Below are positions 1 to 42,095 of a DNA stretch of 42,095 nucleotides, piece by piece. The notes beneath the pieces are model-generated. The model saw only the letters and a program-made list of their open reading frames with translations. It was not told the origin of the DNA and did not search any database. Both the position numbers and the translations under genes were made by a program. Source of the DNA: Anaerolineae bacterium. Its GTDB lineage: Bacteria; Chloroflexota; Anaerolineae; Anaerolineales; Villigracilaceae. The stretch lies in assembly GCA_018648605.1 (NCBI GenBank), contig JABGQU010000008.1, positions 1 through 42,095 of the forward strand. The letters are read 5' to 3'. Positions within the stretch are counted from its first letter, which is position 1; each line of letters starts with the position of its first letter.

Positions 1-975
1 GGCGGCGCAGGCTATATCGGATCGCTCCTGACCTCCGAGTTGCTACGGCTTGGACACAGAGTCACTGTCCTCGACGCGTTGCTCTTTGGTGGCGAATCCT
101 TGGTGCCCTTTATGGCGCATCCCAACTTTCGCTTCGTCAAAACCGATGTGACCCAGCCTTATGCGCTCTCGAACGCGATGCGCGGCTCCGAAAAAGCAGA
201 TGCCATCGTGCATCTGGCTGCCATTGTCGGCTTTCCGGCATGTCAGGCAATTGGTCGGGATGCGGCTTGGCGGTACAATGTTGGGGCTGTGCAGCACGTC
301 TACGAGCAGGCAGCAGATCTGGGCCTCGAGCGATTCGTTTTTTCATCCACTTATAGCAATTATGGCTTGGCAGACGAAAACCTGCCTGTGGATGAGAACA
401 CCGCGCTGCATCCCCAATCTTTATATGCCGAGACGAAGATCGCCGCTGAGGAATACTTGCTCCAGCAGACGGCGGTCGCCCCGCTCATTTTCCGCTTTGC
501 GACCCTCTACGGCATTTCGCCGCGCACGCGTTTTGACCTGATCGTGAACCAGTTTGTGCTCGAAGCTTTCAGTAAGCGTGAGTTGATCATTTATCAGCGC
601 GGCTACTCGCGTTCTTTTGTACACGTGCAGGATGTGGTTCGTGGCATTATTTTGGGCTTGGGCGCGCCTCTCGCAACCGTGCGCGGGCAGGTTTATAATC
701 TCGGTACAGAGGCTGGCAACCTGACGAAGGACGAGATCGTTGGCTTGGTGCTTAAGCGTCTGCCCGAAACGACCGTGACCTATAAAGATTTGACCTTCGG
801 CGGCGACATGCGCGATATTAGCGTCTCGTTCGAAAAGGTTCAACGTGAACTTGGCTTTGAAGCCACCCTAACCCCCGATGATGGTGTGCGTGAAGTGCTC
901 TATGCGCTCAAAAGTGGATTGATCCGTGAGCCGCAGAATGGGCGCTATCGGAATGCGCGTTTTATTGTGCAATAG
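1..975 (+). CDS. NAD-dependent epimerase/dehydratase (extended SDR), 5' end cut off by the window
   Basis: The reading frame is open from base 1 and starts inside the Rossmann nucleotide-binding loop (GGAGYIGS), so only about ten N-terminal residues should be missing. Further on are the extended-SDR features: VHLAAIVG, the SSTYSNYG stretch and a catalytic YAETK (YxxxK). The C-terminal half has the substrate-domain signatures RSFVHVQDVV and VYNLGTE. Family members use bound NAD(P) to epimerise, dehydrate or reduce nucleotide-activated sugars in the cytoplasm. The exact sugar cannot be told from sequence. The next gene is a GDP-fucose-synthase-like SDR, which suggests a shared nucleotide-sugar role. 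The first in-frame start-like codon (TTG at 40) falls after the glycine motif and is not the true start. Confidence 0.85.
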   Translation, partial: GGAGYIGSLLTSELLRLGHRVTVLDALLFGGESLVPFMAHPNFRFVKTDVTQPYALSNAMRGSEKADAIVHLAAIVGFPACQAIGRDAAWRYNVGAVQHVYEQAADLGLERFVFSSTYSNYGLADENLPVDENTALHPQSLYAETKIAAEEYLLQQTAVAPLIFRFATLYGISPRTRFDLIVNQFVLEAFSKRELIIYQRGYSRSFVHVQDVVRGIILGLGAPLATVRGQVYNLGTEAGNLTKDEIVGLVLKRLPETTVTYKDLTFGGDMRDISVSFEKVQRELGFEATLTPDDGVREVLYALKSGLIREPQNGRYRNARFIVQ

Positions 976-977
976 TT

Positions 978-1010
978 TTTAACCACGAAGGGCACGAAGG
1001 AACACGAAGT
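978..1010. repeat. Family E repeat remnant (ACCACGAAGG...CACGAAG)
   Basis: The sequence ACCACGAAGGGCACGAAGG resembles the degenerate ACCACAGAGAACACGGAG repeat seen again at 13486-13516 and, inverted, at 19652-19686. It begins a few bases after the stop of the preceding gene. Confidence 0.5.
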
Positions 1011-1025
1011 TTAAAAGAAAAAACA

Positions 1026-1150
1026 CAGTCTCTGAGCGGAGGTGATGCTGGTAGCTGAGTAGCTCCGAAGGAGCGTATCGAAGCCCAGCATCGGGGCTGT
1101 CGAAGAGCGATTTGTATAGCACCGTCCTTCGACTACCGCTTAGGAACTGG
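1026..1150. repeat. Family A inverted-repeat element, copy 1
   Basis: The left end is CAGTCTCTGAGCGGA and the right end is a diverged copy of TCCGCTCAGGAACTG. Inside is a second pair of arms, GTCGAAGAGCG and CGTCCTTCGAC. Copy 4 has the same orientation; copies 2, 3 and 5 are opposite. Confidence 0.8.
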
Positions 1151-1172
1151 ATGATTTATAAAACGGAAACTA

Positions 1173-1273
1173 GATGTGCATTGCATCTCCAAGATGCGTT
1201 GCACATCGGATTGATAAACACAGAACTTTTTGAAAACCGATGTGCAATGCACCAAACAGGTGCAACGCACATC
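1173..1273. repeat. Family B palindromes, two units
   Basis: The first unit (1173-1207) pairs GATGTGCATTGCATC with GATGCGTTGCACATC. The second (1239-1273) pairs GATGTGCAATGCACC with GGTGCAACGCACATC. They are separated by about 30 bp. Related units occur at 3440-3476, 6438-6550 and 13683-13713. Confidence 0.75.
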
Positions 1274-1299
1274 TGAAATGAAGTAAAAATCTGCAATGC

Positions 1300-1326
1300 G
1301 TAAGGGCGGGGTCACCCCGCCCCTAC
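1300..1326. repeat. Family C hairpin, copy 1
   Basis: GTAAGGGCGGGGT and ACCCCGCCCCTAC form a nearly perfect stem around a single-base centre. It lies about 20 bp before the next start codon and has no T-run, so it is not an obvious terminator. Confidence 0.75.
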
Positions 1327-1345
1327 CAAATCAATTGGAGAAAAT

Positions 1346-2332
1346 ATGACAACCTTTTGGAATAACAAAAAAGTGATCGTTACCGGCGGAGCGGGCTTTC
1401 TCGGCTCCTTCGTGATTGCAAAACTCAAAGAACGCGGCGCGACGGATATCTATATTCCTTTGATCGAAGATTATGACCTGACCAGCCACGCTGATATTAA
1501 ACGTCTTTTTGACTTGACCCTCGAGGGCATTGACCCCGCGAACGTGGTCATTATTCATCTCGCTGCCAATGTCGGCGGGATCGGTGCCAACCGCGAACAC
1601 CCCGCAGAATTTTTCTACGATAACCTGATGATGGGTGTTGAGTTAATGCACCAAGCCTGGCAGCGCGGCGTGGGTAAATTTACCGCCATCGGGACAGTGT
1701 GCGCGTATCCGAAGTTCACACCTGTCCCCTTCAAAGAAGATGACTTGTGGATCGGCTATCCCGAAGAGACGAATGCCCCTTATGGTCTCGCTAAGAAGAT
1801 GATGCTCGTGCAGTCGGAAGCCTATAGACAGCAATATGCTTTTAACTCGATCTATTTGCTGCCAGTAAATCTCTACGGCCCTCGCGATAATTTCAATTTG
1901 GAAACTTCTCACGTTATCCCCGCCTTGATCCGCAAAGCCATTGAAGCCCAGGAACGCGGCGATAAAGAGTTGGTCGTCTGGGGCGACGGCTCCCCGACTC
2001 GTGAGTTCTTATATGTAGAAGATGCCGCTGATGGTATCGTCACCGCGACCGAGACTTACAACGCTTCCGACCCCGTCAATCTTGGTTCTGGCTATGAGAT
2101 CCCGATCAAGGATTTGGCTGAGATGATCGCCCGCCTGACCGGATTTGAAGGTAGTCTTATCTGGGATACCGACAAACCCAACGGACAACCCCGTCGCGGT
2201 TTGGACGTGGCCCGTGCCAAAGAGTATTTTGGTTGGGAAGCGAAAGTTCCTTTTGAAGAAGGCATGCGTCGCACGATCGAGTGGTATAAAGAGAATAGAG
2301 AACATGTCCCTGCGAAGGATGATCTTTGCTAG
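1346..2332 (+). CDS. GDP-L-fucose synthase-like NAD(P)-dependent epimerase/reductase
   Basis: The 328-residue protein has an N-terminal Rossmann loop (GGAGFLG, residues 14-20), [17 protein letters not shown], and the catalytic YGLAK (Y146, K150). These are followed by the [20 protein letters not shown] and [13 protein letters not shown] stretches, which are typical of GDP-L-fucose synthases (WcaG/Fcl). Such enzymes epimerise and reduce GDP-4-keto-6-deoxymannose to GDP-fucose. No GDP-mannose 4,6-dehydratase is in the window, so the substrate must be made elsewhere, or the enzyme acts on a related GDP-sugar. The ATG at 1346 is preceded by GGAG at 1336-1339. The family assignment is strong; the exact product (GDP-fucose versus another GDP-6-deoxyhexose) is inferred. 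Confidence 0.85.
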
Positions 2333-2345
2333 GCTGATTAGGACA

Positions 2346-2444
2346 ATGTCATTGCGAGCCGCCGATGTTTTTCGGCGGCGTGGCAATCTTTTGGATAAGT
2401 TGGAGATTGCTTCGTCGCACAAAGATAGCTCCTCGCAATGACAT
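2346..2444. repeat. Family D inverted repeat, copy 1
   Basis: The outer arms ATGTCATTGCGAG and CTCGCAATGACAT pair perfectly. An inner hairpin GCCGCCGA...TCGGCGGC follows the left arm, and GCAATCTT/GAGATTGC forms a further imperfect pair. It fills the gap before the ABC permease gene. Confidence 0.8.
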
Positions 2445-2456
2445 AAAATCAAATTT

Positions 2457-3314
2457 ATGACCCAAACCGATTTCAAACCTCCCGCACCACCCAAAGAGAT
2501 GCTTACCATTCGTCCGCCGAAGGGCTGGATCTCGCTCAACCTACGCGATCTCTGGCTCTACCGCGAGTTGATCACCTTCCTCACCTGGCGCGACGTCCTC
2601 GTCCGCTACAAACAGACCTTGCTCGGTGCGAGTTGGGCAATCATCAACCCTGTCGTCAATATGTTGGTCTTGCAATTCATCTTTGGCAACCTCGCCAATA
2701 TGGATACTGGCGGCGTGCCGGGGCCGATCTTCCGCTACACAGCGCTGCTCCCGTGGATGTTATTCGCACAGGCTTTAGGCAGTTCCGGGCGTTCGATGCT
2801 CTCCAATCGCGGACTGATTACGAAGGTCTACTTCCCGCGTTTGGTCGTGCCCTTATCTTCCGTCCTGAGCGGCGTTGTGGATTTTGGCATCTCTCTGCTC
2901 GTCATGATCGGGATGATGATCTTTTACCAAATCCCGTTAACGTGGGCGGTTTTGACCATCCCCTTGCTGGTCGTGCTGACTCTCGTCATCGCCCTCGGCG
3001 TTGGCATGTGGCTGGCTGCTCTGAACGTCCTATATCGTGATGTGGGCTATATCCTGCCGGTGCTGACACAGCTTTGGCTCTTTATTTCCCCTGTTGGATA
3101 CTCCTCCGCATCTATCCCTGAGAATTTGCAACTGCTCTACGCCTTCAACCCGATGACAGGCGTGATCGAAGCTTTCCGCTGGGCGATGCTCGGCGAAGCG
3201 ACCGCGACCCTCAGCTTGCAGGTCGTTATATCGGTAGGAGTCGGCTTTATACTGCTCGTTAGCGGCATGTTCTTCTTCCGCCGTATGGAACGCACCTTTG
3301 CGGACATGATTTAA
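2457..3314 (+). CDS. wzm: ABC-2 type polysaccharide export permease (Wzm-like)
   Basis: The 285-residue protein begins with a cytoplasmic segment containing LWLYRELITFLTWRDVLVRY, the hallmark of Wzm/TagG/RfbA-type permeases. About six hydrophobic helices follow, including LTIPLLVVLTLVIALGVGM. The conserved WLFISPVGYS and AFNPMTGVIEAFRWAM segments are present. Family members form the membrane channel through which an ATPase partner exports a finished polysaccharide. The partner is encoded next, at 3482. No Shine-Dalgarno is visible before the ATG, which follows a family D repeat by 12 bp. Family and role are clear; the exported glycan is not defined by this protein alone. Confidence 0.92.
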   Translation: MTQTDFKPPAPPKEMLTIRPPKGWISLNLRDLWLYRELITFLTWRDVLVRYKQTLLGASWAIINPVVNMLVLQFIFGNLANMDTGGVPGPIFRYTALLPWMLFAQALGSSGRSMLSNRGLITKVYFPRLVVPLSSVLSGVVDFGISLLVMIGMMIFYQIPLTWAVLTIPLLVVLTLVIALGVGMWLAALNVLYRDVGYILPVLTQLWLFISPVGYSSASIPENLQLLYAFNPMTGVIEAFRWAMLGEATATLSLQVVISVGVGFILLVSGMFFFRRMERTFADMI

Positions 3315-3320
3315 GCAGTG

Positions 3321-3412
3321 CACCTTTTTCTCCTCTAAATTCCGTGCTTTTGGAATTTGGGGGAGATGCCCGCCCGTACCCGACAGGGTGAAGGGCAGAG
3401 GGGGCTGGTGCG
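3321..3412. repeat. Family F repeat, copy 1
   Basis: It contains CTCTAAATTCC and GGAATTTGGGGGAGATGCCC, followed by GGGCAGAGGGGGC. The same order of blocks is found at 13538-13634. Both copies are followed by a TTCGGCTT stretch and then a family B palindrome, suggesting a composite unit. Confidence 0.65.
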
Positions 3413-3439
3413 TTGCAGTTCGGCTTTTATGCAAGAACC

Positions 3440-3476
3440 GATGTGCAATGCATCAAAAGCAGATGCAACGCACATC
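3440..3476. repeat. Family B palindrome
   Basis: GATGTGCAATGCATC and GATGCAACGCACATC flank a short loop. It ends 5 bp before the ATG at 3482, so any longer N-terminal extension of the next protein would be encoded by repeat. Confidence 0.75.
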
Positions 3477-3481
3477 TTCAT

Positions 3482-4762
3482 ATGAGTGAAAATATGACAA
3501 TCGCTGTACATGTAGAAAACCTCGGTAAACAATATAAGATCGGCATCGCGCCGCAGGGGCGTGGCAATTACAACACCCTGCGCGACACGATCTCGAACGC
3601 TTTTTCGCGCCAGAAACGTCTCGCCGCTAAAAAGCCCGACAATCTGATTTGGGCGGTCAAGGATATTTCCTTTGATGTGGAACAAGGTCAGGTTTTGGGC
3701 ATTATCGGTCATAATGGCGCAGGGAAAAGCACCCTGCTCAAATTGCTCTCACGCGTGGTCGAACCCACCGAGGGGATGATGCAATTGCGTGGGCGAGTCG
3801 GTTCGCTTCTCGAAGTGGGCACGGGTTTCCACCCCGAGCTAACGGGGCGCGAGAATCTCTATCTTAATGGCGCTATCCTCGGGATGCACCGTTCTGAGAT
3901 CACGCGCAAATTTGATGAGATCGTTGCTTTTTCGGAAGTGGAGAAATTCATTGACACCCCCGTCAAGCGCTATTCTTCAGGAATGTATCTGCGCTTGGCT
4001 TTTGCAGTTGCTGCCCATCTTGAACCCGAAATCCTCGTCGTGGATGAAGTTCTCGCTGTTGGTGATGCTGAGTTCCAGCGCAAGTGTATTGGCAAGATGA
4101 ACGATGTCGCCGAAGCGGGACGAACGGTACTCTTCGTCAGCCATAATATGTCGGCGGTGCTGCGTTTGACGGATGAATCGATTGTGCTTGAAAAGGGCAA
4201 AATGATCATGCGCGCACCCTCCGCCGAAGCGGTCGATTATTATCTCTCAGCCGGGCACGCACGGGCAGGGGAGAAAGTTTGGGAACCGGCAGATATTCCT
4301 ATAACGGCAGCACCTTTCAGTCCACGCGCGATCCGCATTGTTGATAATCGCGGGAATATCGTCGAGACTATCCGATCCACTGAAGAATTCACGCTCGAAT
4401 TTGAGTACGATCTGGATGCGCCGATCACTGGCTTGCGGGTCGGCATCTACCTTTATACGGCGCGCGGCGAGCCGGTTTTCACATCCTTTGACACTGACGA
4501 TGCGCGCATGTTCAATACGCACACCGAACGTAAGGCGGGGCGTTATGTGAGCCGCTGCGTGGTGCCGCCCGATATGCTCAACGCAGGGCGTTATACACTT
4601 GGCGTGAACGCGAGTTCGTATAGAATTCATCGCTATTTTGCCGAAGAGCGCACGCTGGAATTCAACGTTGACCCCGCTGGCGCGCCCGGCATGCACTGGA
4701 CGGAGCCGCGCCCCGGCGCAGTTCGCCCAAGGCTGGACTGGGAAATTGAGAAGGTTGAATAA
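3482..4762 (+). CDS. wzt: ABC transporter ATP-binding protein with C-terminal glycan-binding (Wzt-type) domain
   Basis: The 426-residue protein is an ABC ATPase. It has Walker A GHNGAGKST at residues 76-84, signature YSSGM at 164-168, Walker B ILVVDE at 184-189 and the switch His at 221. Residues from about 270 to the end form a beta-rich domain like the Wzt C-terminal domain, which in known systems recognises the end cap of the polysaccharide to be exported. Together with the Wzm-like permease just upstream it forms a polysaccharide exporter. An upstream in-frame start at 3413 is rejected because the added residues are encoded by family B and F repeats. ATG 3482 and ATG 3494 are both possible; 3494 keeps the domain intact as well. 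Confidence 0.92.
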   Translation: MSENMTIAVHVENLGKQYKIGIAPQGRGNYNTLRDTISNAFSRQKRLAAKKPDNLIWAVKDISFDVEQGQVLGIIGHNGAGKSTLLKLLSRVVEPTEGMMQLRGRVGSLLEVGTGFHPELTGRENLYLNGAILGMHRSEITRKFDEIVAFSEVEKFIDTPVKRYSSGMYLRLAFAVAAHLEPEILVVDEVLAVGDAEFQRKCIGKMNDVAEAGRTVLFVSHNMSAVLRLTDESIVLEKGKMIMRAPSAEAVDYYLSAGHARAGEKVWEPADIPITAAPFSPRAIRIVDNRGNIVETIRSTEEFTLEFEYDLDAPITGLRVGIYLYTARGEPVFTSFDTDDARMFNTHTERKAGRYVSRCVVPPDMLNAGRYTLGVNASSYRIHRYFAEERTLEFNVDPAGAPGMHWTEPRPGAVRPRLDWEIEKVE

Positions 4763-4768
4763 GTTTTG

Positions 4769-4839
4769 TACACGGAATGCGCGGAAAACACGGAGAAAAG
4801 CCTTTTTGTTTTCCGTACTTCTAAAGTTCTTTCCGTGTA
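4769..4839. repeat. Family E-like imperfect inverted repeat
   Basis: TACACGGAA (4769-4777) and TTCCGTGTA (4831-4839) form the ends. The inside carries AACACGGAGAAAAG and GTTTTCCGT, so it can fold into an imperfect hairpin. It fills the gap before the gene at 4858. Confidence 0.5.
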
Positions 4840-4857
4840 AATCTGCGTACTAAAAAT

Positions 4858-6438
4858 ATGAATAAAACCAAACTTAAAGAACTCATCGGCGACTTGCCCC
4901 TCACAGCCGAACTCTACTGGCTGCTCCAACAATCTGGCAAGCCGCCTGTTGGTGGATACGCTGCCGATAAACTTAAAGCAGCCCTGCCTCGCTGGGTGGC
5001 GCAGGCGAAAGCCGCCCAACGCCCCGCAACGGGCAAACGCGTTTTGATCTTTTCGATGCTCCGTTATTGGGTTGAGCAAACTGCCATGACCGCCCTGGCT
5101 CTCTCAGCGCTTGGGCACGAAGTCACCCTTGCTTACCTCCCGCACGCGCATTGGAAGAAACCCATCAGTCGCTTCGACCTGCGCCGTCAGGATCTATATC
5201 TCAAAGATGTCCTCAAGCCGCTCAATGAGATCGTGCGAACCGTTTCGCTTTTGGATGCTCCCGCAGCGGATTCTCTCCCCGAAGAAATTTCTTCTCAATT
5301 GGATGCCTCTGCCTATCGGGATACGCAGTATTCCCTGCTCCACGAAGAAATCGACGTGGACTCCGACCTCTACGCGATGCGGCACGAACGTGACCTGCGG
5401 CATGCTCTCGTTATCTTGGCATTTCTTCAGCAAGAAAAATTCGACGCGATCGCTCTGCCAAATGGCAGCATCCTCGAATTTGGGATGACCTTTAAAGTTG
5501 CTCGTTATCTCAACATCCCCGTTACCACCTATGAATTCGGCGAACAAAGCGAACGTATCTGGATGGCGCAAAATGCAGACGTGATGCGCCAGGACACCTC
5601 CGGAATGTGGAATGTGCGCAAAGACACATCCCTCAGCGAAACAGAATGGGAACGTGTTAAAGAATTCTTCTCCGCACGTCAAGGTGGCAGCTTGTGGGAA
5701 AATTTCGCCCGTAACTGGCAAAATATCGAAGCACAAGGTAGCGCACAAGTCCGTGAAGAACTCGGCTTGGACCAGCGTCCACTTGTTCTCCTCCCCGCTA
5801 ACGTTCTCGGCGATAGTCTGACTCTCGGACGTCACACCTTCAGCGAGAGCATGACTGACTGGCAGGCACGCACCATCGAATTCTTCGCCAAACGCACCGA
5901 TGTTCAATTCGTTATCCGTGTTCACCCGGGCGAAGGGATAGGCTGGGGATTGTCGGTTTATGATATTCTCAAAGAAAAATTCCCCGAACTGCCTGAAAAC
6001 ATCCACCTCATTCCAGCAGATGCCAAAGTCAATACCTACGATCTTGTCAACGCCGCCGACATCGGTTTGGTCTTCACCACCACAGTCGGCATGGAAATGG
6101 CAATGATCGGACTCCCCGTCATTGTTACCGGCCAGACCCATTATCGCGGTAAAGGTTTCACTATCGAGCCATCTTCATGGGATGAATATTTCGAGACCCT
6201 CGAGAAGGTCATCGCTGACCCGAAAGCCTACGCTCCCAGCCGCGCAGATGTCGAATCCGCGTGGACATACGCCTATCGCTTCTTCTTTGAATATCCGCAA
6301 CCCTACCCCTGGCACGTTCAACACTTCTGGGATGATGAAGAACTTTGGTCAATCGAAAAAGTAATGAGCGCAGAAGGTTTGAAAAAATTTGAAAAAACCC
6401 TCGGCTATTTGGCAGGGGAAGAGATGGATTGGAAATAG
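4858..6438 (+). CDS. Capsule polysaccharide synthesis-like protein (KpsS/LipB-type GT-B fold)
   Basis: The 526-residue soluble protein has an N-terminal region with GKRVLIFSML and a C-terminal half with FVIRVHPGEG, then NAADIGLVFTTTVGMEMAM and GLPVIVTG. The His-Pro motif and the TTVGMEM turn, with a following small-residue strand, are typical of capsule-synthesis (KpsS/KpsC-like) and related GT-B enzymes. A paralogous architecture is found at 33536. Known relatives transfer Kdo or similar sugars to a lipid anchor or chain; whether this one does so cannot be judged from sequence. It lies directly after the ABC exporter, fitting chain initiation or anchoring. No Shine-Dalgarno is visible. The last base of its TAG stop is the first base of a family B repeat. 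Confidence 0.7.
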   Translation: MNKTKLKELIGDLPLTAELYWLLQQSGKPPVGGYAADKLKAALPRWVAQAKAAQRPATGKRVLIFSMLRYWVEQTAMTALALSALGHEVTLAYLPHAHWKKPISRFDLRRQDLYLKDVLKPLNEIVRTVSLLDAPAADSLPEEISSQLDASAYRDTQYSLLHEEIDVDSDLYAMRHERDLRHALVILAFLQQEKFDAIALPNGSILEFGMTFKVARYLNIPVTTYEFGEQSERIWMAQNADVMRQDTSGMWNVRKDTSLSETEWERVKEFFSARQGGSLWENFARNWQNIEAQGSAQVREELGLDQRPLVLLPANVLGDSLTLGRHTFSESMTDWQARTIEFFAKRTDVQFVIRVHPGEGIGWGLSVYDILKEKFPELPENIHLIPADAKVNTYDLVNAADIGLVFTTTVGMEMAMIGLPVIVTGQTHYRGKGFTIEPSSWDEYFETLEKVIADPKAYAPSRADVESAWTYAYRFFFEYPQPYPWHVQHFWDDEELWSIEKVMSAEGLKKFEKTLGYLAGEEMDWK

Positions 6439-6550
6439 ATGTGCATTGCATCCGCTTTTGGATGCGTTGCACATCGGGTCTTATAGGAATTATCCCTTAC
6501 CTAAACCCGACCTGCAACGCACTTTCCACTTCGCTTCAAGTGCAATGCAG
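6438..6550. repeat. Family B palindromes, two units, starting in the stop codon
   Basis: The first unit (6438-6475) pairs GATGTGCATTGCATCC with GGATGCGTTGCACATC, and its first G is the last base of the TAG stop codon. The second (6512-6550) pairs CTGCAACGCACTT with AAGTGCAATGCAG. No T-run follows either stem. Confidence 0.75.
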
Positions 6551-6593
6551 TTCTCTCGTGAACTAAAAAATCTGATCAATCTGTGAATAGCTA

Positions 6594-7322
6594 ATGAATT
6601 ATAAAAAAATCGGCGCCATCTTCACCCACATCTACACCGGCTCAGGTATCTTTCTCGCCTTTTGGGCAGCTTTAGCCTTGCTCGAAAAAAATGCCCCAAC
6701 CTTCTTCATCGCCCTTGCGATCGCGGTTTTAATTGATGCTTCTGACGGTTGGCTCGCTCGCTACTTCAACGTTACGAAGAATGCCCCAAGCATAGACGGC
6801 GCAATGATGGACAATATCATCGACTACATCACCTACGTTTTTCTGCCCGCTATAGCCTTGGTCGTCTTTGATATTCTGCCCTCAAACCTCACTTGGGTTG
6901 CCCTCTTCCCACTCGGAGCCAGCATCTACGGTTTCAGCCAGATCCACGCCAAAGCAGATGCATCTTTCGTTGGCTTCCCCTCTTATTGGAATATTCTCGT
7001 TCTCTATCTCTACGTCCTCCAGTTTTCAACCATGTGGGTAGTTTTCATTCTGATCTTTTTATCAGTGATGGTTTTTATCCCCATTCGATATTTATATCCA
7101 ACCCGAACTCGTTGGCTACAAGGCACCACGCTTACTTTGGCGATCATCTGGGGAGTAGGCATTATTGTCCTTTGTGTCTATCCAGATGCAGCCTGGGCGA
7201 AGCGCATAGCTTACCTATCCCTTCTTTACCCCCTCTATTACGCAATTATTTCTTTTATGCACCATCAACAAATCACAAAGAATAAGAAAGAGCTAAATCC
7301 AGTAAAATTACCTGTGGAATAA
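6594..7322 (+). CDS. pcs: CDP-alcohol phosphatidyltransferase, phosphatidylcholine synthase-like
   Basis: The 242-residue polytopic membrane protein carries the CDP-alcohol phosphatidyltransferase signature D48-x2-D51-G-x2-A-R56, then G69-x3-D73-x3-D77. The spacing between R56 and G69 is longer (12 residues) than the usual eight, and the following DYITYVFLP stretch matches bacterial phosphatidylcholine synthases (Pcs). Pcs enzymes join choline to CDP-diacylglycerol at the inner membrane. The start region (HIYTGSGI) also resembles Pcs. Two methyltransferase genes follow with 2- and 9-nt gaps, so the three are very probably co-transcribed. A different alcohol acceptor is possible. No Shine-Dalgarno is seen before the ATG. 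Confidence 0.75.
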   Translation: MNYKKIGAIFTHIYTGSGIFLAFWAALALLEKNAPTFFIALAIAVLIDASDGWLARYFNVTKNAPSIDGAMMDNIIDYITYVFLPAIALVVFDILPSNLTWVALFPLGASIYGFSQIHAKADASFVGFPSYWNILVLYLYVLQFSTMWVVFILIFLSVMVFIPIRYLYPTRTRWLQGTTLTLAIIWGVGIIVLCVYPDAAWAKRIAYLSLLYPLYYAIISFMHHQQITKNKKELNPVKLPVE

Positions 7323-7324
7323 AA

Positions 7325-8161
7325 ATGATGACAGAAAATAACACCAAACAACAAGTCCGTGAATTCTACGACCAAATCGGTTGGTCACAAGAAGATGATG
7401 GCAACTATCAAAATGCACGCTACGAAGACCTGCGTCCCGTTTCGCGCGAATACATCCACAAGACGCGTCTACGCGTTAATCAGCACCTGCTCCCCTCGGG
7501 CAAATATCTGCTGGATGCTGGTTCCGGTCCCGTCCAATACCCCGAATATCTGACCTACTCCGAAGGCTACGACTACCGCGTTTGCGCCGATATTTCGATC
7601 ACCGCCTTGCAAGAAGCAAAAAAACGTCTTGGCGATCACGGTCTTTGCATCGTTGCCGATGTGGCAAATCTCCCATTCGCTCCCAATGCTTTTGATGGAA
7701 TTGTCTCCATGCACACTATCCACCACCTTCCAATGGACGAACATCGTGCTGCATACAAAGAGCTATATCGTGTCCTCGGTATAGAAAAAAAAGCCGTTGT
7801 TGTCAATGGTTGGGGCGATCCTTTCTTAATGAAACTGGTCGAGCCGGTTATCCAACTGGGACGTGTTCTAACAGGACGCTCGCTCAAACGCGGTCAAAAA
7901 GATATTTCAGGCGATGATGCGACGGGCACTTTTGTCCGCAAGATGAACGCGCGTTGGCTGAAAAACGAACTGAAAGACTTATTCCCCATTCAAATTTATG
8001 TTTGGCGTGGTCTCAGCACGCGTTTCCTGCGCTGGTTCATTCGCCCCCAGCGTGGCGGGAAAAAACTCCTGCAGCTTGCCTTCTGGTTCGAAGATCGTGC
8101 CCCGCGCTTTTTTGGCGAGAATGGGCAATACCCGATGATCGTCTTCAAAAAAGATCAATAG
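7325..8161 (+). CDS. Class I SAM-dependent methyltransferase
   Basis: The 278-residue protein has the SAM-binding glycine loop LLDAGSGP at about residues 62-69, an acidic CADIS strand end, and a motif with IVADVANLPF and FDGIVSMHTIHHL. These are typical of Methyltransf_11 enzymes, which move a methyl group from S-adenosylmethionine to a small molecule or lipid. The substrate is not recognisable. It starts 2 nt after the Pcs-like gene, suggesting a joint role in lipid head-group or glycan chemistry. ATG codons at 7325 and 7328 are equivalent in support. Confidence 0.85.
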   Translation: MMTENNTKQQVREFYDQIGWSQEDDGNYQNARYEDLRPVSREYIHKTRLRVNQHLLPSGKYLLDAGSGPVQYPEYLTYSEGYDYRVCADISITALQEAKKRLGDHGLCIVADVANLPFAPNAFDGIVSMHTIHHLPMDEHRAAYKELYRVLGIEKKAVVVNGWGDPFLMKLVEPVIQLGRVLTGRSLKRGQKDISGDDATGTFVRKMNARWLKNELKDLFPIQIYVWRGLSTRFLRWFIRPQRGGKKLLQLAFWFEDRAPRFFGENGQYPMIVFKKDQ

Positions 8162-8170
8162 AATTTAGAC

Positions 8171-8971
8171 ATGTCCAAATATACTGACCAGCAATATCTC
8201 AAAGCTGAGCAATATAAAGATGCGTCAAATCTGAACGCGCGCATCCTGCTTCACGAACGCTTTAGCGAAAATAAGCAAGGCTGGGCATCGTGGGTTTTCG
8301 ACACTTACGAAAAGCTGCCTGCTTCTGCAAAAGTATTGGAATTGGGATCAGGTTCTGCCTTTATTTGGACGCAGTGTCCCGAGCGAATTTCTGCTGGCTG
8401 GGATATAACCCTCAGCGATCTCTCCCCAGGGATGCTGGCTACCGCGCAAGAAAATTTAGCGGGCGTTCAGCATCAGTTCAACTACCGTGAAATTGACGCC
8501 CAATCCATCCCCTTCGGCGACGAAACCTTCGATATTGTCATCGCCAACCACATGCTCTACCATGTGCCAGATCGACCGAAGGCATTAGCCGAAACCCGAC
8601 GCGTACTCAAGAGTGGCGGTATTTTAATCGCCGCAACAAACGGTAAAAATCACCTATTAGAGATGAACAAATGGCTAAAAGCCGCCAACCCTGACCCAGA
8701 TTATGTCCCCTTCGGGCTTCCTTTTACGCTAGATGATGGGCAAGAACAACTTGAACCCTACTTCTCTTCTGTTGAAATCATGCGCTACAAAGATAATTTG
8801 CATGTCACAGATGTTGAATTGATGATGAAGTATATAGATTCTGTGATTAAGATTAAAGGGGCTTCTTCATCCGTTTTGGGAGAAGTTGAAGCAGAAATGA
8901 AAGACATCCTTGCCACAAAAGGCGAGATTTTTATTCAAAAAGATTCTGGCTTATTTAAAGCCGTAAAATAA
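8171..8971 (+). CDS. Class I SAM-dependent methyltransferase
   Basis: The 266-residue protein has motif I VLELGSGSAF (about residues 55-64), LSDLSPGML, and FDIVIANHMLYHVPD followed by RRVLKSGG, the standard layout of UbiE/Methyltransf_11-type enzymes. The C-terminal half (about 160-266) is a variable substrate domain. It is not closely similar to the preceding methyltransferase outside the core motifs, so the pair probably acts on different substrates or steps. It follows with a 9-nt gap and is likely in the same transcript. Confidence 0.85.
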   Translation: MSKYTDQQYLKAEQYKDASNLNARILLHERFSENKQGWASWVFDTYEKLPASAKVLELGSGSAFIWTQCPERISAGWDITLSDLSPGMLATAQENLAGVQHQFNYREIDAQSIPFGDETFDIVIANHMLYHVPDRPKALAETRRVLKSGGILIAATNGKNHLLEMNKWLKAANPDPDYVPFGLPFTLDDGQEQLEPYFSSVEIMRYKDNLHVTDVELMMKYIDSVIKIKGASSSVLGEVEAEMKDILATKGEIFIQKDSGLFKAVK

Positions 8972-8985
8972 GAGAGGGGTATACG

Positions 8986-10113
8986 ATGAAAAGAAAACGG
9001 TCAACAAGAAACAGAGTTCTACTTCTCATATTCATAACCGCTGTTACGATGAGTTGTCTTAATCTTCCACAAATAAGCTTGCCAACTCCCGTTCCCACAT
9101 TTGATTCTTCTACTCTGGTTTCCCAGATTTCTGTGAAAGAAAGTTCACAATGGCTATTAAAGCAGATGGAGTCACCTATTTTGAAGCCTCCTCCCCAGAA
9201 TAGTCCGCAATTAGTAATTGGCTTGGATGGAAGGTTACATCTTTTCTGGGATACGTTGGGGGGGGCAGATGCCTTTATATATCACTCCTATCTAGAGGAC
9301 GGTTATTGGAGCGAACCTTTTCCCATATCCTTATCATTAGGGACTTCAAAGCTTTACGTATCTCCTGTCGTTAGCCCAGATGGTGTTATCCACGTTCTTT
9401 GGAAGAACGATCTGAAGTTAGGTGGACCTTATCGTCTACTTTATGCACAGTTTGACGGAGTTTCTTGGAGCGAAGAATCTGAAGTATATGTGTCTGAAAA
9501 AGATGTGAACATATGGGGAGAATTGTTTTTTGATGAGCAATCAGTAATTCATGCCATTGTAAAAGCTTCAAATGGGATAAATTCAGACTTGTTTTATTTA
9601 ACCCTAAATAGCAACAATTGGCAGTCTTCTGGCTCCATTACTCCAAAAACAGGGCTGGACGGACTTGTTACTTGGCAGTATAAGCCGTTTTACTCGGGTA
9701 TAGTACTTCTTTATGGAAGAGACTTAAATAGGGATTTAAGGTTTTCTTCTTGGGAGGCTGGTGAAAACGGCGATATTACGAAAGCAAATATCCATTTACC
9801 AATTTATACGGATTACTTTGTAGATAGTTTTGGAAACTACTATGTCTATTGGACAGGACAAGTTCCTGTTCCTGGCGGAGCTACAACAGGTGCATATTAC
9901 CAATGTATAGACACAAACTTACATCCTTGGTCAGAAGCTGTTTTATCAGGAGAGAAAACGGTCATTACAAAGCCATTGATTGCCCAAACCCAATCGGCTT
10001 CTGTTATGGCGTGGATTAATAGAGACGATACAATAGAATTTTTATTTCCAAACGGCTGTGAAAGTGCGAATGTGTATAGCCTGGTTTTGCCTGAATCAAC
10101 AACACAAAAATAA
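8986..10113 (+). CDS. Secreted lipoprotein of unknown function with repeated beta-strand blocks
   Basis: The 375-residue protein starts with a basic stretch and hydrophobic segment ending in a lipobox-like VTMSC (Cys24), followed by a Pro/Thr-rich linker. This points to export and lipid anchoring on the outer face of the membrane. The mature part has repeated blocks of the kind D-G-x-L/I-H-x-L/F-W (LDGRLHLFWD, PDGVIHVLWK, SFGNYYVYW), resembling beta-propeller or sialidase-like blades, but no catalytic site is recognised. An AGAGGGG Shine-Dalgarno lies about 5 nt before the ATG. Base composition is more AT-rich than its neighbours, which may mean separate origin. I do not recognise a specific function. 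Confidence 0.75.
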   Translation: MKRKRSTRNRVLLLIFITAVTMSCLNLPQISLPTPVPTFDSSTLVSQISVKESSQWLLKQMESPILKPPPQNSPQLVIGLDGRLHLFWDTLGGADAFIYHSYLEDGYWSEPFPISLSLGTSKLYVSPVVSPDGVIHVLWKNDLKLGGPYRLLYAQFDGVSWSEESEVYVSEKDVNIWGELFFDEQSVIHAIVKASNGINSDLFYLTLNSNNWQSSGSITPKTGLDGLVTWQYKPFYSGIVLLYGRDLNRDLRFSSWEAGENGDITKANIHLPIYTDYFVDSFGNYYVYWTGQVPVPGGATTGAYYQCIDTNLHPWSEAVLSGEKTVITKPLIAQTQSASVMAWINRDDTIEFLFPNGCESANVYSLVLPESTTQK

Positions 10114-10247
10114 CTTATCTCTTTGGCAATAAGTGAAGAACCAAACAAGCTATGTGTTATGAATAAGCAAAACTATAATGAATTTTTACTTTATTGTGTT
10201 GAAATACAATAGAGAAATCTGCATAATCTGTGGATAACAAAGAAAAA

Positions 10248-10307
10248 ACCACAAAACACTCTGCGCTCTTCGCGAAGCATACTCGCTAGAGTGCTGTGTC
10301 TCGTGGT
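10248..10307. repeat. Family E-like imperfect inverted repeat
   Basis: ACCACAAAACACTC on the left matches GAGTGCTGTGTCTCGTGGT on the right with small interruptions, and TTCGCGAA lies between. The 10114-10247 stretch before it is AT-rich and shows no gene or clear promoter. Confidence 0.5.
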
Positions 10308-10326
10308 GAAAAAAATAGGAGCAATC

Positions 10327-11337
10327 ATGAACTGGACAAATAAAACAATCCTCGTCACCGGCGGGACAGGCTCATTCGGCAAGAAATTTACCAAAATGCT
10401 GCTGGCGGAGAAAAACCCGCAAAAGATCATCATCTTCAGCCGCGACGAGCTGAAGCAGCACGAAATGCGCGTCGCTGGCTACAACGATCCCCGTTTGCGC
10501 TACTTCATTGGCGACGTGCGCGACCGCGACCGCCTCCTGCGCGCCATGCACGGCGTAGATATCGTCGTCCATGCCGCCGCGCTCAAACAGGTTCCGGCTT
10601 GCGAATATAACCCGATGGAAGCCATCAAGACCAATATCATCGGGACATCCAATGTCATCGAAGCCGCCCTCGATGCAGGCGTGAAAAAAGTCCTCGCCCT
10701 CAGCACCGATAAAGCCGTCAGCCCCGCAAATCTTTATGGTGGCACAAAGCTCGTCGCCGAGAAACTCGTTGTGCAGTCAAATAATTACTCGGCAGGCACA
10801 TCCACGCGTTATTCTTGTGTCCGCTATGGCAATGTTGTCGGCAGTCGCGGCTCGGTTGTCCCGCTATTCTTGAAAATGCGCGCCACCGGCAAACTGACCG
10901 TCACCGACGACCGCATGACTCGTTTCTGGCTTTCCCTCGAGCAGGGCGTTCAATTCGTCATCAACTGCATCGAGCAGATGGAAGGCGGCGAAGTCTTTGT
11001 CCCTAAAATCCCCTCCACCACCGTCGTTGACCTCGCCCGCGCCATCGCTCCTGATGCCGAGATCGAGATCATCGGCATTCGCCCGGGCGAAAAGCTCCAC
11101 GAAGACCTGCTCTCGGTAGACGAATCCCGCCACTCGGTCGAACTCGACGATATGTTCGTCGTCCAACCCGTCGAAGCGAGCTGGTTTGGCTACTCCTGGC
11201 AGGACAAAGGCAAAACCCTCCCCGAAGGCTTCTCCTACACCAGCGATAACAACTCCGAATGGCTCGATCTCGAAGGCATGAAAAAGTATATTGCGCCTTT
11301 TGAGAAAGAATTCAACGAAGGCACGCTCGAAGGTTAA
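10327..11337 (+). CDS. pseB: UDP-N-acetylglucosamine 4,6-dehydratase (inverting), PseB-type
   Basis: The 336-residue enzyme has TGGTGSFG (11-18), SRDELKQHEM, FIGDVRDRDRL, HAAALKQVP, the STDKA triad region (TDK 127-129) and YGGTK (Y137, K141). It continues with RYGNVVGSRGSVVP, MTRFW and GIRPGEKLHE. These match the PseB family closely, including the C-terminal FSYTSDNN-WL block. PseB removes water from UDP-GlcNAc and inverts C5 to give a 4-keto-6-deoxy sugar, the first step to pseudaminic acid and related bacillosamine-type sugars. ATG 10327 is preceded by AGGAGC (10318-10323). A longer in-frame start at 10291 encodes repeat sequence. PseC aminotransferase is not adjacent; a reductase-like gene follows instead. 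Confidence 0.9.
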   Translation: MNWTNKTILVTGGTGSFGKKFTKMLLAEKNPQKIIIFSRDELKQHEMRVAGYNDPRLRYFIGDVRDRDRLLRAMHGVDIVVHAAALKQVPACEYNPMEAIKTNIIGTSNVIEAALDAGVKKVLALSTDKAVSPANLYGGTKLVAEKLVVQSNNYSAGTSTRYSCVRYGNVVGSRGSVVPLFLKMRATGKLTVTDDRMTRFWLSLEQGVQFVINCIEQMEGGEVFVPKIPSTTVVDLARAIAPDAEIEIIGIRPGEKLHEDLLSVDESRHSVELDDMFVVQPVEASWFGYSWQDKGKTLPEGFSYTSDNNSEWLDLEGMKKYIAPFEKEFNEGTLEG

Positions 11338-11343
11338 ATCACA

Positions 11344-11451
11344 CAGCTCCTGAGCGGAGCGACCGATAGGGAGCGCAGACGAAGGACGGCATTTGCAAAA
11401 ACCGCTCTTCGTCTGCAAGCTCACTGCGTGAGCCTTCCGCTCAGAGACTGG
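11344..11451. repeat. Family A inverted-repeat element, copy 2 (opposite orientation)
   Basis: The left end is CAGCTCCTGAGCGGA, close to the TTC-type arm, and the right end is TCCGCTCAGAGACTG, the CTC-type arm. The inner arms are GACGAAGGACGG and CCGCTCTTCGTC. The arm order is reversed relative to copies 1 and 4. Confidence 0.85.
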
Positions 11452-11458
11452 AGATATT

Positions 11459-12376
11459 ATGAAAATTCTTGTTACCGGCGCATCTGGTCTCCTCGGTCTC
11501 AATCTCAGCCTGCAAATGGCGGAAAAACACACAATCATCGGCGTGGATCGTTCAAAGCTGGTGAATACGCCCTTTGATCTAATTAAATTGGATTTACTGG
11601 ACTTGGCAGCCCTCCCCAAACTGCTCGATGAATCCAAGCCGGATGCCGTGATCCACTGTGCTGCAAACGCCCTTGTGGATGCTTGCGAGCTGACCCCTGA
11701 CATCGCCTCGACCCTTAACGCTGTTTTGCCCGGTCAACTGGCATCTGCCTGCGCTGAGAGAGATGTCCGCTTCCTGCACATCTCCACCGATGCTGTCTTT
11801 GATGGCACAAAAGAAGGCATCTACACCGAAGACGATGCTCCCAACCCCCTCGGCGTTTATGCCCAAACAAAACTCGATGGCGAGTATGCCGTTCTTGATG
11901 CAAATCCCGCTGCGGCGATCGCGCGCGTCAACTTCTTCGGCTGGTCGTTAAGCGGAACGCGCTCCCTCTCTGAATTCTTCGTCAACAACTTGGGGGCGGG
12001 CAAAAACGTCAACGGTTTCGACGATGTTTACTTCTGCCCCATGTTCGTCGGCGATTTGGCAGATACCCTGGTCGGGATGCTGGAAAAAAGCCTCTCGGGG
12101 CTGTACCACGTCGTCGGGTCACGGGCGATTACGAAATATGAATTTGGGCAGGCAATCGCTAATCAATTCGGCTTCGATGCGGGGCTGATCAATCCCATCT
12201 CCGTATCCGACGCAGGCTTAACCGCAAAGCGTTCTCAGAATTTACGACTCTCTATCAACAAGCTATCCACAGCTTTGGGCTACGACATCCCCGACTTTTC
12301 CACTGGTTTGGCGAAGTTTTATACACAATACCAACAGGGTTATCCACAGAAATTGCGGAGTTATACACAGTTGTAA
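11459..12376 (+). CDS. RmlD-like NAD(P)-dependent sugar reductase (SDR)
   Basis: The 305-residue protein has TGASGLLG (6-13), HCAANALVDACE, the STDAVFDG block (109-116) and YAQTK (Y134, K138), all typical of the dTDP-4-dehydrorhamnose reductase (RmlD) branch. Family members reduce a 4-keto nucleotide sugar to a 6-deoxyhexose. It lies directly after the PseB-type dehydratase, whose product is a 4-keto-6-deoxy UDP-sugar, so it may reduce that product rather than dTDP-rhamnose precursors. No rmlA, rmlB or rmlC is near. The start ATG follows a family A element by 7 bp. The TAA stop is formed by the first bases of a family C palindrome. Confidence 0.8.
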   Translation: MKILVTGASGLLGLNLSLQMAEKHTIIGVDRSKLVNTPFDLIKLDLLDLAALPKLLDESKPDAVIHCAANALVDACELTPDIASTLNAVLPGQLASACAERDVRFLHISTDAVFDGTKEGIYTEDDAPNPLGVYAQTKLDGEYAVLDANPAAAIARVNFFGWSLSGTRSLSEFFVNNLGAGKNVNGFDDVYFCPMFVGDLADTLVGMLEKSLSGLYHVVGSRAITKYEFGQAIANQFGFDAGLINPISVSDAGLTAKRSQNLRLSINKLSTALGYDIPDFSTGLAKFYTQYQQGYPQKLRSYTQL

Positions 12377-12400
12377 GGGCGAACGGCCGTTCGCCCCCAC
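12373..12400. repeat. Family C palindrome, copy 2, providing a stop codon
   Basis: GGGCGAACGGCCGTTCGCCC at 12378-12397 is a perfect 20-bp palindrome. The element begins with GTAA, and this TAA is the stop codon of the preceding gene. The stem differs from copies 1 and 3 by paired changes on both sides. Confidence 0.8.
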
Positions 12401-12415
12401 GAAATGGAGGCACAT

Positions 12416-13483
12416 ATGGACGTCAAAATTGCAAACCGACTAATCGGCAAAAACCACCCAACCTATTTCATCGCAGACATCGCGGCCAACCACGACGGCG
12501 ATATTGAGCGGGCGAAAGAGTTAATTCGTTTGGCGAAAGAAGCGGGCGCAGATGCAGCGAAGTTCCAGAATTTCAAGGCGAAGAAAATCGTCTCGGATTA
12601 TGGATTCAAGTCGATGGGTGGGCAGGTTTCGCATCAGGCTTCGTGGAAGAAGTCGGTTTTTGATGTCTATCAGGCTGCCGAAGTGCCGTTGAATTGGACA
12701 TCGGAACTTGCCGAAGAATGCAACGAAGTCGGGATCGAATACTTCTCCTCCCCCTACGATTTTGAAGCCGCAGATATGCTCTACGACTATATGCCCGCCT
12801 ACAAAGCTGGCTCTGGGCTAATTTCGTGGCCCGATTTTTTGGTCTATATGGCGAAAAAAGGCAAGCCGATGTTGATCGCCACCGGCGCATCTGATATTGG
12901 CGACGTGACCCGCGCCGTGCGTGCCGTGCAAGCCGTAAATGAGCAGATCATTCTCTTCCAGTGCAATACCAATTACACCGCGAGTGATGAAAATTACGAC
13001 CACTTGAATTTGAATGTCTTGAAAACTTATCAGACCATGTTCCCCGGGATGGTCTTGGGTTTGTCTGATCATACGCATAGCCCTGCTCCCGTTGTTGGGG
13101 CGGTGGCGATGGGCGCGCGCGTGATCGAGCGTCACTTTACCAACAGCAACGAGCGTGAAGGGCCTGACCATAAATTTGCGATGAATCCTGATACTTGGGC
13201 AGAGATGGTGCATCAAGTCCGTACTTTGGAGCGTTCTCTCGGTTCAAGCGATAAATTCGTGACCCCCAACGAAAAAGAGACTTATATGTTGCAACGCCGC
13301 TGTTTACGTGCAGCCCGTGATATTAAGGCTGGTGAAGTTTTCACTGCTGAAATGGTCGAGCCCTTGCGCCCCGCTGTTCCCGGTGCATTAATGGCTTGGG
13401 ATACAGAAGCTGTGATCGGCAAAAAGGCGTTGGTCGATATGCCTTATGGCAAAGAGCTTCGTTGGGTAAATTTGAGCGAGTGA
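12416..13483 (+). CDS. N-acetylneuraminate synthase-family nonulosonate synthase with SAF domain
   Basis: The 355-residue protein has the NeuB TIM-barrel with FIADIAANHDGD near the start, AKFQNFKAKK, and the conserved GLSDHTHSPAP followed by VIERHFT. It ends in a SAF/antifreeze-like domain (about residues 290-355), including RSL-free ARDIKAGEVF. The family joins phosphoenolpyruvate to a six-carbon sugar to give a nine-carbon acid (Neu5Ac, legionaminic, pseudaminic or relatives) in the cytoplasm. With PseB two genes upstream, a pseudaminate-like product is possible, but the exact sugar is not determined by motif. ATG 12416 is preceded by GGAGG at 12406-12410; a longer start at 12404 would overlap that site. 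A second synthase of different build is at 31693. Confidence 0.88.
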   Translation: MDVKIANRLIGKNHPTYFIADIAANHDGDIERAKELIRLAKEAGADAAKFQNFKAKKIVSDYGFKSMGGQVSHQASWKKSVFDVYQAAEVPLNWTSELAEECNEVGIEYFSSPYDFEAADMLYDYMPAYKAGSGLISWPDFLVYMAKKGKPMLIATGASDIGDVTRAVRAVQAVNEQIILFQCNTNYTASDENYDHLNLNVLKTYQTMFPGMVLGLSDHTHSPAPVVGAVAMGARVIERHFTNSNEREGPDHKFAMNPDTWAEMVHQVRTLERSLGSSDKFVTPNEKETYMLQRRCLRAARDIKAGEVFTAEMVEPLRPAVPGALMAWDTEAVIGKKALVDMPYGKELRWVNLSE

Positions 13484-13485
13484 TT

Positions 13486-13516
13486 TACCACAGAGAACAC
13501 GGAGTTCACAGAGTTT
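13486..13516. repeat. Family E repeat
   Basis: ACCACAGAGAACACGGAG followed by TTCACAGAGTTT, starting 3 bp after a stop codon. The inverted version is at 19652-19686. Confidence 0.6.
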
Positions 13517-13537
13517 AAAACTAGAGAATTGCATTGC

Positions 13538-13634
13538 ACTTTTTCTCCCCTAAATTCCATGCTCCTGCCCCGCAGGATGTTGGCGGGGTTGGAATTTGGG
13601 GGAGATGCCCGACAGGGCAGAGGGGGCGGGTGCG
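13538..13634. repeat. Family F repeat, copy 2
   Basis: CTCCCCTAAATTCC, a CCCCGC...GCGGGG insert, GGAATTTGGGGGAGATGCCC and GGGCAGAGGGGGCGGGTGCG occur in the same order as at 3321-3412. It begins within a half family B arm (TTGCATTGCAC at about 13529). Confidence 0.65.
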
Positions 13635-13682
13635 TAAGTGTCCCGAATGGGGTATGCTGTTCGGCTTATTAACAAGACCCAC

Positions 13683-13713
13683 TGTGCAACGCATCTTTCA
13701 GATGCAATGCACA
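13683..13713. repeat. Family B palindrome before a glycosyltransferase gene
   Basis: TGTGCAACGCATC and GATGCAATGCACA flank a 5-bp centre. The following gene starts 5 bp later. Between 13635 and 13682 I see no gene or signal. Confidence 0.7.
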
Positions 13714-13718
13714 CCTAG

Positions 13719-14813
13719 ATGAATATGAAAATAATTTACTTCTCCAAAACCTATTCCCCTCATGATCATCGCTTTCTTTCAGCTTTGGCGCAGACCGAGC
13801 ATAAGGTCTATTTTGTGCGTTTAGAGTCAGCCACGAATGAGAGCGAAGATCGCATTGTGCCGACAGAGATCGAGCAGGTCATTTGGGAAGGCGGCAAGCG
13901 CGAATTCCGTTGGCGGGATGTGCCGAAATATGCGCGTAGTTTGCGTAGCGTCATCAGGCGTATCCAACCCGATATTTTGCACGCTGGGCCGATCCAGACA
14001 GTGGGTTTGATCGCTGTGCTGACAGGTTTTCGTCCCTTGTTGATGATGTCGTGGGGCTTCGATTTAATGGAGGATGTGTATCGCAACAAGTGGTGGGAGC
14101 GGGTGACGCGTTTCGTCTTGAAGCGATCCACGTTCTTTACCAGCGATGCGCAAGTTACGCGAAGTAAAGCCGTTGAATATGGGATGAACCCAGAAAAAAC
14201 AGTCGTCTTTCCGTGGGGTGTTGATCTTGATCACTTTAAACCCAGCCCCGCAACAAAAAACGAAAACGATCTTCTCAGGTTCTTCTGTAATCGTTCTTGG
14301 GAACTGCGTTATGGAGTAGATGTTCTCGCCAAAGCATTTGTTCGGGCTGCAAAGAGCAACCCCAATTTGAGTCTGATCCTGATCGGTGGCGGCTCAATGG
14401 GCGGCGAATTACGACGCATTCTAACGAGCGGCGGCGTGATCGATCAAGTCCACTTTGGTGGTTTTATCAGTCAAAAGGAATTGCCGCGCTATTACAATAT
14501 GGCAGATGTGTATATCTCGCCCTCGCATGTGGATGGCTCATCCGTCTCGCTGATGGAGGCGTTGGCGTGTGGGCTGCCCTGCCTGATCTCGGATATCCCC
14601 GCAAATAAAGAGTGGGTGGTGAAGGGTGAGAATGGCTGGCTTTTCCCGGATGGGAATACCGACGCGCTCGCGGAGAAAATCTTGCTCGTTGCAGAAAAAC
14701 GTGATGCCCTGCCCGAAATAGGTGCGCGTTCCCGTGCCGTTGCCGAGCAGCGTGCTGACTGGACGAAAAATTTCCAGAAATTGCTGGAAATCTACGAATA
14801 TTTGGGGAAATAA
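13719..14813 (+). CDS. Glycosyltransferase family 4 (GT-B)
   Basis: The 364-residue protein has an N-terminal donor-independent Rossmann half with YFSKTYSPHDHRF. The second half has FCNRSWELRYGVDVLAKAF, LILIGGGSMGGEL, HFGGFISQKELPRYYNMADV and SSVSLMEALACGLP. The last is the conserved GT4 nucleotide-sugar-binding segment with its glutamate. Such retaining enzymes add hexoses to lipid-linked or growing glycans at the inner face of the membrane. Donor and acceptor are unknown. ATG at 13719 or 13725 could serve; no strong Shine-Dalgarno distinguishes them. It is followed by a membrane protein after 19 bp. Confidence 0.88.
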   Translation: MNMKIIYFSKTYSPHDHRFLSALAQTEHKVYFVRLESATNESEDRIVPTEIEQVIWEGGKREFRWRDVPKYARSLRSVIRRIQPDILHAGPIQTVGLIAVLTGFRPLLMMSWGFDLMEDVYRNKWWERVTRFVLKRSTFFTSDAQVTRSKAVEYGMNPEKTVVFPWGVDLDHFKPSPATKNENDLLRFFCNRSWELRYGVDVLAKAFVRAAKSNPNLSLILIGGGSMGGELRRILTSGGVIDQVHFGGFISQKELPRYYNMADVYISPSHVDGSSVSLMEALACGLPCLISDIPANKEWVVKGENGWLFPDGNTDALAEKILLVAEKRDALPEIGARSRAVAEQRADWTKNFQKLLEIYEYLGK

Positions 14814-14832
14814 GATTTATTAGGTTCTTTGC

Positions 14833-16266
14833 ATGAACATAAATCAGCTTCTAAAAGCTCTTTTTTATTATGAAGAAGAAAAGAAATATCCTTGGCTCAC
14901 GCTGGTTATTTTGCTTTTCCTGTTGGCGATAGGGATTTTCTTTTGGGGTAATTTTCTGGATTGGCGGCATACGACATTCAACTTCCATGATTGGGGGGAT
15001 ATCAATATCCCGCGTATAGACGCTGTGCAAGATGGGCTACGGCAGTTCACCTTTCCCTTGCACCTGGCTAATACAAGTTCTCTACATGGAGTTACAGATC
15101 GAATTTGGGTTTTGCCAGATATTATTTCAACGCCACAGATGCTGTTGCTATATTGGTTTGAAACCGAAACCTATATTCTTTTTGATGTATTTTTCCATTT
15201 TCTTCTGGGGGCGTTGGGACTATTACTTATTAGAAAAGAGTTCAAACTTTCTCTTTTTACCTATTCGGTTCTGTTGACTTTATTCAGCGCGAATGGCTAT
15301 ATTCAGGCACATTATGGGGTGGGACACTTTAGCTGGGGAGGATATTTTCTCTTTCCGATTTTCTTTGCGCTCATGCTACGTTTTTCTTCTGGAGAAGTTG
15401 GTTGGAAATGGGTAACGCAGGTGGCCTTTGTGCTTTTTTATATGGTCTTGGCTGGTTCCGAGCATCATTTTTTCTGGTTATTGATCTGGCTGGGAGGCTT
15501 TGCTCTGGGAAATCTTCGCCGCATTAAGTGGATATTTTATGCAGGCTTATTTGGCGGATTATTGAGTGCGGTGCGTCTTCTGCCACCTGCTTTGGGATTG
15601 GGAAATTTCTTTGAAAAATTTATGTCTTTCGGTGGATTTCCCACCTTGCTGGATATTTTGAATGCCATGACAGTGTTGACGCCGATCCGAGCAGAGACTA
15701 TGAATCTGCTTAGAATAGCGGCCGTGTGGGAATATGATTTATATATTGGCTTTGTTGGCACAGCTTTTATCTTGTATTTCGGTTTATATCAATGGATAAG
15801 ATCTAAAAAATATCAGGATTTTATCTTTCCTACTTTTTTAGTACTCTTCCTGACTCTTGGCGACATATACCGCCCTTTCTTTGATAGTCAACTTCCCTTT
15901 TTGAGTGGAGAACGTATGATCACGCGGATGGCTATTCTCCCCATTGTAGTCCTGATGGTGATGGCAGCGATCCAGTTTCAGAGATGGTTGGATACCAGAC
16001 ATCTCTCTTTGATAGAGGCTCTTGTCTTTTTCATTCCCTTTCTCTTTCTTGTGAATGACCTTCGTCAACATTATTTAGCATGGAATGTTCGCGAACTTGC
16101 AAAGTTCTTTGACCCCGTAATAATGAATGTGATTGGCAATAGTCTTTCCGATCATCAGGATACTTTATATACAAATACATTGGTCACCGGTCTATTCATT
16201 TCAATAGCTACCGCGCTCTTTTTACTTAGCCGCCTTTGGACTGAAAGGAAGAAGGCGGCAGAATAG
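14833..16266 (+). CDS. Polytopic membrane protein, possible GT-C-type glycosyltransferase
   Basis: The 477-residue protein has about ten to eleven hydrophobic segments, the first at about residues 20-40. A large first extracytoplasmic loop contains acidic residues (HDWGDINIPRIDA), as in GT-C enzymes whose catalytic Asp sits there. HYGVGHFSWGGYFLFP lies between later helices. GT-C enzymes use polyprenyl-phosphate sugars on the outer face of the membrane. No family-specific motif is certain, so an uncharacterised O-antigen-type membrane protein is also possible. It follows the GT4 gene by 19 bp. Base composition is AT-richer than the flanking enzymes, which is common for membrane proteins. Confidence 0.65.
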   Translation: MNINQLLKALFYYEEEKKYPWLTLVILLFLLAIGIFFWGNFLDWRHTTFNFHDWGDINIPRIDAVQDGLRQFTFPLHLANTSSLHGVTDRIWVLPDIISTPQMLLLYWFETETYILFDVFFHFLLGALGLLLIRKEFKLSLFTYSVLLTLFSANGYIQAHYGVGHFSWGGYFLFPIFFALMLRFSSGEVGWKWVTQVAFVLFYMVLAGSEHHFFWLLIWLGGFALGNLRRIKWIFYAGLFGGLLSAVRLLPPALGLGNFFEKFMSFGGFPTLLDILNAMTVLTPIRAETMNLLRIAAVWEYDLYIGFVGTAFILYFGLYQWIRSKKYQDFIFPTFLVLFLTLGDIYRPFFDSQLPFLSGERMITRMAILPIVVLMVMAAIQFQRWLDTRHLSLIEALVFFIPFLFLVNDLRQHYLAWNVRELAKFFDPVIMNVIGNSLSDHQDTLYTNTLVTGLFISIATALFLLSRLWTERKKAAE

Positions 16267-16380
16267 CCCTATAGATAAATACACTATTATTTGTCTTGCA
16301 TGTCGTCGAAAAGCGTGATACGCTGAACAAAATTGCTGGACGCCTACAAGCGGACAGCCGAGTAAATTAAAAAGGAGTTT

Positions 16381-16746
16381 ATGATGATTTTTACTTTAAT
16401 CCTTGCTTTAGCCTTTGCTGTGGTAGCTGTGATCTTTGCATTAGCAAACCCGATGATCGTGCCTATTAATTTCTTCGGTTTGCAAACAGAAGGTTCATTA
16501 GCAATGTTCATTTTGATCGCTATAGGCGTTGGAATTGTGATTGGCGTTTTGCTGATGACCCCAGGTGCAGTAAAACGGAATTTGGTATTAGCCGGTCAGA
16601 AAAAGAAACTCAAAGGCACAGAAAAAGAGTTGGACCAGCATAAAACAAAAATGACAGAGTTGGAGCAGAAGGTCAAAAAAGACGAAGATGAAAAAGCGCA
16701 GGCTGTTGCTGATGTACAGAAACGTTTGGATGAAACGCTGAAATAA
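16381..16746 (+). CDS. LapA-domain (DUF1049) small membrane protein with coiled-coil tail
   Basis: The 121-residue protein has two hydrophobic helices (about 3-22 and 39-60) separated by NPMIVPINFFGL, the usual LapA/DUF1049 pattern. A charged Lys/Glu-rich coiled-coil tail (about 75-121) follows. LapA proteins in diderm bacteria help assembly of lipopolysaccharide, but the fold is also common in other phyla. AAAGGAG at 16371-16377 is the ribosome site; it is 3 nt from ATG 16381 and 6 nt from ATG 16384, so 16384 may be the real start. The 16267-16380 gap has no gene. It could be separately transcribed. Confidence 0.75.
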   Translation: MMIFTLILALAFAVVAVIFALANPMIVPINFFGLQTEGSLAMFILIAIGVGIVIGVLLMTPGAVKRNLVLAGQKKKLKGTEKELDQHKTKMTELEQKVKKDEDEKAQAVADVQKRLDETLK

Positions 16747-16750
16747 ACCG

Positions 16751-16876
16751 TAGTTCCTGAGCGGAGGGCTGAGTAGCCGAAAGGCGTATCGAAGCCCGCA
16801 GTCGAAGGACGGTATCTAATGAATCCGCTCTTCGACTTCGTGTTTTGCTCCGCAAAACCCTCCGCTCAGAGACTGG
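16751..16876. repeat. Family A inverted-repeat element, copy 3 (opposite orientation)
   Basis: The left end TAGTTCCTGAGCGGA and right end TCCGCTCAGAGACTG enclose the inner arms GTCGAAGGACGG and CCGCTCTTCGAC. The orientation equals copies 2 and 5. It also holds a small TTTTGC...GCAAAA hairpin. It ends 7 bp before the next start codon. Confidence 0.85.
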
Positions 16877-16883
16877 ATTCGTT

Positions 16884-17636
16884 ATGCTAACTCACACTCA
16901 ACTCGTAGACAACTTCCGCGCCATCGGCGTGGATTCTGGCGACACTTTGCTCGTCCACTCCTCCTATAAATCTTTCGGCGGTGTGGACGGTGGTCCGCAG
17001 ACCGTCATCGATGCGCTGCTCGACGTTTTGGGCGCAGACGGCACGCTCGTCATGCCGACCTTCAACTTCGACTTCTGTAAAGGCGCTGATTGGGATGTGC
17101 GAGAAACCCCCTCCCAAATGGGATTTATGACCAATCTCGTCCGACAAGATGCTCGTGCGACACGCGTTTTTCACCCAATCTACTCTTTTGCTGTGATCGG
17201 CAAACACGCCCAAGCCTTTGGCGCATTGCGTGATAAAAGCAGCTACGGCGCAAACTCCGCTTTTGCCAAATTGCGTGAGTTGGATGGCAAGATCATGGTC
17301 GTTGGGCTTTCCTATAACGACAGCATGACCTTCTTCCACCACGTCGAAGAGATGGAAGGCGTAGATTATCGTTATCTCAAAGATTTCACGGGCAATATCA
17401 CTGATTGGGAGGGCAACACCTCCGTAGATACCTACCAGATGCTCGTCCGCGATCTCGACATGGGCGTGCAGACGATGGTCGACCCGATGGGATACCGCCT
17501 TGAAGAAGAAGGGATCATCAAATCTCGCATGATCGGTGAAGCGGATGTCAAACTAATGAAAGCGAATGAAGTCTATGATTTCACTGTTATAGAAATGAAG
17601 CGAGCCCCGTTTTTGCTTTACCAAATTGAGGAATAA
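16884..17636 (+). CDS. AAC(3)-family N-acetyltransferase (Antibiotic_NAT fold)
   Basis: The 250-residue protein has LLVHSSYKSFGGVDGGPQTV near the N-terminus, LVMPTFNFDF, and HPIYSFAVIGKHAQAF with HHVEEMEGVDYR later. These are the typical conserved blocks of aminoglycoside 3-N-acetyltransferase-like proteins. These enzymes acetylate an amino group using acetyl-CoA. In a polysaccharide locus the likely substrate is an amino sugar rather than a drug; this is inference. The ATG at 16884 is chosen because an upstream TTG (16845) lies in a family A element. The DUF4910 gene follows after a large hairpin. No Shine-Dalgarno is visible. Confidence 0.82.
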   Translation: MLTHTQLVDNFRAIGVDSGDTLLVHSSYKSFGGVDGGPQTVIDALLDVLGADGTLVMPTFNFDFCKGADWDVRETPSQMGFMTNLVRQDARATRVFHPIYSFAVIGKHAQAFGALRDKSSYGANSAFAKLRELDGKIMVVGLSYNDSMTFFHHVEEMEGVDYRYLKDFTGNITDWEGNTSVDTYQMLVRDLDMGVQTMVDPMGYRLEEEGIIKSRMIGEADVKLMKANEVYDFTVIEMKRAPFLLYQIEE

Positions 17637-17642
17637 TGGAAC

Positions 17643-17701
17643 GCGGATTTGCGCGGATTTTTAAAAAACAAAAAAAGCTTTTAAAATCCGCGCAAATCCG
17701 C
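17643..17701. repeat. Family G: 19-bp perfect hairpin between acetyltransferase and DUF4910 genes
   Basis: GCGGATTTGCGCGGATTTT (17643-17661) is exactly complementary to 17683-17701, with an A/T-rich loop. More GCGG/CCGC blocks extend on both sides to about 17735. It could act as an attenuator or RNA-stability element within the transcript. There is no T-run after the stem, so it is not a standard terminator. Confidence 0.8.
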
Positions 17702-17738
17702 CTAATCCGCGCCATCCGCGTCCCATTCCTTAAAGCCT

Positions 17739-19064
17739 ATGAAACCCTACCCCTCCCTCAAATCCATCATTGCCGAGCTGCTGCCGCTCCACCGCACCAT
17801 CGTCTCCGACGACATGGACAAAACCCTCGCGATCATCGGCGGCTATCTCCCCGACCAAGCCAACTACGCGCTACAAACCTATTCGCCCGGCACCAAAATC
17901 TGGACCTGGGTCGTCCCGGAGCGCTACATCGTCCACGCCGCCTATCTCGAAACGGAATCAGGCCAAAAGGTGGTCGACTTCGCCGACAATCCCCTCCACA
18001 TCATCTCCTACTCCCTGCCCATCGACAAGATTTTGACTTGGGACGAACTCGAACCCCATCTGCGCTACAACGAAAAATTCCCCGATGCCATTCCGTGGGA
18101 GTTCAAATATTACGAACGGGATTGGGGATTCTGTCTGCCGAAAAATCAATTCGACAAGCTGGATCGGACGGCCCGCTACCACGCTGTGATCGACGTCGAA
18201 TTCGCTCGTGACCCTGAGCTGGGTCTGAAAATTGGACACGGGGTGCTGCATCCCGCAGGTGGTGCCGCCAACGGCGCTGGCGAGATCATCGTCCAAGCCC
18301 ATAGCTGCCACCCCATGCAAGCCAACGACGACCTGGCAGGCGTGGTCAGCACCATCGAACTCGCCCGCAGGCTGGCAGAAAAACCGTTGCCCGAAGGCTC
18401 GATGAGCGTCCGCTTCTGGTTCGGACCCGAAACCATCGGCACCATCGCCTACCTTGCCCACAACGAAGACCTGATCCCCAATTTACAGGCTGGCATCTTC
18501 ATGGAAATGACGGGCAACAAAAATAAGCTGGCGTGGCATCACTCCCGCCAACACGATCACCTGCTCGACCGCATTACGCAATACGTTCTGCGTGATAAAG
18601 ACGTCGACGAACGGGATTTCGCCGCTGCTCCTGCCAACGACGAGCGCGTCATCAACGGACCTGGCGTGAACGTGCCCTGCATCTCGCTCAACCGCTTCCC
18701 CTACGAGGAATACCACACCACCGAAGACAACCTGAACATCATGGACGAAGCCATGCTGCAAGGCGCCGCCGACGTCGCCGAAGAGATCATCCGCATCTTC
18801 GCCAGCAACTACATCCCCAAACGGACATTTCGGGGTCCCGTCTTCCTTTCGGGGCACGGACTCTGGGTCGACTGGCGCGAAAATTGGAACCTGAACCGCG
18901 CCATCGAAAAAATCATGATGCGCTTCGAAGGCGAACACTCAATTTTCGACATCGCCGAACAAACCGGTCTCGACTATTGGGAGACGTATGAGTATGTTGA
19001 GAAGTTTCGAGCGAAGGGCTTTGTTGAGAGATTGCCGATTCCCTCGGAAGCGCACACATCCTAG
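17739..19064 (+). CDS. DUF4910 aminopeptidase-like protein with C-terminal winged-helix-like domain
   Basis: The 441-residue protein has the M28-like zinc-site layout of the DUF4910/DUF2172 family: HSCHP (H188, H191), NDD (196-198), FGPETIG (E231) and EEYHTTEDN (H326). Residues 60-130 form the inserted domain typical of this family. The last 70 residues look like a small winged helix (HSIFDIAEQTGLDYWETYEYVEKF written in parts: HSIFDIAEQTGL, then DYWETYEYVEKF). The metal ligands look intact, so hydrolase activity is plausible, perhaps deacylation of an amide on an amino sugar. This is unproven. It follows the AAC(3)-like gene, giving a possible acetylate/deacylate pair. GC is higher than in many neighbours. 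Confidence 0.78.
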   Translation: MKPYPSLKSIIAELLPLHRTIVSDDMDKTLAIIGGYLPDQANYALQTYSPGTKIWTWVVPERYIVHAAYLETESGQKVVDFADNPLHIISYSLPIDKILTWDELEPHLRYNEKFPDAIPWEFKYYERDWGFCLPKNQFDKLDRTARYHAVIDVEFARDPELGLKIGHGVLHPAGGAANGAGEIIVQAHSCHPMQANDDLAGVVSTIELARRLAEKPLPEGSMSVRFWFGPETIGTIAYLAHNEDLIPNLQAGIFMEMTGNKNKLAWHHSRQHDHLLDRITQYVLRDKDVDERDFAAAPANDERVINGPGVNVPCISLNRFPYEEYHTTEDNLNIMDEAMLQGAADVAEEIIRIFASNYIPKRTFRGPVFLSGHGLWVDWRENWNLNRAIEKIMMRFEGEHSIFDIAEQTGLDYWETYEYVEKFRAKGFVERLPIPSEAHTS

Positions 19065-19080
19065 CTAGGAGGGAAAGAAA

Positions 19081-19653
19081 ATGGACATATTAAAAGATTG
19101 GCTCGCCACATTCTGGAAAATTATCATTAAACCGACTCCTGAGACTTTTATAGAAGAATCAAAAAAAGCTCAAGGCAAACTATCAACGGCTATTGTTTGG
19201 ATTGTTTTTAGTATTCTTCTTGTCTATGCTTTTATTTTCTTTGCGTACGATTATCTTTTCCATCCAGCAACAATTATCTTCGCAATTTTATTTTTCCCTA
19301 TTGTCTTTTTAGTTTTTGTCTTTTTTACCCATTTGTTTTACCAGCGTTTGTTTCGACGCAAAAAAGACTATTATTCCGAATTGCTTTATTTGTCAGTTGG
19401 GATTTTCGTTCCGCTATCAGCAATCAACCTTCTTGTAGGCTTAATCCCCAATATTGGGCTAACGCTTGCCAACATAATTTGGGCTTATCTCTTTGTGTTG
19501 GTTGTCATTGCAGTAAAGGCTGTATCAAAGTTGAACGTTTGGCAGTCAATCGTGACAGTTTTTCTCGGTTTACTTTTTGCTTCGATAGGTTTTCTTTGCA
19601 TTCCAGCTTTTTTACTTAGCATGATGAATGCCGTACCAGGAACTCTTCATTAA
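19081..19653 (+). CDS. Yip1-like five-helix membrane protein
   Basis: The 190-residue protein has a short N-terminal amphipathic region (DWLATFWKIIIKPTPETF), then about five hydrophobic helices from residue 37 to the end. The P-x-x-x-F-x-x pattern near the start followed by paired helices resembles Yip1-domain proteins, whose bacterial roles are mostly unknown. A strong AGGAGG (19068-19073) lies 7 nt before the ATG. It follows the DUF4910 gene by 16 bp. The stop codon TAA is partly shared with a family E repeat. I do not assign a specific function. Confidence 0.65.
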   Translation: MDILKDWLATFWKIIIKPTPETFIEESKKAQGKLSTAIVWIVFSILLVYAFIFFAYDYLFHPATIIFAILFFPIVFLVFVFFTHLFYQRLFRRKKDYYSELLYLSVGIFVPLSAINLLVGLIPNIGLTLANIIWAYLFVLVVIAVKAVSKLNVWQSIVTVFLGLLFASIGFLCIPAFLLSMMNAVPGTLH

Positions 19654-19686
19654 AACTCTGTGCTCTCTGTGTACTCTGTGGTGAAA
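19652..19686. repeat. Family E repeat, inverted orientation
   Basis: ACTCTGTGCTCTCTGTG followed by TACTCTGTGGTGAAAT is the reverse of ACCACAGAG...CACAGAG at 13486. It starts in the TAA stop of the preceding gene and ends 7 bp before the next start. Confidence 0.6.
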
Positions 19687-19693
19687 TAACCCT

Positions 19694-20503
19694 ATGAAAC
19701 CTCGTACCATCGCCATTATCCAAGCCCGCATGTCCTCCACCCGTTTGCCGGGGAAGGTACTCCTCGATATCGCCGGAGAGCCGATGCTTGCCCGTGTCAT
19801 TGAGCGCGCCAAACGGGCCAACCTCGTGGACGATGTTGTGCTCGCCACCACCACCGATCCCAGCGACGACCCTGTCGCGGAGTTCTGTGCCGAGCGGGGC
19901 TACAATTTCACGCGCGGTAGCCTGAACGATGTTTTAGATCGCTACTATCAGGCAGCGCGTCAGTATGAAGCGGATGTGATTGTGCGTTTAACGGCGGATT
20001 GTCCCGTTTTAGATTCAGAAATAGTAGATGAGACAATCAGTAATCAGTATTCGGTAATCAGTGGGCAGTATGAAGAGAAATTTGATTTCGTTGCTAATCG
20101 TCTGCCCCCGCCAATGGGGCGCACCTTCCCCATCGGCTTAGACACCGAAGTCTGTACCTTCTCTGCCCTCGAACGAGCGTGGAAAGAAGCCGACCAAAAG
20201 CACCAACGCGAACACGTCATGCCCTATCTCTACGAGAACACCACACTGAATACTGAAAACCGAACACTGTCCACTGGCACTTCCCCGCGTGGCTTCAGGA
20301 TCGCCCTCGTCAACCACGTCCCCGACTACGGCTCCCTGCGCTGGACGGTGGATACACCCGAAGACCTTGAGTTCATTCGTCAAATCTTCGCTCGCTTTGA
20401 CCACGATGATTTTGGCTGGAAAGATGTTTTGGCTTTGCTAGGGCGCGAGCCAGAGCTAGCCAAGATCAACGCCGATGTGCATCATAAAACTTTGATGGAG
20501 TAA
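19694..20503 (+). CDS. SpsF-type cytidylyltransferase, with family H repeat halves inside the frame
   Basis: The 269-residue protein starts with IIQARMSSTRLPGKVL (8-23), the nucleotide-binding loop of SpsF/Kdo-synthetase-like enzymes. It keeps VIVRLTADCPVLDSEIVDE, RTFPIGLDTEVCTF, REHVMPYLYEN and LRWTVDTPEDLEFI. SpsF proteins are thought to activate a sugar acid with CMP, often beside NeuB-like synthases. Residues about 114-126 (QYSVISGQY) and 184-194 (TLNTENRTLS) are encoded by the two arms of a family H palindrome and look like additions in variable loops. All core motifs are intact, so function may be kept. Neighbouring genes are glycosyltransferases. Confidence 0.82.
   Translation: MKPRTIAIIQARMSSTRLPGKVLLDIAGEPMLARVIERAKRANLVDDVVLATTTDPSDDPVAEFCAERGYNFTRGSLNDVLDRYYQAARQYEADVIVRLTADCPVLDSEIVDETISNQYSVISGQYEEKFDFVANRLPPPMGRTFPIGLDTEVCTFSALERAWKEADQKHQREHVMPYLYENTTLNTENRTLSTGTSPRGFRIALVNHVPDYGSLRWTVDTPEDLEFIRQIFARFDHDDFGWKDVLALLGREPELAKINADVHHKTLME
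20035..20072. repeat. Family H arm 1, inside the SpsF-type coding sequence
   Basis: CAGTAATCAGTATTCGGTAA and the following TCAGTGGGCAGTAT match the left arm of the intergenic family H element at 30266-30372. The arm keeps the reading frame open. Confidence 0.75.
20245..20276. repeat. Family H arm 2, inside the SpsF-type coding sequence
   Basis: ACTGAATACTGAAAACCGAA and the following CACTGTCCACTG are the inverse of arm 1 and match the right arm at 30340-30372. About 170 bp of conserved coding sequence separate the arms. Confidence 0.75.
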
Positions 20504-20510
20504 CCTAACC

Positions 20511-20660
20511 CAGTCTCTGAGCGGAGCATCGAACGGTAGAGAGATGCGTAGTCGAAGAGCGGCGTGACCAGAGAATCCCGTCCTTCGACTGCGCCGATAC
20601 TAGGTTTCAATACGGGCTTCGCCCTACTCAACCACCAGCATCGCCTCCGCTCAGGAACTG
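20511..20660. repeat. Family A inverted-repeat element, copy 4
   Basis: CAGTCTCTGAGCGGA at the left and TCCGCTCAGGAACTG at the right enclose GTCGAAGAGCGG and CCGTCCTTCGAC. This is the longest copy, about 150 bp, and the right end is followed within 20 bp by the next gene. Confidence 0.85.
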
Positions 20661-20678
20661 TACTTGACACTTATACAC

Positions 20679-21602
20679 ATGACACTTTTAACCCTATTTT
20701 CCTCCCCAAAACCCTTTACCGACCCGCATATCAACATCATTCAGCGGAACGCGATTGAATCGTGGACAAAACTGGATGATGTGACCGTCATCCAGCTCGG
20801 CGACGAGGAAGGAGAAGCCGAAGCCGCCCGTGATTTGGGCGTGCTGCACCTCCCGAACGTGATGCTCAATGAGAAGGGGACACCGTTAATCTCCTCCATG
20901 CTGGCACTTGCCCGCGAGCATGGAAATACACCCCTGTTTGGCATCATCAATGCCGATATTCTGGTAATGGATGATATAGTGGAAGCAAGCCGCAGGGTCC
21001 ACGAACGTCTCGACCAATTTGTTTTATTGGGACAACGCTGGGATCTGGACGTCACTCAACCGATGGAATTTGCCGGGGACTGGCAATCCCAATTAAGAGA
21101 AAAAGCACTTCGTGATGGCGAACTTCATCGACCTGCAGGCAGTGATTACTTCATCTTTCCCCGTGATTGTTATGCTGATATCCCGAATTTTGCGATCGGG
21201 CGTGCGGGCTGGGATAATTGGTTCATCTACAAGGCGCGCGCCGAAAAATGGGATGTGGTGGATGCGACGCCCGATGTGATGATCGTGCATCAGAACCACG
21301 ATTATCGGCATTTGGCGGGTGGGCAGATCCACTATTCGGCGCCCGAGACGAAGAAGAATACCGAGATGGCGGGCGGCGTGGTGCAGACGCGTTACACCAT
21401 CCTGGATGCGACCAAGCAACTGCGGGATGGTAAAATCACCCGCCCCCGCGCCACAAGCGGACGCTTTTGGCGCGGCGTGGAGCTTTTCTTACGGAAGATG
21501 CTTTTCTTCCTGCCTGAAAAAAGAGTAGAGATGCTGGTTCGTCCGAAACGCTGGGCGAAGCTATTGAGAAAATGTTTTACGAGAACAGGAACAGGTGCGT
21601 AA
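20679..21602 (+). CDS. GT-A-like glycosyltransferase-related protein
   Basis: The 307-residue protein has LFGIINADILVMDD in its first third, where NAD takes the place of a DxD-type metal site. Later come GSDYFIFPRD, then FAIGRAGWDNWFIYKA and MIVHQNHDYRHLAGG. I know this type as an uncharacterised group often found in polysaccharide loci of phototrophs and Chloroflexota, resembling GT-A transferases. Donor and acceptor are unknown. ATG 20679 is preferred to TTG 20664. The stop overlaps directly into the next gene (TAA then ATG at 21603). Confidence 0.62.
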   Translation: MTLLTLFSSPKPFTDPHINIIQRNAIESWTKLDDVTVIQLGDEEGEAEAARDLGVLHLPNVMLNEKGTPLISSMLALAREHGNTPLFGIINADILVMDDIVEASRRVHERLDQFVLLGQRWDLDVTQPMEFAGDWQSQLREKALRDGELHRPAGSDYFIFPRDCYADIPNFAIGRAGWDNWFIYKARAEKWDVVDATPDVMIVHQNHDYRHLAGGQIHYSAPETKKNTEMAGGVVQTRYTILDATKQLRDGKITRPRATSGRFWRGVELFLRKMLFFLPEKRVEMLVRPKRWAKLLRKCFTRTGTGA

Positions 21603-22589
21603 ATGCCTCGTATCGGAATGAACCCCTCACGCGGTCGTAAGACCGAATATAAACCCGCCAGAGTGACGTTGGCGGTGTTGACCTATTTGCCCGAAGAAAC
21701 GGGCTATTTTCAACATCGTTTTGATGTGACGCGCATGTGCATCGAGAGCCTGATAGCGAATACGCCGCAGCCTTTTGATCTGCTGGTTTTTGATAACGGC
21801 AGCGCACCGCAACTTGTCGAATATTTGAGCCAGATGAATGCCGAAGGCAAGATCGATTATTTGATGCTCTCGCATCGTAATATTGGCAAGATCGGCGCCT
21901 TGCAACAGATTTTTAAAGCCGCGCCAGGGGAAATAATCGCTTATACGGATGATGATGTTTTCTTCCTCCCCGGCTGGCTGGATGAGCATCTAAAGATACT
22001 CGAAACATACCCGGATGTGGGCTTGGTAACCGGTTTCTACATCCGTGCTCATGTGGCGTATGCGATGCAATCGCTGACGAAATTCATCGAAGAATCCGAT
22101 GTGGATGTGACGCGCGATCTGCTTCTCGAAGAAAAATGGATCACTCACTTCAACGATAATATGGGGCGCACCCGCGCCCAATATGACGAGGAAACCGCTG
22201 GCTTGCAAGATATTTCGCTGACCTATCAAGGTGTAGAAACTTTTGCATCAGCCGGGCACCATCAGTTCGTTGCGCCCAAGCAGGTTTTGACGGATGCGCT
22301 TCCTGCTGAGTGGCAAGGCAAGCTGATGGGAAAAATGCGTGAGCTCGAAGAAGATATTGATAAACTTGGCTTTATGCGCCTTTCCACGCGTGAGCCGGTG
22401 ACGCGCCTGTTGGGCAATGTGATCAGCCCCGAAATGGCGACAGAAGCGCGAGAATATGGTTTTGATGTGGATGGCGTGCAAAGCAAGGAAAAATCTGCAT
22501 TGCGTCAAAGCATTTATAAAATGAAACTGATCCAGAAAGTTGCCTGGCGTCTTTATAATTTGGCTTACGATATTATTAACGCGAAGTAG
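21603..22589 (+). CDS. Glycosyltransferase family 2 (GT-A)
   Basis: The 328-residue protein has VTLAVLTYLPEE near the start, LLVFDNGSAPQLVEYL, LSHRNIGKIGALQQIF and IIAYTDDDVFFLPGW. The TDDDV segment is the metal- and nucleotide-binding DxD motif of GT2 enzymes. Such inverting transferases use UDP-, GDP- or CMP-sugars at the cytoplasmic membrane face. The C-terminal third (about 190-328) is specific and unrecognised, with KMKLIQKVAWRLYNLAYDI as a probable amphipathic end. It begins immediately after the previous stop, so both are translated from one transcript. Confidence 0.85.
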   Translation: MPRIGMNPSRGRKTEYKPARVTLAVLTYLPEETGYFQHRFDVTRMCIESLIANTPQPFDLLVFDNGSAPQLVEYLSQMNAEGKIDYLMLSHRNIGKIGALQQIFKAAPGEIIAYTDDDVFFLPGWLDEHLKILETYPDVGLVTGFYIRAHVAYAMQSLTKFIEESDVDVTRDLLLEEKWITHFNDNMGRTRAQYDEETAGLQDISLTYQGVETFASAGHHQFVAPKQVLTDALPAEWQGKLMGKMRELEEDIDKLGFMRLSTREPVTRLLGNVISPEMATEAREYGFDVDGVQSKEKSALRQSIYKMKLIQKVAWRLYNLAYDIINAK

Positions 22590-22626
22590 ATTTTGAAGGT
22601 GTTGGGAAAGAAATAAATCTTTGTAT

Positions 22627-22718
22627 GTCTCTGCGAGCTGCCGATGCTTTTCGGCAGCGTGGCAGCCTCCCGAACTGTTTAGGAGATTGCTTCGGTGGTG
22701 AAACTGCCTCGCAAAGAC
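22627..22718. repeat. Family D inverted repeat, copy 2
   Basis: GTCTCTGCGAG and CTCGCAAAGAC form the ends; the inner stem is GCTGCCGA...TCGGCAGC. Compared with copy 1 the arms carry paired changes, keeping the hairpin. Confidence 0.8.
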
Positions 22719-22748
22719 AGAATGAGAAGAGTTTGAAACCGGAGAACT

Positions 22749-23774
22749 ATGGAAGCTCTACAACGAATAAGATCCGCCGCCCGCATTTTGCTGCGTGGCG
22801 AAGAAAAATCAGGCATCCGCAATGCCATCCCACTGCTGAGTGCTGAGCAGGTCGCCGAGGTGAAGCAATTCTTCCCGATGGAGAAATTCTTCATATACGG
22901 GCACGCCCGTTCAGGGACAACGCTTTTAGCACGGCTCATCCGCCTGCATCCCGAAGTGCATTGCAATTGGCAAGCGCACTTCTTCACTCGCAAGCCGCTG
23001 CTCAAATCTCTCGTGGATAGCGTTGAGATCGAAGCATGGCTTACTCACCGCTCGAACCGCTGGAATGACGGCGCAGACCTGTCCCCGCTGGTAATGCGTG
23101 CCGCCGCCGACTATATCATGGAGAGCGACGCCAAACGCGCGGGTTCGCAGAAAGATATCGTCGGCGATAAAAGCCCCAATAGCCTGAATGATGGCGAATC
23201 CGTACAGATGATGCACGCCATTTACCCCGATGCCTACTTAATTAACATCGTCCGTGACGGACGGGATGTGCTCATCTCGCAGCGTTTTCGTAATTTCGTC
23301 GAAGAGTCGAAATTCCTAACAGCGGAGGATAAGCAGATTATGGCAGCCTTGCGTGCTGACAAAACTCCCTTCACAAATGGCGAACGCTCCATCTTTACCG
23401 AAAAATGGCTACATGCCAACGCTGTGGGCTGGGTCAAAAACCTGACTGAGACCGAGAGCGAAGGACGCCGTTTGCTAGGCGAACGTTATTACGAGTTTCG
23501 CTACGAAAATTTGTTATCGCAACCTTTTGAAGAGATGAAAAAGGTCTGGCAGCATTTTGGCATTGAAATCGCCGACTCGCTTGAATCGCAGATTCAAACA
23601 GAAATGACATCCAACCCGGACCAGACCTGGCAAAAAGAGCGCAACGAGAGCATCGCAGACTTTCTCCCAAAAGGGCAGGCGGGTAACTGGCAGAATATAT
23701 TCACTGCGCGAGATCGTGAGATATTCAATAATGTTGCGGGTGAGATGCTGAAGAAGTGGAAGTACGAAATATAA
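22749..23774 (+). CDS. Sulfotransferase (PAPS-dependent, Sulfotransfer_3-like)
   Basis: The 341-residue protein has the 5'-phosphosulfate loop YGHARSGTTLLARLI (about residues 50-64) and the 3'-phosphate-binding INIVRDGRDVLIS (R169, S177). Between them lies the acceptor region with GDKSPNSLND. These motifs define PAPS-dependent sulfotransferases, which move sulfate to a hydroxyl or amino group. The nearby fused ATP sulfurylase-APS kinase would supply PAPS, so a glycan acceptor is likely. GGAG (22741-22744) lies 4 nt before the ATG. It is not closely alike to the sulfotransferases at 32616 and 36075. Confidence 0.88.
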   Translation: MEALQRIRSAARILLRGEEKSGIRNAIPLLSAEQVAEVKQFFPMEKFFIYGHARSGTTLLARLIRLHPEVHCNWQAHFFTRKPLLKSLVDSVEIEAWLTHRSNRWNDGADLSPLVMRAAADYIMESDAKRAGSQKDIVGDKSPNSLNDGESVQMMHAIYPDAYLINIVRDGRDVLISQRFRNFVEESKFLTAEDKQIMAALRADKTPFTNGERSIFTEKWLHANAVGWVKNLTETESEGRRLLGERYYEFRYENLLSQPFEEMKKVWQHFGIEIADSLESQIQTEMTSNPDQTWQKERNESIADFLPKGQAGNWQNIFTARDREIFNNVAGEMLKKWKYEI

Positions 23775-23775
23775 A

Positions 23776-23873
23776 CAGTTCCTGAGCGGAAGGTGAACGA
23801 TTTGAACCTGTAGTCGAAGGACGGAGTTTGCAAAGCCGCTCTTCGTCTGCGCTACGCTCCGCTCAGAGACTGG
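23776..23873. repeat. Family A inverted-repeat element, copy 5 (opposite orientation)
   Basis: CAGTTCCTGAGCGGA at the left and TCCGCTCAGAGACTG at the right, with inner GTCGAAGGACGG and CCGCTCTTCGTC. It begins one base after the previous gene's stop codon and ends 14 bp before the next start. Confidence 0.85.
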
Positions 23874-23887
23874 GCACAGGAGATAAA

Positions 23888-24880
23888 ATGAAATTTCTAA
23901 TCGCCGGGCTAGGTTCCATCGGACGCCGTCATCTGAATATGTTGCGTGAGTTGGGGCAGGATGACATCGTTCTTTACCGGACACATCAATCTACTTTGGA
24001 TGATGAAGAATTGGCTGGGATTCCCGTCTATACCGATCTGCGAGACGCCCTTGCGCTCAAACCTGATGCCGTTATCGTGGCAAATCCCACGTCCCTGCAC
24101 ATGGATGTCGCTATCCCCGCTGCTGAAGCTGGGTGCCACATCCTGCTCGAAAAACCCATCTCCGACGATCTCGCGCGCGTGGACGAATTTCGCAAAGCCG
24201 CCGAGAAGAGCGGAAGCCGTATCTTGGTCGGGTTTCAGTTTCGTTATCACCCCACACTAAACAAAGCACGCGAACTTATAGAAGATGGTGTACTCGGTAA
24301 GGTTTTGAGCGCCCATTCACATTGGGGTGAGTATTTGCCGAATTGGCATCCCTGGGAAGATTACCGTGAGAGTTATGCCGCGCGCGCTGATCTGGGCGGT
24401 GGCGTGATCGGGACGTTGACGCATCCGATCGACTATATGCGTTATATCTTGGGCGAAGTCGAGGAAACGGCAGCTCTTCAGGGTCATGTTTCACCGCTGG
24501 CGCTTTCAGGTGTAGAAGATGTTGGGGAAATGGGTATCAAGTTCAAATCAGGCGCGATCGGCGCAGTGCATGTCAATTACTTCCAGCGCCCACCCGATCA
24601 TCGTCTTGAAATTGTCGGCACGAAGGGAACTCTCCGCTGGAATAATGCCGATGGGGTGCTGCATCATTACGCCATGCCCGACGAATTTGGGACATGGAAC
24701 GCAACTCCTGCTGCGCCCATCCACACAGAATATTCTTTGCCGGATGGTTTTGAACGTAATCATCTTTTTGTAGCGCAGATGCAGCATTTTTTGAATGTGG
24801 TGCCAGGCAAAGCTGAGCCGATTTGCACGCTCGAAGACGGTATTCGTGCAGTTGAGCTGGTTTTGGCGGCAAAACGATAA
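23888..24880 (+). CDS. Gfo/Idh/MocA-family oxidoreductase (PtmF-like)
   Basis: The 330-residue protein has GLGSIGRRH (7-15) for NAD(P) binding, ILLEKPISDD (EKP 88-90), and GGGVIGTLTHPIDYMRY in the substrate domain. The family oxidises or reduces sugars and sugar acids. Members of this type are known in nonulosonate gene clusters (for example PtmF of Campylobacter), where they modify the sugar or its precursor. Here it lies between sulfotransferases and upstream of the CMP-sugar genes. AGGAG (23878-23882) 5 nt before ATG 23888 fixes the start; a longer frame from 23828 is family A repeat. The exact substrate is unknown. Confidence 0.85.
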   Translation: MKFLIAGLGSIGRRHLNMLRELGQDDIVLYRTHQSTLDDEELAGIPVYTDLRDALALKPDAVIVANPTSLHMDVAIPAAEAGCHILLEKPISDDLARVDEFRKAAEKSGSRILVGFQFRYHPTLNKARELIEDGVLGKVLSAHSHWGEYLPNWHPWEDYRESYAARADLGGGVIGTLTHPIDYMRYILGEVEETAALQGHVSPLALSGVEDVGEMGIKFKSGAIGAVHVNYFQRPPDHRLEIVGTKGTLRWNNADGVLHHYAMPDEFGTWNATPAAPIHTEYSLPDGFERNHLFVAQMQHFLNVVPGKAEPICTLEDGIRAVELVLAAKR

Positions 24881-24922
24881 ATATCGTTCATAAAGCGTAG
24901 GGGAAAACCACAATAAAGCGTG

Positions 24923-24928
24923 TATAAT
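24923..24928 (+). promoter_or_regulatory. Possible -10 box before the second sulfotransferase, with nearby direct repeats
   Basis: TATAAT at 24923-24928 is a perfect -10 match, but no good -35 lies 16-18 bp upstream. The 9-bp sequence ATAAAGCGT occurs at 24890-24898 and again at 24913-24921, just before it. A leader of about 90 nt would precede the start at 25021. Weak support. Confidence 0.3.
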
Positions 24929-25020
24929 TGCGGCGTTTGTCTAAAATTCAGAAGCTGAATTCTGATTATGGTCAAGCGCCTGAAGATAGTTTTTCGTTGA
25001 GCTTTTGGAAAAAAGAAACT

Positions 25021-27727
<2,707 letters not shown>

Positions 27728-27743
27728 TTTTTAGAAACCACGT

Positions 27744-27811
27744 CAGTCTCTGAGCGGAGCGTAGCGGTTTATACATCGCATTCGCTCCACTCAGGAACTG
27801 GTCGTGGTTTT
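27744..27811 (+). terminator. Family A element, copy 6, forming a hairpin with T-run
   Basis: CAGTCTCTGAGCGGAGCG (27744-27761) pairs with CGCTCCACTCAGGAACTG (27783-27800). The flanks AACCACG and CGTGGTT extend the stem, and a TTTTTTG run follows at about 27808. It lacks the inner arms of the other copies. It may terminate the sulfate-activation transcript. Confidence 0.55.
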
Positions 27812-27821
27812 TTGCTTCTTT

Positions 27822-29426
27822 ATGGATAGAAAACCCGCGTACGCCCTCCTTTTAGGCTTGCTCGCTGCGACAGGAATTTGGTTGCTGAATATAAGCACGC
27901 CCTACGGGCTTGGACTGATCGACGACGCTATCTCATATATCGCCGCAGCCCGTGCCCTCCTCAGCGGACAGGGTTTCACGCGCATCTGGCTTGCCAGCGG
28001 ATTGGAGCCGATCACGCATTGGCCCCCTGGCTTTTCTGCCACGTTGGCAGCACTCAGCTTCCTTCTCAAGATCGATCCCTATCGTAGCGCTAGGTTATTG
28101 AATATGCTCGTCTTTGGTGGGAACGCTGCGCTTTTAGCGCTGCTCAGCTATAAGATGACCAAATCTCATTGGTGGGGGGGATTTCTTTCGCTTCTTTTCT
28201 TATTAAATAGCTCTATTCTTCGTCTTCATGCCCAAGCATTAAGTGAACCGCTTTATCTTTTCGTGAGCTTATTGGGGTTTTGGGCTTTTTATCGTCATTT
28301 TGAAAAAGCAAATGAAAATGTCAGTGCGAACGGAGTGAAGCAATCTCCACGTCAGGCTAAAGCCTTCCTCGCAATGATAAAAAATGCGTGGAATGAAGAG
28401 AAATACATCATCCTTGCAGGTTTGCTTACATCTCTTTCTTATCTAACACGTTATGCGGCCCTGTCCTTATTGGCGACCTTTATCGTTGCTATTTTTGTTT
28501 TGCGCCCAACATGGCGCAAAAGATTCACGTCTTTAACATTCTTTTTGCTTGGCGCGATGCCGCTCATTTTCGCGTGGATGCTTCGCAACAAGTTCATCGG
28601 TGGGAGCGTAACAAACCGTGCTATCAAGTGGCATCCCGTTACGGTGGTGAATGCCAGACGTGGCCTGAGAGAGTTCTTTTCTTTTCTTATCCCCTTGCAA
28701 GAATTACGAAGAGATTGGTTTGATAATTATTCGTTTGTGACTCTTATTCTTGTGATCATGGTCTTGAGTTTGCTTTTCTGGCTTCTTTGGCGTGTTTTAA
28801 AATATTTCCTAAAGCCAAAGGAAAATATGCAACCCGAGGTTATTTCTTTCACCACCGCTCTCTATATCTTCGGTTATATGGGGTCGTTGCTGGTCTCACT
28901 CTCATTCTTTGATGCTGCCACGCCGCTAAATGACCGTATCCTTTCACCGGTTTATATTGCGGTATTGATGCTGTTGGTTTATTTTCTTCACAAGCTCTTT
29001 TGGCAAGGTAAAATTGCAGGCAGAATATTGTCGATAAGTGCAACAATTTTCTTTTTTGCGATTTTTGGACTGGCACAGATCAACACGGTTAAAAATTTAC
29101 AGGAAACCACGCCAGGATTTGCGTCCTGGCGTTGGCGAGATTCGACGGTGATGGCAGCTATCCGCGAATTACCGGATGATGTTATGGTATATACCAACCA
29201 ACAGCCTGCCGTTTATTTCTGGACGGGTCGCCCTGCTATGATCTTGGCTACAAATGAAGCACATATATTGCAAGTCAAAGAGAGCATTTTAGCGGGCGAA
29301 GCTGTCTTAGCATATTTCCCCCAGGAGAATACTTCTCTTTCCCGGGAAGAAGAAAGACTTTGGCAAGATGGATTACCCGCTATAGAAAAATCGGGTCTGG
29401 GTAATTTATATGGCAAAATGCCTTAA
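27822..29426 (+). CDS. GT-C-type membrane glycosyltransferase with an in-frame family D repeat
   Basis: The 534-residue protein has about eleven to twelve hydrophobic segments. After the first helix comes LIDDAISYIAAARALLSGQGF (in two parts: LIDDAISYI, AARALLSGQGF), the acidic first loop of GT-C/ArnT-PMT-like enzymes that use polyprenyl-phosphate sugars on the outer membrane face. Asp34 and Asp35 are candidate catalytic residues. Residues about 166-186 (ENVSANGVKQSPRQAKAFLA) are encoded by a family D repeat in a cytoplasmic loop between helices. The repeat keeps the frame, so the enzyme is probably functional. ATG 27822 is chosen; an upstream in-frame GTG at 27804 lies in the hairpin flank. 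Confidence 0.78.
   Translation: MDRKPAYALLLGLLAATGIWLLNISTPYGLGLIDDAISYIAAARALLSGQGFTRIWLASGLEPITHWPPGFSATLAALSFLLKIDPYRSARLLNMLVFGGNAALLALLSYKMTKSHWWGGFLSLLFLLNSSILRLHAQALSEPLYLFVSLLGFWAFYRHFEKANENVSANGVKQSPRQAKAFLAMIKNAWNEEKYIILAGLLTSLSYLTRYAALSLLATFIVAIFVLRPTWRKRFTSLTFFLLGAMPLIFAWMLRNKFIGGSVTNRAIKWHPVTVVNARRGLREFFSFLIPLQELRRDWFDNYSFVTLILVIMVLSLLFWLLWRVLKYFLKPKENMQPEVISFTTALYIFGYMGSLLVSLSFFDAATPLNDRILSPVYIAVLMLLVYFLHKLFWQGKIAGRILSISATIFFFAIFGLAQINTVKNLQETTPGFASWRWRDSTVMAAIRELPDDVMVYTNQQPAVYFWTGRPAMILATNEAHILQVKESILAGEAVLAYFPQENTSLSREEERLWQDGLPAIEKSGLGNLYGKMP
28319..28379. repeat. Family D repeat inside the GT-C coding sequence
   Basis: GTCAGTGCGAACGGAGTGAA, GCAATCTCC and CTTCCTCGCAATGATA match the left and right parts of the intergenic family D elements (for example 31595-31672). 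The middle is shortened. It codes for extra residues in a loop between membrane helices. Confidence 0.75.
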
Positions 29427-29436
29427 AGGATTGAAA

Positions 29437-30264
29437 ATGACCATTCAAGAAAAATTTGATCTAAAAGGTAAAACCGCTATCGTAACTGGCGGCTCCGGCT
29501 TACTCGGCGCAGAGTTTTGCCGCACACTTGCTGAGGGCGGCGCAAATGTCGTCGTGGCGGATATCGCTTCAGATGCCGCACAGAAAACTGCTCAGGGACT
29601 GGCAGATGCCAGTTTTTCAGCATCAAGTTTCGGGCTGGATGTGACCCGCAAAGAATCCGCCGAAGAGATGGTGTCTGAGACGCTGAAAAAGTTCGGGAGC
29701 CTCGACATCCTCGTTAATTCCGCCGCACTTGATCCCAAATTTGATGCCACTGCTTCTGAAAAAGGCATCGCTCCGGGCGCATTTGAAGATTATCCGCTTG
29801 AAGATTTTAGAGCCGCAGTGGATGTGAACCTGACGGGGATGTTCATCGTGACGCAGGCGTGCGTGAAGCCGATGGTGGCGCAGGGGAAGGGCAGCGTTAT
29901 CAATATTTGCTCGACCTATGGCTTGAACGGACCCGACCAGCGCCTTTACCTGAACGACGATGGCAGCCGCGTGGCGTTCAAACCTGTTTATTACACGACG
30001 ACAAAGGCTGGCGTGGTGGGCTTTACGAAATATCTGGCAGCGTACTATGCCAGCACGGATATCCGCGTGAATGCGCTCACCCCCGGCGGCGTTTTCAATA
30101 ATCACAACGATACTTTTAACCGCAAATACTCCGAAAAAACCATCATGGGGCGCATGGCGAATAAAGATGAAATGAATGGCGCGCTGCTCTTCTTGGCATC
30201 GGAAGCCTCTTCGTATATGACGGGAAATAATGTTGTTGTCGATGGTGGTTGGACGGCGTGGTAA
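29437..30264 (+). CDS. Short-chain dehydrogenase/reductase (PtmA-like)
   Basis: The 275-residue protein is a classical SDR: TGGSGLLG near the N-terminus, DILVNSAA, VINICSTYG with the catalytic Ser region, and YYTTTKAG (YxxxK). It ends in MTGNNVVVDGGW. In legionaminate and sialate-type loci, SDRs of this build (PtmA) lie beside CMP-sugar synthetases and are thought to alter the nonulosonate or its precursor. Here the CMP-sugar synthetase follows after a family H repeat. ATG 29437 with AAAGGA 7 nt upstream is preferred; an ATG at 29410 overlaps the previous gene. The substrate is inferred only from context. Confidence 0.82.
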   Translation: MTIQEKFDLKGKTAIVTGGSGLLGAEFCRTLAEGGANVVVADIASDAAQKTAQGLADASFSASSFGLDVTRKESAEEMVSETLKKFGSLDILVNSAALDPKFDATASEKGIAPGAFEDYPLEDFRAAVDVNLTGMFIVTQACVKPMVAQGKGSVINICSTYGLNGPDQRLYLNDDGSRVAFKPVYYTTTKAGVVGFTKYLAAYYASTDIRVNALTPGGVFNNHNDTFNRKYSEKTIMGRMANKDEMNGALLFLASEASSYMTGNNVVVDGGWTAW

Positions 30265-30265
30265 G

Positions 30266-30372
30266 GCAGTATTCAGTGAGCAGTGGTCGGTAATCAGTAA
30301 AAAACTGAACACTGACAACTGAATGCCGAATACCGAATACTGAATACTGAAAACTGGATACTGAATACTGAT
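30266..30372. repeat. Family H inverted repeat containing the start codon of the next gene
   Basis: CAGTATTCAGTGAGCAGTGG and GGTAATCAGT form the left half; CCGAATACTGAATACTG forms the right half, with further ACTGA/TCAGT units between. The last bases, CTGATG, include the ATG at 30371. Two arms of the same family are inside the gene at 19694. Confidence 0.8.
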
Positions 30373-31588
30373 GACCGAAATCCTAGCAATTATCCCCGCT
30401 CGCGGCGGCTCGAAAGGCATTCCGCGCAAGAATATCCGCAACTTTGCGGGCTACCCGCTGATCGCCTACAGCATTGCTGCCGGGCTGAAATCGGAGCTTG
30501 TCACGCGCGTGATCGTCAGTACCGACGACGACGAGATCGCCGAAGTTTCCCGCGAATATGGCGCAGAAACACCCTTTATGCGCCCATCCGTTTTCGCCGA
30601 AGATAACACCACCGACCTGCCTGTTTTCGTCCACGCCCTTGAGTGGCTCGCCGAAAACGAAGATTATCACCCTGACGTTGTTGTGCAATTACGCCCTACA
30701 TCGCCCATCCGCCCCATTGATTGCGTGGATGATGCCATTCGCATCCTGCTCGATAATCCCGAAGCCGATTCGGTGCGCGGTGTTGTTCCCGCTGGGCAAA
30801 ATCCGCATAAGATGTGGCGCCTGCCCGATGGCGAGAACGCCGCCATGCGCAACCTGCTCGATGTCGATGGCATCGCCGAGCCGTACAACGCGCCCCGCCA
30901 AAGCCTGCCGCCCATCTACTGGCAGACGGGGCATATTGATGCCATTCGTCCGCGTGCCATTTTGGAGCAAAAATCCATGACGGGATCGAATATCTTCCCG
31001 CTCATCATTGATCCCAATTACACGGTGGATATTGATAATCTCTCGGATTGGGCGAAGTATGAATATCTGGTCAAGTTTGGTAATATGCAATTTATCTCAC
31101 CCGGACCCGACCGCCGCCCGATGCCTGAACCCGTTAAGGCACTTTTTCTCGATTTCGACGGCGTGATGACCGATAACCGCGTCTGGACAGATCAGGAGGG
31201 ACGAGAAACAGTCGCCGCCAGCCGTGGCGATGGGTTTGGTATTCAGATGCTCGTTAAGGCGGGGGTTCCTGTCATCGTCATCTCGAAGGAGAGAAATCCT
31301 GTCGTGGCGGCACGCTGTAAGAAGCTGGGCATCCCTTACCGGCAAGGTATTGACGACAAAACAGATGTTCTTAAACGGGAACAAGCCAAATTGGGGGTCG
31401 ATCCGGCGGAGACAATCTTCGTCGGCAACGATCTGAACGATCTGCCCGCCTTCCCGTTCGTCGGGTGGGGCGTCGCCGTCGCAGATGCGCATCCTGAAGT
31501 CCTGCAAAAAGCGGATTTCGTGCTAAGTAAAAATGGCGGACACGGTGCTGTCCGTGAAATTTGTGATTTGATATTATCCATACTATAA
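30371..31588 (+). CDS. Fused CMP-nonulosonate synthetase and HAD phosphatase (CMAS-like architecture)
   Basis: The 405-residue protein joins two domains. Residues 1-235 are an acylneuraminate cytidylyltransferase with IIPARGGSKGIPRKN (7-21) and QLRPTSPIRP (106-115). Residues 255-405 are a KdsC-like HAD phosphatase with LDFDGVMTDN (D261, D263), the conserved SKERN Ser and Lys, and FVGNDLND. This domain order is that of animal CMAS. In bacteria of similar build the phosphatase is thought to act on a 9-phosphate such as KDN-9-phosphate. With the NANS-like synthase downstream, it gives a phosphorylated-intermediate route (inference). The ATG lies in a family H repeat and has no Shine-Dalgarno. 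Confidence 0.88.
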   Translation: MTEILAIIPARGGSKGIPRKNIRNFAGYPLIAYSIAAGLKSELVTRVIVSTDDDEIAEVSREYGAETPFMRPSVFAEDNTTDLPVFVHALEWLAENEDYHPDVVVQLRPTSPIRPIDCVDDAIRILLDNPEADSVRGVVPAGQNPHKMWRLPDGENAAMRNLLDVDGIAEPYNAPRQSLPPIYWQTGHIDAIRPRAILEQKSMTGSNIFPLIIDPNYTVDIDNLSDWAKYEYLVKFGNMQFISPGPDRRPMPEPVKALFLDFDGVMTDNRVWTDQEGRETVAASRGDGFGIQMLVKAGVPVIVISKERNPVVAARCKKLGIPYRQGIDDKTDVLKREQAKLGVDPAETIFVGNDLNDLPAFPFVGWGVAVADAHPEVLQKADFVLSKNGGHGAVREICDLILSIL

Positions 31589-31594
31589 ATTTAC

Positions 31595-31672
31595 GTCACT
31601 GCGAGCGAAGCGAAGCAGTCTCCCTCACAGCGTTGGAGATTGTTTCGGCGGTAAAGCTGCCTCGCAATGACA
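31595..31672. repeat. Family D inverted repeat, copy 4
   Basis: GTCACTGCGAG and CTCGCAATGAC form the ends; GCAGTCTCC and GGAGATTGTTTC form imperfect inner arms. It lies 20 bp before the next start and supplies the false N-terminal extension of that frame. Confidence 0.8.
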
Positions 31673-31692
31673 CCCTAAAAGAGGTTAAAAAA

Positions 31693-32568
31693 ATGACTCG
31701 TGAAATGAAAATTGGTAATAAATTGGTCGGTGACGGTCATCCGGCTTATATCATCGGCGAGATCGGCATCAACCACAACGGTGATGTTGATCTCGCAAAG
31801 AAAATGATCGATGCAGCAGTTGCTGCAGGGATCGATGCGGTCAAATTTCAGAAACGCACCCCGGAAGTCTGCACCCCGCTTGACCAGCAATCGAAAATGC
31901 GCCAGACCCCCTGGGGCTATATTTCGTATCTCGATTATCGCTATAAAGTCGAATTCGGTCTGGACGAATACACCGAGATCGATCGTTACTGCAAAGAAAA
32001 AGGCATCGACTGGTTCGTCTCGGTCTGGGATGAAGGTTCAGTAGATTTCATGGAAGAGTTTGGCAATCCCGCTTATAAATTACCATCCGCTTCGCTCACC
32101 GACCACGGCTTGCTGAGGCATGTCCGAGCAACGGGGCGCCCGATCATCATCTCCACTGGCATGTCCACGATGGATGAGATCCGCAAAGGCGTGGAAGTGG
32201 TTGGCGAAGAGAACCTCGGTATGATGCACTCGACTAGCTCCTACCCCTGCCCACCTGAAGAGCTAAATTTGAAGATGATCGAAACACTGAAAGCAGAATT
32301 TCCGAATATCCCCATCGGCTACTCCGGGCATGAAGTTGGCTTGGTTCCTTCGGCTGTTGCGGTTGCTTTGGGTGCTTGCATGGTAGAGCGGCATATCACC
32401 ACGGATCGTGCTATGTGGGGCAGTGACCAATCTGCATCGGTTGAGCCGGGCGGATTGCGCAAACTCGTGAAATATATCCGCGTTACCGAGCAGGGACTTG
32501 GCGACGGTGTAAAACAGGTTTACGAAAGCGAAATGGGGTCGCGCGAAAAACTACGCCGCGTGAAATAA
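31693..32568 (+). CDS. Nonulosonate synthase, NANS-like, without SAF domain
   Basis: The 291-residue protein has IIGEIGINHNGDVDLAKKMI, AVKFQKRTPE, IISTGMSTMDEI, STSSYPCPPEELNLKMI and IGYSGHEVGLVPSAVAVALG, then CMVERHITTDRAMWGSDQSA. These blocks match animal NANS and bacterial Neu5Ac/KDN-9-phosphate synthase types more than the synthase at 12416. The C-terminal SAF domain present in NANS and NeuB is absent. The enzyme would condense phosphoenolpyruvate with a hexose (or hexose-6-phosphate). Its neighbour is the fused CMP synthetase-phosphatase. ATG 31693 follows GAGG at 31681-31684; a longer frame from 31633 is family D repeat. Confidence 0.87.
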   Translation: MTREMKIGNKLVGDGHPAYIIGEIGINHNGDVDLAKKMIDAAVAAGIDAVKFQKRTPEVCTPLDQQSKMRQTPWGYISYLDYRYKVEFGLDEYTEIDRYCKEKGIDWFVSVWDEGSVDFMEEFGNPAYKLPSASLTDHGLLRHVRATGRPIIISTGMSTMDEIRKGVEVVGEENLGMMHSTSSYPCPPEELNLKMIETLKAEFPNIPIGYSGHEVGLVPSAVAVALGACMVERHITTDRAMWGSDQSASVEPGGLRKLVKYIRVTEQGLGDGVKQVYESEMGSREKLRRVK

Positions 32569-32579
32569 ATTGATTCTTT

Positions 32580-32606
32580 GTAGGGGCGGGGTAACCCCGC
32601 CCCTAC
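32580..32606. repeat. Family C palindrome, copy 3
   Basis: GTAGGGGCGGGGT and ACCCCGCCCCTAC form a perfect stem with a single base at the centre or a two-base AA turn. It touches an in-frame ATG at 32607, nine bases before the preferred start of the next gene. Confidence 0.85.
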
Positions 32607-32615
32607 ATGATATTT

Positions 32616-33470
32616 ATGGAAATAAAAGACACCCTCCGTCAAAAACTTCGCGAGCCGGGCAAATATGCTCAGGCAATTTTGCGTTGGCGACGTTTCTCTT
32701 TTGGTGATGCGCCACTCATTTTTGGCAATGCCAAAGCCAAAAGCGGATCGCATTTGCTCTTGCAGGTACTCAACGGATTTACAAAGATAATTCCTTACGC
32801 CTATACGGTTGCTGATCCCGTCCGCACGATAGAAAAAAGTGGCAGGCGCAGAACTACGGATGAGATCGTTGCCGACCTGCGCAACCAGCCCCGCCATGCC
32901 ATCGGATGGGGTTACGTTGATGCCACAGCAGAGAATGCCGCAGTACTCTGCCACCCAGAGCGGGTCAACTACTTCATCTATCGTGATCCACGCGATGTAC
33001 TCGTCTCGCAGGTTTTCTTTGCAACCGATATGCACAAAGAGCATGGAATGCATGCGTATTACAATTCCTTGCCCGATTTTCATTCTCGTCTAAAAGTTGC
33101 TATTACCGGCATCGATCAAGGCGATCTGCAAATGGGCGGCGTCAATAAGCGCTATGCAGATGTCTTTGCCTGGTTGGATCAACCCCATGTGATGTGCATC
33201 CGCTTTGAAGATTTGATTAATAATCGCGATGAAACCCTCCTCGCTATGCTCGATGAAGTCGAGAAAACGGGATATAAAATCCCCACGCCAAGAGATAAGG
33301 CGCTGGAGATACTCATCGAAGCGATCAATCCAAAGAAGAGCCACACCTTCCGTTCAGGGAAGACGGGTGGTTGGGTGAGTCATTTTAGCGAAGAGAATAA
33401 AGCTTTATTCAAGGAAATCAGCGGGGATTTGTTGGAAAAACTCGGTTATGAAGAGAATGGTAATTGGTAG
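32616..33470 (+). CDS. Sulfotransferase (PAPS-dependent, Sulfotransfer_1-like)
   Basis: The 284-residue protein has NAKAKSGSHLLLQVL (about 38-52) as the 5'-phosphosulfate loop and FIYRDPRDVLVSQVFF (R123, S131) for the 3'-phosphate. It ends with TFRSGKTGGWVSHFSEENK, a version of the RKGxxGxWK motif of cytosolic sulfotransferases. The end (LGYEENGNW) is shared with the gene at 36075, so the two are paralogues. The acceptor is unknown; the locus glycan is likely. ATG 32607 is also in frame but lies at the edge of a family C repeat. The TAG stop is formed by the start of another family C unit. Confidence 0.9.
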   Translation: MEIKDTLRQKLREPGKYAQAILRWRRFSFGDAPLIFGNAKAKSGSHLLLQVLNGFTKIIPYAYTVADPVRTIEKSGRRRTTDEIVADLRNQPRHAIGWGYVDATAENAAVLCHPERVNYFIYRDPRDVLVSQVFFATDMHKEHGMHAYYNSLPDFHSRLKVAITGIDQGDLQMGGVNKRYADVFAWLDQPHVMCIRFEDLINNRDETLLAMLDEVEKTGYKIPTPRDKALEILIEAINPKKSHTFRSGKTGGWVSHFSEENKALFKEISGDLLEKLGYEENGNW

Positions 33471-33495
33471 GGGCGAGGTCATCTCGCCCTTTTTT
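33471..33495 (+). terminator. Intrinsic terminator formed by a family C unit
   Basis: GGGCGAG (33471-33477) pairs with CTCGCCC (33483-33489) around a 5-nt loop, followed by six T (33490-33495). The bases GTAGGGGCGAGGT overlap the preceding stop codon, as expected for family C, but the right arm is cut short and ends in the T-run. Confidence 0.8.
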
Positions 33496-33535
33496 GTTAA
33501 AAAAAGATTCGGGGGATAGAGTAAAATTCCATCCT

Positions 33536-35143
33536 ATGAAAAACTTCCTTTCTGAGTTTTACACACAAAACATCCAACGCCGCCTTACCCGTCATCTTAA
33601 TAATTTCCAAATTTGGAAGATGGCGCGTCGTGTTGCCGCCCAAGTCCCGTCTGCCGATGGTGCGCCCGTCATCTTTTTCAAAGCATCCTCCGGCATCGAC
33701 GATCTCTCGTGGAACAGCGCCTTTCACCTGCTCACCTCGTGGGCTTTTCGCCTGCAGGGCATCCCCGTCCAGTTTTTTGCCTGCAATTCCGGCATGACGC
33801 ACTGCGTGCTTGGCACCAATCGCGATTACGTTGTCCAAAAGCCACCTTGCGCCTCCTGCATCTATCAATCGAAAACACTCTACACAGGCGCGGATGCGCA
33901 CTGGTTCTCTTTTCAGATAGATGAAGAACTGGACGCTCGCCTGCGAGACTTGCCTCTGTCCGAATTAATGGATTTTATATTCAACGGGATACCCCTAGGG
34001 CAGCTCTCTTTGCCTGGGCTGCGCTGGATTTTACGGCGGCATCATCTCAATGATGACAAGCCAACTCGCTACCTGCTCAGCCAATACATCCGCTCGGCGT
34101 GGAATGTGGCTAGAGAGTTTGAGATGCTTATTAAACGGACTCAGCCTCGAGCCGTGGTTGTTTTTAACGGACAGATGTATCCCGAAGCTACCGCGCTATA
34201 TATCGCTCGCAAGCACGGGATAAAAGCGATCACGCACGAAGTCGGTTTACGTCCAGCAACTGTCTTCTTCACCGAAGGTGAAGCGACCGCCTATCCGCTC
34301 CACATCCCCGATGAATTTGAATTGAACGATGCCCAAAATGCCCGCCTGGACGAATATCTCTCGAAACGTTTTCAGGGCGATTTCACAATGGCGGGGATGA
34401 AATTTTGGTCAGACATGAAAGGCTTGGATGAAGAATTTCTCGTAAAAGCGGCAGAATTCAAGCAGATTATCCCCATTTTTACCAACGTCATCTTCGACAC
34501 CAGCCAGCCGCACGCCAACACCGTTTTTGAAGATATGTTCACTTGGTTGGATGCGGCCTTGGAAGTCATCAAGAAAAATCGAGAAACCCTTTTCGTCATC
34601 CGCGCGCATCCTGACGAGATGCGCCTGCGCAAAGCCAGCCTTGAGACGGTTGCAAATTGGGTCGCCGACCGCTGCGCTGACGAAGAGCCAAATGTGATCT
34701 TCGTCCCGCCGCATGAGACTTTGAGTTCTTATGAACTGATCCAACGCGCAAAATTCACGATGATCTACAACTCGACCATCGGCATGGAAGCCTCTATTAT
34801 GGGCGAGCCGGTACTTTGCGCGGGTAAGGCGCGTTTCACGCAATACCCGACCGTTTTCTTCCCCCAGAGCGTGGATGCGTATAAAGAAAAATTGGCAGAG
34901 ATGTTGAATGCCGAAAGCATCGAAGTCCCCGCCGAATTCAAACGCAACGCCCGCCGATTTTTGTATTACCAACTTTATTTCTCATCACTACCCTTTGGCG
35001 AATACCTAAAAACTGGGGTGCGCACATCTCATGCATTGATGCAGGATTTCGATTTAGCACGTTTGTCGCCTGAGAACTCTCCTGCGATCAAGGTGATTTT
35101 GGATGGGGTACTGAGCGATGGGGATTTCTTGTTGAGAGAATAA
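33536..35143 (+). CDS. Capsule polysaccharide synthesis-like protein (KpsS-type GT-B fold), second copy
   Basis: The 535-residue protein has APVIFFKASSGIDD early on. Its C-terminal half has LFVIRAHPDEMRLRK, VPPHETLSSYELIQRAKF and MIYNSTIGMEASIMGEPVL, the same pattern as the protein at 4858 (RVHPGEG and TTVGMEMAMIGLPV). CASC and MTHCV in the first third suggest conserved cysteines (NSGMTHC, PPCASC). It probably transfers a sugar or anchors the chain, as in capsule-synthesis proteins; this is not proven. ATG 33536 is chosen because the longer frame from 33464 runs through the terminator. The stop overlaps the next start (TAATG). Confidence 0.7.
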   Translation: MKNFLSEFYTQNIQRRLTRHLNNFQIWKMARRVAAQVPSADGAPVIFFKASSGIDDLSWNSAFHLLTSWAFRLQGIPVQFFACNSGMTHCVLGTNRDYVVQKPPCASCIYQSKTLYTGADAHWFSFQIDEELDARLRDLPLSELMDFIFNGIPLGQLSLPGLRWILRRHHLNDDKPTRYLLSQYIRSAWNVAREFEMLIKRTQPRAVVVFNGQMYPEATALYIARKHGIKAITHEVGLRPATVFFTEGEATAYPLHIPDEFELNDAQNARLDEYLSKRFQGDFTMAGMKFWSDMKGLDEEFLVKAAEFKQIIPIFTNVIFDTSQPHANTVFEDMFTWLDAALEVIKKNRETLFVIRAHPDEMRLRKASLETVANWVADRCADEEPNVIFVPPHETLSSYELIQRAKFTMIYNSTIGMEASIMGEPVLCAGKARFTQYPTVFFPQSVDAYKEKLAEMLNAESIEVPAEFKRNARRFLYYQLYFSSLPFGEYLKTGVRTSHALMQDFDLARLSPENSPAIKVILDGVLSDGDFLLRE

Positions 35144-35715
35144 TGCTAAAACGATTTGGGCTAACACTTTTGTTGACGATCATCGGGGGGATTCTTGGTA
35201 TTTCGTTGGCAATTGCCTTCGTTTGGGGTTGGCTCGATGCCGGTTGGCAGCAGATCGAAGCCTCACCAGAACCGATTGCCAGGCTGATCTCCATTGAACG
35301 AGATCAAGTTTGGGTAGAGAGCGAATCGGGTATTTTATACAAATATACTGATGCCGAAAATTGCCAGTCCGATTGTTGGACGGTTGTGAATAGTATCCCC
35401 GATCCTGTTTGGTACGATAATCCAGACCCTATAGAAACCAAGGATACAACCTGTTCGCCCGCTTTGCTCCTGTTCAACGTTGAAGAACGAATAGAGCAAT
35501 GCCATATTGAAATGTGGGTAAGCAGAAATTATGTTTTTGCGCTTCGCGAGAACGGGAATCTTTATTTTTGGCAAAGCGATATTTATGGAGAGTGGCTTGT
35601 TATAGAGTTGTTTTTCGGTCTTTGCACAGGGGCAATTTGTCTCTCGGTGCCTGCCTTCCTTTTCATTCTTTTGCCAGGAATATTGAAGTGGTTTTCCAAA
35701 AGACAGAAAAGATAG
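35143..35715 (+). CDS. Membrane protein with extracytoplasmic cysteine-containing loop, function unknown
   Basis: The 190-residue protein has hydrophobic helices at about residues 7-31 and 155-183 and an intervening loop of about 120 residues on one face of the membrane. The loop contains four cysteines (NCQSDC, TTCSPA, EQCHIE) that could form disulfides and a WVESESGILYKY segment like a beta-propeller blade. It starts in the stop of the KpsS-like gene (TAATG), so it is translationally coupled to it. I do not recognise a family. It ends 5 bp before the convergent gene at 35720-35950. Confidence 0.7.
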   Translation: MLKRFGLTLLLTIIGGILGISLAIAFVWGWLDAGWQQIEASPEPIARLISIERDQVWVESESGILYKYTDAENCQSDCWTVVNSIPDPVWYDNPDPIETKDTTCSPALLLFNVEERIEQCHIEMWVSRNYVFALRENGNLYFWQSDIYGEWLVIELFFGLCTGAICLSVPAFLFILLPGILKWFSKRQKR

Positions 35716-35719
35716 CGGT

Positions 35720-35950
35720 CTATTCCTTTAGGGCTGCAAGACCTTTATTTGTTATTTTATAACCGCCTCGCATAAGGCCTGCTCTTTTTATAAGCTTAAG
35801 TTTGAGCAAAGGCATTGCGATCTGGTTTGTAAAAGTCGGAGCCATAGGTGTAAGGGGTTGGCCGAATCCCTTCACGATATGCACATAGGTTTTTGTGCGT
35901 CCGTCAGCCAGAATTTGCAAAAATTGAAGTTCTTCTCTTGATAGTTTCAT
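35720..35950 (-). CDS. Small winged-helix-like protein, only minus-strand gene of the window
   Basis: The 76-residue protein reads LSREELQFLQILADG, then a middle with several small residues, and ends MRGGYKITNKGLAALKE. The last part fits the wing and final strand of MarR/PadR-like winged helices, whose K-I-T-x-K-G-x-x-A motif it shares. It may be a small regulator, but no DNA-binding proof is visible. A clear ribosome site, GAGGTGA, lies 3 nt before the ATG on the minus strand. It is convergent with 35143-35715 and divergent from the sulfotransferase at 36075, so it might control the latter (inference). Confidence 0.65.
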   Translation of the reverse strand: MKLSREELQFLQILADGRTKTYVHIVKGFGQPLTPMAPTFTNQIAMPLLKLKLIKRAGLMRGGYKITNKGLAALKE

Positions 35951-36014
35951 AGTTCACCTCATAAAAAGCATACTATAAGCAATTTAGAAATACAATAAAA
36001 TTCTCTTCTCAACG

Positions 36015-36043
36015 CTGAAAGAATCCCCAACACCTGATACAAT
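36015..36043 (+). promoter_or_regulatory. Candidate sigma-70-type promoter with extended -10
   Basis: CTGAAA at 36015-36020 and TACAAT at 36038-36043 are separated by 17 bp; TG at 36035-36036 makes an extended -10. Transcription would begin about 25 nt before the ATG at 36075. It lies in the divergent gap after the only minus-strand gene. Confidence 0.45.
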
Positions 36044-36074
36044 AGCCAGCATCCAGACGACCCAAAGAGAGCCT

Positions 36075-36974
36075 ATGTCCACGATTAAAAAATTAAAAGC
36101 CCTCCTGCCTACCTCCCTGCGTAATAAACTGCGCATCTACGCCTACCGCGCCGAAACTGTTGCGCGCCGTCCGCGCTTTTCAGAAATAGATGCCCCCGAA
36201 AAAGGCTGGCCCAAATTGCTCGGAATTTCCTTCCCGAAAAGCGGCACGCATCTGCTTAACCAGATACTGCTCGGGTTTTCCGAATTTGCACCTTTTGCCC
36301 ATCATATTCCGATCTCGTTTGCATCTTATGATGGGGATACAGGGAAGAAGCGCCGCGTGGACGAAGCCCTCGCCTACCTGAATTCTCTCCGTCCATTAGA
36401 TGTGAGTGCCGCTCACCTTTTAGCGTGGTCGGAGGTCGTAGACAGGGTATGCAGCTCGGACTTTATCCCGTTTTTTATCTACCGCGACCCGCGCGATGTT
36501 GTTGTCTCGCACGTTTTTTATATTGCAGATATGTTGCCCGACCACCATCACCATAAATACTACGCAGAAGAGCTTCATAGTTTCGATGAGCGTCTGATGG
36601 TCAGCATTCTTGGTCTTCCTGATGCCGACGTGGAATTTCCCAATATCGCCGAACGCTTCGCACTCTATACCGATTGGCTAGACTGCCCCGATGTCTTGAA
36701 CCTTCACTTTGAAGATTTTATCCATAATCGCCGTGAGACTTTGGGCAAAGTTTTTGATCACGTTACTGAGCGTATTCCCAATTTACCCATCGAACGAGAA
36801 ACCGCGATAGATATTCTCGAAGAAAGCATTAACCCTGCCAATTCTCCAACTTTTCGCTCTGGAAAAACTGGCGAGTGGAAAAAATACTTCACCGAGGAAC
36901 ATAAACGCATTTTCAAAGATGTTGCGGGGGATTTGCTAGTTCGCCTTGGTTATGAAGAGAATAACGATTGGTAA
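36075..36974 (+). CDS. Sulfotransferase (PAPS-dependent, Sulfotransfer_1-like), paralogue of 32616
   Basis: The 299-residue protein has LLGISFPKSGTHLLNQILL (about 48-66), the 5'-phosphosulfate loop, and FIYRDPRDVVVSHVFY for the 3'-phosphate. It ends TFRSGKTGEWKKYFTEEHK and LGYEENNDW. The two halves of the RKGxxGxWK-type motif are better kept than in the gene at 32616. Both proteins share the same end and spacing, so they arose by duplication and may sulfate different positions. GAGAG lies just before the ATG. It probably begins a new transcript after the candidate promoter at 36015-36043. Confidence 0.9.
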   Translation: MSTIKKLKALLPTSLRNKLRIYAYRAETVARRPRFSEIDAPEKGWPKLLGISFPKSGTHLLNQILLGFSEFAPFAHHIPISFASYDGDTGKKRRVDEALAYLNSLRPLDVSAAHLLAWSEVVDRVCSSDFIPFFIYRDPRDVVVSHVFYIADMLPDHHHHKYYAEELHSFDERLMVSILGLPDADVEFPNIAERFALYTDWLDCPDVLNLHFEDFIHNRRETLGKVFDHVTERIPNLPIERETAIDILEESINPANSPTFRSGKTGEWKKYFTEEHKRIFKDVAGDLLVRLGYEENNDW

Positions 36975-37030
36975 TTTCAATTTCATAGAGGGAAGTGCTC
37001 TCTATAAATTTATCCGACTAGGAGAAAATA

Positions 37031-37234
37031 ATGTTTTTACTTACAGCAGCCCTTAACACTATTCTTGGTAGTGAGTCTGCTTATCTTGACCCTGGTTCTG
37101 GCTCTATCCTTATTCAACTTTTATTAGCTGCGATTTTAGGATTAGGCGTTATGTTCCGCTCGCAGTTGGCAAGGATCAAAAATCTCTTCGGTGGTAAGGA
37201 TAGGGTTGACGACGATCAAGATGACGAAGAATAG
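37031..37234 (+). CDS. Tiny membrane protein of the YLDPGSGS type
   Basis: The 67-residue protein has an N-terminal hydrophobic stretch, the conserved AYLDPGSGSILIQLLLAA segment running into a second helix (to about residue 43), and a basic then acidic tail (RIKNLFGGK, DDDQDDEE). I know this short YLDPGSGS type as a widespread family of unknown role, often near cell-surface polysaccharide genes. AGGAG (37020-37024) lies 6 nt before the ATG. It overlaps the following gene by 14 nt, so the two are coupled. Function not assigned. Confidence 0.75.
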   Translation: MFLLTAALNTILGSESAYLDPGSGSILIQLLLAAILGLGVMFRSQLARIKNLFGGKDRVDDDQDDEE

Positions 37235-38609
37235 CCAACGTTTAGCTTCATCGTTTCGAGACCCGAGCGGTTTTCTTTTTCGCGAAGACGGGGTTTTATA
37301 TAGACAGGTAAATCAGTCCTACGCGGCGGATTACGATCTGTTAATGGAATCCGGTTTATATGAGAATCTGACGAAAAGCGGATTGCTGATTCCGCATAGT
37401 GAAGTGGAGCAGACTCCGCTTGAGCCGGGTATTGCGTATAAGGTTATTGAACCAGCCTTGGTCACGTTCGTCTCGTATCCCTATGAGTGGTCATTTGGAT
37501 TGCTAAAAGAGGCTACCTTGGCGACTTTATCTATCCAAAAAAGAGCTTTGAAGAGAGGCATGACGCTTAAAGATGCAAGTGCCTACAATATTCAATTTGT
37601 AGATGGGAAAGCAGCATTGATCGATACGCTTTCTTTTGAAGCCTACGAAGAGGGTAAGCCTTGGGATGCGTATCGACAGTTTTGCCAGCACTTTTTAGCG
37701 CCTTTGGCTTTAATGACGCATGTAGATGTTCGACTGAATCAATTGTTAAGGAATTATATTGACGGTATCCCACTTGATTTAGCAGCTAAATTATTGCCGA
37801 CACACACACGCTTTAATTTTGGGCTTTTGTCTCATCTGCATTTGCATGCAAAAATGCAAACGCAGCATGCGGATAAGGCACCCAAAGAGATCGCAGTAAA
37901 AGGTGGAATGCGTAAAGAGGCGTTGGTTGGGTTAATTGATAGTCTTCGTAACGTCGTTCGAAAATTGACTTGGGAGCCGGGTGGCACAGAGTGGGGCGAT
38001 TATTATGAGATCACAAATTATACGGATGTGGCGGCAGAGCATAAGAAAGAGATCATCGCAAAATGGCTTGAAGATGTAGAGCCAAAGACAGTTTGGGATT
38101 TAGGCGCGAATGATGGCACATTTAGTCGCTTGGCAAGTGAACAGGATATTTTTACACTCGCCTTTGATATTGACCCAACCGCTGTAGAGAAAAATTACCG
38201 CCAAATCAAGAATGTGAAAGAGAAAAATATTGTGCCTTTGGTTTTGGATTTAACAAATCCTAGCCCTGCGATCGGTTGGCATAATCAGGAGCGGGATTCT
38301 CTTATGGAGCGCGCACCTGCAGAGATGGTTTTTGCGCTGGCGTTAATCCATCATTTGGCGATCTCGAATAACCTGCCTTTAGGTGATATAGCACGTTTCT
38401 TTACTGATGCAGGGAAGTGGCTGGTAATCGAATTTGTGCCCAAATCCGACTCGCAGGTGCAAAAATTGCTACAAAGCCGCAAGGATATTTTCGATCGTTA
38501 TACGCTCAAAGATTTTGAAACTAGCTTCGGGGAATATTTCACTATTTATGAGAAAGTCTCTATCGCAGAATCGGAGCGTTTTCTGTTCTTAATGGAGCGG
38601 AAAGCGTAG
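37221..38609 (+). CDS. Protein with kinase-like N-terminus fused to a SAM methyltransferase (NoeA-like)
   Basis: The 462-residue protein has two parts. The N-terminal part has LKDASAYNIQF (D118, N123) and ALIDTLSFE (D135), a pattern like the catalytic and metal-binding loops of protein- and small-molecule-kinase folds. The C-terminal part has VWDLGANDGTFSRL (291-304) and FDIDPTAVEKNY, a class I methyltransferase SAM site, with ALALIHHLAI further on. This build resembles nodulation protein NoeA-type proteins, which are poorly understood. It is coupled to the YLDPGSGS gene by a 14-nt overlap. Whether the kinase-like part is active is unclear. Confidence 0.72.
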   Translation: MTKNSQRLASSFRDPSGFLFREDGVLYRQVNQSYAADYDLLMESGLYENLTKSGLLIPHSEVEQTPLEPGIAYKVIEPALVTFVSYPYEWSFGLLKEATLATLSIQKRALKRGMTLKDASAYNIQFVDGKAALIDTLSFEAYEEGKPWDAYRQFCQHFLAPLALMTHVDVRLNQLLRNYIDGIPLDLAAKLLPTHTRFNFGLLSHLHLHAKMQTQHADKAPKEIAVKGGMRKEALVGLIDSLRNVVRKLTWEPGGTEWGDYYEITNYTDVAAEHKKEIIAKWLEDVEPKTVWDLGANDGTFSRLASEQDIFTLAFDIDPTAVEKNYRQIKNVKEKNIVPLVLDLTNPSPAIGWHNQERDSLMERAPAEMVFALALIHHLAISNNLPLGDIARFFTDAGKWLVIEFVPKSDSQVQKLLQSRKDIFDRYTLKDFETSFGEYFTIYEKVSIAESERFLFLMERKA

Positions 38610-38615
38610 GTTTCT

Positions 38616-39548
38616 TTGAAGTGTTCTGTCGTTGTACGTGCCTATAATGAAGCCAAAGACATTGGCCGTCTACTGGAGGGAATTAAACAGCAAAATCTCG
38701 CTGTAGAAATCATCCTTGTTGATTCCGGCTCTACAGACGAGACAGTCTCCATTGCTGAAAGCTATGGAGCAAAGATCGTTCACATCACGCCCGAAGACTT
38801 CACTTTTGGACGTTCGCTAAATTATGGTGTAGGTGCTGCGAGCGGTGAATTCATTGTTAATGTAAGCGCACATTGTTATCCCGTTTACCCCGATTGGTTG
38901 GCGCAGTTGCTCAAACCCTTCGCGGACGAAAATCTCGCTGTCAGCTATGGGAAGCAGCGCGGCGGGGCGACCAACTGGTATTCCGAGCATCAATTCTTCA
39001 AGCAATATTTTCCCGACATCTCTCAACCCCGTCAGGGACATCCCTACTCACACAATGCTAATGCCGCTATCCGCCGTTCGCTTTGGGAGCAGCATCCCTA
39101 CAACGAACAGTTGACCGGTCTCGAAGATCTGGCGTGGAGCAGTTGGGCGATGGAACAAGGTTACGGTATTGCCTACACCGCCGAAGCGGAGATCATTCAT
39201 CTTCACGACGAAAAGCCTGCCCAGGTTCATAACCGCTATAGACGTGAAGCGATTGCAATGAAGCAGATATTACCTGCCAGCACCTTTTCTCTCTGGAATT
39301 TTCTTCGCTTGTGGTTGAGCAGTACCTACGCTGATCTTCTACAAGCCAAACGTGAAAAGGTTTTAAATGAGCATTGGCGGAGCATTCTTTGGTTTCGTTT
39401 TTTGCAGTATTGGGGAACTTATCAGGGCTATAATTATTCAGGCAAGATCGATGCCCAGCTCCATCAGGGGTTTTATTATCCACCGGGTATTCTCTCTGAG
39501 AAAACACCTGCGCCGCGTTCTATTGAGCCTATAAATTATGATGACTAA
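38616..39548 (+). CDS. Glycosyltransferase family 2, TTG start
   Basis: The 310-residue protein has KCSVVVRAYNEAKDIGRLL, VDSGSTDETVSIAESYGA and FGRSLNYGVGAASGEF at the donor site, and HNANAAIRRSLWEQ followed by LTGLEDLAWS for the acceptor-base region. All are typical of GT2 enzymes. The metal site is less standard (VSAHCYP in place of DxD). The only in-frame start after the preceding stop is TTG 38616, since the previous stop lies in the same frame nine bases upstream. The end overlaps the ACT-domain gene by 11 nt. Donor unknown. Confidence 0.85.
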   Translation: MKCSVVVRAYNEAKDIGRLLEGIKQQNLAVEIILVDSGSTDETVSIAESYGAKIVHITPEDFTFGRSLNYGVGAASGEFIVNVSAHCYPVYPDWLAQLLKPFADENLAVSYGKQRGGATNWYSEHQFFKQYFPDISQPRQGHPYSHNANAAIRRSLWEQHPYNEQLTGLEDLAWSSWAMEQGYGIAYTAEAEIIHLHDEKPAQVHNRYRREAIAMKQILPASTFSLWNFLRLWLSSTYADLLQAKREKVLNEHWRSILWFRFLQYWGTYQGYNYSGKIDAQLHQGFYYPPGILSEKTPAPRSIEPINYDD

Positions 39549-39924
39549 CCTAAAACTAGCTGTACTTGATGGCGAATACACCGTTCACCGCCTTTCGCCT
39601 GAAAGTGAAATTTCCGCCGATGCGCTGACCGGGAACTTTCTCTCTATCACCCACACGGAAGATGAACTCTCTATAGTCTGTGATGCACGACTCGCGATAG
39701 ACAGCGACAAAAGTGAAACAGGCTGGGCGTGCATCAAGGTGTTGGGACCGCTCGATTTTGGCTTGACGGGCATTCTCGCAAAAATCGCATCCGTTTTGGC
39801 GCAGGCAGAGATCAGCATCTTTGCCATCTCGACCTATGATACGGACTATATTTTAGTGAAGAAAGATAAACTCTCTGCTGCACAAGAATCTTTGACGCAA
39901 GCAGGATATGTTTTTGAGAACTAG
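39538..39924 (+). CDS. ACT-domain protein (CASTOR-like)
   Basis: The 128-residue protein has an N-terminal half with KLAVLDGEYTVHRLSP and a C-terminal ACT domain with GPLDFGLTGILAKIASVLAQ, then ISIFAISTYDTDYILVKK. This matches the two-ACT small-molecule sensors related to CASTOR. Such proteins usually bind amino acids or similar ligands and regulate enzymes. Its place between a glycosyltransferase and a cytidylyltransferase, overlapping the first by 11 nt and ending 3 bp before the second, suggests a regulatory link, though no partner is shown. ATG 39538 and 39541 are equivalent. Confidence 0.8.
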   Translation: MMTNLKLAVLDGEYTVHRLSPESEISADALTGNFLSITHTEDELSIVCDARLAIDSDKSETGWACIKVLGPLDFGLTGILAKIASVLAQAEISIFAISTYDTDYILVKKDKLSAAQESLTQAGYVFEN

Positions 39925-39927
39925 CCT

Positions 39928-40587
39928 ATGAAAATCGCTGCCCTTGTCCCCATGCGGCATCACTCTCAGCGTGTGCCTGGCAAGAATTATCGCGAACTCG
40001 CTGGAAAGCCGCTTTTCCATCACATCATCGAGACTTTGCAAGCTGTTCCCGAAATTGATGTGATCGTTGTGAACACTGATTCAGAGCCAGTCATGGCTGG
40101 CTTGCGGGAGCATTTCCCTGATGTGGTCATCATCAACCGCCCCGAGCATCTACGCGAAGATGACCGCCCGATGAACGACATTCTGCTTTATGATACGGAG
40201 CAAGTCGAAGCGGATTTTTATTTGCAAACCCACAGCACAAATCCGCTATTGCGATCGGAAACGGTATCTGCCGGGATTCAGGCGTTTCTCGAAGTGTACC
40301 CTGCGCGGGACTCACTTTTTTCGGTAACACGGTGGCAAACCAGACTGTACGATCGTCACGGCGCAGCCATCAACCATGATCCGAAAGAGTTAATACAAAC
40401 GCAGGACTTGCCGCCCGTCTACGAGGAGAATTCCTGCATCTATCTTTTCAGCCGTGAAAATTTAATCAAATTCAATCATCGGGTGGGAGAAAATCCGCTC
40501 ATGTTTGAGATCCCCGCTCTCGAAGCGGTGGATATTGATGAAGAATCTGATTTTCAGATCGCAGATATTTTGATGAGGCAAAGATAA
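39928..40587 (+). CDS. CMP-sugar synthetase-like cytidylyltransferase (NeuA/KdsB-like)
   Basis: The 219-residue protein has AALVPMRHHSQRVPGKNYRE at the start, the nucleotide-binding loop of acylneuraminate cytidylyltransferases, with HHSQ where NeuA has ARGGS. It keeps YLQTHSTNPLL and VYEENSCIYLF, the sugar-binding stretches. It activates a sugar acid with CTP, but specificity is not shown. It is the third cytidylyltransferase of the window, after 19694 (SpsF-type) and 30371 (fused). It follows the ACT gene by 3 bp and precedes the membrane phosphatase-like gene by 5 bp. Confidence 0.83.
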   Translation: MKIAALVPMRHHSQRVPGKNYRELAGKPLFHHIIETLQAVPEIDVIVVNTDSEPVMAGLREHFPDVVIINRPEHLREDDRPMNDILLYDTEQVEADFYLQTHSTNPLLRSETVSAGIQAFLEVYPARDSLFSVTRWQTRLYDRHGAAINHDPKELIQTQDLPPVYEENSCIYLFSRENLIKFNHRVGENPLMFEIPALEAVDIDEESDFQIADILMRQR

Positions 40588-40592
40588 AGGCA

Positions 40593-42095
40593 ATGAAGTT
40601 GAATAAGTTCTTTAAATTCCCTTGGTATGTTTTTTTTCTGGTTCTTTATGCGATACTTAGTCTATTAACACAGAACCTTGGGCAAGTAGATAGCAGTGTA
40701 GTTTTTCGTTCTTTATTAGTTAGCCTGGCACCTACGTATGTAGCTATGTTGCTCGTAAATATTTCCATTCGAGATATTCAGCAAGCTGGACTTATTGTTG
40801 CATTTTTGGCAGTTTTGTTTTTTTCTTATGGGCATGTTTATCTGGCGATAAAAAATCTTCAATTAGGCGAAATTCTGGTTGGACGACACCGTTTTTTAAT
40901 ATTCGTTTGGTTGCTCTTTGCCGTTGTTGGCGTTTGGGGGATTTTAAAAAAACAGCAATCTGAAACTCTAACGGGAAATCTGAATTTCATTCTTTTTATT
41001 CTTTTGCTCTTTCCCTTAATACAAATCACTTTGTACGAACTGAAAAATGTAGATAGTCAATCTTTTGAAAACATCCAAAGAGGCGAACCAATTTCAGAAG
41101 ATCTACCAGACGTTTATTATATTATTTTAGATGCTTACGGGCGTTCTGATGTGTTGAAAGAGAATATAGGGTACGACAATACATCTTTTTTAAACGATCT
41201 GGAAGAGTTGGGGTTTTATGTAGCGAATTGCAGCCAAGGGAATTATTCAAACACTGAAATTTCTCTTGCATCATCGTTGAATTTTAATTATCTCAACCAG
41301 TTGAGCGAAGAGCTAACCGCTGAAACCACCGACCGTTCTTTGGTTTGGGGATTTGTGAAGCATAATGCTGTTCTTGGTAAATTCATCAGTTTTGGATATA
41401 CCATACATGCTTTTCAGACCGAATTCAGTATTAGTGATGTTGAACCGGTTGATTTTCTTTATGTAGCCCCGCAAAGAGGCTTTAATGATTTTGAAGGGCT
41501 TCTCATTCAAACAACAGCTGCTATTCTTTTGGAAGATGCAGGTTTATTTAATAAATTTCACTTCACAGCAGATGATGCCAAATATCATCGCACTCTATAT
41601 ACGCTAGACAGGTTAAAAGAAATACCACAATCGCCTGGGCCAAATTTTGTCTTTGCTCATATCCTTCTCCCGCATCAACGTTTTGTTTTTGGCCCAGATG
41701 GCGAAATGGAGCTTGTTCAAAAATTCAGCAGTAATAAGGCTGAATATTATTCAACCGAAAGCTATATTCGTGGTTATAAGAATCAGGCTATCTATATCAG
41801 CAATACCATAACAGAGATCGCCAAAGAGATTATTGAAAGTTCCCCAACGCCACCCGTTATCATCATTCAAGGCGATCATGGCCCGAGCCATTTTTCAGAA
41901 GCTGATCGTTTAGGCATTTTAAATGCTTATTACTTCCCGGAAAAGCAAGTAGAGCTTTACCCAACCATTACACCTGTAAACACTTTTCGCTTATTATTTA
42001 ATACCTATTTTAATGAGGATAATCCCCTTCTGGATGATATAAGTGTAGTGGACCCCAAAAGTTGGACAGGTGGTATAGTGGATACCGCCGTCTAA
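40593..42095 (+). CDS. Membrane-anchored alkaline phosphatase-superfamily protein (LTA synthase/sulfatase-like)
   Basis: The 500-residue protein has five hydrophobic helices in residues 10-150 and an extracytoplasmic domain from about 170. YYIILDAYGRSD (D180) and a Ser/Thr-rich YSNTEISLASSLN (T221 a nucleophile candidate) mark the metal/nucleophile site; IIIQGDHGPSHF (about 425-436) gives the second metal site. This fits the LtaS/phosphoethanolamine-transferase/sulfatase clan. The usual Cys/Ser-x-P-x-R sulfatase motif is missing, so a phospho-transfer role is more likely. It ends at 42095, the window's last base, with a complete stop. It may add a phosphate-containing group to the exported glycan (inference). 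Confidence 0.72.
   Translation: MKLNKFFKFPWYVFFLVLYAILSLLTQNLGQVDSSVVFRSLLVSLAPTYVAMLLVNISIRDIQQAGLIVAFLAVLFFSYGHVYLAIKNLQLGEILVGRHRFLIFVWLLFAVVGVWGILKKQQSETLTGNLNFILFILLLFPLIQITLYELKNVDSQSFENIQRGEPISEDLPDVYYIILDAYGRSDVLKENIGYDNTSFLNDLEELGFYVANCSQGNYSNTEISLASSLNFNYLNQLSEELTAETTDRSLVWGFVKHNAVLGKFISFGYTIHAFQTEFSISDVEPVDFLYVAPQRGFNDFEGLLIQTTAAILLEDAGLFNKFHFTADDAKYHRTLYTLDRLKEIPQSPGPNFVFAHILLPHQRFVFGPDGEMELVQKFSSNKAEYYSTESYIRGYKNQAIYISNTITEIAKEIIESSPTPPVIIIQGDHGPSHFSEADRLGILNAYYFPEKQVELYPTITPVNTFRLLFNTYFNEDNPLLDDISVVDPKSWTGGIVDTAV

Follow-up and report, generated by a model that had tools for sequence, protein, structure and literature searches.

Dispersed heptamer repeats as a probable source of two coding loops in an SpsF-type cytidylyltransferase gene of Anaerolineales

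In a draft genome of 3.26 Mb from the Anaerolineales (Chloroflexota), an SpsF-type cytidylyltransferase gene contains two short segments which resemble, in inverted order, a palindrome lying between genes elsewhere on the same contig (contig 50). This raises the question of how DNA of an intergenic type came to be read as part of a conserved enzyme, and of whether each segment represents an insertion. The window analysed here is the whole stretch of 42,095 nucleotides containing the gene. The gene itself (19694..20503, + strand) is an open frame of 269 aa that matches Pfam PF02348 (CTP_transf_3, E 1e-34), and the nearest solved structure to its product is that of a Leptospira cytidylyltransferase (6oew). 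Both segments are in frame within it, in agreement with a previous sequence-only reading of this DNA.

Each arm is a heptamer array whose degenerate unit is CAGTNNN. Arm 1 (20038..20069, + strand) is in the sense orientation at loop site 1, with the heptamers CAGTAAT CAGTATT CGGTAAT CAGTGGG CAGT, and its in-frame reading is part of ISNQYSVISGQY. Arm 2 (20245..20276), at loop site 2, is antisense, the array lying on the − strand of a + strand gene; it reads ACTGAAT ACTGAAA ACCGAAC ACTGTCC ACTG and encodes LNTENRTLST. These positions, the inverted order of the arms and their spacing of about 170 bp, all reported previously, were recovered by a core scan that looked for four CAGT cores spaced 7 bases apart, in which each array matched at least 15 of 16 bases (15/16 for arm 1). 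The same scan located the reference copy between genes, which has a sense arm (30267..30298, + strand) and an antisense arm (30304..30377, − strand). These four arrays are the only ones in the window, and 100 shuffled windows contained no array at 15/16. The proposed match between the SpsF arms and the intergenic element is confirmed.

Since 7 is not divisible by 3, sense CAGTNNN arrays are open whichever of the three frames is read. In antisense arrays, every third unit meets a TGA codon unless it is altered, usually by a change of ACTG to ACCG. In the stop-prone phase, ACTG was followed by A in none of six units and 16 units read ACCG; the corresponding figures for ACTG followed by A were 43 of 92 units in the other phases and 32 of 45 in the arrays of the source genome, although the rows compared are related and the counts are not independent.

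In the predicted model of the SpsF protein from the window (mean pLDDT 93), arm 1 forms a beta-hairpin (strands 119–122 and 125–128), and so does arm 2 (strands 186–189 and 192–196). DNA comparison of the source genome (G000) with its closest relative, G008, in which the SpsF protein is 85% identical, reveals a single clean gap of 21 bases at arm 1. The three heptamers absent from G008 (20035..20055, + strand) were delimited by global DNA alignment and by protein alignment. G008 retains GTGCAG at the gap junction, and no obvious target-site duplication, of the kind that accompanies a MITE, flanks the gap at this one empty site inspected. Other members of the genus have different repeats at site 1, in each case in frame: CAGTTGT units in G001, purine heptamers in G002, and a long, non-heptamer repeat of the GTCATTGCGAG type in G003 and G006. 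With its flanks, the G003 insert matches 26 places in the source genome and 15 in G006, and it is therefore a dispersed repeat. Outside the genus, site 1 contains sense CAGT arrays, antisense arrays, or heptamers of the GGAATCG, GGAGACT and GGTAATT kinds. At locus L137 there is a whole two-armed palindrome, again in frame; in the model of that protein the long insert has a pLDDT of 48–58 beside a confident, intact core, and it is probably disordered. The site tolerates unrelated peptides, with 0 to about 30 extra residues. The alignments support the identification of arm 1 as a heptamer array peculiar to this lineage; the loop that holds it appears to have been refilled by different repeat families in related species. 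For this arm, the earlier description of an inserted and tolerated repeat, coding for residues of low conservation, holds, given the 21-base gap in G008 and the other families at the same spot in congeners.

The description does not extend to arm 2, where relatives keep both the length of the loop and similar residues. Its counterparts are LNTENRLLHTG in G008 and G002, LVTENRSLQTG in G012 and LITDNRLLHTG in G025. Other genera have a segment of equal length (22 aa from YE to RGF), with sequences such as LITDNRSLQTG and LVTENRSLQTG, and this length is constant in most orthologues while the repeat type changes. Residues like those of arm 2 persist even in G003, the genome of which has one CAGT array match only. 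Since length and similar residues occur in other genera, arm 2 does not represent an insertion peculiar to the source genome, and a recent insertion was rejected on the same grounds. At the DNA level, ACTG is held at the 7-base phase in several genera, and at this site L151, L156, L144 and G015 carry heptamers of other types or an insert that is clearly a palindrome. The preferred interpretation of arm 2 is a long-established array site, which would already make up the enzyme's standard hairpin in several genera. A single palindromic element split by the gene was likewise rejected. The arms do not represent the two ends of one insertion, because the intervening 172 bases code for conserved parts of the enzyme and each site varies independently of the other.

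Among 96 distinct SpsF orthologues, all 64 regions of period-7 self-match lie at the two loops, none was found elsewhere in SpsF, and no stop codon occurs. Almost all of the length variation in these proteins is also at the two loops. Repeat family labels, set by score cut-offs, changed at least 20 times at site 1 and at least 38 times at site 2 on a tree built from SpsF without the loops, many branches of which are weakly supported, so that these counts are rough. Synonymous codon shuffling, which keeps the protein, gave 5.8 period-7 regions in SpsF against 53 observed, and 19.4 against 148 in 432 other genes of the compared loci. With 21 comparisons for each period and a cut-off of 17/21, there were 50 regions of period 7, 11 of period 14 (its double) and four or fewer of every other period. 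The synonymous shuffles reject a repeat at the protein level as the source of the periodicity. A coding period-7 excess is also present in an array-rich relative (34 regions vs 10.8 shuffled) and is absent from a relative without CAGT arrays, G011 (3 vs 4.5), and from E. coli (1 vs 0.7); a general property of bacterial coding sequence is rejected by these two controls. The genomes compared are mostly draft or metagenome assemblies, and the gene models in the scan are simple ORFs. Genome-wide array numbers are higher in those genomes whose SpsF contains CAGT/ACTG arrays (p 0.001, in a test that ignores relatedness).

Heptamers of another kind were seen in neighbouring genes. In L085, L088, L094 and L100, an upstream gene near SpsF (about 440–453 aa) has ATTACCA heptamers in frame near residue 276, at the same position in several species, and in another gene near SpsF they lie in frame near a PWGVDL motif.

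The source genome as a whole has 74 matches to the four-unit pattern and one to a reversed control pattern, and the intergenic element (30267–30377) has BLAST matches at 17 places in it. Of 32 arrays checked outside the window contig, with positions derived from pattern searches, 14 are intergenic, nine overlap gene ends (giving 23 of 32 between genes or at gene ends) and nine lie inside open frames. Genes carrying arrays encode LigA (two arrays), MutS2, the glycyl-tRNA synthetase beta subunit (GlyS), SbcC and EPSP synthase; further array-bearing frames encode an oxidoreductase and a DUF2298 protein, and one (L221) has no Pfam match.

In LigA, comparison with the E. coli enzyme (2owo) reveals an insert after IPLKI that contains a sense and an antisense arm together. 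Across 17 LigA sequences from 17 species, all 23 period-7 regions lie at two sites, the IPLKI loop and the linker before the BRCT domain, and the unit family differs by species. The linker of G002 contains GTAGGGGTGCAGCATGCTGCACCCCTAC, a non-heptamer repeat with further copies in that genome. GlyS of the source genome has an 11-aa repeat-like insert relative to 7lu4, and a 1014-aa frame in G025 that shares the GlyS motifs contains different heptamer arrays at the corresponding places. The GlyS frame of the source genome (L236, contig C91, 2–2293) also contains SPSPSGRGVRGEG and SSLITHHSSFLL, which resemble two more in-frame families.

Several other dispersed repeats are present in the window. 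A palindrome, GTAGGGGCGGGGTNACCCCGCCCCTAC, similar to the GTAGGGGTGCAGCATGCTGCACCCCTAC repeat of G002 LigA, occurs at 1300–1329, 32577–32606 and 33464–33491. Repeats of the AGCGAAGCAATCTCC kind, like the site 1 insert of G003 and G006, are found at 2378–2413, 22656–22719, 28337–28372 and 31609–31672. A third family, CAGTCTCTGAGCGGAGCGTAGCG, is present at 1020, 11338, 16745, 20505 (just 3' of the SpsF stop codon), 23770 and 27738, with inverse copies at 11433, 16858, 20624 and 23850, and a fourth consists of inverted repeats around GATGTGCAATGCA (1170–1274, 3433–3458, 6457–6482 and 13674–13718).

It is probable that this genome is full of dispersed palindromes built of degenerate heptamers, and that such repeat DNA became coding sequence in two loops of SpsF. 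Repeat DNA would be copied into a gene, or would expand within it; the survivors would be copies that are in frame, free of stops and situated in loops or linkers; the encoded segment would be tolerated as a hairpin or a disordered loop and would decay by mutation, presumably neutrally; and the same loops would then be used again. The filter on frame and stops, and the reuse of loops, are both demonstrated by the sequences compared. As to arrival, the non-heptamer repeats at the same sites, the two-armed inserts and the link with genome-wide abundance speak for copying-in of dispersed elements. The fixed period of 7 despite the variety of units, and the exact three-unit difference from G008, speak for slippage in place. 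No enzyme dedicated to mobilising the repeats was found. Nearly every genome examined has Y1 transposases, and they do not follow array number (no array hits and eight Y1 matches in G018; 185 array hits and one Y1 match in G019); a Y1 transposase as mobiliser, of the REP/RAYT kind, is thus not supported.

A possible but rather unlikely alternative to the copying of dispersed elements is that the arrays originate within the gene itself, where replication slippage or template switching would advance in steps of 7 bases from a short chance match that served as seed. The period is always 7 although the units vary widely (CAGTNNN, GGAATCG, GACCTTT, TGCAACC and AGAGANN), GTGCAG is kept at the junction of the three-unit gap in G008, and a proposal that heptamers favour polymerase slippage has been relayed previously (MacGregor, 2015; PMC4679880). 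Against it stand the dispersed, non-heptamer repeats at these sites (GTCATTGCGAG type in SpsF of G003 and G006, GTAGGGGTGCAGCATGCTGCACCCCTAC in LigA of G002), the complete two-armed palindromes of LigA and L137 SpsF, and the correlation between in-gene and genome-wide array abundance. For simple insertion, the constant length of site 2 through changes of repeat type is hard to explain, and some of the loop repeat families have few strong copies elsewhere.

Selection of the hairpins as protein, for instance for binding or a dimer contact, with the repeats kept for a useful peptide, is improbable. In its favour, both segments are modelled as beta-hairpins with good confidence, and site 2 shows conservation of its length and of some of its residues. 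Nevertheless, a 7-base periodicity running across codon phases would not be expected from such selection and is abolished by synonymous shuffling, site 1 accepts unrelated peptides over its whole range of lengths, and the largest insert is of low confidence and probably disordered beside an intact core. It is also very unlikely that ordinary coding sequence resembles the repeat only by chance at arm 2, and perhaps at arm 1: relatives share the arm 2 residues, and part of the match comes from conserved Leu codons spaced 21 bases apart, but the shuffled windows contained no match, the period of 7 exceeds synonymous shuffles across orthologues and is confined to the two sites, ACTG is at equal phases in different genera, and arm 1 has the 21-base gap and the inserts of congeners in its favour.

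The preferred reading, in which dispersed repeat DNA became coding sequence in the SpsF loops, can be extended more tentatively. Heptamer arrays and palindromes may be written continually throughout these genomes by a DNA process whose step is inherently 7 bases, whatever the sequence of the unit, and DNA of the intergenic type may be a standing source of new loops in core enzymes across a bacterial order, with the same loops rewritten. We regard this wider proposal as more doubtful than not.

The sequence-only reading had compared the SpsF arms with Rickettsia palindromic elements (RPEs). The comparison is apt in principle and extends genome-wide, to the arrays in LigA, MutS2, GlyS, SbcC and others. 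RPEs and their Wolbachia equivalents are also dispersed palindromes, found between genes and in frame within conserved genes with the frame left intact, and Rickettsia orthologues can carry different RPE groups near one site (R. japonica genome, PMC3767692; review, PMC2229807). As with RPEs, the arrays are both intergenic and coding in one genome, and in-frame insertions absent from homologues are seen at SpsF site 1, in LigA vs 2owo and in GlyS vs 7lu4. The unit is palindromic in the intergenic copy and in the LigA and L137 inserts, and arm 1 of SpsF in the window is a single arm. RPEs, however, are single elements of about 100–150 bp from obligate intracellular Alphaproteobacteria. The repeats described here are degenerate heptamer arrays of variable length and several families, often with one arm, in environmental Chloroflexota, and no defined element of that size with family-wide similarity was found among them, the arrays having 3 to about 10 heptamers.

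TAACTGA heptamers in Beggiatoaceae, Cyanobacteria and Bacteroidetes (MacGregor, 2015; PMC4679880) are a second comparable system. They have a seven-base tandem unit of the same CAGT class, are mostly intergenic, as are the arrays reported here, and encode LSVISYQ, open in all frames, in the sense direction and LITDN followed by a stop in the antisense direction. They differ in being near-exact direct repeats with in-gene copies mainly at protein ends (PMC4679880), whereas the present arrays are degenerate and palindromic, lie internally in core enzymes and reuse the same loops. Exact tandem TAACTGA copies were not found among them: the last three bases of CAGTNNN vary, and CAGTTAT is one variant only. 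Seven-base tandem units are also unusually common in some bacteria as cyanobacterial heptanucleotide STRRs and prokaryote satellites; however, no description of these as recurrent enzyme loop inserts was found, and long in-gene repeats are mostly multiples of three. The text of MacGregor (2015) makes no mention of Chloroflexi (PMC4679880), and a literature search of open-licence papers found no published account of the phenomenon in Chloroflexota.

In-frame insertion of repeats into core proteins has so far been known mainly from Rickettsia and Wolbachia. Here it is seen across an order of bacteria from the environment, whose genomes are of ordinary size; essential genes are affected, and the same loops are reused by different families. 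The system works as the coding palindromes of Rickettsia do, but its building blocks are heptamer arrays from many families. Loop sequences of this kind may not be homologous from one species to the next, and masking them is advisable in phylogenetic trees and structural work. The same heptamer-repeat sequences that lie between genes appear to write flexible loops in many core enzyme genes of the order, which offers many natural replicates for the study of how non-coding DNA turns into protein, how loop indels arise and why the unit is seven. Repetitive DNA thus appears to supply these bacteria recurrently with new protein loops.
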